Of a DNA stretch of 64,000 bases, positions 1-64,000 are shown in pieces. This DNA is from a candidate division SR1 bacterium (GTDB lineage Bacteria > Patescibacteriota > Gracilibacteria > Absconditabacterales > Absconditicoccaceae). Both the position numbers and the translations under genes were made by a program. The first letter of the stretch is position 1, and each line of letters starts with the position of its first letter. The notes beneath the pieces are model-generated. The model was not told where the DNA came from. It saw only the letters and a list, made by a program, of their open reading frames with translations, and searched no databases. The stretch covers positions 13,533 through 77,532 of the forward strand of contig JAPLUV010000027.1 of NCBI GenBank assembly GCA_026397395.1. The letters run 5' to 3'.

Positions 1-1510
1 GAAGAACCATTCTAAATATACTATATGAATCTATGGTATCAATCTTTCCTGTCCCGTTTACATCTAATGGAGCCGAAGGAGTAGCTGTTCCAATGCCCAC
101 TCGTCATAAAGAGGTGATTGCAAATTTACTATCAAAGATATTTAATTTTACTCGATAATTATATCCAAGACTTGGGAGTGTTCTACATCCATAAAAGTTT
201 CCACCACTATAGGTGATTGTTCATACATTAGTACAAGCTGACGTCTTTATATTAGTGCCACCAGGATTGCCAGGATCTATGTATAAATCATAAATATCTC
301 CATCACCACCGTCATCATATCGATGATCATAGCATCATAATGATCAGGTATATAATATATATGGATCAACATTACACTCCTCATCAGTGCTGCTCGTATC
401 ACATGAACAGGGAGGAATTCATACAGGAACAGTGTAAGAGAAAGTATTATACTGATATATATAATATTGCCCATAATAATACGAAGAAGTATTTGCTACT
501 TTTACTCATCCTGCTACTTCTAATTTTTCAGATGGGCTACTTGTCCCAATACCTACATTACCTCAAGCAGTCACTGTTAATCTTTGCGTACCACTGGTAT
601 ATAATGCAATAGGAAAGGCCTCTAGTGTATAGAGAGAAAGTTGATTTCATAATCATAGAGACTGTAAAACCCCCATTCCCCAATCCATTCCATTGACAGA
701 TTGATGTCCACCAAAAAGACTATTCCCTGAGTCTGCTCTAGCGACAAGATGGTTGGTAGTAATGATTTCAATCTTTCATCAATTAACTAACATGTTTCAT
801 CCAGATATTTCTAAGGCTTCTGATGGAGTATCAATGCCAATGCCTACAGCACTAGCAGTAACATTTCCAACAGCAGAGATGTTTGCATCGGAATAAATAT
901 TTCATCCAGCTGTAATATGTGATCAAGCATGGATGCTACTATCATTATATATCTGTCCGATAGCATAAATATTTCCACTAACCTCTAGAGCCGCATTAGG
1001 GTTACTCGTACCGATACCTACATTACCTCAAGTAGTAATAAGTATTCCTTTCGTGCTGTTGGTAAGATCAGGCATCAATGCTATAGGATGGCCAGAATTT
1101 CAAGCTCCGCCAGCTATGATAAAGAGATTAGCTAAATATCAGATATAAGGAACGTTACTTCACGCAGTTCATCGAAACAATCATCTTCCATCAGCTCATG
1201 TCAACAAAATAGACCCGCTGATAGTAAGCTTCGCCGTTGGACTATTGGTTCCGATACCAATTTTTCCCATAAAATAAGCGTCTCCATTGCTTCCATCCAA
1301 ATCTATTTTTGTAGAAGTAAGATTAGATCCATCTACAGTTAAAATAATATGCTGAATATATTGTACAGCATTGGTTAATGATGTAGAAATTTGGAAAGCC
1401 TGTGTAGTAGCCAAAAGTACAGCTGAAGCTCCGAGGAAAAACATAGTCATGTACTTGAAGAAGTACGATCTACGTCTAGGTGTGGAGCTAAGGGATTTGC
1501 GAGTAAACAT
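1..1510 (-). CDS. GIGT-repeat fibre-like surface protein, copy 1 (3' end outside window)
   Basis: The product is a secreted or surface-anchored modular protein. Residues 1-35 hold an Arg-rich stretch (PRRRSYFFKY) followed by a hydrophobic segment (MTMFFLGASAVLLA), which reads as a signal or anchor. After it come spaced units of the type GIGT..P...L.V.G, known from phage tail fibres and surface fibres of uncultured bacteria. The frame is free of TAA and TAG down to base 1; I checked every in-frame triplet. It contains many UGA codons read as Gly, the first at 1196-1198. The start codon at 1508-1510 lies 41 bases after the stop of copy 2, so the two are probably cotranscribed. A role in adhesion is inference; the repeat architecture and the shared N-terminus are seen. 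Confidence 0.8.
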
Positions 1511-1551
1511 AAGAGAATATTGAAGTGATAAAATCTATATACGGGTATTTT

Positions 1552-2943
1552 TTAAGGATTAACACTGAGAATATGCCATTCTGGATTTCAACTATAAAGC
1601 AAACATCAATAAAAAAGGCCATTATCAAAGACAATAGTTCATAATTTTCAAGTACAAGAACTTCTAGCAGATACATGTATATCGGTCGTAATTCTGATTG
1701 CTCATGAAACAGTAAGTGTAGTATCGGGAGTAGTAGTCCCAATCCCAATTTTATTCAAGACATATAAATTTCCTGCTGTACTACTACCAGTTAAAATATT
1801 ATATCATATCCCAACATCTCAGTTCATCATAGCAACATCTGAACCTAGATAGGTATCCCTATCATTTACCATAAGTCCACAATAAGGATTCGTTGCATCA
1901 CCACAATCAGGGGTAGATGTGTTAATCCCAATTTTATTTAAGACAAATAAATCTCAAGCTCCAGCAGCATTAATTGTATCATATCCTATACCAGCGACTC
2001 AATTCATGATAGAAAAATCTCCGTCGAAATAAGAGTCTTTTTGTTTTACTTCCAATCCACAAGTGTTTGGACTTGATCACCCACACGTAGGAGTTGTTGT
2101 ATTGATGCCAACTGCACCATTAGGTAGAATAGTAAACTTATTTTGATAGTCATATGTTCATGTAGCAAATGAGACTCCAAAAGTTGTCCCACCATCAATT
2201 TTTCGATTGTAATAGGTATGAGGTACGGGATTAGGGTATATAGAGAGTCAAACAAGATCATAATTCAATTGGAGATTCGGTTGATTGGCGGAGAGTGATC
2301 CTCCTCAGTGGCTCAATAACGAGTGCGATCAAGCAAGTCTGAGGAAAGTTCCTCAGGTAGATAGAGCATCATTATTATTGTTTCCTATCCATGCATACGT
2401 ACCTATTTGAAGTTTTTCTGTGGGAACAGCTGTTCCAATCCCTACATTACCTCAAGTAGCAATAACCACATCATATCTAACGCCTCATGAAGTAGTAAAA
2501 ACTAGTGGTTTATCTAATGACTTTATAAAACCAAAATATCCAAACCAATCTCCTAGTTGTAGTCATCATGTAGTTGTATTACGATCACTTTTGAGCCACA
2601 TAAATGGTGCAGCATATCCAGCAACCTCAACATTACCTAGTAGGATAGATCAGGTGCTGTCAGTAATTTCGACTTGTGCTCCTGGAGTAACAGCATTTGT
2701 TCCAACACCAAGTTTTCCCCCATTAGTTCCATCCAAGAAAACTCCATCAGTTCCGCTAGGAGTTCCATCACTCGTAACAAATATCTGACTAATATATTGT
2801 ACAGCATTATTTAATGATGTCGTAATATCGAAAGCCTGCGTAGCCAGCATTACAGCTGAAGCTCCGAGGAAAAACATCGTCATGTACTTGAAGAAGTACG
2901 ATCTGCGTCTAGGTGTGGAGCTAAGGGGTTTGCGAGTAAACAT
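1552..2943 (-). CDS. GIGT-repeat fibre-like surface protein, copy 2
   Basis: This is a complete 463-residue protein ending in TAA at 1552-1554. I checked every in-frame triplet between the first UGA (2650) and the stop. The N-terminal 60 residues (MFTRKPLSSTPRRRSYFFKY, then FFLGASAVMLATQAF and NNAVQYI) are almost identical to copy 1 and close to copy 3, while the rest diverges. At least four GIGT/GINT units follow, two of them joined to short cysteine-containing loops. A strong sigma-70 type promoter sits about 80-110 bases upstream. Substrate or partner is unknown; a fibre or adhesin role is inferred from the repeat type and the export signal. Confidence 0.8.
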
Positions 2944-3022
2944 TAGGAGGCTGCTGAAATGTTAAAATACTGAACAATAGTTTGTAAAATATGATGTAGT
3001 CGTAGAGTATGTAACTACAATA

Positions 3023-3051
3023 AGTATATTCCATAAGCTTATTTTTGTCAA
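3023..3051 (-). promoter_or_regulatory. Sigma-70 type promoter for the copy 2/copy 1 surface-protein operon
   Basis: On the minus strand there is a perfect TTGACA (3051-3046), a 17-base spacer and TATACT (3028-3023). It lies 80 bases upstream of the ATG at 2943. It is one of the best promoter matches in the window and suggests strong constitutive expression. Confidence 0.75.
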
Positions 3052-3165
3052 AAATATCACTTCATAAGCTCATATTGTGTTGACATATATTTAAAAATAT
3101 ATGCGATATAGAAAAGGGAAAAATCTTAATTTAAAAGCCAAGAATAGTATCTTTATATAAGAAAA

Positions 3166-3195
3166 AATCCGGCTGCCTAAGCAGAGATCCGGATT
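3166..3195 (-). terminator. Terminator after surface-protein copy 3
   Basis: The stem AATCCGG/CCGGATT has a 16-base loop. An A-run on the plus strand at 3162-3167 becomes a U-run in the minus-strand transcript. It lies 33 bases after the stop of the 3228-4412 gene and separates it from the promoter of copy 2. Confidence 0.7.
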
Positions 3196-3227
3196 ATTTT
3201 GTAATATAATATTCCATTAAATGGAGT

Positions 3228-4412
3228 TTACTGACAGTCTACAGAAACATTGTCCATAGTTCTTCGCACATAAACATCGGGATTTGGAGTAGAGTCCAAT
3301 ATACAAACACACACATGATCTTTTCAATCTGCTTGTCCAGGAGAAAAATACATAGTTCAGCGTGCCGCAGCATTACATGTTGGAGCATAATAGTTATAAG
3401 GAGTTAATTTGAAGAGATAATTTACCTCTAGATTTGCAGCCCCAGTATTAACTGTATTAATACCAACTTTCCCATTAAGCCCAAGGAAAAGTTGATTGGC
3501 ATTAGCACCAGAAGCAACTGATGATGATGCAGCTAAATATCAACTATTCACAAATCTAATATTTCAATCAATATTAAACTTGTTACTTGAATTAGTCGTT
3601 CATAATCTTAATTTCCCGTTTATAAATTCGAAATTCCCAGCAGAATTATAAAATGCTGCATTTCCAACTTGGTCTATTGACATAAGTTTACTAGGCATCA
3701 CCGTTCAATCTGAATGTCGGAAAGAAAGCGTTTGATTTCCAACTATTTTCCAATTTTCATTAAAGCTACCTCCACCCAAAGTAGAATTTAACCAATGATA
3801 ATTTAATTGAATATTTGGTGAATAATCTGGTAATTCCCCAGCAGCATATGTCTTGGAAGCGCTATTAAAAGTCATTACAGGATCAAAACCTCAACCACCA
3901 ACATCTAATCAATAATCTGTAGGATCATTTCAAAAAATTCTCAAAAAACTTCCTCATGTACCAAGAAGCGGCTCATTGTGTTGTCCTATCCGTGCATATG
4001 TTCATACTTGAAATTTCTCTGTTGGAATAGCAGTTCCGATACCAGCATTACCATTCTTTGCCATATAGACCTGATTAGTAGTGGCTCACATTCGTCATCC
4101 AGTAGTTAGTGATACATTCCCATTAATTTCCAGTGCCTGCGAGGGAGTATTTGTCCCGATACCGACTTGTCAACTAAAATAAGCATTTCCATTGCTTCCG
4201 TCTAGTTCAATAGCTGTAGAAGCAGTATTTGTTCAGTCATTTGTCAAAATAATCTGACTAATATATTGCACTGCATTGTTCAATGAAGTATCAATTTCGA
4301 AAGCTTGTGTAGCCAGTATTACAGCTGAAACTCCTAGGAAAAACATCGTCATGTACTTGAAGAAGTACAATCTACGTCTAGGTATTGAGCTAATAGTTTT
4401 TCTCGTAAACAT
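3228..4412 (-). CDS. GIGT-repeat fibre-like surface protein, copy 3
   Basis: This 394-residue protein is invisible under the standard code because UGA codons cut it into short pieces. All in-frame triplets from 4409 to 3231 lack TAA and TAG. It begins MFTRKTISSIPRRRLYFFKY and continues with FFLGVSAVILATQAF, matching copies 1 and 2. It has GIGT/GINT units (QVGIGTNTPSQALEINGN; KVGINT) but a different C-terminus that is Cys-containing and ends NVSVDCQ. It has its own terminator downstream, so it is a separate transcription unit. Export to the surface is inferred from the N-terminal hydrophobic segment. Confidence 0.8.
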
Positions 4413-4500
4413 GGTGATAGATATAAGATGATAAAGCTATTTTTTCATAATACTTTCATCATCTCAATTTTACCCAGAAAGCGCAAGAAATACAAAAAAA

Positions 4501-4527
4501 CAAGCATTTCCTAAAGGAAAACACTTG
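4501..4527 (-). terminator. Terminator of the DUF559 gene
   Basis: A hairpin CAAG.ATTTCC / GGAAAA.ACTTG with a four-base loop. The A-run at 4493-4500 on the plus strand becomes U residues in the minus transcript. It starts 5 bases after the stop codon of the 4533-4895 gene. Confidence 0.7.
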
Positions 4528-4532
4528 CGTTA

Positions 4533-4895
4533 TTAAAAATATATGATATGGCTGGGGGTGGGAAATGACGGGATAATCTTAATTCAATGATGCCTTAGTC
4601 GTTCATCTCTTTGAATGTCGTAGATTTCTTGTTGTTTGTGAATTTTTCCATCGACTTCGATTCATAATAATAATTTGGAGCAGTAAAAATCTAAAATAAA
4701 CGAACCAATCATTTTTTGTCTCAAAAAGACGTACCCTGTTTGCTTTCTTCTTAGTGTATTCCAAAGTACTATTTCGGCATTTGTTTGTTTCTTCCTATTG
4801 TCTCTTGCTCGATCTTTGTTTGAAGAATTATATCCAATATATGGTAATCTATTATCCATTTTCCTAAACATAATAATCAGTAGATAATAAAGCAA
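4533..4895 (-). CDS. DUF559 family protein (Vsr/restriction-endonuclease-like fold)
   Basis: A protein of about 120 residues. After a short N-terminal extension the family signature appears: NRLPYIGYNSSNKDRARDNR, then LWNTLRRKQTGYVFLRQK, then ILDFYC, then a UGA-encoded Gly at 4662-4664 followed by IEVDGKIHKQQEIYDIQRDE. The DFYC...IEVDG..H segment carries the Asp, Glu and His positions typical of this nuclease-like fold. The end (IKIIPSFP) is a little shorter than usual. The true start may be an internal Met (MFRKMDNRLPY) rather than the one at 4895. Cellular role is not established for the family; the nuclease fold is known, activity here is inference. Confidence 0.75.
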
Positions 4896-5328
4896 ATTAA
4901 TTCCTCTCCTTGATAAAGGAGGGGGTAGGGGGAGGATTTGCTTGCTATTTAAATAGTTTGTGAGGAGAGATCACGTTGGATGTATATAAATGTATACTGA
5001 TCCTACTTCACCGGACGGCGAACTAATAACGCAATCTTCCCCAAAACCGCATGGATTGTAATCGATAAAAAATAGAAAAAAAAGGACAAAGTTAGGACAA
5101 ATGTACTCAATAACATAAATTAGCTTTCTGAGCAGGCCCTGCCTACCGGCAGGCAGGCCTGAGGGGTAAGCTTTTCGCGCAATCCTGAGAGAAGCGAAGG
5201 GCAAAAGTAGGACAATTTGTTTTAGGAGTTTACTCCCGGGAGAAATTCGTTTTAATTGCTCTCAATGAGCCTATTATCACTATTTTTCTCCCGGGAGCTA
5301 AGTCATATAAATAAACCAATTCAAGAAA
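4896..5328. other. Non-coding stretch with short repeats
   Basis: No credible gene. It holds an A-rich block with two AGGACAAA words (5079-5101) also found upstream of the transposase at 61984-62430, a 21-bp palindromic repeat (5138-5158), and two identical copies of the perfect palindrome CTCCCGGGAG (5232-5241 and 5291-5300). An open frame over 4971-5204 is only the palindrome read as protein. Confidence 0.6.
5138..5158. repeat. Dispersed palindrome CCTGCCTACCGGCAGG, copy A
   Basis: A 21-bp unit that folds on itself (CCTGCCTACCGGCAGGCAGG without its last base). Identical copies occur at 11420-11440 and 58373-58393, both embedded in other repeats. Here it is flanked by AGCAGGC and GCCTGA, which extend the stem. 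Confidence 0.85.
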
Positions 5329-5356
5329 GAAATCTCCCCGTAGAAGAGGAGACTTT
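5329..5356 (-). terminator. Terminator of the 5381-8128 surface-protein gene
   Basis: In the minus strand: GTCTCC, a loop CTCTTCTACGG, then GGAGAT followed by TTCTTTCTT. It starts 25 bases after the TAA at 5381-5383. Confidence 0.6.
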
Positions 5357-5380
5357 TCGTGAAAATATTCAGGTATGTTT

Positions 5381-8128
5381 TTATTTTTTTACAGGATTAT
5401 TTCTATTAATATAATCTTCGAGCTCGAGCAAGCTATTGAAGTATTTTACTTTCATTAATCTATAGGACATATATCATCTATTTGTTTTGTAGAGTCTGTA
5501 TTCCTTACTATTTGGAGCGAGATAGGTGACAGGAGCAAAGCTTGCATCTACGTGATGATCTCGGACGTCTGTAGCTGGATTTTTTCCATCTATATAGTAA
5601 GTCATAGTACTGAGATTATCAAAGTATTTACTGCCTACAAATTCTGTTGAGGTAAATCCACCACCCATAGATTGGATATGATAGATCTTTCCATTAGGTG
5701 CAACATGGATAGTGTCAGTATTTCTATTATCACTCCATGATACATTACCATAGGTATTGATATGGCAATCTCCTGCATTGTAGAAATCGATATGTCTGAT
5801 AAGTGTTTCGCGATTGATAAAGAGATATCTATTCTTCATCATAGGTGAATAATAAGCTCTTTCTCCATTGTCATAAGAGATTTGATATGCCTTACAGTTT
5901 GGAGCGATATGATTACTCGTATCTACACTCGTAGTATCTAGATCATTGTTGATAAGCTGTAGGAGATATTCCAAACTACAATCTTGACTAATATCTACTT
6001 CATCGCCGAGGATACTTTGGAAGGTAGCTAAGAAGTCATTTAAGATACTTGTATTTCCATTATATTGTGTTTTGAGTAAGTCATATACGTTCGAAATTAA
6101 TTCTTCCTGACTAGTAGTAAGCTGACAACTATTATCTTTGGTTGTAATATTGAATGTTCACGTCAATCCAGCTACGCTAACGGTTGAAGTAACAGTATGA
6201 TTGTATTGGCTACTAGAAACCATTTCTATTCTCAATGGTGTAGTTGCCGTCACCATACCAGTTGTTCAGATGCCGGTACCATTAACGATAAGCGTTCATA
6301 GGTTGACGGAGAGCAGAGTAGGCCCAGTGAGTCATCGTACATAGAAGATTTCTGAACTATAGATGGTATTGAGGTTAGCATTAACAATAGAAGAGAGTGA
6401 TCAAATGATTTGAATACCAGATCCATATACTCATTGAGCACAGGTGGTTGGACTAATAACGAAGCTTCACGTTGCACTAGTAGATGTATTGCCAACAGCG
6501 TCAATCGCTTGTACGATTCGTGTGTAATTACCGAGAACCATATTTTGTGTAAGGAGAGCTACTCCAGTTTGATTAGCAGGAACGGTTGCAGAATAAATGG
6601 TTCCTCATGAACTTATGATACTATAACGATATCCGCTTAATCCTACACCAGTATCGCTAGCAGCTGTCCAAGAGAATATACTTGCTCCAGAGCTACAGAG
6701 ATTGGTGCCAGAGGCAGGAGTAACTAAAGTAGTTGTAGTAGGAGGAATAGTATCTACATATATATATCTTACTCATTCATAGTACGTACAAGCTCCAGTA
6801 GTAAATGTACTGTGCAGTGTATTTCGTGCATTTACTTGATTGAGATAGATATGAGAGTTAATTGTTGTTCACGTATAAGAACCAACTAATGGCGTAGTAG
6901 TAAAGTTACCTGTGATAGTATATGCTACATTTTCTGTCGCTGAAATATCGATAGTGATACCAGTGGAATTAGAGAAATAGCTTACTCAAGAAGCAAAGAT
7001 TGCTCCACCACCAGGAATAACATTACCTACAAAACTATTATTACAAGCGCCAGCAGCAGCAACATGTAGACTAACGTTAACACCACATTGAGGTCATACA
7101 CCATTACCTGTAAGCACTGCACATGTTCATGTATAGTTTCCTACAGCAAGTGTACTACCGCCTGCTCGTGTATAATGATTAGCGGAAGTATATACCGTAC
7201 CAGAAAGAATAATAGCGTTTCATGATCGGACATCGATAATATATCAAGTGACATTTGTTCCACTACAGGTGAGACTAAAATTTTGTCATTGCGTGACAGT
7301 CTGGTCTGATCAGAATCATACACACATGCCAGTAGTTACGACAGATTCTATTTGACAGATATCACTGCATCCGTCTCCATTTGAGGTATTGCCATCGTCA
7401 CATTGTTCACCAGTTTGTATTGCACCATCTCCACATCGTCACACAAATTGACCTGAGGCTATCTGAGCGATACCACCATAATTATCCCATATCCATCCAC
7501 TATAGGTACCTCATGTTTTGACAAGGGTATTGGAAAAAGGAGATCCTGATAATAGTGTATTGTGAGTAAAATCATAATTTACTCATGCAATCATTTGCAA
7601 AGTAATCCCTGATCGATTATGTTCTATATATCCAAAAATTTCGTTACTTGTTATAGCTGGGTATCATGAGACATTAGTACAGTTGGTATAGAATCCACCA
7701 CTAAGCGTCATGGTACCATATCAGGTTCCAGCTGTCTGCAAAATAGAAAGACTGCCTGTATCCAAAGGCCAAAGTCTCCATCCTCTCATATTGTTGTAAT
7801 AGAGTCCTTTGAGATGATAACTACAGTTAATAGACTGAGATCATCCATTGACGGTAATGTTTTCTGGTGTACTAAGTACTTCTCAGCTTAACCAAAAGAT
7901 AAGTCAAGCATAGTCATTACCTCATTGGTTGAAGTGTACCGTAGAAACATTTCCTGTAGTAAAGCCCATTGATCCAAACATTGTTGGTAATGTTGCTTCC
8001 AGAGGGAGTAGGGTAGCAAAAAGAGATGAGAATAAACTCACCATACTTCCTAGGATAAAAACACTGGCCAATATGGCTTTGTGTCTATACTGTAGTTTCT
8101 TGTAATGACGTTTGAAATGTCAGATCAT
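5381..8128 (-). CDS. Large secreted surface protein with cysteine-rich repeat
   Basis: About 915 residues reading through many UGA codons. The start at 8128 gives MIGHFKRHYKKLQYRHK followed by a hydrophobic export or anchor segment (AILASVFILGSMVSLFSSLF). Around residue 230-260 is one Myxococcus-type cysteine-rich repeat: CGDGAIQTGEQCDDGN then GDGCSDICQI. The middle is Thr/Ser/Gly-rich and resembles Ig/fibronectin-like modules (DTIPPTTTTLVTPASGTNLC). The C-terminal 170 residues contain repeated motifs of the type IAPN.K.Y.I / VAPNGKIYHI / LAPNSKEYRL. The tail is FNSLLELEDYINRNNP. Function unknown; surface location is inferred. The cysteine-rich repeat is shared with the 2080-residue protein at 47499-53741. 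Confidence 0.75.
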
Positions 8129-8271
8129 AGCAATGAGATTAGATACATAAAGTACATAATATACATACTCAAGTATATTCCCGTAGCAGAAATAATCAAA
8201 AAAAACCCATATAGGGCTAAGAATGGGATTGACAGAAGTATATATTATAGTATAATATGCTATACGCAGAT

Positions 8272-9814
8272 TTACTCAGAGGTTTCCCTGTTTTCATATA
8301 GGTTTTCTTCGTTATCTTGGATGACTGGAGTTTCCTCTATGTCTTGTGCTTCATAGTCAAAAGACTTCCAGGTAGGAAGATCTGTATAGGGACTTATGTC
8401 ATCGAGATACGAGTGAATCATGTGCAGAGGACTATAAACTGGATAAAAGAGGATGAAACAATCCAGGAATATTCCCTTCATCTGAGATAGTGAATAATTT
8501 TTCTTCCAATGCAACCCAATCTTCATGTTTCATCTGAGCACCAATTTCACGGGCAAACATTTCCAGAATGACTGGCAAATCACCTTTCCACATATCTAAA
8601 CTTTTCTTCATTCACAAAACGACTTCTTCGTTGGTCCCCACACATTCAAAAGGCTTTATTCCTTCGATACCGAGCAAAGCTCTGAAGGTGGTCAGCAAAG
8701 ATTCTTTTTCGTACAGTTCTTCTCCCCAAATAGTTTTTGCCTGATCTGCTGTCACGAATGGTCTCAATATTGCATAGACGAATGCACATTTGGGACAGCT
8801 GTTACATCGACGAAAATTATTTTTCGCCTTCAATCAGATCTTCGTTAGACTCTCTTCTAGGATTTTAAAATTAGTATTACAACTACTAAAGACATCAAAA
8901 TATTGTGGATATTGTGCAAACAATTCCGCTATTTTTATCTCATACATTCACCTCAACAAGCTGAAATATGTCACATCATTCGTAATGGCATGCTGCAAAT
9001 ATTCAGCAAATGCAAGCTCGAAATCTAGACTCTTGCTTCGCTGATGATTAATTTCTATGCCATCCATGATCGTATTTCACTCGCTTGCGCTTTTTTCATT
9101 CGACATTACGATAAAATTGTAATCATAGAGATAGGCTGCAGTGACCAATACAAAGGCGATGATTCAAGAAATCGGCACATGACCATTGTAATATCCAGCT
9201 TCATTCATCTCAAATAATTTTTCATCCATCGTTCTTTGCATAACCAATCTTGCTGCATCAATTTTTTTACTCACCATCTGATGTAAGGCATAATCCTTAC
9301 CAAAGGTTGAGGTATAAAAGGGGAGTCCTAGCTTTTTCACAAGTTCTACACTGACTAAACTATCTTTACCTCATCATATCGCAACCATAATCTGCTGACG
9401 CGTAGGCGTAAATTGTTTTCACAAAAATGAAAAATCAGCTGCTTCTTTACTATTCACAAACTGACACAATCCCTTGGGTGAAATTTCATTCTTGAAAAAA
9501 TATTCTCATAATCAGTTTATATAAAATTGATTTCGAAATTTTTTTTGCTCATCATTGAGATATCAATTTTCCACTATAATTTCTTTGGTCGGACATAATT
9601 TATAATAACTAATCCCTATCGCCAACGACAAATGAAAAAGCAGATTGCTTATGATAGCAGGATCTGCATTTTGTATTGGCGTAAATTCTTCGCAAGTGAA
9701 ATTAATTGTTTCAGTAAATTCCACCTCATTATCAAAAGAAAACAAAAAACTTGCCTGCAATGTTTCAGGATTCCACGTATGAGATTTGATGAAAAATGTT
9801 TGGAATGTTTTCAT
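8272..9814 (-). CDS. murL: UDP-MurNAc-L-Ala-L-Glu epimerase MurL (frameshift near 3' end)
   Basis: MurL converts UDP-MurNAc-L-Ala-L-Glu to the D-Glu form in the cytoplasm and works with a MurD2 that adds L-Glu. Seen here: the family N-terminus with ISYYKLCPTKEIIVE then a UGA-Gly; FYINGLGEYFFKNEI; a PP-loop GGGKDS at about residues 147-152; SNEKSASEGN and INHQRSKSLDFE; and a cysteine cluster RRCNSCPKC. The frame that carries all of these ends in TAG at 8432-8434. The next frame continues with SPLHMIHSYLDD and an acidic tail to TAA at 8272. Removing one base from the AAAA run at 8445-8448 joins them (about 513 residues). The gene is divergent from murD, which supports the pathway. Confidence 0.85.
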
Positions 9815-10028
9815 ACAAATATACTACGAATTTGCTGCAAAAAATCAACCATTTTCACGTACTGTAGTTTTTTGTAAGGAACGGTTTCAAACCATTCCCT
9901 ACGGAGCTAAGTCTTTTTTCATTGCTTTTTTTCCTCCAAAACGTATCTTTAGTACAGAGTACAGAGTACAGAGTACAGAGTAAACAAGTTTATCATTTCA
10001 ACACTTTATCACTTTATCATCCCATTCA
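9815..10028. other. Divergent murL-murD intergenic region with 7-bp tandem repeat
   Basis: The region contains an imperfect hairpin (GGAACGGTTT/AAACCATTCC near 9880-9900) and a 7-bp tandem repeat AGTACAG, about 4.5 units at 9951-9982. It must hold the promoters for both genes. A TTGATT box near 9858 on the minus strand is a weak candidate for murL. Confidence 0.6.
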
Positions 10029-11390
10029 ATGTTCGACTTTTCTGATCTTAGAGACAAAAATATCGCTATTCTCGGCTTTGGACGTGAAGGAAAATCTACG
10101 CTGAAATTTCTGATAGACCAGAAAGTAAGTTTCAGAAATATTACTATTCTCGACACCAACAAAGATCTCGATAGTCCAGAAGAAGTCCAGAAAATTACCG
10201 GAGATGAACATCTCAAAGATCTTGATCAGTATGATATTATTTTCAAATCCTCGGGAGTTCCAATCACGGAGCAGTTAATCCCACATAAAGAGAAAATCGT
10301 GACGCAGGTTCAGATCTTTTTCGATACTTATCCTGGAAAAGTTATTGCTGTGACAGCGAGTAAAGGAAAATCAACAATGACTTCACTAATTTATATGCTG
10401 CTCAAAAATGCTGGGTACCAAGTAAAACTTGTCGGCAATATCGGCACACCTGTTTTCGATGAAATAGATATTTGTCCTCCTATTCTTCCCAGTGGTGATC
10501 CAGAGTTTTGCCCAGTGCCGGAGAATGATTTCATTGTGATAGAACTTTCTAGTTACATGCTCTACGAGCTCCGCAAAAACAATTTTATTTCTATCTTGGG
10601 AACAATTTTCCCTGAGCATTTAGACTGGCATGGTTCATTTGAAAATTATGTAGATGCAAAATTAAATATTTTAAAATGATCAGAAATCAATATCGTCAAC
10701 CAGGAAACTTTGGAAAAGTTTAATTTAAAAAAAACATACACAAATCTGATTCCTTATGACTTAGGCTCTGCATATGCACGGATGGACTGACATTTCACGA
10801 TTGGAGACAAAATGATTTTTTCTACCAAAGAGAGAAAAATTCCTGGTGATCATAATCTAGAAAATATTACCGCAGTCATTGCATTAGCTGATACATTAAA
10901 AATTTCTATGGATGTCGTCGAAGATACGGTGCGTAATTTCAATGGGCTTCCTCATAGATTACAAGAATTATGAGAGAGTGGATGAATTCGTCGAATCGAT
11001 GATGCTATTTCTACCACGCCAGAAAGCACTATCGAAGCTATCAAAACCTATGGCGAGCAAATCAATACAATCTTCTTATGATGAACAGATAGAGGATATA
11101 ATTTCGACAACTTAGTAAAATATATTAAGGAATATAAAATTGCTAACATCGTTTTTTTCCCAGAATCAGGAGAAAGAATTTACGAAGCTATTAAAGAACT
11201 AAGCATAGAATGATTGGAAATGTACAAAACAGATGATATGAAAAAAGCAGTAAAATTTGCCTACAAACATACGCAGCAGGGAATGATATGCTTACTTTCT
11301 ACCGCATCTCCTAGTTATAGCGTTTGGAAAGATTTTGAAGAAAAATGAAATTTGTTTCAGCAATACGTGAAAGAATTAGCTACTGAATAA
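10029..11390 (+). CDS. murD: UDP-N-acetylmuramoyl-L-alanine--glutamate ligase (MurD, probably MurD2 type)
   Basis: A 453-residue cytoplasmic ATP-dependent ligase that adds glutamate to UDP-MurNAc-L-Ala. The N-terminal nucleotide fold reads IAILGFGREGKST. The ATP loop is VTASKGKSTMTSL. ELSSYML and FPEHLDWHGS are the central-domain motifs. After the first UGA (about 10677) come GDHNLENITAV, NGLPHRLQEL and TTPESTIEAI. Stop is TAA at 11388-11390. Many UGA codons are read as Gly. Being next to murL suggests it uses L-glutamate, as MurD2 of Xanthomonas does; that substrate choice is inference. The ASKGKS loop replaces the more usual GTKGKS. Confidence 0.9.
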
Positions 11391-11393
11391 CTC

Positions 11394-11452
11394 GTCATTC
11401 CGGCGTTAAGTTTTGCGGCCCTGCCTACCGGCAGGCAGGCGGAATCTTAATT
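11394..11452. repeat. Dispersed GTCATTCCGGCG repeat with nested palindrome
   Basis: GTCATTCCGGCG...TTTGCGGCC...GAATCTTAAT recurs at 38821-38860. In this copy the 21-bp CCTGCCTACCGGCAGG palindrome (11420-11440) is inserted between GCGGCC and GGAATC; the other copy lacks it. Confidence 0.8.
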
Positions 11453-11474
11453 GTTTTATTCTATTACTTTTTAT

Positions 11475-12158
11475 ATGAAAAAATTTTCTTTTGTGCTAGT
11501 TTCCGTAATGGTGTTGTTAGGAGTTTGTTCCGCTCACCAACCAAGACTTGAATGGGCAAAAAACAACACTGAAAGCAACCCTATTGTAGTTAGCAATCCA
11601 GAAATCTCCCAAGCATTTTACGGTATTTTGTCTGGTCATGCAGATTATTATCAAATCAAGATGGATACCGGATTCGCCTTGTACGTAAATATTGTAGTCC
11701 CTGACTTACCTAAACAGAGAAGGGATTTTATCGTGGATATTAGAAAAGAAAGTAGTGCAGTCTCTACAAGATTGGATGGAACGAAATTTCAGCGAAGTGG
11801 ATTCTATGAAGAGTTCGCTGGTGATCAATATTTTCAGTGACCAGAATTTAAGCGTCAAGTACCAGCTGGCACGTATAACATCATGGTCAGTAACAAAGAA
11901 AATCAATGAAAATATTCGCTCGCTATCGGTCAGATAGAAAGTTTTCCTCTAGGAGAATCACTCAAGACATTAGTTGCATTACCAGCACTCAAAATACATT
12001 TCTTCAATAAGTCATTCTTTGCTATCTGGCAAGGAAAAATAATCCAATTTCTTAGTTATGGCATACTGTTCCTCATTGCTATCATAACAATCATAATCTT
12101 GATTGTAAAAAAGATTCGTCACAGAGCAAAACATACCCATAAAAAAGGCAAAAAATAA
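11475..12158 (+). CDS. Secreted protein with C-terminal membrane anchor, unknown function
   Basis: A 227-residue protein. Residues 1-22 form a signal peptide (MKKFSFVLVSVMVLLGVCSA). The body is a beta-rich extracytoplasmic domain with two UGA-Gly codons (Q-G-PEFKRQ and Q-G-KYSLAIGQ). A single transmembrane segment near residues 190-210 (LFLIAIITIIILIV) is followed by a Lys/His-rich cytoplasmic tail (KKIRHRAKHTHKKGKK). The order of signal, ectodomain, membrane span and basic tail implies a type I membrane protein. The ectodomain contains VPAGTYNIMVSN, suggestive of a jelly-roll-like fold, but I do not recognise the family. Confidence 0.7.
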
Positions 12159-12183
12159 GCAAACTAGAAAATATTGACTCTTA

Positions 12184-12528
12184 GTGGGATTTCCTTATGC
12201 TATACAGGTAAAATTAATAGAAGAAAATATGGCAAAAATTCTTGAAATTCTAGATGGCGAATCTCTAGATATCCTTATTAAAACGATTCGTGAAGAAAAA
12301 ACAGTACAAGTTGCTGTGAACCATGAAAAGGAATACAGATTACACTTTAACGGAAAACCTGTATTTTCATTTGATGGTTGTAGATGTGGTAAGCCTGAAC
12401 ACAATGCTGTTTCTGGAATCTTAGAGCATATAAATAAAGATCCTAATGCAGTTCAGTGGACAAGAAAGCGGGTTGCCTCACTGATTTCCTTCAAACTATG
12501 ACAAACGTATTTAGACTCTCTTTGCTAA
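12184..12528 (+). CDS. Small hypothetical protein with CRCG motif
   Basis: 100-115 residues depending on the start: GTG at 12184, or more likely ATG at 12229, which has GAAGAAAAT just upstream. One UGA-Gly near the end (FKL-G-QTYLDSLC) extends the frame to TAA at 12526-12528. The centre contains FSFDGCRCGKPEHNAVSGIL, with two cysteines and a histidine that could bind a metal. It sits in the same direction as the membrane protein upstream and is followed by a long hairpin. Family not recognised. Confidence 0.55.
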
Positions 12529-12574
12529 TGCACAATTGATTTCAATTGATGTTTAGTAAGGAGAGTCTCTCTTT
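12513..12574 (+). terminator. Terminator after the 12184-12528 gene
   Basis: The stem AGACTCTCTT / AAGGAGAGTCT encloses a 35-base loop that itself contains CAATTGATTTCAATTG. It is followed by CTCTTT. The 5' arm overlaps the end of the coding region. Confidence 0.55.
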
Positions 12575-12660
12575 ATAATGAAATATACTAGCTATTGCGT
12601 TTCTTTTGCATTTTTCTATACTCTAACTCGATATATTTTTTTTACTAGTAATATTTCCAA

Positions 12661-13167
12661 ATGGCCGATTCGGCGTTAGTGCTTATTGATTATCAGACAG
12701 AATGGAGAGATCCTGAATCTGAATTTTATGTAGGCGACCTCGTAGATATCGTCGCAAGAGTAAATTTCCTTATCGATTTCTGTAAAGCAAGAGGCTACAA
12801 AATTATTTTCACTAAGCATCTTGAGCCGGAATCACCAGACCACTTTGGGCACAATACCCAGATTATTCCAGAATTAAAATTATCAGAAGCCGATGTGATC
12901 ATCGTCAAAAATAAAATTAGCCCATTTTACAAGACGGAGCTAGATCAAGAATTAGAATGAATACATAAAGTTGTTGTCTGCGGTATCTTGACCAATCTCT
13001 GCGTCAGAAGTTTCATACAAGAAGCCTATGATAGAGATATGAAAGTTACCGTTATCAAAGATTGTTGCGCAGCCAATACTCCAGAGAAACAAGAATATAC
13101 ATTTGCAGATCTCAAAGATACAAGAGAAGAACTAGAATTTATCAACTTTGAAGAATTTGTAGAATAA
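12661..13167 (+). CDS. Isochorismatase-like cysteine hydrolase
   Basis: A 168-residue cytoplasmic hydrolase. The catalytic triad typical of the family is visible: Asp in ALVLIDYQ (residue 9), Lys in VIIVKNKISPF, and Cys in VCGILTNLCVRS, which follows a UGA-Gly at 12958-12960. The substrate (nicotinamide, isochorismate or another amide) cannot be told; VKNKISPFYKT and the short length fit the broad nicotinamidase/isochorismatase superfamily. It stands alone between a terminator and nrdR on the opposite strand. Confidence 0.85.
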
Positions 13168-13273
13168 TCGGCAGGATTGCAGAGGATAAAACCAGAAGAT
13201 CTCAGAGGATAAAAAAACAGATGATTGTTATAATCCAATCTTCTGCTATCTTCAGAAAAAAATCATCCGAATC

Positions 13274-13708
13274 CTATTTCACAAAGGCCTGAAAATCTTC
13301 TAAGCTATCAAACGATTTATATACTGAGGCAAATCTAATGTAGGCTACTAAGTCTACATTTTTTAATGCTTTCAAAACATCATCTCCAATTTCTTTGGAA
13401 GGAATTTCTGTTCTATCTGTAGTCCATTCAGATTCCAAATTATTAATCATACTTTCTATTTCTTCATTTTCTATTTTTCTTTTGGCAAACGCAAGCATAA
13501 GAGCTCTTTTGAGCTTGTCTCTATCATACAATTGTTTTTCGCCATTTTTTTTGACTACCAGAAGCTCAGTTGTTCCCTTTCTTTCAAAGGTAGTAAATCT
13601 ATTTTCGCAAAATTCACATTCTCTTCTACGTCTAATACTTCAGCCATTATCGACCACTCTGGAGTCTATAACCTTGGTATCCATATTTTGACATTTAGGG
13701 CACTTCAT
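13274..13708 (-). CDS. nrdR: Transcriptional repressor NrdR
   Basis: A 144-residue regulator that represses ribonucleotide reductase genes in response to ATP/dATP. The N-terminal zinc ribbon is MKCPKCQNMDTKVIDSR, then a GG pair (the second Gly is UGA), SIRRRRECEFCENRFTTFER. The ATP-cone follows (VVKKNGEKQLYDRDKLKRAL to the end). The length matches the family. No NrdR boxes or nrd genes are seen nearby. Stop is TAG at 13274-13276. Confidence 0.93.
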
Positions 13709-13851
13709 TGTTTTCTTGTAAGTAAATAAAGCAATGGTAATAGTGACTAGAATTAAGAATTAGGGGCTTCGCCTATTAGGAATTAAGATTCTTTTAAAAC
13801 AAAGTTCCACCATTCCTCACTCTTAATTCATAATTCCTCATTCGTGGCTAC
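13709..13851. repeat. Non-coding AT-rich inverted repeat
   Basis: GAATTAAGAATTAGG (about 13752-13766) and its near-complement (CTCTTAATTCATAATTCC, about 13822-13839) form a long hairpin around GCTTCGCC. No gene is seen. It could be a dispersed element or a transcript terminus between nrdR and the gene ending at 13852. Confidence 0.5.
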
Positions 13852-16047
13852 TTATTTAGGAATGAGAAATCTCTTATTATAGTAAGTAATGTTCTTCAAG
13901 AATCAAGCGAACCAGACGAAGTCTTCGCCACTGCATTTTTTCATAATTTCATCAGCTTGCTTATTTTGTGTGAAGGCAATCCAGTTATCCATGCCTATTC
14001 TAAAATATTCTTTATTGTCATCGAGCTCCAATCGTTGCTGGATAATATCTTGAAAGGTGTCAGTAACACGATCTATAACTTGTGAAAATTTCTTGAGATA
14101 ATACTCATCGAGATGAAGGATCTCTTGGATATATAGTTTGTTCAAAAAATCTCATTGGACATTGCGTTTGCTATTTGCTTGTGATTGTAAATAGGCACGA
14201 TAGAGAAGAAATCATCGTAGCGTTTCTCTGATTTGTGCTAAGATGCCCAAAATAGCCGCATCAGAATAATTAGCGCTGAGATTGATTTTATTGCCATGAA
14301 TATCATGATAGGCAGTCTGAGCTACTCGGAAATCTATGTTGTACACATTTTCTTTGATATGAAACAAATCATTTGTGCTAAGATGTTTTTTCAACGAAGC
14401 AACAAAAGTATCCTTTACTTGTAAGTGTTGGGCAATACTTCCATACACCGTTTCTATAAATTTAGCTGATTTACTGGTTACCAGATCGGAAACTTGCTTC
14501 CCAAGAAGCGCCTTGAAAGCATCGAGAATTCATTTATGTTTCAGATAGATTCTGATGTCTTTGGGGTTGATGTCTTGGAGAATAATGGCGAGAAAATTCT
14601 CATCAAATGATTTCAATAAATGTGTATTGGAATAAATATTTTTGCTCGTTGGCTTATTTGGTAAGATGAATTTCTGCTTTCCAGCTCTGACATTATCAGA
14701 AGTATATTTATAATAGAATACATTTTTACCATACTGATAGAGGAGTGATCCATAATACATGAGCGTATAATTCTTTTCATCTTTGGTAGTGGATTTCAAA
14801 ATTTCTTGTACTAGTGGCGCTTTAAATAATCTGAGAAAGTAGTTGTCGCCCCTAGATACTCGCAGTCATCAGATAAGGGTAATATAAAAGTTGAGAATCT
14901 TTTCCATCAGTTTAGATTCTTTTTTTATTCTTTCTGGGATTTTGAAACTATCGATATTTTCTACATCTTCACCGATAGAGGACATAAGATCATCTAAATC
15001 ATCTGTGATATCTTCTTGGTCGGCATCTCTAAATAAGGTAATAATATATTTCTGTACTCCAGCAAAAAACTTTTTTTTGAAATGTCTGTAATCCGTGATG
15101 TAAAGCATAAACTCTTCGAGTGGAGATTCGTGTTTGCGAAAACGAACGACGAAGGCATCCAGTATTTTTTTGTCATAGAGTTTTGCAATAATAGACTCTG
15201 TAATCAACGACATATCATTTTCCAAAAACAAATATCTCAACAAAATATCAGCAGGTAAGATATGTTGTAATATTTTATTTTCTTTGGCAGAAAATTTTAC
15301 TTCCGTACTGGTGGCCGATGCATGATCGATAAAATCTTGGAAATCCTGCTTCTTGTCTGATTTCAATTCATCATAAAACAATCGTGCATACATGTCTTTA
15401 TCATTCGTATTGCGGTGAGCAAATACTTTGTTGCATTCTTGATACATAGCCAACAACACAAAAAATATTTCTGTCTGGTTGAGGATAGTCTTTTTGATCT
15501 CCAACAAGAGTTTGGGATCGGCCGTCTCGCCTGTCTGTTGAAATACGAAGGCATAAAAAGAAAAGAAGACATCAATACACCAGTTATAATTTGTTTCTGT
15601 ATTTTGTGAGGGAAATATTTTGACTCTCGAGATAAACACGAAGTGGAGTAAAAATACGGTATACAGGAAGTTGAGATAATATTCAGGTGGATATTTTCCG
15701 AAAATATCTTTGACATACAAGGCAGCTACTAAGCTCATACTATTGGCCATATTTGCTGGCGAAAAAAATCTGTAACCATTGAGACTCGCGGTAGCACAGT
15801 AACTATAATACATATCAACATCCTTAGTTTTGACAGGAATATTCTCCCCAAATCATATTTTAAATTCAAAAGGATCCATCGTTACATCAAAAAGATTCAG
15901 TTTATAATTTTCTACAATCTTTCTATTGATGACAGAAAAAAATTCTTTCGTCGAAATAAACGAAATAAACATACTCGCAGGATTTACTGACTGACCTACG
16001 ATATCGTCGGGGAATAAAGATAAAAGAACTCTTTTGAATAGTTGCAT
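13852..16047 (-). CDS. Large hypothetical protein, 731 residues
   Basis: One continuous frame once UGA is read as Gly. The pieces at 15853-16047, 14869-15813, 14530-14799, 14212-14448 and 13903-14145 all share one phase and are separated only by TGA. It starts MQLFKRVLLSLFPDDIVGQS and ends in TAA at 13852-13854. There is no signal peptide or clear membrane span; it is rich in Lys, Phe, Tyr and predicted helices. A central stretch is acidic (DADQEDITDDLDDLMSSIGED). I do not recognise a domain. It is probably cytoplasmic or peripheral and may be specific to this lineage. Confidence 0.75.
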
Positions 16048-16077
16048 ATAGGCAGCTTACGCTTCTAAAAGCATTTA

Positions 16078-16178
16078 AATTGTTCCGAATTATTCCAAAA
16101 CAATTTATTAATTTTAATTTTTTTAAATTCTAACATTGTTTTGTAAATTAGGAATAATTAGTAAATTCGTAAATTTCG
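16078..16178. repeat. AT-rich dispersed element, copy 1
   Basis: CCGAATTATTCC ... GGAATAATTAG, with an AT-only interior. A similar arrangement occurs at 23266-23362, where the right end is TTTGGAATAATTAGGAATAATTT. The ends are inverted repeats. Confidence 0.55.
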
Positions 16179-16179
16179 T

Positions 16180-16677
16180 CTACTTCTTACTAACAAGAGT
16201 CACTTTATATATCACGTTATCCCAAGTTTCTCTTGGGTTGATATCTCGCAAAACCATTTCATTTCCTTGTGCGTCTTTTTCTACGCCCTTAAGAACTCCA
16301 CGTATGCCTGCAAGCGTTCTCACTCAGGCAGTATCTCCAGTAGTACCAGTCATTTTGTCAAAAAGAACTTTGGAAATCTTTTGGAGTTGAAATGTATTGT
16401 AAAGACTACCATATCATTGATCTGGGGTAACGGTAATAGTTTTGGTTTTTCCTACTTTCATACCAACTACACCATTATCCAGTCCAGCAATAATTTGTTT
16501 AGATCATACAACAAAAGTAGCTCAAGAAGTTTCAAAGCTTGTCCCATCGGGGAATGTACTCGTGTACTGAATAGTTACGGTATCGCCAACCTTTACGTTT
16601 AATGCACTGTTACATCAGAAGAGAAATAATGAACTCAGCATAAGTAAACCAAGTATAGAATAAGTTAATTTTTTCAT
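16180..16677 (-). CDS. FKBP-type peptidyl-prolyl isomerase lipoprotein
   Basis: A 165-residue extracytoplasmic proline isomerase. Residues 1-22 are a lipoprotein signal (MKKLTYSILGLLMLSSLFLF), then a UGA-encoded Gly at 16615-16617 and the Cys to be lipidated, so the lipobox LFGC exists only under code 25. The FKBP core follows: VKVGDTVTIQYTSTFPDGTS, FVVGSKQIIAGLDNGVVGMK, VGKTKTITVTPDQGYG. An insert after the YG is atypical. It probably assists folding of the abundant secreted proteins of this organism; that role is inference. Confidence 0.88.
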
Positions 16678-16785
16678 GTGGTGAATATGGTAATGGATAA
16701 AAAATAGATGATTAGCTGGGAGTCGGCAGCTGGGAGTTGGCAGGCTGATCTTGCAAACTAAGTTCTGCAAGCTAAGTTCTGCAAG

Positions 16786-17199
16786 CTATTTGATCTTTTC
16801 TCCAAGGAATCTTTGCCAAGACGCCTGCGGCGAAGCAACGAAATTAGGATCAGTGTTTTGTTGCTGTTGTGTCGTAGATTGGACATCACCTGTGCTTGTT
16901 TTTTTGCTATTCTCCACAAACTTAATCACATATTCTCAAGGCATGAGCATATTGTTTTCGTGTTGAAGAAAATATTTCGCAAAATCTGATTTCTCGTAAT
17001 GGACGAGGAAATTTTGGGTAAACATCAGTTCTGCCATTTTACTCTCTCTTTGGATAATCGTGTCTTGGATAGTAGTTTCGATAGAGAGATAATTTACATA
17101 TACTCTAATCGCGATCATCATTGCGATAAGATCCAAGACAATAAGTCCATATCTGATGCGGTTGGGAAATCTTCTGAGATAATAACGTATTTCTTTCAT
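16786..17199 (-). CDS. Small single-span membrane protein
   Basis: A 137-residue protein with a basic N-terminus (MKEIRYYLRRFPNRIRYG) and one transmembrane helix (LIVLDLIAMMIAIRVYV). An extracytoplasmic part follows with a UGA-Gly at 16936-16938 and a Gln/Thr/Ser-rich linker (STTQQQQNTD). It ends WQRFLGEKIK. It lies 108 bases upstream of the FKBP lipoprotein and may form an operon with it. Family not recognised. Confidence 0.6.
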
Positions 17200-17436
17200 T
17201 ACAAAAAACAGATAAAGTCGTGCCTATAATGTGCTATTCTCGGTTGAAAAATCAAGGGAAAAATATAGAAACTAATGTACAAAACCACAGGAATAAATCT
17301 AATTATAATGAATTATAATGTGTTGTGACAACAAGTTACACGAAGTACATTACAGTCCTTCCATAGAGGAGGACGTCATTACGCAAAGCATATTACAAGT
17401 AAATACTCATTTTACTAAGTTAATTATATCTTCCAG

Positions 17437-19141
17437 ATGCCAATTCACAGGTTACCAGAATATCTTATCAATAGACTCAAAGCCGGAGAAATTGTCGAAA
17501 GACCGGCAAGTATTCTCAAAGAATTATTAGAGAATAGTCTAGATGCATGAGCAGATGAAATTATCGTAACAATAAATGACGGAGGAAAAAATCTCATAAG
17601 TATCCAAGATAATGGCACAGGAATCGAGCTTTCCGACATGGACTTGCTTTTTGAAAGATATGCAACGTCCAAGATCAATGGCGAGCAAGATTTATATAAT
17701 CTCCAAAGTTATGGCTTCCGTGGCGAGGCTTTAGCGAGTATCGCAGAAGTAAGCAAAACTTCCGTAATCTCTAAAACTGATTATGCAGAAATTTGAAGCA
17801 AATTAACCAAACTAGATGGAAAGACGCATTTAACGCATCAGCCCGTTGGCTTTGCGCATGGAACAATTATTACCGTAGAAGATTTATTTTACAATGTGCC
17901 TGCGAGACTTAAGTTTCTCAAATCATCTCAAACTGAATTTTTTTACTGTTACAACTACTTCGTGGACGTAGTCTTGTATCATCACGACAAACACTTCGTC
18001 TTCAAAAAAAATGATAAAATAATTTTTGATCTCCCACCAACGGATTCTTTAGCTGAAAGAATGTTAGACGTCTTCAAAAAAGACCGATCCAGCAATCTTC
18101 GTGGTATTCTGTATCAGGACGAAAACGTCATGGTTACCTGATTTGTTTCAGACAGTCAGTTACGTTTTTGATCAGCAGAGCATATTAGAATGTATGTAAA
18201 CACCAGACCAGTTCAGGACAAAATCATCAAGAAAGCATTGATGGACGCTTACCATAGACAAATCCACCCAGGAGAATATCCCTTCGCATTTCTCATGGTC
18301 CAAAGCACACCGTGAATGGTAGATGTAAATGTACATCCAAGAAAGTTAGAAGTAAAATTCGCCGATCCAGGCAAGATGTATGAGATTATTTTCCACGCAG
18401 TACAAAAAGTATTAAGCGAAAATAAAGTCGCTTCATCATGAATCGCTTTCACCAATACGCAAATTCCTAATACACCAGTAACCAATAACCAATATACTAG
18501 TAACCAAAATAACAATAATGAGAGCTTATTTAGTGCTCAGGACATAGATCCATTCGTTCATACGCAAAGAACGTTTGAACATACCGAAACGCCACAATTC
18601 CGAAATCAAGAAATCGGTAGCTATACCATTGCAGGACAAATCCGAAATAGATATGTGATATTACAATCTGATGATGCTGTACTTTGAAAAAATGAAAAAA
18701 GAAATTGGTGATGGGACAAATTTACATTCGGAATTATTGCTCCAGCCCTTATCTATAGAGATTCACGAGCTACCAAATATTCAAGAAAAAATAGATCAAA
18801 TTAATGCACTCTGATTTGATTGTTCCTTATTATCAGAAAATAAAATTGTAATCTACGCTGTGCCACAAATCTTCGTCGTATATAGAGTAGATATCGAGCA
18901 ATTATTTACGCATATTTTTTCACTCGAGCAGATTAATTATGATCATATTTTAGATAAAGTCTTTGCAAGCAAGGCCTGCAAGACATCGATCAAATCATGA
19001 GATAAATTATCGTATCAGGAAATGCAACATCTCGTCCAGGAAGGATTTACTGCTATTCCATGAATGTTTGTTTGTCAGCATGGCAGGCCATTTTTCGTCA
19101 GGATAGAGAAGGGGAGTGTGGATAAATTATTTGATAGATAA
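17437..19141 (+). CDS. mutL: DNA mismatch repair protein MutL, frame-disrupted
   Basis: The ATPase half is intact: [20 protein letters not shown], a DA-G pair encoded with [31 protein letters not shown] and the [12 protein letters not shown] strand. The linker is Asn/Thr-rich. Frame 1 runs on to TAA at 18802, but after [17 protein letters not shown] it stops resembling MutL. The next frame supplies the C-terminal domain ([12 protein letters not shown] ... [17 protein letters not shown] ... [20 protein letters not shown]) and ends at 19139-19141. Between them the segment that normally reads LYLIDQHA..ER is absent, including the endonuclease motif. Either a small deletion or an assembly fault at about 18685-18695. 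Confidence 0.85.
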
Positions 19142-19172
19142 AAAAATCACCCACCTAAGTGAATGATTTTTT
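19141..19172 (+). terminator. Bidirectional terminator between mutL and nusA
   Basis: AAAAAATCA ... TGATTTTTT with a 14-base loop. A U-run forms in both directions, so it can end both convergent genes. Confidence 0.6.
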
Positions 19173-19185
19173 CCTTGAAAATATA

Positions 19186-20242
19186 TTATATAATCTCTAT
19201 CTGATATCCTGTTAATTGCGAAGCTAGCTTTACATTGCTTGCTCACTTTCCAATTGCCAAAGCCTTCTGACTTTCTTCGATAGTAACAATCGCTCTATGA
19301 TCCAATAATTCTATATGTTGGATTTGTGCAGGTTTTAAGCAATTTTTGATAAGTAAGATAGGATCGTCAGTAAATTCAACGAAATCAATCTTTTCTCCAT
19401 CAAGCAAGGAAAGTACCGTGTTGATTCTGTCTCCTTTACTTCCTACCATCACACCAACGGGATCAATTTTCTCCTCGTGAGAAGCGACAACAATCTTTGT
19501 TCTCTTGCCAGGAATTCTTACAATCTTTTCGATTGTAATGATTCATTCTTCCAATTCTGGGACGATTTTTCTCTTCATCGAGTTCAGGTACGATTTTTCT
19601 CAAGATTGCTTCAATATATTCAGTTGTCGATTGGGTAATTTCCAATACAATTCCACCCTGTCCTTTGGATATTTGTTTCAATAGTACAAAAATTTCTTCA
19701 CCTGGTTCATACATTCTGTTGGGGATTTGACCTTCGGGTTGCAACACGACTGCGGTTCCCTCGATATCGAGGATCACACTATCTGCATGGACTCTAATAA
19801 CTCTTGCTTTCAATAATTCACCCTGCTTGTTTTGAAACTTCTCATAAAATCTTTCTCTTTCTATTCATTTCAAACTTTGTTTAATCGTCTGAGCGGCTGA
19901 TTGAGCAGCAATTCTAGAAAGTTCCATTGTTGCTGGCGTGACATCGATCAAAAGTTTCTCTCCAAGTTCAGCATCTTTTCTAATCTTCTTCGCATCTTTC
20001 ACGCTTACTTGCGTCTCCTCATCTTCGATGACATCGCAAACTTCAAGTTCTTTATAGATTTTTACGCTACCATCGTTCTCGATATTTACTACGATTTCAG
20101 ATTTTTTAAAATCACCATAATCCTTCTTAAATCCTGACTTAATACCAGCCTTTACAATCTCCAATACTTGATACGGATCAAATTTATAATCGTCCACAAG
20201 TTGCATAATGGCAGCTTGGATGCTCTTTCCATCTAGTTTCAT
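19186..20242 (-). CDS. nusA: Transcription factor NusA, frame-disrupted
   Basis: A transcription elongation and termination factor. The N-terminal domain (20242 down; MKLDGKSIQAAIMQLVDDYK, ATMELSRIAAQSAAQTIKQ) and S1 domain (GELLKARVIRVHADSVILD) are in one frame. The KH domains (KIDPVGVMVGSKGDRINTVL, GEKIDFVEFTDDP) are in the next frame, ending with TAA at 19186. The switch falls at two adjacent 28-bp near-copies (19546-19573 and 19574-19601, 23 of 28 identical). Removing one copy restores a single frame through VPEL.EEGIITIEKI. The usual C-terminal extensions are absent, giving about 345 residues after correction. Confidence 0.9.
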
Positions 20243-20339
20243 CTTATTTTTTGACTAAATAAAAAATAAGCATATTCTACTATGCTCATACCTAAGATAA
20301 GGATTTTCAATTAGGATGCAATAGTTTTTCTATAACTAA

Positions 20340-20368
20340 CTAAGGGCGAGGATTTACCTCCGCCCTTA
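20340..20368 (-). terminator. Terminator of the 20390-20746 gene
   Basis: TAAGGGCG.AGG / CCTCCGCCCTTA hairpin, starting 22 bases after the stop codon. Confidence 0.65.
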
Positions 20369-20389
20369 ATTGATAATCAAATGATTTGG

Positions 20390-20746
20390 TTACATACACA
20401 TTTTTGTTGCCGACATAGTTTCTGTACTTCCTGCAGGGGCACTTTGGATACCTTTAATAACCACATAAAGAGCATATGGCATATTGCTGTTTGTTAGCAA
20501 GAACTTGTGATCGTTATTCTGGACTCTATTGATATAGAAACGATATCCAAAGGTAACAGAATCATTGGCCTTATCCTGAAGTTTATCATACAAATATTTG
20601 TAAGAATAGACATCAAGATAGACACTTTGGTCACATGCTATAGTATCCAGGTTTTCGCGGAGCGCTAAATCCTTTTTAATATTTGGATTAGAACAAGCAC
20701 AAAAAGATACGGCAATAATTACTAATAAAAAAAATCGTGTTTTCAT
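20390..20746 (-). CDS. Small secreted protein, tandem paralogue 1
   Basis: A 118-residue protein with an N-terminal signal MKTRFFLLVIIAVSFCACSN, probably a lipoprotein (Cys at 17 or 19). The body resembles the two upstream neighbours: YSYKYLYDKLQDKANDS, a middle strand, then PYALYVVIKG. It contains no UGA. Each of the three genes has its own TTGACT promoter and hairpin terminator, so they are separate units. Function unknown; they may be envelope or interaction proteins. Confidence 0.7.
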   Translation of the reverse strand: MKTRFFLLVIIAVSFCACSNPNIKKDLALRENLDTIACDQSVYLDVYSYKYLYDKLQDKANDSVTFGYRFYINRVQNNDHKFLLTNSNMPYALYVVIKGIQSAPAGSTETMSATKMCM

Positions 20747-20774
20747 GTTTTTAGGTGTTTAGATCTATGTTAAT

Positions 20775-20802
20775 ATAATATATATTAGTATTAAAAAGTC
20801 AA
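20775..20802 (-). promoter_or_regulatory. Promoter of small secreted paralogue 1
   Basis: TTGACT (20802-20797), 16-base spacer, TATTAT (20780-20775), 29 bases upstream of the ATG. The same TTGACT/16-base layout precedes the two paralogues. Confidence 0.5.
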
Positions 20803-20814
20803 TACGAGAATGTC

Positions 20815-20877
20815 CTATAAATTTGTCAAGAGATCCGTGATGATGGAGTTAGATACGTCCATGTCAGAGTCAGGAAA
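20815..20877 (-). repeat. Relic copy of the 3' end of the HemW-like gene
   Basis: About 60 bases closely match 21907-21968, the last codons of the gene at 21908-23239 (minus strand: CATGGACGTATCTAACTCCA and onward). The match stops at the gene end on one side and shortly before the terminator at 20893 on the other. It looks like a duplication remnant. Confidence 0.75.
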
Positions 20878-20892
20878 ATTTTTATATAAAGA

Positions 20893-20916
20893 AGGGAGCG
20901 CTAAAATCGCGCCCCC
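20893..20916 (-). terminator. Terminator of the 20916-21299 gene
   Basis: GGGAGCGC / GCGCCCCC hairpin, loop TAAAATC. The TAG stop of the extended frame lies at its 5' edge in the minus transcript. Confidence 0.6.
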
Positions 20917-21299
20917 TATCAATAGCAGTATCAAGCAAGAAGTTTTGATCATCACCTTTTTGTTACAGTGAAGTCAGTAGTGACTGTATCAGGTTTGATA
21001 TACAACGTATACTGTGCAACCCTTTCCAATCGATACTCAAAGCTTGCATCACCAGAAGAGGAGAACTGATAACTTACTCCAGCAAGGTCAATGTGTGAAT
21101 CATTACTTTGGTTCTGAAGCCGGTCAAGAATGAACCCAAATTCCTCATGCGTAAACGTACGAGTTTCATAAAAGTCCATTTTATTGACTGTGTTTTGGAA
21201 GCTTGTCTCTTTCTCCCTCCTCTCAGATAGCTTACGAGACATAGAAAAGAGGACAGAAAAGGCAAAGAATACGGCAGCTAAAGTTAATAGATTTTTCAT
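20916..21299 (-). CDS. Small secreted protein, tandem paralogue 2
   Basis: 127 residues if both consecutive UGA codons at 20949-20954 are read as Gly (tail ...VTKRGGSKLLAGYCYG to TAG at 20916-20918); 115 if translation ended at the first. N-terminal hydrophobic segment (LLTLAAVFFAFSVLFS) without a clear lipobox. The core TFTHEEFGFILDRLQNQSNDS ... AQYTLYIKPD aligns with the neighbours. The tail reaching the terminator is odd and is the main doubt about the 3' end. Confidence 0.65.
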
Positions 21300-21317
21300 G
21301 GGTAGTTTTTTTTGTTA

Positions 21318-21345
21318 TTAATACATATATGTAGGCATAAGTCAA
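21318..21345 (-). promoter_or_regulatory. Promoter of small secreted paralogue 2
   Basis: TTGACT (21345-21340), 16-base spacer, TATTAA (21323-21318), 19 bases before the ATG. Confidence 0.55.
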
Positions 21346-21404
21346 CCATATGTTCTGTCCCCATATTGCCCAAGGGATCAAGCCTAAGATTAAAATTTTT
21401 TTAT

Positions 21405-21433
21405 AAAAAAAGAGGAGCGTTTGCACGCCCCAG
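21405..21433 (-). terminator. Terminator of the 21455-21835 gene
   Basis: GGGGCGT / ACGCTCC in the minus strand, then a run of seven U residues. Starts 22 bases after the stop. Confidence 0.75.
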
Positions 21434-21454
21434 AAAGAGATTCAACGGTTGTCA

Positions 21455-21835
21455 CTACTGATTATACTTATCTTGATCAGGCGACCATCGTTTCAAGATT
21501 TCAAACCGTCCTGGAATGCTACAGTCGGTTTTGATGAAAAGGGTGTATCGGTCTCCATTTAGCTGATAGTCATAATCGTCAGCAGGAGTACAGCCCCAAA
21601 GGGTATATTCTTCTGTTCCACATTGGACTTTGAGATCGGAAACACGACCTATATCGCCTTCCAATTCATGGATCGTGGTTATAAGATTACCATACTCATG
21701 ATAAGTAAAAATATGGCTACCTCCATTTTGCATTTCATCGAGAATTCTTTGCATTTCCCGGTTTCTCTTGTATTCTGTGCATCCAGTACATATTGCCAGA
21801 GACAGAACGATTAAAAATAAAAGTTGTTTTTTCAT
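21455..21835 (-). CDS. Small lipoprotein, tandem paralogue 3
   Basis: 126 residues. Lipoprotein signal MKKQLLFLIVLSLAICTGC with the modified Cys at about 19. The body has SHIFTYHEYGNLITTIHELE ... GDRYTLFIKTD, matching paralogues 1 and 2 in order. Extra cysteines (VQCGTEEYTLWGC) may form a disulfide. It has no UGA codon. Stop is TAG at 21455-21457. Confidence 0.75.
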   Translation of the reverse strand: MKKQLLFLIVLSLAICTGCTEYKRNREMQRILDEMQNGGSHIFTYHEYGNLITTIHELEGDIGRVSDLKVQCGTEEYTLWGCTPADDYDYQLNGDRYTLFIKTDCSIPGRFEILKRWSPDQDKYNQ

Positions 21836-21867
21836 AAAAAGTGATTTTGCATTATATTTAGAATAAT

Positions 21868-21895
21868 ACTATAAATAAGTAAGGAAAAAAGTCAA
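21868..21895 (-). promoter_or_regulatory. Promoter of small lipoprotein paralogue 3
   Basis: TTGACT (21895-21890), 16-base spacer, TATAGT (21873-21868). It lies just after the stop of the HemW-like gene (21908). Confidence 0.6.
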
Positions 21896-21907
21896 CAAAA
21901 GATTATC

Positions 21908-23239
21908 CTACAAATTTTTCAACACATCCGTGATAATGGAATTAGATACGTCCATGCCAGAGTCAGTTAAGCTTAGTTTTGTTCAGTCAAAGTTTACTAA
22001 TCCTGCTTTCACAAAATCCGCAATCAGCAATCCGTAATTTACAATCAGGCAATCCTTATATTTTGAAATATCACTAATGCCTTCAGCAGTTCTTAATTTC
22101 AAGAAAAATGATTCTATCAAAATATCTTTTTCATTCAGGGAAATAACAGAGGAGTCGTCCTTTCGTTCACCTTTCAGATATGTTTCCAGACTATTCGTAT
22201 TGGTTCGACGCATAGCGTGTGCTAATTGTGTCATCCTGAGAGAATCGAAGGATATATTCGGTTTATTATATTCTTCGCTTTGCTCAGAATGACAAACTTT
22301 TGGATGACAAACAATAAAAGATGAAGCCGAGACTCACAAGCCTAAATAATTTTCCATATTTCGATATACCATATTGTGAATACTTGCACATCATCTTCTA
22401 CAGAAATTAGAAATCTCATATCTCTGGTATCCGAAGTTACTGATCTTCTTTTTTAGTATTTCAAATTCTTTCATAATGAGCTCGTCATTATCGTGTCATT
22501 GCGAACGAAGTGAAGCAATCTCAGTGTTAGGATGGATTCCTTCGCTTTGCTCGGAATGACGAGCGAGTTCATTGTACCATTTTGAATTTTCATGTAATTC
22601 TAAGGTGTATAATGAAAAACTTTCTGCAAACTGACTTTGGACGAATTTCGTAAAAAAGTTTATTCTCGTATCGTCTCGTAATTTTCCGTTCGGTTTAAAC
22701 TTACCGAAGGCGATGAAATCAAAATTAAAAACATTATTCTCTTGTTTGAGATCTCTCAATCATCTCAGAAATTGCGTCATACCTACGAAATTATATGGCC
22801 TGCCAGCTCGTTTCAAAACCGCATCATCCAAACTTTGGATCCCAAAACTAAATCTTATTCTAGGAAATTGTTTATATTCTTTATTTAGTCTTTTTATCAG
22901 ATCATAAATCTGATCCATCGGATACGGATTAAACTCCAAACTGAGTTCGGCGAGATTTTCTACGTTTCGCCTCGTAGTACTACGAGGTTCTGTCTCCTGT
23001 ATTTTTTGTATAATGCGTTGTATTCATTCGAATCAGATGATATTTGGTGTTCCTCCTCAGAAATAAATTGTCTTAATATCTTGCTCGCCAAGCTCCGTTT
23101 TGTAATAATCAATCTCATGTTCCAATGCTTCTAAATAGGCTGGAATGGAATCTTGCATACCAGGAAAAGATGCAAATGAACAGTAATTGCATTTATTTTG
23201 GCAGAAGGGAATATGAATGTATATACTTAGCAAGTGCAA
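21908..23239 (-). CDS. hemW: HemW-like radical SAM protein with in-frame repeat insertions
   Basis: A 443-residue coproporphyrinogen-oxidase-like radical SAM protein; characterised HemW is a haem chaperone. Seen: SIYIHIPFCQNKCNYCSF with the CxxxCxYC cluster-binding motif, the GGGTPN motif after a UGA-Gly at 23057, and FSFGIQSLDDAVLKRAGRPY. The frame (checked for TAA/TAG between the known pieces) runs through two palindromic repeats that add HSEQSEGIHPNTEIASLRSQ near the middle and CHSEQSEEYNKPNISFDSLR further on. These are translated repeats, not family sequence. Stop is TAG at 21908-21910. Whether the organism uses haem is unknown. Confidence 0.85.
22230..22293. repeat. GTCAT...ATGAC palindromic element inside hemW, copy 1
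   Basis: A 64-bp element with inverted ends (GTCATCCTGAGAGAATCGAA ... TTCGCTTTGCTCAGAATGAC). It is translated in frame in the host gene. Related copies: 22495-22560, 30284-30360, 58338-58413. Confidence 0.8.
22495..22560. repeat. GTCAT...ATGAC palindromic element inside hemW, copy 2
   Basis: A 66-bp element (exactly 22 codons), GTCATTGCGAACGAAGTGAA ... TTCGCTTTGCTCGGAATGAC, read in frame within hemW. Confidence 0.8.
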
Positions 23240-23265
23240 GAGGCAAAGAATAAAAGTAAATGTTC

Positions 23266-23362
23266 AAATTATTCCGAATTACCAAATTACCGAGACAATT
23301 TAATAAAATTTTAAATTTATGAATTTCAAAATTATTTTGGAATAATTAGGAATAATTTGGAA
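23266..23362. repeat. AT-rich dispersed element, copy 2
   Basis: AAATTATTCCGAATTAC at the left and TTGGAATAATTAGGAATAAT at the right, like 16078-16178. The surrounding 23240-23422 holds no gene. Confidence 0.55.
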
Positions 23363-23422
23363 AGTATTCATAAATTCATTCCTACTGTAAGTAAGGAAAG
23401 CGAGGAAGAAAGCAAGAAAGGA

Positions 23423-26401
23423 TTAGAAGGGTAGATCGTCATCTCCATCATCTGAAAAGGGAGATGAACGTCTATTCGGTTCTTCGGAAGCAGCTTCGTC
23501 CTTTGGTAATTCATCAATGGCAGTTTGATTATCTATGGAAATAATTTTGGCAACAGTATCTCGTGTCCCGTCTATATCAGCCAACCACATTCTAATATTG
23601 ATGTCATACGTTTTCTCTATTGCGATATCCTGTAAAGAAACAGTCTTTCATTTATAAGATAATTTTTTGTCATCACGTAATAAGATAAGTTCATCAACGC
23701 CAAGATCATTTATGGTATCAGCTATTTCATTGATAATTGTTTCAGTAATTTCGACATAATTTTCTTTCTCTGCTAAGAGCAGAGCTTCTACGACATCTTC
23801 TTCCAAAAATCTATCGATAATAGTAACCCAGTCATCTTCTGACATATCAAAGAGCTTGGATAGTGGCATTGTTGCTCAGGATTGGGTGTGTTGGAGTATT
23901 CACATTTTACTAGAAATGATCATTCATTGAATATCATGATCTCTTAAATATGTTGCCAATCTGTCGGCATAATTAATGGTGGTAGCTATGTTTTGTCTTT
24001 CTTTCATTTTTTTATCTCTTGCAATCATCTCAGGAGAAATGGCTCGATTAGTATCTGCTTTGGTAGATGACAATCTTCTGTAGTTTTGTGTGGCTACCTT
24101 GGGAGCTATGCTCTTGAGATAATCAGCTGCGGCATTTCTCTTGAAGGTACTGACTAATCCCTCTCCATCTCTCTTGGTCATAAAACTAGCAAACATAGGG
24201 ACAATATGCGCTATCTCTGCCACAGATGAATCGACACGATTCTTTCACATATTTTGGACAATATTCCATATGGTTTCTGCATGAGGATGCTGCTCACCAT
24301 ATTGCGTAGCAAACCAAAGAAGAAAGTCTTCTTCACCAAGAAGCATCTGGAGTCCATGAGAAATCATATCAAAACAATAATGAAGCATATCCCAGTATTC
24401 GTCAGACTTGATCCCATCAAGAATCTCTGAGTAGCCAAGTTCTCTGATTCATAATTCAGCATATTCGCAGAAATCTACGATATTATTTTTTTGTTGTTCG
24501 ATCTCATGTAGTTTTTCCTCTAATCATGCTTCACTAAATAATTGTTTAAGTATATCAGTAGAATCACGTCCACGAGAAAAATCAATCATACTTTTGATTT
24601 CATCGACCGTAATACGAAGTCAGTATTTTTTTAGTGTTAGCGGAAAATCTGCTTTGCCAGCAGTCTTTATAATATCTCCATGGCGTGGTGATTTATCAGA
24701 TGTATATTGCTTAAATACTTCAGGCATCTCTACAGCCAAGAGATTTTCTCTTAGTATTTTCCCTTGTAGTCGGACGAGAGGACGTTCTGTTTTTTTATTT
24801 AGTTTATATGCACGAAACATCTCTAGCGTATATGGTTCTTCTATGAGTAATTTTGTGGTTTGTGGAGTTTGTTTTTTGAGGATATCTCGGACGATAGGCA
24901 GTATTACTTTAAAGTTTCGGTTTTCGCTAAAAAATTGCTCAGTAAACCAATCTTCAAAATGTGAACGTGAAAATTTTGGCGATACCCCATCTTCGATTCC
25001 GTACATGAAGTACATGCTCACTACGATGGTGGTCAGTAAAGATTCTTTTTGTTTTGTGTCATCAAATCTAAGCTCAGCCAAAGATATTGTCCTGTCAACA
25101 TCATCAAAAAATGAAACAAATGTTTCTTCATGTGTCTGAATCTTTTCCAAGAGCTCATTATCTACTCGAGAAGAAAATACATCATCTACGAGTGTATAGA
25201 GATGTTGATGCTCGGGAAGATGCTCGTTATTAAAAGGATATTTCTTTTTGAGAATTTTTTCCAAAAGTTCTAAGGTGGTAGGAAAATCATTTTCTACTTT
25301 CATCTTTGATAAATCAAGCTTCCCAGTTTTTAGAAAATAGATGTCAGGATATCTTGCAGAGATTTTTTTTACTATGTCAGACTGGTTTGAGTCAGGCAAT
25401 ATTTCTGCTGTAGTATTTTTATCAGAAGAAATAATTGTTGGGGCTGGCTTAGCATAGACATCAATAGTCTCTCGATTTGCTGTACTAACAATTCCTCACC
25501 ATCCAATGGATCTAATCGGATCAGGAGAGATAATTTCATGTTGTCGTGTACGAACAGCTTCTACTATATCGTCATCAGGTATATCGATAAATTTCGAAAT
25601 AGATTCTGTATGCTTCTTATCATTGTGCTCTAAGCAAAGCAGCTCTTTGTTTTCAATAATGTTTATTCAAGCAATATTATTCTCTGAGAAAAGTATCTCT
25701 AACTTTTGCATAAATGCATAAATTTTTTCTCTAATCTCTGCTCGTTTGAGAATATCCAATTTCCACTGCACTTTATTATTTTCTCATCGTTTGAAAATAT
25801 CTTCCGTAGCGTTGGGAACTGTTTGGATGATCTCCTCTTTAGCTACAGAAAATCCTCCTCGACGATAACCCTCAGGAGAATAATAAAATATTCCTTTCTC
25901 ATAAGAGACATGAGGAATATCAGGGAGAATCTTTTGGCAGATAAGGGTAATGCATTGACTTGTTTGACTACTTCTAGTCTTGGGATCAAGAATGATTTTA
26001 CGTTCGTGAAGCGTTTTTGTTCTGGACTTCGTGTTGGAATTTGTATGTGGGGTATGGGGAACATATCTAAGTAAATCTCGTTTGTGGGGAAAATATTTTT
26101 CAAACTTTGGATCATTGTTTTTTACTCATTGAACGATAGCGAGAAATCTTGTCTCTCATAGTTTGTCTATACTTTTTTGAAAGTGTATTCAAGAGATATC
26201 ATCAAGAACTAAAGAATCTGGATCTGAACTCTCATCAAGAGTGGTCTGTATAGTCTGGATTAACTCTATCTTGGTGTCCGGTTTTTCATCTATAGAAAAA
26301 TTATCCATAGCTGGAGTATCAAAGTTTATTTCTAGTGTGCCAATATTTTTCTTTTCCTTCTGTCTTGCCATATACATATTAGATGGTAAATGGGTTGACA
26401 T
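23423..26401 (-). CDS. Large hypothetical protein with SSB-like acidic C-terminal tip
   Basis: A single 992-residue frame in which the pieces at 26189-26401, 24620-25399, 23924-24223 and 23648-23869 share one phase and are joined by UGA-Gly codons. No signal peptide or membrane span. The N-terminus is polar (MSTHLPSNMYMARQKEKKN). The middle is helical and charged (ELLEKILKKKYPFNNEHLPE). The last residues are RRSSPFSDDGDDDLPF, closely resembling the DDDIPF tip by which single-stranded-DNA-binding proteins recruit replication and repair enzymes. I do not recognise any other domain. A DNA-metabolism role is inference from the tip alone. Stop is TAA at 23423-23425. Confidence 0.75.
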
Positions 26402-26474
26402 TTTATAGCAATAGGAAGAGCTAATTCAAGCTGTTTTGTCTTGAGGAGCTCACAAAAAATAAAGTAAATATAAC

Positions 26475-26502
26475 TTGACATTATTTGCAATATAACTATA
26501 AG
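26475..26502 (+). promoter_or_regulatory. Strong promoter of the 26631-28758 membrane protein
   Basis: TTGACA, 16-base spacer, TATAAG, 128 bases upstream of the ATG. The long leader (26503-26630) is very A-rich. Confidence 0.65.
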
Positions 26503-26630
26503 TGGTATGATGATTTGATCATTAACAAAGGATTACTAAACAGTAATCTCGATAGATTAATACTAGAATCATTTTTTTAAAAAACAAAAAAAAATAATAA
26601 ATAAAAACCAGTAAAAAAAAGTAAAAAACG

Positions 26631-28758
26631 ATGAAAAAAAACAATCTAACAAACGAATGGTCGAAATTCAAAGCAAAGAATTTACAGACCGTAAAAGACC
26701 AGATGCAATTCGATTATGGCGAAGACGAAGCCACAAAGGATGCAATGGCAGAAGCCCTGACCTTCTGGTTATTCTCACGTGGAATAGCAGATAATGAGGA
26801 AAGAAGAAACCTAATTAAAGATCTATTTATTACTGACAACAAGTCATTGAAGTTAGTGTTTATGATTGAAAGTTTGCCAGACAAAGTCTGGAGGAAGCTT
26901 CTCTGGAAGCAGAATATGGATTTTATGAGTTTCGAAAGTTTTCTACGGAGAATTGACAAAGCTCAGTGCGGTGCAATTGAAAAAAGCTATGCCCAATTGT
27001 TTTTCCATGAACAGGTTCCTGAAGTAATGAAAAGAACAGTTTGGAATAAAGTAAAGAACTTTTTCAAAAGAATTTCTAGTGATTCCCTTTTGAAAGAAGA
27101 CTACGTTCTTGAAAACCGCAATCAGAGTAAGCCTGCATGGGCTTTTAACCTCTTGGGGTTGGATTTTGGATTCAGCTTATATTACTTAGGTGATAATGAT
27201 GATACCAAAATTACCAACAAATCTTGGACCCGCTTTCTGTCAATAAAAAACCACATCAACGATTTCGTTGTTGACCAGGAACAGGGAAAATACTGGTGGC
27301 TATACAGAACTGCTAGGTCTAATTATGTTATAAATAGCAAGAAAAATGTGTCGTTAAAAAGTCACATTTGCCCGGGATTTTGGGCAACCTTTCTGCTTCA
27401 TCTTATCTTTTGGATAGGATCTCCAGTTTTGCTTGTCAGTACACTAATATGGCTTGGCATAGATGGTCCACATTGGTATTTGTGGATACCAGCAATACCA
27501 GGTCTCATTACTCCTTTATGGCTATTTGCAGCAACAATAAAACTATTGGATATACTGCTCAACAAAATAACCAAGAACATTAAGTTTTCGAAACCAGTAA
27601 AATGGGTTCTTAAGACCATTGGAATAATGATATTGGTGGCACTCGCACTTGCTATTACAGGAGTAATTACTTTTGTGATAGGATATATGATAGCAAAAAC
27701 TACTCTATTCTTCGGTAATTTCTTGTCTGTATTGTTTGTGGCAAGTGTTTGGTTCTATTTAATAAATGGCATTATTGCATTTGTTAGAATGATAAGAGAA
27801 GATTACGATTGTTGGAAAATATATAAAAAGATTCCTACATGGATAAGAAGACTTGCATCAGTAAGCATCATAGCAAGTGCTATCTGTATCATCGACAAAA
27901 TTTCTCCAGCAGTTATTAAACTGGTTGTATCCATGGCCTTATCCGTATGGTCCTTTATTAAAGATTATCCATACTTATGTATATGGTTTATCATTTGTGC
28001 AGGATTTGTATGGATTGTCATCTGGCTAGAAAATCATAACATATGTTGTTGCTGGATTTATTCTATCTACCTTAGTATTTCTTGGAACAGCAATCATCAA
28101 AGACTTTAGATTTATGCCTGATACACTCAAGTATGCCATTTATGGTATCATAGGTATTATGCTCATATTTGGTGGCTCACTGTGGATCTTAAGAGACAAA
28201 GTAAATATGACGACTATCCATACTTTGGAATGGGCAGACGAAAGATATGCTCACCTCGTACAAAATATATCCGGATGGTATGAGAAGTCACCGTGGTGGT
28301 TTGGAACAAGAAGGCTTTTCCTCTATATAGACGATAAGATATCTGCCGACACTATAGATAAGTTAACAGATAGAGTAATTGCATTATCACAGGAATTATT
28401 CTACCATAACGACAGATATAGATACTGGTTTATTTGTAGAATAATACCGTTCATGACGGAAGAACTCCTCAATAAGATAAAAAAAGAAAAGAGGAATATT
28501 CTTTCACTGGACAATGACTGGGAAAAGGAATTCTATATCAGAAGGATCCTTCTCGGCATTGAAAACCAAGAGGTAGTGAAACAATTGGAAGTAGTAAAAC
28601 AGCACAAAAAAAAGGTTAAAACTCGTGCTAAAAATTTTGCTACCATTATCACTTACCCATGGGAAAAGATCACTCAGTTCTTTGGAACACTAAAAGATAT
28701 TTGGGATCTCCTGAATAAGCGGTGTCCAACGAATGCGCAAAAGAAGTTATTAAACTAA
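26631..28758 (+). CDS. Multi-span membrane protein without UGA codons (frameshift)
   Basis: About 708 residues when two overlapping frames are joined. Frame 1 (26631 to about 28030) has a soluble N-terminal domain of about 240 residues and several membrane helices. Frame 2 continues with VVAGFILSTLVFLGTAII and a further helix (YGIIGIMLIFGGSLWIL), then a soluble Lys-rich tail to TAA at 28756-28758. Skipping the G of CTAGAAAATC (about 28026) joins them as ...VIWLKIITYVVAG. All 28 or so glycines use GGN; no TGA occurs in frame over 2.1 kb, unlike most neighbours. No family recognised. Possible recent acquisition. Confidence 0.7.
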
Positions 28759-28788
28759 TTCGCTAAAACAAGATTTCTTGTTTTGAAG

Positions 28789-28823
28789 CTCTGGTGTTTT
28801 CTATGCTCACCAGAGTTTTTTTT
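28789..28823 (+). terminator. Strong terminator after the UGA-free membrane protein
   Basis: CTCTGGTG, loop TTTTCTATGCT, CACCAGAG, then eight T residues. A textbook intrinsic terminator. Confidence 0.85.
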
Positions 28824-28834
28824 GTAATTATTTT

Positions 28835-30244
28835 TTACACAATATACACAATCCTATCGCCAATATTGGCTTCTGTTGGGCTATCAAAAGTCGCTAATAC
28901 TTGCTCACGACCAATCTCATCATAACTATCAATTTCCGGCGCATGTAACCATGGCCTTATCGTTAACGTTTTAATCCCGCCTTGCGGGACTCCTTCGTTT
29001 CACTCAGTAGCTTTTCAACTTTTCAATGTAAATCACATAATATAACCAACATCTTGTTCTCATTTTCTGACTTTTGACTTGATGACTTGAAGACTTTCGA
29101 CTAACTTTCTCATTTCTAGAAATCTCTTTCTAATCTCTCCACTGGGAACCTTATGAGAAAGTTTTGAAGATGTTGCGAATGGCTCATCATGATATTCAAA
29201 GAGTGCGATATTATCAAAATCTGATTTCAGGACAAATTTTTTCAATTTTTCGAAATCTTTTTCAGTCTCCCCGGGGAAGCCAATTATCAGGTTGGTCCTA
29301 ATGAAATGGACAGAAAAGAGCTCTTTTATGCTAGTTAAAAACTTCCCAATATACTCCTCATCATAAAATCTTCCCATTCTTTTTAAAACAGATGAAGAAA
29401 TATGCTGAAGCGGAATATCAAAATAAGGAATAAATTTCTTAAGCTTCGTTAAATTTTCCAATTGTTTCAACGTAACGACATCAGGATACAAATAGAGGAG
29501 CCTATATTTAAAGTCTCATCTCAGCTTATCTAGTTTTTCCAGTAATTCAAATAACACAGGTTTCCCATACAAATCACTTCCATATCTCGTCGTGTCTTGT
29601 GCTATCAAGATAATTTCTTGTATTCACGCCTTGATCATATGCTTCGCTTCTTCCAGGACTTTCTCTATCGGTAATGATCTTTGCTTTCCTCTAATCTTGG
29701 GAATAATACAAAAGGTACAGCGATTATCGCATCATTCTGCTATTTTCAAATATTCAAATTTTTCTTCCACATTGGTATAGACTCTTGGCCCCTTGCTAAA
29801 ATTGAACTCACCAAAAGTTGTACTATTGTATCAATCCATCAATTTCTTAATCGTAATATTTTCAAAATCATTCCAAGAGAGGTAAAAAAGGTTTGAAAGG
29901 GGAGAATGGTTTGAAAGGAATTTATCCTTTGCACCTTTTATCCCATTATTCCCTTTTAACCCCATATAATATTCTAATCAACATCAAAGTAAGTAGACAA
30001 TTTTTCCATTCGCAAGCAATTCGTGAAGGGTGTCCAGCATTTCTTTTCTTCCCGTTTCTATAAATCCACAGGTATTCAAAAAGACAAAGTCATTTTCTTT
30101 CTCATAAGGATCAGCGAAGTAATTCACTGCATAATGAGGATTATTCGCTCCCATATCAAAAAGATGTCCAAGGAGATACTGGCTATCTACTAAGTTTTTT
30201 GTACATCAGAGGTTTATGAATGAGAAGTTGAATTGTTGTTTCAT
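28835..30244 (-). CDS. rimO: Ribosomal protein S12 methylthiotransferase RimO
   Basis: A 469-residue radical SAM enzyme that methylthiolates an Asp of S12. The UPF0004 domain shows [19 protein letters not shown] and FLNTCGFIE. The radical SAM motif is [20 protein letters not shown], followed by [33 protein letters not shown] and [10 protein letters not shown]. The C-terminal TRAM domain runs through further UGA-Gly codons ([13 protein letters not shown]) to IGDRIVYIV and TAA at 28835-28837. Two regions look like translated repeats: [15 protein letters not shown] near residue 95, and [13 protein letters not shown] inside the TRAM region. Confidence 0.92.
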
Positions 30245-30283
30245 GAATAAGGTTTGATATAAAATGTTATTTCGAGTAATCGT

Positions 30284-30360
30284 GTCATCTCGAACCACTT
30301 CGTGAGAGATCCTACAAAAGCTACCGGGAGATTTCTCCTCTCTTCGTTCGTCGAAATGAC
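30284..30360. repeat. GTCAT...ATGAC palindromic element, intergenic copy
   Basis: 77 bp, GTCATCTCGAACCACTTCGT ... TTCGTTCGTCGAAATGAC, between rimO and the hydrogenase-like gene. Confidence 0.75.
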
Positions 30361-30362
30361 AA

Positions 30363-31244
30363 CTAGATGATCTTATTTCAAAAATCTAGTCATTCCGCAT
30401 ACTCAAATTTTCCTTCTTTCTTTCCCATCTTATCTTTCTTACAATATTCTTTGTATCATTTTACTTTTTTAATTTTTTCCGCAGTCGAAGCAGTAGAAAT
30501 GACTCCAGGTCAGCCAATACAGCCGCCAGGACAAGAGAGCGGATCCAAGAATTTGATGTTAGGATTTTTTTCCATGTACGCTGCTGGCATATTTTTTAAC
30601 TCATCAACTACGAGCACCTGATCTGGGCTCAAAACATCTCTATAGTGCAAGGTATCAGCAACTGCACCCGTGAGAGGAAATACTTTGGTATAGTCGTTAT
30701 AAAATTTATCAAAGTCAGCATCACCACTTTCCGTGACATCAAAACTAAAATCTTTGAACGGAATATTATTTTCTTTGTAGTAATCAAATATTTGCTGAAG
30801 TTCCTTGAACGTTATGGCTGCATCAACGTCGCCTGACTCCTTCGCCTCGATCTTCTTGGTCAAACATGGTCACACAAAAACCGTTTTGAGGTCTGGGCCA
30901 TATTCCTTCTTGATAAATCTACTCATGATTACCATCGGTGAACCGATATCAATTAATTTATCTGCATGTTGTGGATATTTCGTTTTTACATATTTTACAA
31001 TAGTAGGACAATTGGTACAAATCCATTGTTTACTTGGATCGCTTTTGATCAGCTCATGATATTGCATATTAATGATTTTCGCAGCATAGGTCAATTCCAC
31101 AACTTTGCTAAATCAGATCCCTTTGAGCTGGATGACAATATCTGGATAATCGAAATCCACAGGAAAACTCGGTGCAAGCAAGCAAACCGTTTTCTCTGTA
31201 TTCAGCATGTTTATGAGATTCTCTAATTCTGGAGTAAGGGTCAT
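30363..31244 (-). CDS. [FeFe]-hydrogenase C-terminal-domain protein
   Basis: A 293-residue protein matching the iron-only hydrogenase large-subunit C-terminal domain. Three cluster-binding segments are present: WICTNCPTIVKYVKTKYPQH, VFV-UGA-PCLTKKIEAKESGD and LSCPGGCIG-UGA-PG. Between them are LIDIGSPMVIMSRFIKKEYG and VDAAITFKELQQIF. N-terminal ferredoxin domains of classical hydrogenases are absent. The CTNCP form, in place of TSCCP, resembles the sensory or uncharacterised branch of the family, so hydrogen turnover is uncertain. The C-terminal 40 residues are Lys-rich. No maturation genes (hydE/F/G) are seen nearby. Stop is TAG at 30363-30365. Confidence 0.8.
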
Positions 31245-31366
31245 AAGAATGATATAGAATATAAAGCACCTAAGAGGAGCATACGATTTGGCAGAAAAAA
31301 ATCAACTGATCTCTTGTTTTTTCATAGCATATCATTATCAGCAAGAAAAATAAAACTCATAAACTT

Positions 31367-31813
31367 ATGGCAGAAGATGACAGTAACAGTTTACACGGGT
31401 TCCTTAGGGAACAGGGTATTCCCGTAGAAGAATTACCCACACTAATCGAAGTTTCACCATTACATTTAGTACCTATAACGGAGGGGTACAACAAAAAAAA
31501 CAAAGATCAAAAATTTTATGTATGTGTCTGCAATAGTGGCCACAATACATGCTGCGGAGAAACATCATGGACCTATTCCGGTTGGACCATGAGAATCAGT
31601 GGAACAAATGTTATATTTTTTAAGGGAGATAGGATATTTGATCTTACTCAAATCCCCCTGGCTCCAGACATTCTTTTCATTGTATCTAAGCGCGTCTTCA
31701 TTAATGAAGTTGCAGCTAAACGTTGTGATATTCTTCACGTAGATAGTAGGAGAAAAAAGCTACAACGTAAACCAAAAAAACCAGAAACAAATCGTATTCG
31801 ACGACAACATTAA
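31367..31813 (+). CDS. Orphan protein with Cys pairs and basic tail
   Basis: 148 residues, no UGA codon. Starts MAEDDSNSLHGFLREQGIP. The centre has YVCVCNSGHNTCCGETSW, with four cysteines and a histidine that could bind metal. The tail is strongly basic (RRKKLQRKPKKPETNRIRRQ). No signal peptide. It has its own terminator. No family recognised; the basic tail suggests nucleic-acid contact, which is inference. Confidence 0.65.
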   Translation: MAEDDSNSLHGFLREQGIPVEELPTLIEVSPLHLVPITEGYNKKNKDQKFYVCVCNSGHNTCCGETSWTYSGWTMRISGTNVIFFKGDRIFDLTQIPLAPDILFIVSKRVFINEVAAKRCDILHVDSRRKKLQRKPKKPETNRIRRQH

Positions 31814-31832
31814 TTATGTATAATATTTTTTC

Positions 31833-31854
31833 AGGGCTCCCAGGAGCCCTTTTC
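31833..31854 (+). terminator. Terminator between the orphan gene and uvrB
   Basis: GGGCTCC, loop CA, GGAGCCC followed by TTTTCTT. Placed between two convergent genes, so it may serve both. Confidence 0.75.
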
Positions 31855-33384
31855 TTATTCTGCAAAAACTTCTTCCACTCAATCTTTCAGGGTATAGCTA
31901 TCTAGAAATTCTTTTAAGTGTGGTTTTTTCTTTATCAACTCTTCCATGCTTTTCATCAAGGTTTCATAATCTCCGGCTTTGGGATACACATACGTAATCG
32001 GATCCAAAAGTCCGGTTGGTCTGATAATCTGTTCTACGATTTTGTCTGAGAGTTTGAGCTCGTATTCGGCGGGGGTGGCTGATAAGAAAATCGTCTTCGC
32101 ATCCAAATGCTGTCTTACAGGTATTTCTGATCATTTCAACTCTTTGACAATGCGTTCTTGTAAATGCTTATACGTATTTCCCAATTCCAAAATTTTGAAA
32201 TCAGTTTTTTTGACTTTATCCGTATGATCTTTTCGTCCAAGTTTATTTTCCAATTCAGCAAATGCAAGTGGCCTATGATCCAGCGCCGATGGTAATCTAA
32301 ATCCATAGTTCACGAGGTTCATTTTTCTTGCCTTATCGCCAGCTGGCATCGCTTGCAATTGCGGTATCGTCATATGTGATTCATCTATAATCAATAAGAA
32401 ATCATCAGGGAAATAATCAAAAATCGTATTTGGCGCTTGCCCTGGCAATCTGCGATCAAAGTAAAGAGAATAGTTCTCGATACCATTTACAAATCAGGTC
32501 TCCTTGATCATTCTGATATCATATTCTACTCTTTTTTTAATCCTCTCGGCTTCTACGAGCATTCACTTTGCTTCAAATTCTTTTACTCTTTCATTTTTTT
32601 CTTCATCCATCTGCACGAGAATTTGTTCCAAATTAGTGACGTCTTGTAAAAATTGTGTTGCTGGCCAAACCGTAATTTTGTTTACTTTGCTATGATAATC
32701 ATAGGTTGTAGAATCTCTAAGTTCAATCAATTCCAATAACTCTTCATTAAAATGTAATCTGTACACAAACTTTTCCGTACTGGAAAAAATATCAATCCTT
32801 TCTCCCACAATATCAAACATCCCATGTTCTATCTTTCCATGAACGGGCTTATATTGCATATGCAGAAGTTGCCTTTTGAGCTGTTTGAAATCGTATTCTT
32901 TTCCGATTTCTAATTGTAAACAATTTTCTTCAAAAAATCTCTTTTGTCCTAGACCATACAGTGAAGACGCGGAAGCTACGACGATCACATCTTTCCTCGT
33001 GAGCAAGGAAGCCATAGTTGCCAACCTGTACATTTCTATTTCCTGATTTATGGTCGCTTCTTTTTCGATATACAATCCTTGTGTCGGCAAATAACTTTCC
33101 GGCTGATAATAATCAAAGTAGGAGACGAAATAATGCACAGCGTTATTGGGAAAGAAGTATTTAAACTCTGTCGCCAGCTGCGCTGCTAGTGTTTTATTAT
33201 GTGAAATAATCAGTGTCGGTTTATGTAAATGTTGGATAATATTTGCCATCGTAAAGGTCTTTCCCGTACCCGTAGCTCCAAGAAGCGTTACTTTGTTTTT
33301 GCCTTTGGAAAAAACATCCTGAATTTCTTCTATGGCTCTTATCTGATCTCATGCTGGTTGGTAGGTGGACTGAAGTTTAAACAT
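31855..33384 (-). CDS. uvrB: Excinuclease ABC subunit B, C-terminally shortened
   Basis: 509 residues instead of the usual 650-700. Present: Walker A GATGTGKT (residues 36-43), the beta-hairpin region [23 protein letters not shown], the damage-binding core, [13 protein letters not shown] (motif II), [13 protein letters not shown] and [11 protein letters not shown] followed by [10 protein letters not shown]. After that the sequence continues only about 60 residues ([20 protein letters not shown] ... DGVEEVFAE) to TAA at 31855. The second helicase domain, with the TLTKKMAE, GINLLREGLD and QTIGRAAR motifs, and the UvrC-binding helix are missing. Whether it works with a partner is unknown. Confidence 0.93.
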
Positions 33385-33415
33385 GTATGTAGGAAATGAT
33401 AAATAACAATAAATT

Positions 33416-33489
33416 TCGGGGTGACAGGACTCGAACCTGCGACCTCAAGACCCCCAGCCTTGCATTCTAGCCATCTGAACTACACCCCG
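33416..33489 (-). tRNA. tRNA-Pro (anticodon GGG)
   Basis: A 74-nt cloverleaf: acceptor CGGGGTG/CACCCCG with A73, D-stem GTTC/GAAT, anticodon stem CAAGG/TCTTG around the loop CTGGGGG (anticodon GGG with G37), and T-arm GCAGGTTCGAGTCCTGT. CCA is not encoded. It is the only tRNA I found in the window. Confidence 0.93.
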
Positions 33490-33535
33490 ACAGTATATCG
33501 CTTTCTATATATGATTCTAATAAGGTTTTTCAATC

Positions 33536-33565
33536 AAAAAAACTCATCCTTACGGTGAGTTTTTC
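33536..33565. terminator. Bidirectional terminator between rplI and tRNA-Pro
   Basis: AAAAAAACTCA, loop TCCTTACGG, TGAGTTTTT. The U-run forms in either direction. Confidence 0.6.
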
Positions 33566-33599
33566 TATGCCGCCGAAGGCGGGCTATGATAAGCATGGG

Positions 33600-33727
33600 T
33601 TATGCTTCAAAAAGAATTGGTAATGTATCTTTCAGATGTAATGAATTGTAATGTACTTCGTGTAATAGATTGTTTACAATACATAACCATACATAACCAT
33701 ACATAACAACACATCACCACACATTAC
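33600..33727. repeat. Short tandem repeats upstream of the tRNA and downstream of rplI
   Basis: Contains ACATAACCAT three times in tandem (33681-33710) with degenerate units to 33725. A 19-base word TGTAATGTACTTCGTGTAA (33648-33666) recurs in reverse complement at about 17335-17353. No gene. Confidence 0.6.
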
Positions 33728-33740
33728 AAGTTCTGGTGAA

Positions 33741-34388
33741 CTATTTATATTTTTCCTTAAGCCTCTTAAGTGTTTCTTCTTTCTTTACTTTTCTATCAGC
33801 TTCTTTCTCAGCTTTGATCTCTTCTTTTGTCTTCTTTACTCCATCTTCGTGTAATTCTTCTGGTTTCTCATCAGCCTTCTTGTGCTTCTTAGCTTCTTCT
33901 GGATCAGCTTCTATATTTACGGTCAATTCTTTCTTCAACGCTTTGTACATGAAAGGGATAGCAAATGTTCCGACAGCTGTCAATTTCTTTTTCAATTTGA
34001 AGAAATGTGATTCGATTTCGATACCATATTTTTCTTTGATGGCTTCAATAATATCATTTTCATCAACCTTAGCATACAAAGTATTGTCTTTATTTGCCTT
34101 TCTTATCAAGGTAATGCCGCCATCTTCATGGATCTTGGTAAAGACTTCATCCAAGGATTGAGATTTTTTAGCTCTTTCTATCTCAGCAGCTTTCATTTTT
34201 TGCTCGTAAGCATTTTTGCTACTAGAGTCAGCAAGGACGGCCATCTTCTTTGGCAATAAAATATTTCTGGCAAAAACTGGTTTGACTTTGATGATTTCAA
34301 ATCTTTCTCCCAAGTGTTTGTCGTTGACCAGCAAAATGACTTCTATCATTTTATTTCCTGGTTTTCTTTTGGTACTTCTCTGAGGCAT
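33741..34388 (-). CDS. rplI: Ribosomal protein bL9 with extended C-terminus
   Basis: 215 residues against the usual 150. The N-terminal domain shows MIEVILLVNDKHLGERFEII and the signature around ARNILLPKKMAVLA. The C-terminal domain has LDEVFTKIHEDGGITLIRKA and related segments. A 10-15-residue basic leader (MPQRSTKRKPGNK) precedes it, and a Lys/Glu-rich coiled tail of about 50 residues follows. Many reduced bacteria lack L9, so its presence is notable. No UGA codon. Confidence 0.85.
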   Translation of the reverse strand: MPQRSTKRKPGNKMIEVILLVNDKHLGERFEIIKVKPVFARNILLPKKMAVLADSSSKNAYEQKMKAAEIERAKKSQSLDEVFTKIHEDGGITLIRKANKDNTLYAKVDENDIIEAIKEKYGIEIESHFFKLKKKLTAVGTFAIPFMYKALKKELTVNIEADPEEAKKHKKADEKPEELHEDGVKKTKEEIKAEKEADRKVKKEETLKRLKEKYK

Positions 34389-34534
34389 TAGTAAAATTTA
34401 GTTAATTAAAAAAATCGCAACGGCAAGTATATACTAATTTATGGGAAAATTGCAAATGAATTTCACTATATTCTTGCATCCTAGGGCAAAAAAGATACTT
34501 ATAGCAAACTTTATATAGTAAAGGACGCTTCTTC

Positions 34535-35005
34535 ATGAACAAAAAAAAATATATCTGAATCTGAATTGGGCTTGTCTTGCTTATTCTAATCGGCTACCTA
34601 TGGCTGGGAAGATCGTCTACCCCGACTTCAAATACTACTAGTCCCAAGGAAATAAGTCATAATAATCATTGTTTCCATATGGAAATTGCAGATACAGCAG
34701 AGGAGAGGACTCAAGGATTGATGTATCGTGAAAAATTAGCTGGCAAAGCTGGGATGGTATTTGTATTCCCAGATAGCGAAATCCACGCGTTTCGAATGAA
34801 AAATACCAAAATTCCTCTAGATATGATCCGATTGGATGCTAGTTACAAAATTGTTGATATCAAACAGGCAATGCCCTGTACGCAAGATCCATGCGATATA
34901 TATACGCCCAAAGCAAAGGCGTCCTATGTCATCGAGCTTAACCAGTGAATAGCAAAAAGCCTGGTGATGAAACCAGGAGATACATTCAGCCGCCAAGAAA
35001 ACTAG
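34535..35005 (+). CDS. DUF192 family extracytoplasmic protein
   Basis: 156 residues. N-terminal membrane anchor MNKKKYI-G-I-G-IGLVLLILIG with two UGA-Gly codons, then a Ser/Thr linker. The DUF192 domain follows: FHMEIADTAEERTQGLMYRE, GMVFVFPDSEIHAFRMKNTK, PLDMIRLD and AMPC...YTPKAKASYVIEL, with a UGA-Gly after LNQ. It probably faces outside. The family has no established function. Confidence 0.85.
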
Positions 35006-35112
35006 TGAAACGAAGTTTTGTTGGATGACTGAAGTATACCGACGACTTCTAGAAACTTTAAATTCAAACGAAGTGAAGAAATTTAAAGATTTCTAAAGCA
35101 GTTCGGTATATG
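34998..35112 (+). repeat. Miniature palindromic element (about 110 bp), copy 1
   Basis: AACTAGTGAAACGAAGTTTT ... GTATACCGACGACTTCTAGA ... AAAGCAGTTCGGTATATG. The inner part is a hairpin (ATACCGA ... TCGGTAT). A close copy lies inverted at 40870-40985 and a third begins at 63950. The first bases overlap the stop of the DUF192 gene. Confidence 0.8.
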
Positions 35113-35130
35113 TTTAGTCCTACCGAGTAA

Positions 35131-35421
35131 TTACTTTTTGATCTTAAGATAGACCCAAACGGCACCAGCGCCACTGAGGAGATTAAGAAATCCCAAAAAA
35201 GCGTCTCCGTTAGCAAAACTACTAATTACCAACAAAAAGATACCCAAAGCTTGGAGAACGAGAAATGCGGGTTGCAATTCTTTCCTTCCTTTCCAACTGT
35301 AATTTAATTGGATTAACCAAGCAACGATAATAATCAATAAACCACTTCGACCTAGCATGATATATGCGTGAAGATATAAAGCGCCGTGAGCTGAACTCAT
35401 GGCAAAAGAATTAATATGCAA
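35131..35421 (-). CDS. Small membrane protein, three to four spans
   Basis: About 90 residues with hydrophobic helices (IMLGRSGLLIIIVAWLIQL, PAFLVLQALGIFLLVISSF, FLGFLNLLSGAGAVWVYL). Start at 35421 or, more likely, the internal Met at 35400 (MSSAHGALYLHAYI). No UGA. No family recognised. The downstream palindromic element may provide transcription termination. Confidence 0.6.
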   Translation of the reverse strand: MHINSFAMSSAHGALYLHAYIMLGRSGLLIIIVAWLIQLNYSWKGRKELQPAFLVLQALGIFLLVISSFANGDAFLGFLNLLSGAGAVWVYLKIKK

Positions 35422-35578
35422 GCGACGCTGGACTCCGCAAGAAGTCTATATCGGAGTTATCTACAAATTTATGCTTGTAAATAATCTGCCATGCGGAGTA
35501 AAAAAACTTTTCTTGCATATCCAAAATACTTATTTAAGATACATATACAAATCTTTTTTACTCTAAAATAATAAACCA

Positions 35579-35983
35579 GTGCTAGCTCAAAAATACAGAT
35601 TACAAGGCAAAGATGTAATATTTCTGTCTAGGAAAAGACAGTATTTTTCGGCTGGACTTTTTGGCTTTTTTTACCGAAAACAATATCCCAACAATCAATT
35701 TCATCAAATTTCACTCCATATTACCATCAAATACTCCAAAAGATCGACGCAGAGAAATGTGATCAAAAGGGCTATTTTAGGGCAAATACAGGAAGAGATG
35801 CTAGTTACTAAGCCAATTTCTGGCTATTATTACAAGATGTTTATGGTAGTTAATAAACATAAATTGGATGAATTTCAGCAAAAAATTGCAAATTTAGACA
35901 AAAAAGCTATTATTATAGAGGTACAAAAACAGTTTAGCTACGCTTGGGACAAATTTATCTCCAAGATAGCCCAGCCCAAGTAA
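35579..35983 (+). CDS. rnpA: Ribonuclease P protein component
   Basis: A 134-residue protein subunit of RNase P. Key segment ISLHITIKYSKRSTQRNVIK (family pattern with RN.IKR), then RAILGQIQEEM and YYYKMFMVVNK. GTG start at 35579-35581. It is more divergent and longer at the C-terminus than usual. The usual neighbour rpmH is not seen upstream; 35422-35578 holds only an imperfect inverted repeat (CTCCGCA ... TGCGGAG). Confidence 0.8.
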   Translation: MLAQKYRLQGKDVIFLSRKRQYFSAGLFGFFYRKQYPNNQFHQISLHITIKYSKRSTQRNVIKRAILGQIQEEMLVTKPISGYYYKMFMVVNKHKLDEFQQKIANLDKKAIIIEVQKQFSYAWDKFISKIAQPK

Positions 35984-36013
35984 TCATGGTTTTATTCCCT
36001 ATATCTTCATCTT

Positions 36014-37294
36014 ATGACTATTTTCCACAAGATTGCAAAACATGGCGCTAATTTTTTAAAGTCTATCAAATCAGATAATACGAAGCAGATTTTGGAACTT
36101 GAAAGATTAGAGAAACAAATAGTAGAACTTCAGACTAGAGAAAAAGAAGTCGAAAAAGCTCAGGCTCAGACGACAGGAGGACGAATGCTCAGCAATAGAA
36201 CATCGCTCAAATTTTGGCTTATCGGCATCTTAGCTCTGTTTCTCGCATATTTCATTTTCAAAACTGTAGATATTCTTTTCCTTATTCTCACGGCATTTAT
36301 CGTATCATTAGCTATAGAAGCAATTATTGAATTCTTTCAGAAAAAATTACGTCATAGAGGAATCGCTATCGTATTGGCATATGCTGGACTGATTGTGCTG
36401 GTACTGGCGGGATTGGTATTTGTTATCCCATTTCTCTTGAGTCAATTGTCACAAATGTTGGGCATGGTAACAAATAATATTGCAGGAATTCAAACTATGC
36501 TCAAAACACAATCGATCTCTGATATTATAGCAGCATCTCATTGGATACCAAGCGCAGCCAAAGAGATTCTTCTCAAAGCAATGGCTGATCCTACGGTTGT
36601 GGCAGGAGTGCAGACCAAATTACAGGGAAATATTTCTCAGCTCATGAATTTAGGAACAAATTATGCCAGAGATATTGGAAACTTAGCTGTTAATTTCTTA
36701 TGAAGTTTCGTAAACTTCTTAGCACAAACGTCTATCGTGCTTACGCTGGCAGTACTATTCTCTATCCAAAAAACCGCAGTGATGAAATTTATCTCAGGAT
36801 TACGAGGAGAAAAAAAATATAAATTTGCCTATATGAAACTCGAAAGGATTTACAAAAAATTATGAATCTGGCTCAAAAGTCAGCTTTTACTCTGTATCTT
36901 TATCGGAGTTGCTGTCTTGCTTGGATTACGAATTCTTTCTCTTTTTGGAATGAGTATCCCACAAAAATGATCGCTTGCGCTTATCGCGGGTATCACGGAA
37001 ATGATCCCGTATATCGGCCCATTGCTCTGATGATTTGTTGCTTGTGTCGTAGCATTTATTCACTTTGGTCGAACAGGAGTTCTTATTGTTGCAGGGCTCT
37101 TTGCAATCATTCAACGAATGGAGAATAATATATTGATACCTGTATTGATGAATAAAACGCTTGGCGTCAATCCTGTCGTGATTTTCATTAGCATGATTAT
37201 CGGCGGATTGATTATCGGTGTCTTGTGAGTATTGTTAGCGGTACCTATTGCCGTTATTATTACCTTATTGCTTGAGAAAACCTTTGACGAATAA
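36014..37294 (+). CDS. AI-2E / PerM family permease
   Basis: A 426-residue membrane protein. A coiled-coil cytoplasmic N-terminus (about 60 residues: ILELERLEKQIVELQTREKE) precedes paired helices (FWLIGILALFLAYFIFKTVD, FLILTAFIVSLAIEAIIEFF). UGA-Gly codons occur from 36701 on. The C-terminal signature is ITEMIPYIGPLL-G-G, VACVVAFIHF and QRMENNILIPVLMNKTLGVN, with VVIFISMIIGGLIIGVL. The family exports small molecules or ions; the substrate here is unknown. The N-terminal coiled coil is unusual for the family. Confidence 0.88.
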
Positions 37295-37342
37295 CTTAGC
37301 ACTTAGATAGTAGCTCTTAGACCTTAGAATATAGTATATATC

Positions 37343-37377
37343 AAAAAAACTGGCTTCATTTATAGTCAGTTTTTTTT
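37343..37377 (+). terminator. Terminator after the AI-2E permease
   Basis: AAAAAAACTGGCT, loop, AGTCAGTTTTTTTT. Confidence 0.75.
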
Positions 37378-37455
37378 ATAGCTCAAATAAAAATCAATGG
37401 AAATTGTACTCGGTTTCGATACAATGATACAAAGTTTTTACTCCTTTCTCTTCCA

Positions 37456-38814
37456 ATGAAACAAAAGCTTTTACTAAGCTACTACAGGCTATTAGCATCA
37501 TTAGCTAGACATTATCTTCACAAACACAAGCCATATATTATTGGCATCAATGGCAGCGTAGGCAAGACCTCGTGTCGTATGATTATCTACCAGACATTGA
37601 AGCGCTTCTTTCCAGAGCTCAAAATATCTACGTCCAAGAAGAACTTTAATGGAGAACTCTGACTTTCACTGAGTATTTTTGAGATAGACGAACGAAATCC
37701 AACCATCTGAACGTTCATCTCAGTCCTACGAAAAATAACCAAACAAACGCTCTTTGGACCCAGACCATACGATATTATTATTCTAGAATATGGCATCGAT
37801 CGTCCATTAGAAATGGAATTTTTATTAGACATAGCAAAACCACATATCTGAGTTTTCACAGCGATTGACTCGGTTCACTCGGAACAGTTTGGAAATCCCG
37901 CGGAGATTGCCAAGGAAGAAGTTAAAATGATCCAGAATACCTTGGAAATTTGATTTCTCAACGCAAATGATCCATATGCACTACAAGTAAAAAACAGACT
38001 CAAGATCGATCATCTAAATTATCAAACAGCAGGACACGATATTATCTCTGATATCAAATTTGAGAAAGAAAAATTTTTCCTCTGAGATCTTCAGTGATCG
38101 CTTGGCGTATGATTTGATCTGCATATCAAAAAAAATGTTCATCACATCAAGACGAATATTCTCGGCAAAGCAAATTACGGGTATATTGGTGTAGCATTGA
38201 CGATTGCAGAAATTGTTTCACGGAAACCACAATTTAGTAAGCACAGATTACAACTACCAAGCGACTTAACATTGGAATATGAATTACAGCCAGGGAGATT
38301 GAGTATATTTCCTGGAATAGAGGAGAGTATCATTATTGATTCCAGTTATAATGCATCACCACTCAGTATAAGAAAAATCATCAATACTGTTCACAATATC
38401 AGAGAACAATTATTTCCTCAGAGAAAAGTCTGGATGTTGCTCGGAGATATGAGAGAACTTGGAGACTTAACGGAAACAGAACATAGAATGATTTCTGGCT
38501 ATGTATCACAGGTTGCTGATCGTGTCTTTTTGGTAGGAGACCATATGAAAAATTTCCTCGCAGACGAATTGATTAAAATCGGCTATCCAGCAGAGAAGAT
38601 TTATACCTTTACGAAATCTACTCAAGCCGCTGACACTATCAAAACCATGCTCGCCGAGTCAGGTAACGAATGTCTTATTGTATGTAAGTGAAGTCAAAAT
38701 ACTATCTTTATAGAGGAAGCGGTTAAGAAGTTGCTTGCCAATCCAGCCGATGAATACAAGCTAACCAGGCAATCACATCGATGGATGCAGAAGAAAAAAG
38801 AATTCTTTCAATAG
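37456..38814 (+). CDS. murF: UDP-MurNAc-tripeptide--D-Ala-D-Ala ligase
   Basis: A 452-residue Mur ligase acting on the last cytoplasmic step of the peptide stem. The ATP loop is IIGINGSVGKTSCRM. Downstream are ILEYGIDRPLEMEFLLDIAK, TAIDSVHSEQFGNPAEIAKE, NILGKANYGYIGVALTIAEI, IIDSSYNASPLSIRKIINTV and MLLGDMRELGDLTE, all MurF-like. More than ten UGA-Gly codons, for example L-G-LSLSIFEID and CK-G-SQNTIF. The N-terminus is shorter than classical MurF. Together with murL and murD it shows that peptidoglycan is made here. Confidence 0.87.
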
Positions 38815-38820
38815 TCCCCA

Positions 38821-38860
38821 TCGTCATTCCGGCGCCACGGTTTGCGGCCGGAATCTTAAT
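38821..38860. repeat. Dispersed GTCATTCCGGCG repeat without insertion
   Basis: GTCATTCCGGCGCCACGGTT then TGCGGCCGGAATCTTAAT. The copy at 11394-11452 carries an extra 21-bp palindrome. Confidence 0.8.
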
Positions 38861-39205
38861 CATAATAAATTAGTATATTCTCTTTTTTATCTGTTTCTGT
38901 AGGACCTACTTTTGCTTCTTTTCTTGTTGGTAGATTAATGGCGACGCTTTTGTGAGTGGATGTAGGATAGTCAAAAAACCATACGTGTCGTTGCCGGTAA
39001 GGCAGTAATGATTGCCACAGGGCAACAATAATTTTACAGTTTTCTAAAATATATGGTCTGCCGTGAGGGAGGGCTGGAAGACAGACGACGACTAAGCAAA
39101 CGGAGGCCGAACACACATGCGAGCTGTGAGGCCTAGCACTTTTGCATACTTTTGGGGCAATGCCAAAAGTATGTCCCCGAAGGGCGATACGTTAGCAAAA
39201 ATTTA
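38861..39205. other. Non-coding stretch with locally high GC and a perfect hairpin
   Basis: I see no convincing gene. An 87-codon open frame on the minus strand (38856-39116) has no recognisable motif. At 39145-39173 CATACTTTTGG and CCAAAAGTATG form a perfect 11-bp stem with loop GGCAATG. GC content is higher than in surrounding DNA between about 39050 and 39190. Confidence 0.5.
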
Positions 39206-39239
39206 TAAAAAAACTCCAGAGATTAGTCCGGAGCTTTTT
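39206..39239 (-). terminator. Terminator after the acidic repeat tail
   Basis: In the minus strand GCTCC ... GGAGT is followed by TTTTTTTA. It begins 20 bases after TAA 39259-39261 of the acidic frame, which supports that frame as the coding one. Confidence 0.75.
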
Positions 39240-39258
39240 GTTATAGAGAAAATTTTTA

Positions 39259-39621
39259 TTATGCAGCAACTTCTTCTTCAGGAGTTTCTTCTTCAGGAGT
39301 AGCTTCTTCAGGAGTAGCTTCTTCAGTAGTGTCATCTTCATCATCTTCGTCAGCAGTAACTTCTTCTTCAGGAGTTTCTTCTTCAGGAGTAGCTTCTTCA
39401 GTAGTGTCATCTTCATCATCTTCATCAGCAGTAACTTCTTCTTCAGGAGTAGCTTCTTCTTCAGGAGTAGCTTCTTCAGTAGTGTCATCTTCATCATCTT
39501 CATCAGCAGTAACTTCTTCTTCAGGAGTAGTTTCTTCTTCAGGAGTAGCTTCTTCAGTAGTGTCATCTTCATCATCTTCGTCAGCAGTAACTTCTTCTTC
39601 AGGAGTTTCTTCTTCAAGTCA
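39259..39621 (-). pseudogene. Orphan acidic repeat tail without a start codon
   Basis: A minus-strand frame of 120 codons encodes repeats of PEEEVTADEDDEDDTTEEAT, stops at TAA 39259-39261 and is followed by a terminator. Upstream the frame meets TAA at 39622-39624 before any ATG, GTG or TTG, so the gene body is missing. The DNA is a tandem array with 75/78-bp periods. Such acidic Pro/Glu/Thr tails usually end a larger protein. The upstream part may have been lost by deletion, by a frame error, or by assembly collapse in the repeat. Confidence 0.55.
39276..39615. repeat. 75/78-bp tandem repeat array
   Basis: Four units marked by GTGTCATCTTCATCATCTTC at 39329, 39404, 39482 and 39560, with spacings of 75, 78 and 78 bases. 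Unit length is a multiple of three. Confidence 0.9.
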
Positions 39622-39735
39622 TTACATTGTGGGTAACAAAATAAAACAAATTTTACCAAAGGTAAAACAGTGAGGGGCTTATAAGGTTTTTCGGCAAGAA
39701 ATCAAGCAAAAATGCACTTTGGAGATAACTATCGC

Positions 39736-40839
39736 TTATCATAGAAAATAGGGCAAATCATCGATTTTGACTTTCGCCTGGAGAAGCGAGTTTACATCGT
39801 TTCACTGAGCTACTCGTTGGGAAACGTGGTGATAGCCATCGACATATAATTTATTTTTGAGGAAGATATTTCATTGGTTTTTGACAGAAGTATCTTGGAT
39901 GCCTTGTTTACATCTCAGGATCATCGTAAAAATATTGCTTAAATTTTTAGACCATTTTTTATCTTGAATATATGTTGCTACTTCACGAAATGATATTCAT
40001 TGACTCTGTTGTAACAAAAGATATTTCTGATAAATTCAGATTTTTTGGAAAGCAGGATAGAACGTTTTGTAGTATGCACAGACGTTGTAGAGCGCCAGCC
40101 CTTCTTCATCAGTCAGATAATTTTGTGTTCAGAAGGTAAAAATATTCCATCAGGTCTTCTTCCCATGTGCGTACCTTGTATAATGAGTCTGTAACTCATG
40201 AATTAAGTCAGCTTCCAATATGTATTCTCTTATCTTCATCTGAGGAGAATAAGAAAGATAGCATATGTTTTTGCCAAAAGAAATAATAAATTTAGCTGCA
40301 GAGGACGTATTTGGAGTAATCTTTACATCAGTAATGTTATGCTTCTGCATATAGGTCAAAATATATTGCTGAATCTCGTCGCCCGTAAGGATTGTTCATC
40401 GGAGTTCTGGATTTGGTTCTTTATAAGATTGTAAAATGTCCTCGGCTTGTTTCAAAAGTTCTGGATTGAACGTGCCATAGAGAATCGTATTATATTTTTC
40501 AATATTCACAAAATCCTGCTCACTATAGGCAAGCAATAACTTTGCAATAACGATATTCTCTTCTATTTTATCTAGTAATAATTTGCTAATGATGTTTTCA
40601 TATATTTGTCCATCGAAATAGACCGTCTTCATATCATGCAATGCTTCTACCCAAGCATTAATTTCTTCTGCAGGAGGAAAATGATAACTAAATCGCGGAT
40701 CATAATTACCTTTCATTGCGACAAAATGTTCACGTTCCGTTGCAATATTTGTCGGCGTGAGATATTTCAAGAGATGTAATTTCTGGGTCAGCACAAGTAA
40801 ACGATCATCTACTTCATGCAAGAGTTCTTCTTCGTTCAT
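39736..40839 (-). CDS. DUF1704 (QEGLA-motif) metalloprotease-like protein
   Basis: 367 residues. Contains EADLIHELQTHYTRYAHGKK, the HExxxH zinc motif of the family, and TDEEGLALYN, the matching EEGLA motif. It is preceded by a helical region starting MNEEELLHEVDDRLLVLTQK. The start at 40837-40839 is preferred because the longer frame upstream translates a dispersed palindromic element. UGA-Gly codons occur, for example after GKKT. DUF1704 is related to tyrosine carboxypeptidases (MATCAP); the bacterial substrate is unknown. Ends in G then TAA at 39736-39738. Confidence 0.8.
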
Positions 40840-40869
40840 AAAAAAATAATTGATACATAAATAACGAAG

Positions 40870-40985
40870 TGATACCGAACTGCTTTCGAAATCTGTAATT
40901 ACTTCGCTTCTCTCGTACTTACAGTTTCTCAAGTTGTTGGTATAACTCAATCATCCAAAAAAACTTCGTTTCACTGGTTCTTTTG
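40870..40985 (-). repeat. Miniature palindromic element, copy 2 (inverted)
   Basis: Reverse complement of the 34998-35112 element: GAACCAGTGAAACGAAGTTT ... TATACCAACAACTTGAGAAA ... GAAAGCAGTTCGGTAT. It lies immediately upstream of the DUF1704 gene. Confidence 0.8.
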
Positions 40986-41038
40986 GTGGTTGAGTATAGT
41001 ATACTATTTTGACGTAAAAATACAATCTACAATGAGCA

Positions 41039-42340
41039 TTATTTGGTTACTTCATACAAGTGAAACAGCTCCGCAAATAATTTAGGAACCATTTTCATCT
41101 TGTCTGGCGTAGCCACAAAAGAAACTCTCATCTGAGTCAAGCCAGGGTTGGTCTGTCCTTCTACGGCACGATAAAATCCGTCCATAGGGGAAACCAGTAA
41201 AGTATATGTTTCTCCGTTTAGATCTACAGATCCTTCCTGTGCGCAAAAAAGAGAAAATGCTTTGGCATCAAATCATGGTTTCGCAATATTTCTTACATCA
41301 ATAATAGAGTAGAGGGATGCGTCAGGACGAGAGACAATAATTCATGGGAGCAATGACTTCAATCCATCAGATAAATCTTGCAGCATATTTCCATAATAAT
41401 TTCTCTGTTGGTCATATCGCTTATGTAAATCATCAAATGATTCATGCGCAAGCGCTCAGAAAATATATTGGCCAATCGTATTGGAGCACAGGCTCGTAGT
41501 ATTTTCTGCTACGGATTGTTGATGAAACTGGGCATTATCAGTGACCATAGCTCCAATTCTTAGTCCGCAAGCATTCCATACTTTGGAAGCAGTTTCGATA
41601 CTAATTCTTCTTCATTGGATGCCAGGAACTTCTGTGTCGTTTAATTTTCGAATACTTACTAATTTTCCTTCTCCATAATGTAATTCCCTATACGCTTCAT
41701 CGCTAATCATTCGCATATTGTATTTCACACAAAGCTCAGCAATCATCTTCATATCATCTTGATTGTATAATTGGCCAGTCGGATTATCATAGGGAATGAC
41801 TACGATCGCGCTTGGTGTATGTTCTTGAATAAAATTTTCTATAATATCTTTGCTTGGCAACAAAAAACTTCATTCATCGTTTAGTGTCCTTGCAAGCGTC
41901 ACAATATTTCTACTTGTTCTGGCAGCGAAAGAGAGATAATTAGAATACGCTGGATCGATAAGCATAATGGGTTTATCGTTGGCGTCAGAAACTCATAATA
42001 AGAGTAATTCCATCGCCTGACTTCCGCCATCGGTGACTTGAGCATACAGTCCGTTCGTATCGCAACCACTAGAAGCAATGATATGCAGAAATGCTTCTTG
42101 CGTTTCGGGCAAGCCAACGGTTTGTGAATATTGAACTATTCATTGAGCGAGTGCAGTATCTGAATTGGCTATATGAAACATTCTCTCTTGCATCGCTGGA
42201 TGCATAGGCAAAGAAACATTACCGATAGAAACATTAATAGCTTTGACGCCATCCGTTCTTTTGGAGAATTCCATTTGTGCTCTACGAAGTGATGAAGGTT
42301 GCTTACTCGCGAAATACTTGGAAAGTTGTGGTGTAGACAT
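41039..42340 (-). CDS. Class I/II PLP-dependent aminotransferase
   Basis: 433 residues. Seen: INVSIGNVSLPMHPAM, QVTDGGSQAMELLLLG, VVIPYDNPTGQLYNQ, RMISDEAYRELHYGEG and the Schiff-base region ETASKVWNACGLRIGAM with its Lys. The start MSTPQLSKYFASKQPSSLRR at 42340 fits the family better than the upstream Met at 42406. UGA-Gly codons in several places (TALAQ-G-IVQYSQT). Substrate cannot be told; LIDPAYSNY and the C-terminal RVSFVATPDKM fit aspartate/alanine-type enzymes. Confidence 0.88.
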
Positions 42341-42432
42341 AGAAATATCTGATTTAAAATATAAAAATCGTAGTGGTATAGGTAAGATTATGGACAGATA
42401 TTTCAATTGAATTTATTTGACAAAACTTTATA

Positions 42433-42475
42433 TATATGGGGATAAAAGGGTCAAAGGATCAAAAGGTGCAAAGAC
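42433..42475. repeat. GGGATAAAAGGG purine-rich repeat
   Basis: ATGGGGATAAAAGGGTCAAA then GGATCAAAAGGTGCAAAG. A related stretch is translated inside rimO (29906-29966) and complementary T/C-rich DNA lies at 42885-42925. Confidence 0.6.
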
Positions 42476-42500
42476 ACATTTATTTGATTACTTGTTTCTA

Positions 42501-42884
42501 ATGGAAGAACAAAAGTATAAGAATACATTTGAAGACTTGTTTGTTCGACAAGAGAGCAATACTTTGTTCCTCGAACTTTACAAAATATTTTCTAGCAAAC
42601 AATTTAAGGATTATTTTTTCAGGGATCAATTATTGAGAGCAATACTTTCTATATCAAATAATATTGCTGAATGATATGAAAGAGAGACGGATAAAGAATT
42701 TGTGAGGTTTTTATACATAGCAAGATGATCTTGTGGAGAATCAAGAAATATGATAATTTTAGCAGAAAAATTAGCATTGGTAGATATCAAAGATATTTGT
42801 AGACGAAAAGATACTCTAGTAAAAATATCTTCATGAATAAAAAGACTCATCGCAGTAAGAATGAAAAAAACTAAAAGCAAATAA
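42501..42884 (+). CDS. Four-helix-bundle (S23/IVP) protein, copy 1
   Basis: 127 residues. The family pattern is clear: RDQLLRAILSISNNIAE-G-YE, then RETDKEFVRFLYIAR-G-SCGE, both glycines from UGA. These proteins derive from 23S rRNA intervening sequences and occur alone in many genomes; function is unknown. The ATG at 42501 is preferred to the upstream TTG because the upstream part is the purine-rich repeat. A second family member lies at 55229-55588. Confidence 0.85.
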
Positions 42885-42930
42885 CCTTTCAAACCCTTCT
42901 TCCCTTTTATACCTTTCCACCCCCCCTTCT

Positions 42931-44430
42931 ATGCAGCTCAAAATTTACAATACGCTTTCCCGTCAGAAAGAACTCTTTGTTCCCCTTATGGAAGATCCTA
43001 AGTATCATGGACCAAAAAAAACGACTGTCGGACTGTATTCGTGTTGACCTACCGTATATCGGGATCCACATATCGGAAATATGAGAGCATATCTTTGCCG
43101 AGATATTTTGTGTAATACCCTAGAAAAAATTATGGGCTATCCACTTCGCAATGTGATGAATATGACCGATGTCGGCCACTTAACCTCTGATGCTGATGAA
43201 GGTGAGGATAAGATGGAAAAGTGAGCCAAGAGAGATAATATGACGGTTTGGGAACTTGCCGACAAATATATTGCGAGTTTCAAAAGATATTTGAAATTAC
43301 TCAATATCGACGAATATGAAATTATCTGTAGAGCTACAGAGCATATCCAGGAGCAAATTACGATGATCCAACAATTAGAGAAGAAATGATATACCTACAT
43401 CATTCCAGATGATGGCGTCTATATGGATACGAGTAAAATCAAAGACTATGGCTATCTTGCGAAGCTTGATATTGCAGGATTGCAACAAGGCGCAAGGATA
43501 GAAAATGAGAACAAAAAAAACAAAACTGACTTTGGTCTACGAAAATTTTCTCCCGTCAACGAACACAGACAGATGGAGTGGGACTCGCCATGGGGTAAAG
43601 GATTCCCAGGTCGGCATATAGAATGTAGTGCAATGGCGACAAAATATTTAGGCGAACAATTTGATATCCATACCGGAGGAGTAGATCATATTTCTGTCCA
43701 TCACGTGAATGAGATAGCACAATCAGAATGCGCATTAGGCACGCATCCACGAGTCAAATATTGGATGCATAATCAATTTCTCAATCTCTGAGGCAAGAAA
43801 CAATCTAAGTCAGAAGGTGGTTTGGTCACGGTAGATGAATTAATAAAGAAATGATTTCATCCCTTAGATTTCAGATATCTTTGTATGACGGCTCATTATC
43901 GTAGCTTTCTAGAATTCAACGAAGATCTTTTGCAGACAGCAAAAAATTCTAGAAACAATCTTATCAAAAAAATGCAAAAACTTTTTGATCAACACGCCAA
44001 GATTATTATAGATTTTGATAGTATGCCATACGAGCAAATCAAAGAAACTATTACGTCAAAATATGTCGGAGATGCATTAGAAGATATCATGAACGCATTG
44101 ATGGATGATCTGAATATGCCACAAGTACTAGCGATTATCAATCAATCACTCAACTCCTTAGACAAGGTAGAGGAGGTGGATATGAATGATCTTTTTGTCG
44201 CATTGCATTGGTTAGAAAAAAACTTACTCAAGATCTGACTCTTTGATCGAATCGGCCAAGAAGTGAAAGAAATTAAAATTCCAGCTAAGATACAAAAACT
44301 AGCCGAACAAAGATTGGAGGCTAAACAAGCAAAAGACTACGCACGCTCAGACGAGCTCAGAAAAGAAATTTTGGAACTCTGACGAGAAGTGAAAGACACA
44401 AAGGAATGATATGAACTTATGAAAATGTAA
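42931..44430 (+). CDS. cysS: Cysteinyl-tRNA synthetase
   Basis: A 499-residue class I synthetase. N-terminus [17 protein letters not shown], zinc-binding [17 protein letters not shown] (HIGH region), [60 protein letters not shown] and the KMSKS equivalent [19 protein letters not shown]-Gly codons occur throughout (TTV-G... and FLNL-G-GKKQ). The C-terminal editing-like helices end at KEGYELMKM. It follows the four-helix gene by 46 bases. Confidence 0.95.
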
Positions 44431-44457
44431 TTCTTTATTTATTAAAACTATATTTTT

Positions 44458-44829
44458 ATGTACGCAAAAAAAGTTATCGCTATAGGGGCAACAATATCTT
44501 CACTTATGTTTCTCGCATGATGTGGTTCTGCACAACCAAGCACTACGGACAATACAAAAACCACTGAACTCACAGGAACTACAACAGTTGAGGTTCCAAC
44601 AAATCTTAGTGCTAGTGAACAATGCGTAGAACTCATGGCCTACGCGCTCAAAGGAGTAGAATATCAAAAGAAGGGTGATGTGGAAACATTTATGGTGCGA
44701 GCCAAAAAAGTAGATGCATTAGCCAAAAGTTATAATATCACCGGAACAGACTATTCTGCTTTATGTAACACATATATTACAGATCCAACTTTTATGCCAA
44801 AAGTACAAAAAAGAGTCACTGAGCTTTAG
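44458..44829 (+). CDS. Small lipoprotein downstream of cysS
   Basis: 123 residues. Signal MYAKKVIAIGATISSLMFLA, then UGA (44518-44520) for Gly and Cys, giving the lipobox LAGC. A Thr-rich linker (TTDNTKTTELTGTTTVEVP) precedes a helical domain with two cysteines (EQCVELMAYALKG, YSALCNTY). Stop is TAG at 44827-44829. Function unknown. Under the standard code the gene would appear broken at the lipobox. Confidence 0.75.
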
Positions 44830-44852
44830 ATTTTACGATCCACGTGACATAC

Positions 44853-44887
44853 AAAAACTCCGGGACAAAAGCCAGAGTTTTTTTTTA
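44853..44887 (+). terminator. Terminator after the cysS-lipoprotein unit
   Basis: AAAAACTC, imperfect stem with loop, GAGTTTTTTTTTT. Confidence 0.7.
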
Positions 44888-44942
44888 TTTTTAAAAAACG
44901 GAGCCCAAACACATTGGATTCCGATTCTTTGTCCTATACCGG

Positions 44943-45191
44943 TTACGGTGGACTACGGTGAATAATCATTAATGCTATGCCAACACCAATTACCAGAGTG
45001 ATGATCATAAAGTAACAGAAATGAGTTATCTCATTATCAGCATCTTTACGTAATTTATCCTTAGTCTGTTGGTTACCTGTTACCAAAGACATACGCCATG
45101 CGTATATTGCAGCAATTAAGGCTCCAAATGTATACATCCACGCAATCGTCAGCCAAAAACTGATAGTGCGGGACAATGTTTTTTCTTTCAT
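44943..45191 (-). CDS. Small two-span membrane protein
   Basis: 82 residues: two transmembrane helices (FWLTIAWMYTFGALIAAIYAW and YFMIITLVIGVGIALMIIH) separated by a charged loop (GNQQTKDKLRKDADNEI). No UGA. Stop is TAA at 44943-44945. No family recognised; the helical hairpin form is common among regulatory microproteins. Confidence 0.65.
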   Translation of the reverse strand: MKEKTLSRTISFWLTIAWMYTFGALIAAIYAWRMSLVTGNQQTKDKLRKDADNEITHFCYFMIITLVIGVGIALMIIHRSPP

Positions 45192-45241
45192 AATGTTATG
45201 TTTTAGACCAAAAATATAGTGAAATCCCCAAATAATTCAAG

Positions 45242-45273
45242 AAAAAACTCCGACATAGCGCCAGAGTTTTTTT
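45242..45273 (-). terminator. Terminator of the LytM-like envelope gene
   Basis: In the minus strand AAAAAAACTCTGGCG ... GGAGTTTTTTC. It lies about 95 bases after the TAG at 45367-45369. Confidence 0.65.
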
Positions 45274-45366
45274 ATATTTTTATGTTTTTTTTATCTGTTA
45301 TATACGTTTACTAAATGCCCCTACGAATACTCAATACTTTATACTTACTACTCAGTACTCATGAGA

Positions 45367-47269
45367 CTAGTTAGCCGTTTCCGGAGATAGGATGACGTCG
45401 CCAAACGATACAGTTTCCTGTGTTCAGGTTCCTAAGTTTGGATTTGGTCCCGTTCTAAATGGAAAATCTTCTGGGACATAATATCATTTAATCTGACTGA
45501 GACATTTCAATACGTTGGTCTGTCGATTGATAGGACTAGAAGCGTAGATTTTACCATCCTTGTTTCCATATCTAGAGAGTTGATTGATGGTATGATAGTT
45601 TCCAAGGTAGGCATTATTTAACGTGAGAGGAATTGCTCTTGCCCCGACGTACGCAGAGGTGAAAGGAATTCTATCTCCACGATCGTTATTTCCAACGTTA
45701 CCAATATTTCCTGCAGTGCTTAGATATTGTCATAAAGTACTTTCAGCAAATGCAATACAAATCACGACATCTCTATCAATATTTGTTCCTTGCACCGCAT
45801 CGTTCCAAAATGGCACTTGCTTATAGATTCCGACACCATAAGCGTTTAAGAATTGCATTTCTCTTTGTAAAAGAGTAGCTCATGACATTAATTGTAAATT
45901 GGTAATATCGATTGCTCTTGCATATTTATCTCTGAGATATTTAATCTGGTAGCCATCAGGTAAGACACTTTTGTCTTTCACAATACTTGCATCGAGAATA
46001 TCAAATGGATCTAATGCGATACCATCTTTTAAGATAATAAACGTTAAGTTTGATCATTTAGAGATAAACCCAGCACCTCTTGTTCCTGGTTCACCACCAC
46101 TATATCAGATAAGCTGACCTCTTTTGACAATGTCTCCAGGCTTTACGACAGATGTATTTAAATATTGATAGACTGAAATATACCCGTCAGTATGGACAAT
46201 CATCACTCGATTGATTCCGATATCAAATACCAATATGTGGTATACCATATTGTGTCTGATAATTGACATCACCAAAATAGGTAAGAATATTTTCGATAGG
46301 GTAGAGTGGTCGAGCGATAGGATAGGTTTGTGTATCGTCAGCTATTTTGGTAAGTTCTTTCATTTTCTTTCCCATGTCAAAACTATCAGTGTAGACTCAT
46401 TTCTTCACTCCTTTAGCAAGTTCTACAATTTTATCATAGACACTTTTGGTACTATCAAAGAGCGTATTAATGGTCAACTGTCTCTGACTAGAATCTTTAC
46501 TATACAATGCAATAAATTGCATCAAATAATTTTTCTTTTGTTGTAACTGTTCGAGTTGTACAGCATAATCTTTGATATCAGCCTGTGCTTGAATCTTCAT
46601 CTGATTTAATTTTTTGATAAGATCAAGTTGTTTTTGTTCATTAGTAGTAAAATTATCAAGAAGATCATTAAACTGGACGAGCATAGATTCTACCATAGCG
46701 TCGTTAGCAAGGGTACGTGGGATATTATCGGAATTGACAATCAGTTTTACATCATCAATAGTTTGTGAATTTCCATCGTAAAGTTTATTATCCAATTTAT
46801 AAATAAAATTAGCAAAGGTGGCGAGATATTCTTTGGTATTGGTAAATCATTTTCTAGAATCTTGAAGATCTTGATAGGCAATCTGGATCATTCTTTTGTA
46901 TACAGCGATTTTCTTTAGCATACTACCTACATTATCTGTTGTAGTGTTAATGGTCTGGATGACATTTACGATTTCATTTCTTACTTCTCTATATTTGGCA
47001 GAGATAGTGTCTCCACTTCTTTGCTGTGCGTCTAATGCATATAATTCTTTTACGATGCCATCTACACTAGATTGGAGGCTTTGCATCGTATCGTAGGCCG
47101 TAGTGACATCAAAATTACTGACTGTCTCATCAGGGAGATAGCTATCTTGGGTTTGGGTATCGGTCACCGTTTGGGATTGTAAAGGAATAGTTTCTTGTGC
47201 AATAGCAAAAGAGCCTCCTATTAAAGTAGCAGATCCAAGAAGAGTAAACAATAATTTCATACTTTTCAT
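45367..47269 (-). CDS. EnvC-like coiled-coil protein with degenerate LytM domain (frameshift)
   Basis: About 633 residues over two frames. Signal peptide MKSMKLLFTLLGSATLIGGS, then a long coiled-coil region (about residues 60-290). The M23/LytM-like domain begins ILTYFGDVNYQTQYGIPHIG. Frame 1 is lost at about 46224; removing one base of the AAA run gives HIGIDIGIN and continues RVMIVHTDGYISVYQYLN, VKPGDIVKRGQLI-G-YSGGE. The second metal site, normally HLHFE, reads NLTFIIL, so catalytic His residues are absent. Also missing is the usual segment between GIDI and VMIVH. The C-terminal 200 residues resemble a lysozyme-like domain (VVICIAFAESTLGQYLSTAG, NIGNVGNNDRGDR). It probably regulates or performs wall cleavage. 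Confidence 0.7.
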
Positions 47270-47423
47270 GCGCCAAGCGTTAAAACATAAATAATAGCTT
47301 GCAGAACTTAGTGCTTAGCTTGCAGAAGAAATGCATGCTTAGCGATTAGATAACAAGTTAGTCTGCCAACTGCAAACTACTAACTCCAAACTACACTACA
47401 ATTATAGTCTGGGAGGCTAAATA

Positions 47424-47453
47424 ATCAAAAAAACAGGCTGTATCGTGCCCGTT
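47424..47453 (-). terminator. Terminator of the 2080-residue surface protein gene
   Basis: AACGGGC, loop ACGATACA, GCCTGTT then TTTTTGATT in the minus strand. Nearly the same hairpin occurs at 53803-53829. Confidence 0.8.
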
Positions 47454-47498
47454 TTCTCTTGACATATAAGAAACAAAGTATGGGGTATAGATAAAAAA

Positions 47499-50400
47499 TT
47501 AGTTAACTTCATTATCTAGAAGAAGTGTTGCTAGTGCATTTAAGAAGGTTTGCTTATCTACCTTAAACGTATCCTGAATATATTGTTCACTCAATTGATC
47601 CATACTGGAGATAATGGAATTGATAAACACAATTCTATTGGAAGTTGATTGATGAATCGCAGATACGATGTCCTTATAAATGGCACTATTTAATATTGTT
47701 GCATCAATATCTATATATAGCTCATCTTGGAACGGCAATGCTACCAACTTAGCAAATTGGCTTCTGGTAATAGTCGTTTTCCCAGCGAAATATTTGGTTC
47801 CATCATTTCTCGTAAATCATTCAATAAATCACATAGATTGTGCAGCAGCTATATATTTATAGTAAGGATTGGTCGCTTTGACATCAGTAAATGTAGTAGT
47901 GGTATTCCAATCCACTTCTCCTGGATGAATTAGGACATATGTTCTCATCATCATAGCTGCTACTTCTTCTCTTGTGGCCATACTATCAGGATGGAAATAG
48001 AGTTTACCCTCTTTTGTTTCATACATGCCGGCAAGTAATCATTTCTTGTATGCAGTATCAGCATATCGAGAAGCCCAGAATGTCCTTGGTATATCAGCAA
48101 AAGGAGTAGCTCCTGGATATGGATTCTCTTCTCTTGTCACACTAATTGTCTTGGTATGTATTCAAAGAAGTTTAACATACGTTTTCATAACGGCAGCTAT
48201 AGTTGCTCATTTTTCTGGGAAATATTTCCACGGAATATCATATCTAGGATATGGATAAAGAGATTTATCCCACTGTCCTCTATGGATACAATTGATACGC
48301 AAAAGTTCTATATATGGGAACGCCCAATTATTAAGACTATCAGGAAATGCTCAGTTGTCTTGATATTTTTCATCAGAGTATTTACATCAGATTCATATAA
48401 GACTTGGAGCTCCATGGCCTCATATTCCTGTTCCAATTGATGTCGTAGATGGGGACGAATGAGAAACAGAACAACACGTGTTGTCATAATAACTTGGTGA
48501 ATAATCTATCCCACTTGTATTAGCACAAGCAAGCGTAGATGGTAATGTACAGGTGTCTATACTTGATGATATTCATCAACCATTAGAACTATTGTGAGGC
48601 GTACAATTTAGGTTACAACCAGCATTTCATCGTCCAATATGTGTAGAATCACTTGGATCACATTGTTCAGTTCAGTTTTTAATTCCATCACCACAAGATA
48701 TAGCCGGAGTAGGTTGTGCTAGTACCTGTAGAGTAGCAACACAAGAACTTCCATATCATACATCGTACATATTATGTATTTGAAGTATTCATGTATATAT
48801 TCATGGTATTGTATATAGATGAGCATAACTTAGCATTCAAGTATGTACGGCACCCGTAGTCCCATCTCAAAAATCTAGCGATGTAAAATCCGTCCATCAG
48901 GTATGTATATTTGATATGGTAAATATTCATGTAAGTGATGCATATCAGGTCAGTGGAGAAACGGTAAGATTACATGTCGGTATTTCAAGTGTACAGGAAT
49001 TACTACATCCATCTCCATTTATATTGTTGCCATCATCACATTGTTCAAGAATATTTTGTTTGATGCCATCGCCACAGTATCTTATCGTCACGTTGTTAAA
49101 CGAACAAAGTCCTGTGTTTAGACTATAGATGTTTTGTACAACAACAGTTGAGTTTACTATTCAACCACTATGATAGAGGATACCAGTGTGGAAGGAAGCT
49201 CAGGTAGTACCATTAATATTTCGAGTATTACTTCGACCATAGTTTAATGTGACAAATTTATATCAAGAAGCATAAGGAAGTGAAAGTATCCCTGTATACG
49301 TTATTGTAGTTGATCATAAATAAGCAGTAGTAGGAGATACATAGAGATTAACACCGCTACAATAATTAGTTTCTATCTGACATGTAGCGCTACAGCCATC
49401 ATTAGAGATGTTATTGTGATCGTCACATTGTTCAGATCAATTTATTACACCATCGCCACAGTATTGTATAGTAACACCACTAAATGAACAAAGTCATGTG
49501 CTTAGACTATAGACATTTTGCACAACAACAGTTGAGTTTACGATTCAACCACTATGATAGATGATTCAAGTATGAAAAGAAGCTCAGGTGGCACCGTTAA
49601 TATTTCGAGTATTGCCTCGGCCATAATTTAGAGTAATAAATTTATATCAAGAAATAGCTGTTCAATAAAAATCTCAGGTATATATTACACTGCCTCAGGA
49701 ATAGATTGTAGTAGGAGATACATAGAGATTAACACCGCTACAATAATTAGTTTCTATCTGACATGTAGCGCTACAGCCATCATTAGAGATGTTATTGTGA
49801 TCGTCACATTGCTCTCCATTTGAAGTTACACCATCACCACAGTATTGTATAGTAACACCACTAAATGAACAAAGTCATGTGCTTAGACTATAGACATTTT
49901 GCACAACAACAGTTGAGTTTACGATTCAACCACTATGATAGATGATTCAAGTATGAAAAGAAGCTCAGGTAGTGCCATTGATGTTTCGAGTATTACCTCG
50001 GCCATAATTTAAGGTAATAAATTTATATCACGAAGCATAAGGAAGAGAAAGTATCCCTGTATACGTTATTGTAGTTGATCATGAATAAGCAGTAGTAGGA
50101 GAAACATAGAGATTAACACCGCTACAATAATTTGATTCAATAGTACAAGAACTACTACAACCATCTCAATTTATATTGTTGCCATCATCACATTGTTCGC
50201 TATTAGTAATTATACCATCACCACAATAGAGGTTCTGATTGACTTGTATAGCAGCAATACATTGCGCAGTTAGCGATCAAGAATAGATATTACTGACTTG
50301 GAAGATTCATGTATAAATTTCCACTCAAGTATAAAGATGAGAATAATTTAATGTTCATGAATTTACATTCCCTGTACCACCATCTCAGAAGTGTAAGAAA

Positions 50401-53400
50401 TCAAAATGCATCCATCCAGTATTAATATTAGAGACAGTATAGGTTCAAGTAAGAGGGATGGCTCAGGTAAGAGGACTAACGGCCAAAGAACAAGAAGGAG
50501 TTAAATAGGTACAGAGATCTAGATCACATCATAGTCATCCGTCACATTGTTCACCAGATTCTATAATTCCATTACCACAACGAGGAAGAACGGTTATTAT
50601 AGCGCTACATTGTGTCTGTATTCCTCAAGAAATAACATTACTAACCTGGAAGATTCATGTATAAGTTCCCGCTCAGGTATAGAGATGAGAATAATTTAAT
50701 GTTCATGAATTTATATTCCCCGTATGTCCATCTCAGAAGTTTAGGAAATCAAAATGCATCCATCATGTATTAATATTGGAGATAGTAAACGTTCACGTCA
50801 ACGCAGCAAATCCAGTAAGAGGAGAAACGATTAAAGTACAATCAGGTCTTCCATAGGTACAATCTTTTTCACATCATGGTCATCCATCACATAGTTCTCC
50901 GGATTCTATAATCCCGTTTCCACAATAAGGAAGAGCAGTTATTGTAGCAGAACATTGTACTGCTATTCCTCAAGAACTAATATTGCTAACTTGGAAGATT
51001 CAGGTGTAGGTCCCTGCTCAGGTATAAAGATGAGAATAATCCAATGTTCATGAATTTACATCCCCTGTACTACCATCTCCAAAGTTTAAGAAATCAAAAT
51101 GCATCCATCACGTATTTATATTAGAGACAGTGAACATTCACGTCAGTGCAGTAAATCAAGTAAGAGGGCTGCCTGTTAAAGTACAAGTTGGTGTTTGATA
51201 AACACAGTCTTTATCGCATCATGGAGTTCCGTCACATTGTTCTCCAGGATCTATTGTTCCATTTCCACAAGAAGGGGAGGTAGTTACCGTAAGAGGACAT
51301 TGTACAGAGACTCTTTCGATATGTAAACCTAATACTCACGTATATGTTCAATCATTGCTATATGTATGCGGATAATTTAAGGTTCGTTGATCTACGGTTC
51401 AAGTGCTTCCATCTCAGAAGTCGAGAGAATCAAAGATTACAATTCCCGTATCAATGGCGCCAGATATAGTATATGTTGTAGTAAATGGAGTGTATCACGT
51501 TAATGGGGCAACGGAGAAAAAATCACAAAGAGACGTGATTTGACATTGATTATTACAGAAATCTGAATTGCTCGAATTACCATCATCACATTGTTCATAC
51601 TGTCCAGAAACATTGGGAGAATCTACAATCCCATCACCACAAAATCAGCCATAAAAGACATCACTCTGAAAATGGGTTGCAAAATAATCATCTGGATTGT
51701 AGGTCTTTCCATATCCATCTCATTGAAATAATTGGGTAACAATTCTCTTTGTCCCATAACCAGAAGATAGCATAATTCATGTAATGGTATCGATAGCTTG
51801 ATCGAGTTTGAAACGGTAAAGATCACCAAAAAGAGAATATGTAATAATCAAGGGATTTCCTCATGCGGTTGCCATAACGGCGAGTCATGAAGTATGTGTA
51901 TATGATGGAAAACCAAGTAACTCTCAGCTAACTTCGAGTACTTTACTTCATATGTATGTACCTGTAGTATATGATCACGATCCTATTAACATCGCTCAAT
52001 CATATATTGTTGGTTGTATTTGATTGAGGATCCCGCTACCATAACTGTACATCATCACTGTGGTTCAGGTGAATATTTTATTTCCTCTAAGACTTACAAA
52101 GCTTCATGATCGATTTAATAAATAAATTCCATCATCATTTCTTGGATTAGTAATGAAATCCCATTTTAGAGGAATCGAGGTATCAAGAGTTCAATTATCT
52201 CGTCAGGCTAATCCATCAGTTCCCGAATAATAGTTCCCTACAGATCACACACCCAAAGCTCCATTACTAAACATTTTATTGTCACCATAATATTTATTGT
52301 CAGTTGAGTCTATACTTAAGTAAGCAACTCAGCCATTATTATAACTCCAGAAATTATTTATATTATTGTCTCTGGATGAATATATAAATCTAATACCATA
52401 GGATTGATTATTATAATTTTGTGTATTATTGATGGTATTTTTGGTAGATTCTTGGAAGGTAATTCCAGCTCCACCATTATTATAACTCTGAGAGTTATTT
52501 ATGTTGCCATATGATGCCCCCAGATAAAAAAATCAATCATCACTATTATTATAACTCTGTACATTATTAATTATACCATAATCCGAATTTTGCAAATAAA
52601 GACCATAGTCATTATTGTTGTAACTCTGACTATTTTCAATTATTCCATAATATGATTCTTCCAGCGAGATACCTGGTCAGCCATTGCCATACATCGCACT
52701 TCTATAAACTCAGCCATTTGGAGATCCGATAAAGTACACTCATCTACTGTCATTATTATAACTTTGACTATTATTTATTGCTCCATATGCAGAATATAAG
52801 AATTCAATACCAGCAAGATGATTATCGTGAATCTTCGAATTTTGTATGGTAACACCAGTAGAATATTGGGCAAAAATACCATATCAGCTGTTACCATAAC
52901 TCTCGCAATTACTTACTATCCCAGATAGTACAATATTAAAACCTATTCCATCGCCAACATTGTCAAATATTTTACTATTATTTATGGATGCCCATGATAA
53001 TCATGCTCGGGAATCTATATAGATACCTTCCGCTCCATTATTGCGGCTTGTGCTATTGTTTATAACACCCGAGATTGATGATTGATTAAACACTATACCA
53101 ATAGATTTATTATCATGTACTCGGCTATTGGCTACGGTTCCATAGTTCGACGAATTATTGAAGAGAATACCATATTGTCCATTATATGCTGCGATAGCAT
53201 TCATCGTAGTGGATGGGCTAAAGAAGAGATGCACTACATAGGCACTATTGCCAGCACTAGATCAAAGATTTCTATCAAGCAAAAGATTATCAAGTATCCA
53301 ATTACTTTTGCTGTTACTGTAGATGAGGTCTGTATTGCTATTATAGTTAGATTGGATAAGAATAGGTCACTTACCCACTAGAGCACTACAGGTTCACATG

Positions 53401-53741
53401 TTTCTCGTAGCGCTAATGATATAGTTTCCTGCATTTAAGACATAAATGGTATTGTTACTTAAATTTACAGGCAGTGTATCTGTTCCAGGAGATAATTCTA
53501 CCACAAACATGCTTCAAGTTGCACAGGCAACCGTATTTCGATTTTGCGTATATGCAGTTCTATCCGTTCATCCATTCCCATCTCCAAACAGAGCAACAAT
53601 AATATCTGAATTACTAGGACTGCTACCCCAAAATGAAGTGCTAAGAAAATCATTATTGTTCCAGGATGCAAACGCTTTGCTGCAAATGAATACAATAAGA
53701 GGAATTACGAGTAGCAATAAAAACGATTTTCTTATTTTCAT
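47499..53741 (-). CDS. Giant S-layer-type surface protein (beta-helix, Cys-rich repeats, PKD-like, SLH)
   Basis: 2080 residues in one frame through dozens of UGA-Gly codons; phase was verified at several points along the gene. Order: export signal (MKIRKSFLLLLVIPLIVFIC); an Asn-rich parallel beta-helix, about residues 130-480, with units such as INNSQSYNN; a middle domain; then repeating pairs of a cysteine-rich Myxococcus-type repeat (CGDGI..NGEQCDDGN and shorter CGNGIIESGEQCDG forms) and PKD-like strands (NYSHLYTGAGTYTG). The C-terminal 250 residues hold S-layer homology domains (TREEVAAMMMRTY, TRSQFAKLVALPF). Stop is TAA at 47499. It probably anchors to the wall polymer and projects outward; ligand unknown. 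Confidence 0.82.
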
Positions 53742-53776
53742 ATCTTAGAGAGACGACAATAAAATTGTATCTTCTA

Positions 53777-53805
53777 AGTATATTTCACAAACCTTAAATA
53801 ATCAA
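53777..53805 (-). promoter_or_regulatory. Promoter of the giant surface protein gene
   Basis: TTGATT (53805-53800), 17-base spacer, TATACT (53782-53777), 36 bases before the ATG. The -35 box lies in the T-run of the upstream terminator. Confidence 0.6.
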
Positions 53806-53829
53806 AAAACAGGCTGTATTTTGCCCGTT
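53803..53829 (-). terminator. Terminator of the MFS-type permease gene
   Basis: AACGGGC, loop AAAATACA, GCCTGTT then TTTTGATT in the minus strand. It is followed directly by the promoter of the next gene. Confidence 0.75.
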
Positions 53830-53927
53830 AAGTGTTGACATATATACTATATGATGTGTAATATTATATGTATCACAGAGTACCAATTAGACTTGATAGA
53901 CTTTACAGACCTTAAGGGCTTTATAGA

Positions 53928-55085
53928 CTATTTAAATCTTCTAATAAATAATGGCATGATCAGCAAGACAATTCCAAAAAAGATAAACGGAACGATGACG
54001 CCGATTTTGTTCGTGAGGAAGTCAGAAACTATCATGACAAAGAAGATAACGATATTTGTAGCAATGCCATAGGCAGCAGATCCATATTCTTTTCTATGAT
54101 CTTCACCAATATGGTAAAAGAATCTTCCTTCCAAAAGATTGACTGCAATACCAAAGAACACTCACATAAAGAAACTAGAGATATTTAGTGTAATATAATA
54201 ATCGTATCTATTGAGAATATAGGGAAAATAGAAGGTCGTTAGTCCAAGGATGATAGTAAAGATCATCGAAAGATATCTCTTATGTTTAGTGAAAAAAGCA
54301 GAAATAATATGACCAAAGATAGCTCATACAATAGAAATGACGATAATGAGAATTGAACTTTTGGGGACTTTATTAAAGACATCGATACCAATCTCCAACA
54401 TTTTCTGCCCTACAGCAGTAGAGATCGCCCAGAGCGCACCAATAGGAACCAAGAGCCAAAAATATTTTTTAATAACTCCCGTGATACTTGGGATGGCAAT
54501 ACGAAGTGTTTCTTTGATACTCTTTTTTTGAAATCCAACGTCATATCCAAGGAATGCCGAAGCCAAAATAATTGCTATCAGATTAGCAATCAATATCCAA
54601 AATCATTGCCCTCCAAATGCCCCATAGATAACGAACCCAAGATAGCATCACAGAATCGTTCATCATAATATCGCTATATTTACTACACCATTGATGGATG
54701 TTTCACCAAATTCTGATTTTTGTATTTCTGAGCTAAGGAGAATCGATTTAATAACTGTTCGGAGACCAAATATCATGCCAATTACCCCAACAATAATAAC
54801 AAAGATTTCAAAGGGATAATATCCCAATCGTTGGCCAATACTCAAGACAACGATAGCAATGATAGTGGAGATAGTAATCAAATGTTTCTTGCGAAAATAA
54901 TAGGCCAATGATCATGCAACAAAATAAGAAATCATACACCCTAATGCCATATATCACATAATCTCCTCTAGACTGATATTGTGATGCTTGAGGTATCCTC
55001 GGAGGAAAAATTTTAACATAGAAACAAAAACGCTCCGTAAGAACGTTATACTAATAAATAAGATGAGATCTTTATGTCTGCGCAT
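53928..55085 (-). CDS. MFS-like multi-span permease
   Basis: 385 residues with about ten transmembrane helices. Starts MRRHKDLILFISITFLRSVF. Typical loop between helices 2 and 3: YFVAGSLAYYFRKKHLITIS. A second half begins after an internal rep of helices (FWLLVPIGALWAISTAVGQK). The last helix is IVPFIFFGIVLLIMPLF. UGA-Gly codons join the frames at 54663, 54324 and others. The two six-helix halves suggest the major facilitator superfamily, but no substrate signature is visible. Stop is TAG at 53928-53930. Confidence 0.7.
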
Positions 55086-55228
55086 TGAAGTTTGCTTTAT
55101 AAAAAGACAAGCAAAAGAAATATATACATTTGTAGAATAATTGCAAACTTAGATAGTAGGACTTAGAATGTAGGTTGTAGGACTAAGATCTTAGACTTAT
55201 CTACTACCAACTACCTGCTACCTACCAA
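55086..55228. other. Short intergenic region with CTTAG-type repeats
   Basis: Words such as AGATAGTAGGACTTAG and TAGACTTATCTACTACC form partly inverted repeats, and CTACCAACTACC is repeated. Similar CTTAGATAGTAG words occur at 37297-37330. No gene. Confidence 0.45.
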
Positions 55229-55588
55229 CTATTTAGTTTTAACAGCAGAGATAAGTCATGATAACATTTTTAGTATTTCTAATATTTCATCCAATAATTC
55301 TTTTTCATTAGGTTTAGAGAGGAATCAGAGCCTCTGAGATAGCATTATCTGTGTTTCTAATTCTGCAGTAGATCATTTCGCTATACGTAGAAAGTTAACA
55401 TAAAATTTACTGGAACCTCTTTGGTGTCCTTCAGCGATATTTGATGGTATAGATACAGAGCATCTTCTCATCTGACTTGTTATGCCATATAATTCGCTTG
55501 TAGGGAACTTTGTAGTAAAAGTATAAATTTTCTCTGCTAAGTTCATTGCTTTTTGTCGGACAATCAACTCCTGATAATTACTTTTCAT
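55229..55588 (-). CDS. Four-helix-bundle (S23/IVP) protein, copy 2
   Basis: 119 residues: MKSNYQELIVRQKAMNLAEK, then TSELYGITSQMRRCSVSIPS, NIAEGHQRGSSKFYVNFLRI and AK-G-STAELETQIML, ending LSGLISAVKTK. It is closer to the family consensus than copy 1 at 42501-42884. Start at the Met at 55588 rather than 55627, because the longer N-terminus is translated repeat DNA. Function unknown. Confidence 0.88.
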
Positions 55589-55627
55589 TACACTACCTAG
55601 AAAATAAAACCTACCACCAACCACCAA

Positions 55628-58162
55628 CTACCTACTACCTACGATCTCGACGATTTCATCCCGAATATCCATATCTTGAATCTGCTGACTATGGGTGACC
55701 GTATAGAGTTTCATATCTCTAGATTGGACAAAATCTTCCAGCAGATCAGCAACTTTGCCAACGGTTTCAGCGTCTAAATTATTTATCGTTTCATCCAAGA
55801 ACAAAATAGGGGAGTGGATATAAGAGGAAATAGACAGCATTCGTACAAGTTTCAAAATAATCATCTGACCTCCACTTAGCGACTTGATTTCTCTTTCGCC
55901 TTTCTCATCGATGATGGTCGCAGCTAATTCCAATTTGTCGGAGCTGGTTTTTTCTAGTGCAAACTTGATCTGATAGTCTACTACTTGAGTTAGATAGTTA
56001 TTGATAATATCATTCAATACTGGCAAGCTATCTTGCAAGACCATAAGTAATAATTCCTTTGCAAAAATGTTATATAATTCATTCAATAATTTCTCTTCTT
56101 CTTGCAATCATTTTACTTCTATCTGAATGTCTTTAAATTCATTAATCAAGACCTGTAAATCACGCTGCGTCTCTTTGATCGTTACCGTTATGTTTTCAAT
56201 CTTTTGTAATTTTTCAGGTTGCAGTGTTTGGATTTTTTCACTTATCGCCAAAATTTCTTTTTGCTGGGCTTCTTGGTCTATGGTTGCTTGCTTCATTGTT
56301 TCTTGTAAACTAGAAATTTGCGCACTAAACTTTTCCCTATCCAGCCTTAGCGTTTCTACTTGACGTAACATGTCTTCTAATGATGAAATATCTTTGTCTA
56401 CTGATTTTATTTTTGTCTCGGCTTCTTGATAGCTGGCAAAATCTTTTTGTAGTGACGCATAATTTACTTCATTCAAAAACGTTTTAATGTCAGCAAGTAA
56501 GGCTTGAAGTTTTTCTTGTCCTTTTTTATACGTTTCAATATCAGTGCTTGTCGTGCTTTGTTTCGTAAGCTCTTTTAGTTCTTGTTCTTTTTTCGTAAGC
56601 TGATCTTTGGTCACTAAAACATTTGTTTCTACACTCTTTTTCTCTTCCAAAAATCTTTTTTTCTGTTCTTCTAATTTCTCAAAATGCTGTTTATTTATGA
56701 TTTTGATAAATGGGCAATTAGTTCAAATCTTACTACAATCAAACGTTGCTTGCTGCTCAGTTTCTGAGTCAAAGAGCTTAATCTTTTCATCTAAATTTTT
56801 TTGCTGTATTTCCAAATCTTTTATTTTTTCTCCAATATTTTTCACTTCTTGTTCCAAAGTTGTTTTTAATTGATTTGCACGAAGCTCCTGATTTTTAATT
56901 TGTAAATCAATGGTTTGAATTTTTTCATTTACCTGTTTCCCATAATTTACTAACGAATGGGTAAAGAAATTTAGCTCATTAATAGAACTTCAGGATAGCT
57001 CAAAATCAAGCTCCGCAGTATGCGATTCATAAAATTTCAAAAACTGGTCTTTCGGCATCTTGGCTTCTAGTTCATCTTGTCATTTTTGTAATGTTATTTT
57101 TTCATTTTTCAAAACTTGAATTTTTTCTGGATCGAGTCATGCAATTTTTTTATCTATGTCTGTAATATTTTTTTCTAACTCTCAAACTTTTTGTTGACTT
57201 GTTTGTACGTTCAGTTTGTTTTTCTCGTATTCTTTTTCACTCACCTGCTTACTTTGCTCCAACGCTGTATATTGTGCTTTATACGAGCCAATCCGGGCAT
57301 CCAAATCTGTAACAATATCCGTAGGTAAAACATCCACAGCAAAGTCAGTAATAGTTATTTTTTCTCTAATTAATTCCATATCAGCAAGAAAATCACTGTA
57401 CAATTTTTTTTCAATCACAGATGAAAAATCTGCATAATCGCTAAATGTTTTTAACGTAGTAAATCCATCAATATAACGATTCAGTAAATTTTGTAACTTA
57501 ATATCATATTTACTCGTATCGGCAGTAGCTTTAAGTTTGTAGGTAATCTCTCTCTTTTTTTCGGCTATTACTTCTTTCCCTTCATCAATAGCGAGTAAGT
57601 TGAAGACATTTTTCAGTACCGTCAATCTATCTGCTGGTGTGAGCTGAAAAATATTTTCAGAATCCTGCATCAAGAAAACTGTATTGAGAAAGACCTCTTT
57701 GGGCTGCAGGACGGATTGTAAATTTTGCTGTAAATCAGTTTCATTTTTAAATGGAATTTCTTCCAACGCAAAATTAAGATCTTTTAACATATCAGCAACA
57801 TCAAGATTTTTTACAAGTATTCAATATCAATGCTTAGCTTTCCAATCCGTAATTTGTAATTCGCAATCTGCAATCGTTCAATTCATCTTATATAAGGTAG
57901 AGGAGCAGCTATCTTTGCTTTTCCCTCACTTCAAATTTCTTACAATGAAATATAATTCATTATTTACTTCTACTAATATTTTAATATATCATTCCTTAGA
58001 CAAAGCGTTCAACATATTTCTATTCGCCAACTTATACAAGGCAAACATCGGCCCATCAAAAAAGAGAAAACTTTTCCCTGAGCCTATCGGCGCCTTGATC
58101 AAATATTTGCCTTGCGGAAAAAAACAGGTCAATGCTTGTCCCTTAAATGGTCAGATATTCAT
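55628..58162 (-). CDS. SbcC/Rad50-like ATPase
   Basis: 844 residues. N-terminal nucleotide site: NI-G-PFKGQALTCFFPQGKY, Walker A APIGSGKSFLFFDG and LQDSENIFQLTPADRLTVLK. Long coiled coils follow on each side of a hook-like turn CSKIGTNCPFI, with Cys spaced six apart rather than the usual CxxC. C-terminal ABC signature IKSLSGGQM, Walker B SPILFLDETINNLD and VTHSQQIQDMD. Several UGA-Gly codons. A role in double-strand-break processing is the family role; no SbcD nuclease gene is nearby. Stop is TAG at 55628-55630. Confidence 0.85.
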
Positions 58163-58439
58163 ATAGGAGATGGCGAGGAGATTCACAGGCTTTGTGTAGG
58201 ATAAAGTGCAAGTATTGTAGCAGAAAGTTGCTTTTTTTCAAGGTGTAAAAAAACATAAAAAAATCTGAATTTGTCAACTGTTTCTCTTGCATATGAACGG
58301 ATAGCTTTGCCTTTTGAGCAGGATTGCTTATTATTATGTCATTCTGAACGAAGTGAAGAATATAATTATATCCCTGCCTACCGGCAGGCAGGCTTCGTTT
58401 CTCTCAGGATGACACAATGTTTATATTAATCAAAAAATA
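58163..58439. other. Divergent intergenic region with nested palindromic repeats
   Basis: The region between the SbcC-like gene and the sortase. 58338-58413 is a GTCAT...ATGAC element with a 21-bp CCTGCCTACCGGCAGG palindrome (58373-58393) inside it. No gene; promoters for both flanking genes should lie here but no clear box stands out. Confidence 0.7.
58338..58413. repeat. GTCAT...ATGAC element with nested palindrome
   Basis: GTCATTCTGAACGAAGTGAA at the left and CTCTCAGGATGAC at the right. The 21-bp palindrome at 58373-58393 replaces the centre. Confidence 0.8.
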
Positions 58440-59273
58440 ATGCACCTCGATGATGTATTAAACCACCACGGGAAGAAAAAACTTAATTTCCGAGACTTCA
58501 TCAAGGAAATCAGAATCTTTTTGATATTCTTTTTCATCGTAGCTATTGTTATGATGATAGTTACCAATCTTAATCTTTTTGTAGCAAGCTTTGGTAATCT
58601 CTTTGATCATTCCATTGCCAAAGTAGAAGATGTCCAAAAGTCTGATGTTTCTCAAGGGAACGATATTTCTTCTCTTCTCGATCAAAAAACAGACACACCG
58701 GAAGTAAAAGCATTACTAGCAAAATACCAAAGTGGCATAGACAATCAAAATGTTACTGACGCGCCAGAATCTTTATTGAGAGCAAAACTCAAGAACTATC
58801 CATTTAATTTCAATACCTTACCACCGGTAAATAAAATTGTTATCACAACACTTGGACTCGATGTGCCTATTATAGAACCCAAGAGCATGACGGCAGAAGA
58901 TTTTATTACAGCAAACTTCGACGAAGAACTTAATAACGGCGTAGTAAAATATCCAACCACACCAGATCCGGGAGCTAGTGGTAACTCGCTAATCTTCGGC
59001 CATACTTCACAAGAATTCTGGAAACATAATGTGTATGGGACTATTTTTAAATGAATACCAAAATTAGTAAACGGCGATACCATCAAGATTATCCGAGAAG
59101 GAAATCTATTTGAGTATAAAGTTGTAGATAAGTTTGTCGTTGTCCCAAGTCAGGTCAACGCCCAATATATGTCCTACCAAAATGCAGGAGGCTCATACAT
59201 TACCTTAATGGGCTGCTATCCACTGGGCACTGATAAGAAAAGAATTATGGTAGTGGCGAAGCTAGTGAATTAA
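58440..59273 (+). CDS. Sortase family transpeptidase
   Basis: 277 residues. Cytoplasmic N-terminus (about 25), one membrane helix (IFLIFFFIVAIVMMIVTNL), linker, and a sortase domain from about residue 130. Catalytic His in SLIFGHTSQEF, Cys in TLMGCYPLGTDKKR with its downstream Arg. One UGA-Gly at 59052-59054 (TIFK-G-IPKLV). The TLxTC motif has Gly before the Cys. No obvious LPxTG substrate was noticed among the surface proteins here. Sorting or pilus assembly is the family role. Confidence 0.88.
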
Positions 59274-59294
59274 AGTTTGGCATTGAATATAATC

Positions 59295-59594
59295 TTATTT
59301 TTTAGAAGGACGTATTTGGTTATTGACTCTGTCTTGTCTTTCTTTCAATGCGTTAAGAATTTCATTAGTAAGTTCTACTGCTTCATTTGAGTGAAGTCCT
59401 CACAAATCTTTTCCTAGTTCAAAAAATGAAACGGCTCAATTTAATGTACATCGCATCTCATAAGCGGTGAAAATTTGTTCTATTCTCATGTGTTTTTCTT
59501 CCCATACCTTTTTTAATTCGTTCAATTTTTCTTGCTCAGCAGGATTTTTCTTAGATAATATATTCTTGATAGATTGAGTAATTTTTTTTGCCAT
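59295..59594 (-). CDS. Small helical hypothetical protein
   Basis: 99 residues: MAKKITQSIKNILSKKNPAE, then EKLNELKKVWEEKHMRIEQI, CTLNGAVSFFELGKDLG and ALKERQDRVNNQIRPSKK. Charged, probably all-helical and cytoplasmic. UGA-Gly codons occur, so it is missed under the standard code. It has its own promoter and converges on the sortase gene. No family recognised. Confidence 0.65.
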
Positions 59595-59690
59595 ATTTAC
59601 AAAATCATACTGTTTTGACTTTCAGTTGTTCGTAGTGATTATCAGTTTCAATTCCATCAGTCTATTATATAGGATGTAAATAGTAAAACT

Positions 59691-59718
59691 ACTATACATA
59701 TAAAGAATATAAAGTCAA
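59691..59718 (-). promoter_or_regulatory. Promoter of the 59295-59594 gene
   Basis: TTGACT (59718-59713), 16-base spacer, TATAGT (59696-59691). It has the same layout as the promoters of the small secreted paralogues. Confidence 0.5.
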
Positions 59719-59852
59719 TTAAAATTACCATTGGTTCTAGAACAAAATCCAAGTTGCAATTCGCTAGGAAATACCTATATTTACAGCAATCAAGATCAGC
59801 TTTCTTAGCTAGACTTTGTTACAAGTCTTTTTTTTAATTTCCACACAATCCA

Positions 59853-61664
59853 ATGAAAATAAGAAATATCGCAATTATTGCCCATGTAGATCATGGGAAG
59901 ACTACTTTGGTAGACCAAATGCTCACGCAATCTGGTACCATGAAACTTGCCGAAGACCAAGATCTCATCATGGATAGCAATGACCAGGAGAGAGAAAGAG
60001 GAATCACGATTTATTCCAAAAATACCTCTATCAATTATCATGGCGATGTTATCAATATTATCGATACCCCAGGACATGCTGACTTCTGAAGTGAAGTAGA
60101 GAGAGTCTTGAAAATGGTCGATAGTGTGCTTTTATTAGTAGATGCCTACGAAGGGCCAATGCCTCAGACCAAATTCGTGTTGAAGAAATCTCTAGAACTT
60201 TGAATCAAACCAATCGTTGTAATCAACAAGATAGACAAAGATACCGCAAGACCAGGCCGAGTGATTAATCAGTTATTCGATTTATTCTTTGCATTATGAG
60301 CTACGGATGCGCAAGCAGATTTTCCTATTATTTATTGTAGTGCGAAGGGTGGATATGCATTTGATGATCTTAAAGATTTCGCTGAAGCTAAAGAGAAATG
60401 TTCCATTACGCCTATGTTTGACTTGATAGAAAGAGAAGTAACACCTGCACCAGATTATTCTGACAAACCATTCCGTATGCAGATTGCTAACCTCGGTTAT
60501 GATGACTTCATCGGCAGACTTGGTATTGGTAGAGTCTATGAAGGTACGGTTGCTCAAGGACAGGAAGTCGTCGTCTTTGACAATGAAGGAAATAAGAGAA
60601 AAGGAAAAATTACCAGAATATTCACAACGCTTTGAATTTCTAGAATAGAAACAAAACAGGCTTTGTGTGGCGACATCGTTACTATCGCAGGGATCCCCGA
60701 TATCTTCGTAGGAGAAACCGTCGGCGTAGCGTGATGTGAACCATTTCCGCCAATTCATGTCGATGCTCCAACACTTACTATGGATTTTCTTGTAAATGAT
60801 TCACCCTTTGCTGGGAAAGAAGGAAAATTAGTGACCTCAAAAAATATTCAAGAAAGATTACATAAGGAATTACAGACCAATGTGGGACTAGAAATAAATT
60901 TTGAAAAGTGAGGAAATAGATTTGCCGTTTCAGGCAGGGGAGAACTTCACTTATCGGTATTGATTGAAACGATGAGAAGAGAATGATTTGAGCTTCAGGT
61001 CTCAGCGCCACAAGTAATTTTCAAAGAAGATCATGGTAAGAAAACAGAACCAATCGAACATGTAGTCATCAATATAGAAGAAAGTTTATCAGGTATGGTT
61101 ATAGATATGGTCGCCAAGAAAAAATGACAAATGGTCAACATGGGAACCGTAAATGGTATAACGACACTAGAATTTGAAGTGCCAACGAGAGGATTACTCT
61201 GATTTAGATCACAATTCGTGTTGATGACCAAGGGAGAATGAATCATGTACAATTCATACTCTCATTATGCTCCATACAAAGGAGAAATTCCAAAGAGAAC
61301 GACTGGATCAATGATCTCACAAGAAAACGGCAAATGTATGAAATACAGTATCTGGAAATTACAAGAAAGAGGAAAAATATTCATCTTACCAGGATCATCA
61401 ATGTACGAAGGCATGATTGTCGGAGAATCTGCAAAGCCAGGTGATATGGTCGTTAATCTTACGAAGAATAAACAGCAAACCAACGTCAGAGAAAGTGGAA
61501 ACGATGAAGCAATGAGACTAGCTCCGATTATTACGCTTACTTTAGAAGATTCACTTGCTTATATCAGCACGGACGAATATGTAGAAATTACCCCAAAAAA
61601 CATTAGACTAAGAAAAATATATCTTACGGACTCTGCGAGAAAGAAGGCAGGAAAACCACTCTAA
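59853..61664 (+). CDS. typA: GTP-binding protein TypA/BipA
   Basis: A 603-residue ribosome-associated GTPase. G1 [16 protein letters not shown], switch region [14 protein letters not shown]3 DTPGHADF then UGA (60087-60089) and SEVERV, G4 [14 protein letters not shown]5 YCSAKGG. Domain [16 protein letters not shown], and the TypA-specific C-terminus [49 protein letters not shown] and [10 protein letters not shown]. About ten UGA codons fall on conserved glycines, making this the clearest proof of the code in the window. Confidence 0.96.
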
Positions 61665-61983
61665 ATTTATTTTTTCTTTTCTTTTCGCATGGACTTCCGT
61701 CCGTGGCATCAAAGAGATCGTCCACCTCCGTGGACTTTTTCTTTTTTTATTTTTTCTTTTTCCATGGACTGCCGTCCACGGTCTATAATAGATCGTGCTT
61801 TCAGCACTTCCGATTAAGAAGATTTCATAAATTGAAAGTCCCAGCGGGACGATACATGCTTTAAATGACGAAAATTTCTGCAATGACAAGTCCCAACGGG
61901 ACGATACCTACGATCAGCTTTGGACGGAAGTCCAAAGCGATAATATAAAAATAAATGAAAAGTCCCAGCGGGACGACCTATAT
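61665..61983. repeat. REP-like repeat cluster beside the transposase
   Basis: Three copies of AAGTCCCAGCGGGACGATA or close variants (61836, 61888 and 61960), plus GGACTTCCGTCC, GGACTGCCGTCC and GGACGGAAGTCC hairpins. All are imperfect palindromes. Spacing between the GTCCC units is about 53 and 72 bases. No gene. Confidence 0.8.
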
Positions 61984-62430
61984 TTATTCAAATACATATT
62001 TCTCATCATACGGAATATGAAATTTTTCCAATAATCCCAAATATTCATCTCTGAACTCAGTTTTCCTATGATGTTCTTTTTGCCTAAAAATATAATTACT
62101 TACATTTTTTACCTCTGATTGTGCATAAGAAAAACAAGCATAACCACCTTGCCATTGAAATTTATAACTATACCAATCGCTTCCATTGATGAACTTAGCG
62201 CTATTCGCTTTCACTTCTTGCATAAGCTTGGCTGGTGGATAACTAGGGTGAAGAGCTACGAGCATATGCAAATGATCTTCTACATTATTAATTGCCAACA
62301 TTTTACACTGACGATTCTGGACAATGCCAGTAATATATTTCTGTACTTCATCATCATGCTTGGGATGGAGGAGTTGTTGTCTATATTTAGTAGCGAAGAT
62401 GCAATGTAAGTAGATTTGATGATAGGACAT
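61984..62430 (-). CDS. REP-associated tyrosine transposase (IS200-like, Y1)
   Basis: 148 residues. HUH motif in VEDHLHMLVALHPS, N-terminal YHQIYLHCIFATKYRQQLL, and the catalytic Tyr region VSNYIFRQKEHHRKTEFRDE. Size and motifs fit single-domain Y1 transposases of the RAYT/IS200 group. It has no UGA and lies next to a cluster of short palindromes of the REP type, as RAYT genes do. It may maintain or move those repeats. Stop is TAA at 61984-61986. Confidence 0.9.
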   Translation of the reverse strand: MSYHQIYLHCIFATKYRQQLLHPKHDDEVQKYITGIVQNRQCKMLAINNVEDHLHMLVALHPSYPPAKLMQEVKANSAKFINGSDWYSYKFQWQGGYACFSYAQSEVKNVSNYIFRQKEHHRKTEFRDEYLGLLEKFHIPYDEKYVFE

Positions 62431-62568
62431 TTACCCATAAAAAAATAGAAAAAAAAGGACAAAAGTAGGACAAATCCACCCCACCAATTCCAAACCCATC
62501 TTGTAAACAACAAGGAAATCCGTATATTAAGCTCAGATTTATCTATTTTTTTAATTCTAAAACAACAC

Positions 62569-64000
62569 ATGTTATTTTCAGAAATGCATCTCAAGCAATG
62601 ACTCCTTAAATGACTCGCTGAGATGAAATATACAAACGCCACCGATATTCAGACAAAAGTTATTCAATTAACTTTAGCGAATAAAAATATCGTCGGGCAA
62701 TCACAGACAGGAACAGGCAAGACAGCTGCATTCTTAATTCCACTATTGCAAAAAATTGATACCAATAAAATAGGATTACAAGCATTGATCCTTGCTCCAA
62801 CCAGAGAATTAGTCAATCAAATCGGCGAAGAAATTTTTGCACTGACAAAATATTATAGGGTAAATGCTGCTTGCGTCTACGGCGGAGCGAGCCAGGTAAT
62901 GCAAAAGAAATTGCTTGCCAAGCATCCAAGTATCATCGTAGCAACGCCAGGAAGATTACTTGATTTCATCAATCAGAGAGTCGTAGATATAAATAAAGTC
63001 AGTTACTTAATCCTTGATGAAGTAGATAGAATGTTGGATATGGGATTTATTCGTGATATCCAGAAAATACGAGGCATGATGCATCAAATACAGCAGACCT
63101 CAACCTTTAGTGCAACGATTAGCCCAGAGATCAAGGAGATTATCAAAGGACATATTACTGACTACGAATTTATCAAAATCGGCGAAGCCGTTACGGTGGA
63201 CAAAATCAATCATAGCTTCGTTAGTGTAGCACATGATGATAAAATATTAAATTTATTGAGTATCATTCACTCACACAGCAAAGATAAAATTCTTGTCTTC
63301 ACACAAACCAAGAGAAACACGAAGACATTACTTTACGTTATTGAGAAAGCATGATATAAAGTTGGAATGTTAAACTGAAATATGAGCCAAGGCAAAAGAA
63401 ACGCAACACTTCAAGAATTTAAAGATGCAAAACTCAAAATATTAGTAACGACCGACGTCGCAGCCAGAGGACTCAATATGGATAATGTCGGACTCGTGGT
63501 AAACTTTGACGTGCCGAAGGAATCAGAAAGTTATATTCATAGGATAGGAAGGACGGGCAGAGCAGGAGCATTTGGGAAGGCCATCATGCTTGTTTCTCCA
63601 GAAGAAGACAAATTATTTGCTGATATAGAAAAAGTTCACCGCACCAGAATCAAAAAATCTGACCACATTCCTGTTGTGGATACATCCAAAAAGTTTAGCT
63701 GACACAAACTGGATAAGTCTACGGATAAGTTTGGCAAAGGCAGACCAAATCCTATTAGACAATGAGAGAAAACAAGAGAAGCAGGTCCCAGAGGCCGCTA
63801 TGATCCAAGAAGCAAAGAGGACGACTGAACAAAGTGAAGGAGCCCCGCAGGGCGGGGAAGAAAACCATTTAGAAAACCTTTTGGTAAGCCTGCATTTACT
63901 TCCGACCACAGAAAAAGCAAGTGAAGCGCAGATTTTTCTGATGCGAGAGGTATACCGACGACTAGAGAACCTGTCAGCACAAGCAAAGCGAAGTGATTGC
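62569..64000 (+). CDS. DEAD-box RNA helicase (3' end outside window)
   Basis: At least 477 residues. The start MLFSEMHLKQ-G-LLK-G-LAEMKY adds the Q-motif region. Motifs: Walker A SQTGTGKTAA, APTRELVNQIG, TPGRLLDF, DEVD in place of DEAD, FSATISPEI, VFTQTKRNTKT, TTDVAARGLNMDNVG and YIHRIGRTGRAG. The C-terminal tail is basic and Gly/Arg-rich with UGA-Gly codons, and near the window end it translates a palindromic element (GIPTTREPVSTSKA). It probably acts in RNA remodelling. The DEVD form is a known DEAD variant. Confidence 0.93.
63949..64000 (+). repeat. Miniature palindromic element, copy 3 (cut by window end)
   Basis: GGTATACCGACGACTAGAGA ... AAAGCGAAGTGATTGC matches the interior of the 34998-35112 element. 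It is in frame with the helicase tail. Confidence 0.6.

Follow-up and report, generated by a model that had tools for sequence, protein, structure and literature searches.

The HemW-like gene and its repeats

The analysed stretch of 64,000 nucleotides, termed here the window, comprises positions 13533-77532 of contig C9 of a draft genome (G000; 1.25 Mb, 39 contigs) whose gene frames are open only when TGA is read as glycine (translation table 25). On the minus strand, at 21908..23239, lies a HemW-like radical SAM gene that encodes 443 amino acids under code 25, with a TTG start, eight in-frame TGA (Gly) codons and no TAA or TAG. The frame is unbroken under table 25 and broken under table 11, one break falling inside the first of the two repeats that the gene harbors. 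TIGR00539 (hemN_rel/HemW) is the best NCBIfam match of the ORF (139.7 bits, E 1.2e-40), and the label "HemW-like" is used because this score lies below the curated cut-off of 205.4. Pfam Radical_SAM matches the ORF (E 2.2e-15) and HemN_C reaches 23.0, slightly below its cut-off of 24. The 3' end of the gene is spanned by the second copy (21886-21966) of an 81-nt direct repeat, 85% identical to the first copy at 20793-20873; part of the gene's end is thus duplicated about 1.1 kb away. Elsewhere in the window (48600-51600 and 52320-52994) there are long arrays of Cys-rich repeats of ~345-384 nt (CGNGIIESGEQCD-like, minus strand), together with 69-nt repeats, which probably encode large surface proteins.

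The first repeat (E1, 22495..22560) is a head-to-head REP dimer of 66 nt, GTCATTGCG...GGAATGAC, that adds residues R227-H249 in frame; its 3' arm contains one of the eight TGA codons, read as Gly248. The second (E2, 22230..22293) is a dimer of the same kind, 64 nt long (66 with the outer T/A pair), running GTCATCC...GAATGAC; it is also in frame, adds approximately residues 316-337 and has no TGA in its frame. The insert peptides in the protein are RHSEQSEGIHPNTEIASLRSQGH and CHSEQSEEYNKPNISFDSLRMT; a peptide such as HSEQSEGIHPNTEIASLR would span a REP insert, and SQGHDNDELIMK would include a TGA-coded glycine. The original prediction, made from the sequence alone, had placed two translated GTCAT...ATGAC elements within this gene, and its positions and peptides were correct. 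Its further claim, that the frame stays open across both, is true because TGA specifies glycine here; under table 11 it fails. A third copy in the window (E3, 58338..58413) is intergenic, the next likely start codon lying downstream of it. The loop of E3 encloses a second palindrome at 58373-58392, CCTGCCTACCGGCAGGCAGG. At these same positions and at three further loci (L005, L006 and L060) a third palindrome, CCTGCCTGCCGGCAGGCAGG-like, is recorded; it lies within or close to REP copies, as though REPs were its targets.

An AlphaFold2 model of the protein, built with 24 orthologues, has a mean pLDDT of 86 and a pTM of 0.86. Confidence is low in three segments: residues 238-248 in one insert, 316-328 in the other, and a further loop at 84-89. 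Values fall below 50 at 238-248 in E1 and at 316-321 and 323-328 in E2, and are about 50 at both inserts as against more than 87 in most other blocks.

Architecture and dispersal of the repeat

The element consists of two arms with their tags outside, each arm being composed of GTCA, a stem of 4-5 bp, a GA/GA opposition, 2 bp, an NNA triloop and the closing strand. The resulting hairpin has 5 bp, a GA/GA internal loop, 2 bp and a 3-nt loop, and half-sites are 24-26 nt long. E1, E2, E3 and most of the other copies in the genome are head-to-head dimers. Among 25 distinct half-sites from G000, 90.9% of cells pair and six of the seven pairs change on both sides; two-sided changes occur in 37 cells, compared with 11.8 +/- 4.0 after shuffling (0/500), and structures slid along the sequence pair in 25-47%. 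The half-site pattern was derived from the first copies, which biases its Y/R positions towards pairing, but the two inner pairs, which the pattern leaves unconstrained (NN/NN), covary as well (A-U:G-C 13:11; C-G:U-A 12:8). The first two stem pairs are A-U and U-A, each in 21/25 distinct half-sites, and the GTC tag is preceded by T in 36 and by C in 4 exact half-site occurrences, a redundant count over loci of this genome.

Twenty exact half-sites and 16 with one mismatch are present in G000, a total of 36 as against 1 for the reversed control. As judged from pattern searches and from stretches around copies, the repeat is dispersed in approximately 20 or more places in this genome, often intergenic. 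Of the 287 Patescibacteria genomes sampled, 73 have at least one half-site, and REP-rich genomes have 34-42, where the control gives zero. The repeat thus has the general features of REPs, being an imperfect hairpin of 20-40 nt with many dispersed copies, mostly outside genes. Within the window, TTCGCTTTGCTCRGAATGAC with up to three mismatches has 3 matches, compared with 0.00 in 100 shuffles. Folded as DNA, E2 reaches -13.9 kcal/mol (z = -5.6, with 0/200 shuffles as good) and E1 reaches -10.6 (z = -2.6, 2/200). Window shuffles, genome half-site counts against the control and these z-scores rule out chance palindromes. No Rfam family matches the element, and a known RNA family was therefore rejected as its identity.

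Empty sites in related genomes

HemW-like orthologues were found in 40 of 59 related genomes. The original prediction had called for a comparison with repeat-free orthologues, and in five congeners (G001, G002, G003, G005 and G008) the loops are shorter and both inserts are absent. Matches of the G001, G003, G005 and G008 proteins to the window protein are interrupted at ~215-249 and ~309-343. Following LYTLE, G003 has NIKDKLCPKIYFGTDEEIM (19 amino acids) where the window protein has 42, a difference of 23 as compared to the 22 codons of E1; since the empty sites are about 50% identical, they do not show precisely where insertion occurred or whether a target was duplicated. E1 and E2 are inserts, as these empty sites in congeners show, and their identity as native hemW sequence is rejected.

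In other orthologues the loops differ in both sequence and length. Those of G004 (L013) and G007 (L015) carry simple tandem repeats (ATTGAAA... and AATGACTAATGACC..., among others) that are in frame through TGA codons. Given this variation in length and the repetitive sequence of other kinds in G004 and G007, both hemW loops can be regarded as generally permissive. The same residues in unrelated genera had been named in the original prediction as what would speak against insertion. This objection applies in part: REP-derived residues do occur in loop 1 of hemW in two other genera, as CHPERSKGSNLDSS...SEGQ in G028 and as a single REP arm, RHCEGNEAI, in G010. They derive from different REP copies, of different REP types, and species of the window's own genus lack them, so a single tolerant loop is taken to have received these insertions separately.

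In-frame copies in other genes

A search of the genome for the element inside other genes, also proposed at the outset, revealed in-frame dimers in four further protein genes: priA, an HI0933-like flavoprotein gene, an RlmL-like methylase gene and a polysaccharide pyruvyl transferase gene (PS_pyruv_trans). Alignments to solved homologues have gaps of approximately insert size at the corresponding points in PriA (query 143-204 vs 517-545 in 4nl4), the HI0933-like protein (147-172 vs 133-135 in 2gqf) and the RlmL-like protein (27-57 vs 126-131 in 3ldu); the search found no solved homologue of the polysaccharide pyruvyl transferase.

In code-25 relatives, 14 of 60 sampled element loci lie in ORFs that span them, 13 of which have a Pfam family; hosts include tex, infB (IF-2), secA, dus, znuA, MTTase and M24 peptidase genes, among others. 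A second code-25 sample adds uvrC, uvrD, ligA, rsmB/F, a TraG/S1-like gene and a tetrapyrrole methylase gene. Of 60 elements in code-11 genomes, 6-11 lie in spanning ORFs and 6 have a Pfam-supported host gene, with tsaD, rsmA, wzy and dnaX contributed by a second sample. The host ORF is the longest spanning frame in each case, and a Pfam match sets the gene frame in most. In-gene copies number 14/60 under code 25 and 6/60 under code 11 (p 0.085), or 20/81 when the window's own genome is included (p 0.03), the code-11 set covering differing GC contents. This is a weak excess, and with p values of only 0.03-0.085 it was set aside as main evidence. In methylthiotransferase-like genes of two distant genomes, L123 (G028, code 25) and L206 (G128, code 11), a REP dimer sits in the same linker, the one that joins UPF0004 to the radical SAM domain.

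Reading phase and TGA recoding

The outer end of the 3' arm is conserved as ...GAATGAC, and its three phases read ..QND, ..RMT and ..SE-TGA-Q. The conserved tag carries TGA on this arm, and the last, hydrophilic phase consequently truncates under the standard code: for all of 113 distinct arms from code-25 genomes it is closed when table 11 is applied and open when table 25 is, while the RMT phase is open in 113 and the QND phase in 81. In verified host genes of code-25 genomes, 22 of 24 3' arms are in the TGA phase (...SLRSE-TGA(Gly)-Q; binomial p 4e-9 vs 1/3), as are 13 of 15 (p 3e-5) when the richest genome, G028, is omitted. All eight arms in code-11 host genes are in the QND phase, and each of them has 2-3 mismatches to the arm pattern. 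The TGA phase also has the lowest hydropathy of the 3' arm (-1.3 vs 0.2 and 0.6). The phases of the 24 corresponding 5' arms are mixed (10/8/6), and the phase bias is thus not merely a matter of fixed element length; CHSE is the commonest 5'-arm phase (10/24) and the one with the lowest hydropathy. With TGA recoded, proteins appear able to tolerate the repeat in its hydrophilic phase.

It is also possible, if rather unlikely, that the bias toward the TGA phase reflects the insertion mechanism, by a preference for target sequence or codon phase, instead of peptide selection or the genetic code. The phase is set when an element inserts, and particular target sites can be favored by small hairpin elements, as by those moved by IS200/IS605-type enzymes; part of the bias could thus come from the enzyme's choice of target and not from selection. 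Weighing against the mechanism as the full explanation, the bias persists across all three element lengths modulo 3, as the mixture of 5'-arm phases indicates, and also in single arms, and all eight arms of the repeat's code-11 relatives stand in a different phase.

RAYT-like genes and mobility

Two RAYT-like Y1 genes (on contigs C37 and C29) and one IS200-type TnpA gene are encoded in the G000 genome. The RAYT-like genes, at loci L082 and L083, score 61 and 54 bits with NCBIfam REP_Tyr_transpos, below the cut-off of 80, and both are flanked by CCCGGG-centered palindromes. Around the C37 gene (L082, C37:12898-15057) there is a cluster of CACCCGGGTG palindromes, a family with copies at 43 places genome-wide, many of them paired ~55 nt apart; this family and the RAYT-like gene are likely a RAYT/REP pair in a code-25 genome. 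The genome half-site search found no GTCAT half-sites next to either RAYT-like gene, and no Y1 transposase was matched in G028, the most element-rich relative (42 half-sites). A cognate transposase for the GTCAT repeat was therefore found neither by way of the RAYT flanks of G000 nor in G028, and mobilization by the resident RAYT is unsupported, as that gene adjoins the CACCCGGGTG repeats instead.

The TnpA gene is of the IS200/IS605 type and lies on the minus strand of the window at 61987-62430 (NCBIfam transpos_IS200, 74.5 bits, exceeding the cut-off of 55). It has no in-frame TGA, unlike most genes here, and may have been acquired recently from a bacterium with the standard code.

Origin of the inserts

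It is very probable that E1 and E2 are separately inserted, non-autonomous REP-type copies in two exposed, variable loops of the HemW-like protein, and that the reading of TGA as glycine decides which copies survive. In the process envisaged, a small REP-type repeat, made of two TGTC/CGTC-tagged hairpins arranged head to head over ~64-66 bp, would have entered the two solvent-exposed, length-variable loops independently. Each copy would have been delivered in trans, as single-stranded hairpin DNA, by a transposase that probably belongs to the HUH/Y1 type. Copies would land in any phase, and those that break a gene would be lost. From the open frames, the inserts would be translated, and surviving gene copies would add a hydrophilic, unstructured peptide of 20-30 residues to a protein that presumably still works. 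Insertion in the DSSLRSE-TGA-Q phase would bring truncation under the standard code and be harmless under code 25. Selection may retain soluble, flexible peptides, and the change of TGA to Gly would free the most hydrophilic of the 3' phases for this purpose. A broader proposition, that TGA = Gly opened coding space to a mobile palindromic repeat whose always-truncating hydrophilic phase then became the one preferred for survival, is put forward here at even chances.

Decay of hemW into a pseudogene that merely tolerates the inserts is improbable. Such decay might be suspected from two inserts in one gene, from an NCBIfam score under the HemW cut-off, and from the changes unique to the window lineage, which fall on positions 1/2/3 as 77/58/90 (50/37/72 in G004) and thus show no strong third-position excess. 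The frame of 443 codons is nevertheless open, the CxxxCxxC radical-SAM motif and the residues invariant among the 24 orthologues compared are retained, and a full fold is predicted. Like inserts are also found in priA, uvrD, uvrC, ligA, secA and infB of this or related genomes, and it is unlikely that all of these are pseudogenes. Still harder to credit is that the peptides are native functional parts of the HemW lineage and the palindrome a coincidence or a matter of RNA regulation, a view that can point to the intact gene and to loops of other sequence in many orthologues but is largely refuted by the empty congener sites, and is countered as well by the same sequence at ~20 or more genome places and in a quarter of the phylum genomes sampled (73/287), often intergenic, by covariation of the DNA hairpin, by disorder in the model and by the lack of an Rfam match.

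Relation to known repeats and significance

In-frame insertion of repeats is a rare route from non-coding selfish DNA to protein and has been described in Rickettsia and few other bacteria. Among known systems, the repeat comes close to the CGTC/TGTC-tagged REP super-family of Di Nocera et al. 2013 (PMC3733652), to which the Rickettsia elements RPE-4 and RPE-6 were assigned. Its members are stated there to have no dedicated transposase, in agreement with the RAYT and Y1 results here. Shared features are the unpaired TGTC/CGTC tag, a stem that opens with A-T and then T-A, dimers joined head to head with their tags outermost, and a location that is mostly intergenic and also in frame (20-30 amino acids, often in genes for replication and repair or tRNA/rRNA modification), sometimes twice per gene; in both, the repeats flank no RAYT. 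In contrast to the 8-9 bp stem and 4-5 nt loop of that super-family, the stem here is interrupted by GA/GA and closed by a 3-nt loop. A 3' unpaired tail fitting CCA is not general either, arms being followed by TATAA, TCTCA, CCATC and similar, and the host reads TGA as Gly, with gene copies in the TGA phase.

The original prediction had likened the elements to the Rickettsia palindromic elements, and in-frame insertion of that kind is borne out by the empty congener sites, the genome dispersal and the in-frame copies in other genes. By description, RPE-1 and others are likewise palindromes in frame in unrelated protein genes, to which they add peptides, and in-frame insertion with repeat-free orthologues is found here for hemW, priA and the HI0933-like and RlmL-like genes. 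The host group and genetic code are different, and RPE-1 is longer. The original prediction's further judgement, that the sequence is unrelated to these elements, is qualified by the tag, opening pairs and dimer arrangement shared with the super-family that includes RPE-4 and RPE-6. As in REPINs (Bertels and Rainey 2011, PMC3116915), two inverted REPs form one dispersed, non-autonomous unit; REPINs are tied to RAYT, whereas the resident RAYT here is flanked by the other palindrome. As in other Gracilibacteria/SR1 with genetic code 25 (e.g., PMC4032931), TGA is a sense glycine codon throughout the window and the family ORFs.

No paper in the open-access literature was found to name the element, either by peptide or by DNA string, nor was any found there that links stop-codon recoding to REP insertion. 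In-frame insertion of REPs and RPEs is itself well established (PMC3733652 and references therein), and it is the effect of the genetic code on repeat insertion that appears to be new. If this effect is real, the range of targets open to a selfish element has shifted with a change of genetic code, and the element is lengthening protein loops in code-25 bacteria. A repeat family present in relatives with and without TGA recoding offers a natural experiment on the genetic code as an insertion filter. For annotation and orthology in Patescibacteria, REP-derived peptides such as HSEQSEE, SLRSEGQ and VILNEVKNL are to be expected inside conserved proteins.

Follow-up and report, generated by a model that had tools for sequence, protein, structure and literature searches.

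An SSB-like C-terminal tip on a large lineage-specific protein of a candidate division SR1 bacterium

The DNA analysed here (the window) is a stretch of 64,000 nucleotides from a candidate division SR1 bacterium, and the protein of interest, P0001, is encoded on its minus strand at positions 23423..26401. Read from 26401 to 23423 under NCBI translation table 25, the gene comprises exactly 992 codons followed by TAA, whereas under table 11 it is interrupted by 14 in-frame TGA codons. The 992-residue reading frame described in the first-pass annotation is therefore real, with the corrections that it lies on the minus strand (none had been given) and that it stays open only if TGA is decoded as glycine. 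This reading of UGA is the established code of Gracilibacteria and Absconditabacteria (PMC8080830). In P0001, 14 of the 38 glycines (37%) are encoded by TGA, a share like the 20–40% seen in most neighbouring genes, a sign that the gene has adapted to this decoding and one that argues for long residence in the genome. Met1, Met9 and Met11 are all candidate start residues, and the choice among them is uncertain. The protein is predicted, from a low-confidence model, to be mostly helical.

The gene is flanked by two conserved radical SAM genes on the same strand, one hemW-like (21908..23239) and one rimO-like (28835..30298), which served as synteny anchors. Between P0001 and rimO, on the plus strand, is a Trp-rich membrane-type pair, P0004/P0005 (26631..28758), in which TGA encodes none of the 26 glycines compared with about 30% in the neighbours; this pair looks recently acquired. 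We set it aside as a candidate operon partner since it lies on the opposite strand, lacks TGA-encoded glycine and is missing from the corresponding locus of the congeneric genome G008; it probably does not belong to the P0001 unit. The HemW protein of the window (21908-23239) is 443 residues long compared with 386 in several relatives, and contains two in-frame inserts with a repeated motif (HSEQSE...SLR), as if a REP-like element had been inserted. We also note that nusA (19186-20242) occupies two frames here but is an intact gene of 342 codons in G008; the split represents either a frameshift or an assembly error, and the gene is expected to be essential. The mutL-like frame (17437-19141) ends in an unrelated-looking tail while another frame carries on, so that a frameshift is possible there as well. 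The UvrB-like frame (31855-33474) stops at about 520–540 residues, shorter than the usual UvrB, and does so likewise in the genus members that were read.

Searches of P0001 against Pfam, NCBIfam, PHROG, PADLOC and the PDB gave no match above noise, SSB and OB-fold entries included, which bears out the earlier statement that the protein matches no known family. Weak matches to FluMu_N, S16 and T3SS entries were rejected as noise. An SSB profile derived from the bacterial family scored P0001 at the noise level (E 0.08). The check for an OB fold that had been proposed was carried out with Pfam profiles and found no such DNA-binding domain; the DUF3127 (PF11325) and mTERF profiles did not match, nor did the PADLOC anti-phage defence profiles, and we found no catalytic motif or DNA-binding domain. 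Structure prediction, which had likewise been proposed, was run on the full-length protein (two sequences, pLDDT 27) and on its conserved region (five segments, pLDDT 43), and both models were too poor for a fold search.

Direct searches with P0001 found nothing in 353 genomes of the class or in viral, phage, plasmid and genome collections. A relative was found by synteny instead, hemW and rimO being linked in the genus. In G008 the only reading frame between these two genes encodes P0006, a protein of 1125 residues (L051:4764-8141) on the same strand as its flanks, so that both locus and orientation match those of P0001. The two proteins are about 23% identical, compared with 64% for RimO and 54% for HemW between the same two genomes. 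Residues 568–766 of P0001 (24104..24700, minus strand) align with residues 238–446 of P0006 (BLASTP E 7e-6; shuffle z about 11), and over the full length the shuffle z is 4.4–7.8, whereas eight unrelated proteins of the window gave z values of 1.6 or less against P0006. Judged by these alignments, the homology outside the tip is significant; the N-terminal parts of the two proteins do not align. Residues 363–539 (24785..25315, minus strand) may be a divergent second copy of the conserved region, although the comparison is weak (z 3.6 within P0001, 5.4 across P0001 and P0006). Together with the offset between the aligned regions, this suggests that a helical unit of about 200 residues may be present in different copy numbers in the two proteins.

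The gene is patchily distributed within the genus. No P0001-like gene is present between hemW and rimO in G004, G005, G007, G009 and G010, in which the locus is contiguous; in G003 and G006 the two flanking genes are on separate contigs. In a tree built from four shared proteins, G000 and G008 are split from the other seven genomes with a support of 100, and a single gain on that branch, or a single loss on the other, accounts for the pattern. The suggestion that the protein is lineage-specific is supported; P0006 is the one relative found. Since P0006 was itself missed by sequence searches with P0001, a negative search does not establish that the rest of the class lacks relatives. A class search with P0006 returned matches at E 0.001–0.01. 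Other genomes gave weak matches to the A2 profile; these were rejected as chance, as those that were read fall within or next to recognisable proteins of unrelated kinds (trigger factor-like, AAA and UvrD-like by eye).

The last 12 residues of P0001 (981–992; 23426..23461, minus strand) are PFSDDGDDDLPF, closing with DDDLPF, as first noted. They form the end of an acidic stretch of low hydrophobicity (residues about 961–992; 23426..23521, minus strand) which, from its TOP-IDP profile, is likely to be a disordered tail of about 30 residues that serves as a linker leading up to the tip. From amino-acid composition, an end of the form [DE][DE][LIMF]PF would arise by chance in about 7e-6 of proteins, or about 0.008 times in a genome of 1200 proteins. 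P0006 ends in NNFSTEKDESLPF where P0001 ends in SPFSDDGDDDLPF; the closing stretches are FSTEKDESLPF and FSDDGDDDLPF. Failure of orthologues to conserve the last six residues had been named as the observation that would refute an SSB-type tip, and in this single comparison, between one orthologue pair from two draft assemblies, the tip survives as DESLPF (four of six residues identical). The region preceding the tip aligns poorly on its own (z 2.8–3.6) and better when the tip is included (z 5.1–6.8), which argues that conservation is higher in the tip than in the sequence around it; given the overall identity of the two proteins, the tip has outlasted most of the protein.

Reading frames ending in [DE][DE][LIMF]PF were collected from 49 genomes of the bacterial family, with the reversed pattern as a control. 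There were 81 raw matches, compared with 10 for the reversed pattern. Reading the frames sorted them into 39 DUF3127 proteins (an identity confirmed for the copy in the host genome; PF11325, E 1e-10), 19 SSBs, eight frames of under 45 residues, which we rejected as chance, and 15 others, namely P0001 and 14 more, against about 0.4 expected from composition. Nine of the 14 have a recognisable domain (RVT_1 in three, PD-(D/E)XK in two, a CHC2 zinc finger in two, AAA/OLD TOPRIM in one and an mTERF-like domain in one), every one a nucleic-acid protein, and the remaining five are unknowns. It is this recurrence on nucleic-acid proteins that forms the main ground for reading the P0001 tip as functional and DNA-related.

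Some of these proteins are worth describing individually. Three related retron-type reverse transcriptases of about 500 residues, each from a different genome of the family (L145:362-1876, L127:347-1846 and L129:3008-4507), have SSB-like ends reading DDIPF, DDLPF or DELPF. A GajA/OLD-like AAA-TOPRIM protein from a genus member (L146:2687-4552) ends in DDLPF, as does a protein of 702 residues with mTERF-like helical repeats (L106:322-2430; Pfam E 1e-4, just under the cut-off). The mTERF proteins are usually eukaryotic. A tip-like end, EEDTPF, also occurs on a non-DNA protein, a phosphoglycerate-mutase-like protein encoded beside nusA and hemW in G003 (L058:124-639).

The SSB tail is a known interaction hub that has been studied mainly as part of SSB itself. 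Many partners are recruited by SSB through its tip (PMC10018359, PMC7145534). In solved complexes the last phenylalanine of the tail enters a hydrophobic pocket beside a basic patch, and a Deinococcus radiodurans SSB-Ct peptide ending in EDDLPF has been crystallized in the C-terminal pocket of RecJ (PMC4846377). The host SSB ends in PDDEDVPF, and all nine SSBs of the genus have an acidic end closing in VPF. Because the host SSB carries the tail, a network of proteins that read it probably exists in this organism. The suggestion that P0001 plugs into such a network gains from this and from the tip-bearing DNA-handling proteins of the family, but two of the partners that had been named fare less well: RecO (PF02565, RecO_C) and PriA (PF17764, 3'BD) were unmatched in the nine genus genomes while control genomes were matched, although divergent forms may be missed by these profiles.

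In our view, P0001 is best explained as a large, mostly α-helical, lineage-specific accessory protein that docks on DNA-processing enzymes through a tail mimicking that of SSB, a reading that we regard as reasonably probable. Its flexible acidic C-terminus would imitate the SSB tail of the cell and would occupy the tail-binding pocket of one or more such enzymes, so as to tether these enzymes or else to compete for them with SSB. P0001 would be a fast-evolving accessory of DNA metabolism and would form one class with the tip-bearing proteins found elsewhere in the family. A DNA-maintenance role, as first suggested, is proposed from the tip alone, and the binding to SSB partners, their identity and the cellular function of P0001 are likewise putative.

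We considered other explanations of the same observations. P0001 could be a defence or conflict protein, directed at phages or mobile elements, whose tip senses or sits at replication or repair intermediates. Its patchy occurrence at a variable locus, its rapid divergence and the presence of retron-type reverse transcriptases and a GajA-like protein among the other tip carriers are in keeping with this, but the PADLOC, PHROG, phage and plasmid searches were negative, the native-like TGA usage points to long residence, there is no toxin, nuclease or ATPase domain, and the G008 locus keeps no recognisable partner gene; we consider this explanation unlikely. Less likely again is that the tip is a proteolysis tag through which P0001 is degraded by ClpXP, whether or not an adaptor takes part, with no SSB partner bound. 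In some strains of Streptococcus mutans the final LPF of SsbA is enough for ClpXP to degrade GFP, although this recognition is strain-specific (PMC5143411). LPF is indeed the best conserved part of the tip between P0001 and P0006, but the preceding acidic residues are partly kept too, the SSB of this genus ends in VPF rather than LPF, and the tip is concentrated on nucleic-acid proteins. In ssDNA-binding proteins the acidic tail also has a role in cis, and the P0001 tip might be a chance feature or a structural one, such as an autoinhibitory tail folded onto its own protein and unlinked to SSB partners. We hold this to be very improbable given how rarely such an end is expected by chance and its recurrence in the sole relative found, where the adjoining sequence aligns poorly.

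As a more tentative proposal, to which we give rather less than even weight, the SSB tail could serve in this TGA=glycine family as a portable, general docking tag on many unrelated nucleic-acid proteins, its carriers being the DUF3127 proteins, reverse transcriptases, nucleases, primase-like proteins and helical-repeat proteins including P0001. A shared tail code would in this way connect accessory and defence proteins to the machinery of replication and repair, and P0001 would be an SSB-mimic scaffold of a new class. Should the SSB tail indeed be shared by unrelated proteins of a single lineage, it would offer a means of detecting DNA-metabolism and defence proteins that are invisible to profiles, and would predict one concrete contact for each protein that bears it. 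Such sharing would further reveal how proteins are still organized around SSB-type docking in a reduced genome where neither RecO nor PriA is detected.

Three known kinds of protein come closest to P0001. Bacterial SSB (PF00436) has the same acidic C-terminal tail, flexible stretch and end in [LIV]-P-F, but P0001 is seven times longer, matches no OB or SSB profile and has a known range of two genomes. The small DUF3127 proteins, present in most genomes of the same bacterial family, also end in DDLPF; they are about 105 residues long and widespread, and P0001 does not belong to them by profile. The retron-type reverse transcriptases and the PD-(D/E)XK, CHC2 primase-like, GajA-like and mTERF-like proteins of the family resemble P0001 in being non-SSB proteins ending in [DE][DE][LIF]PF. 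P0001 shares no sequence homology with them, and several have recognisable catalytic domains whereas P0001 has none.
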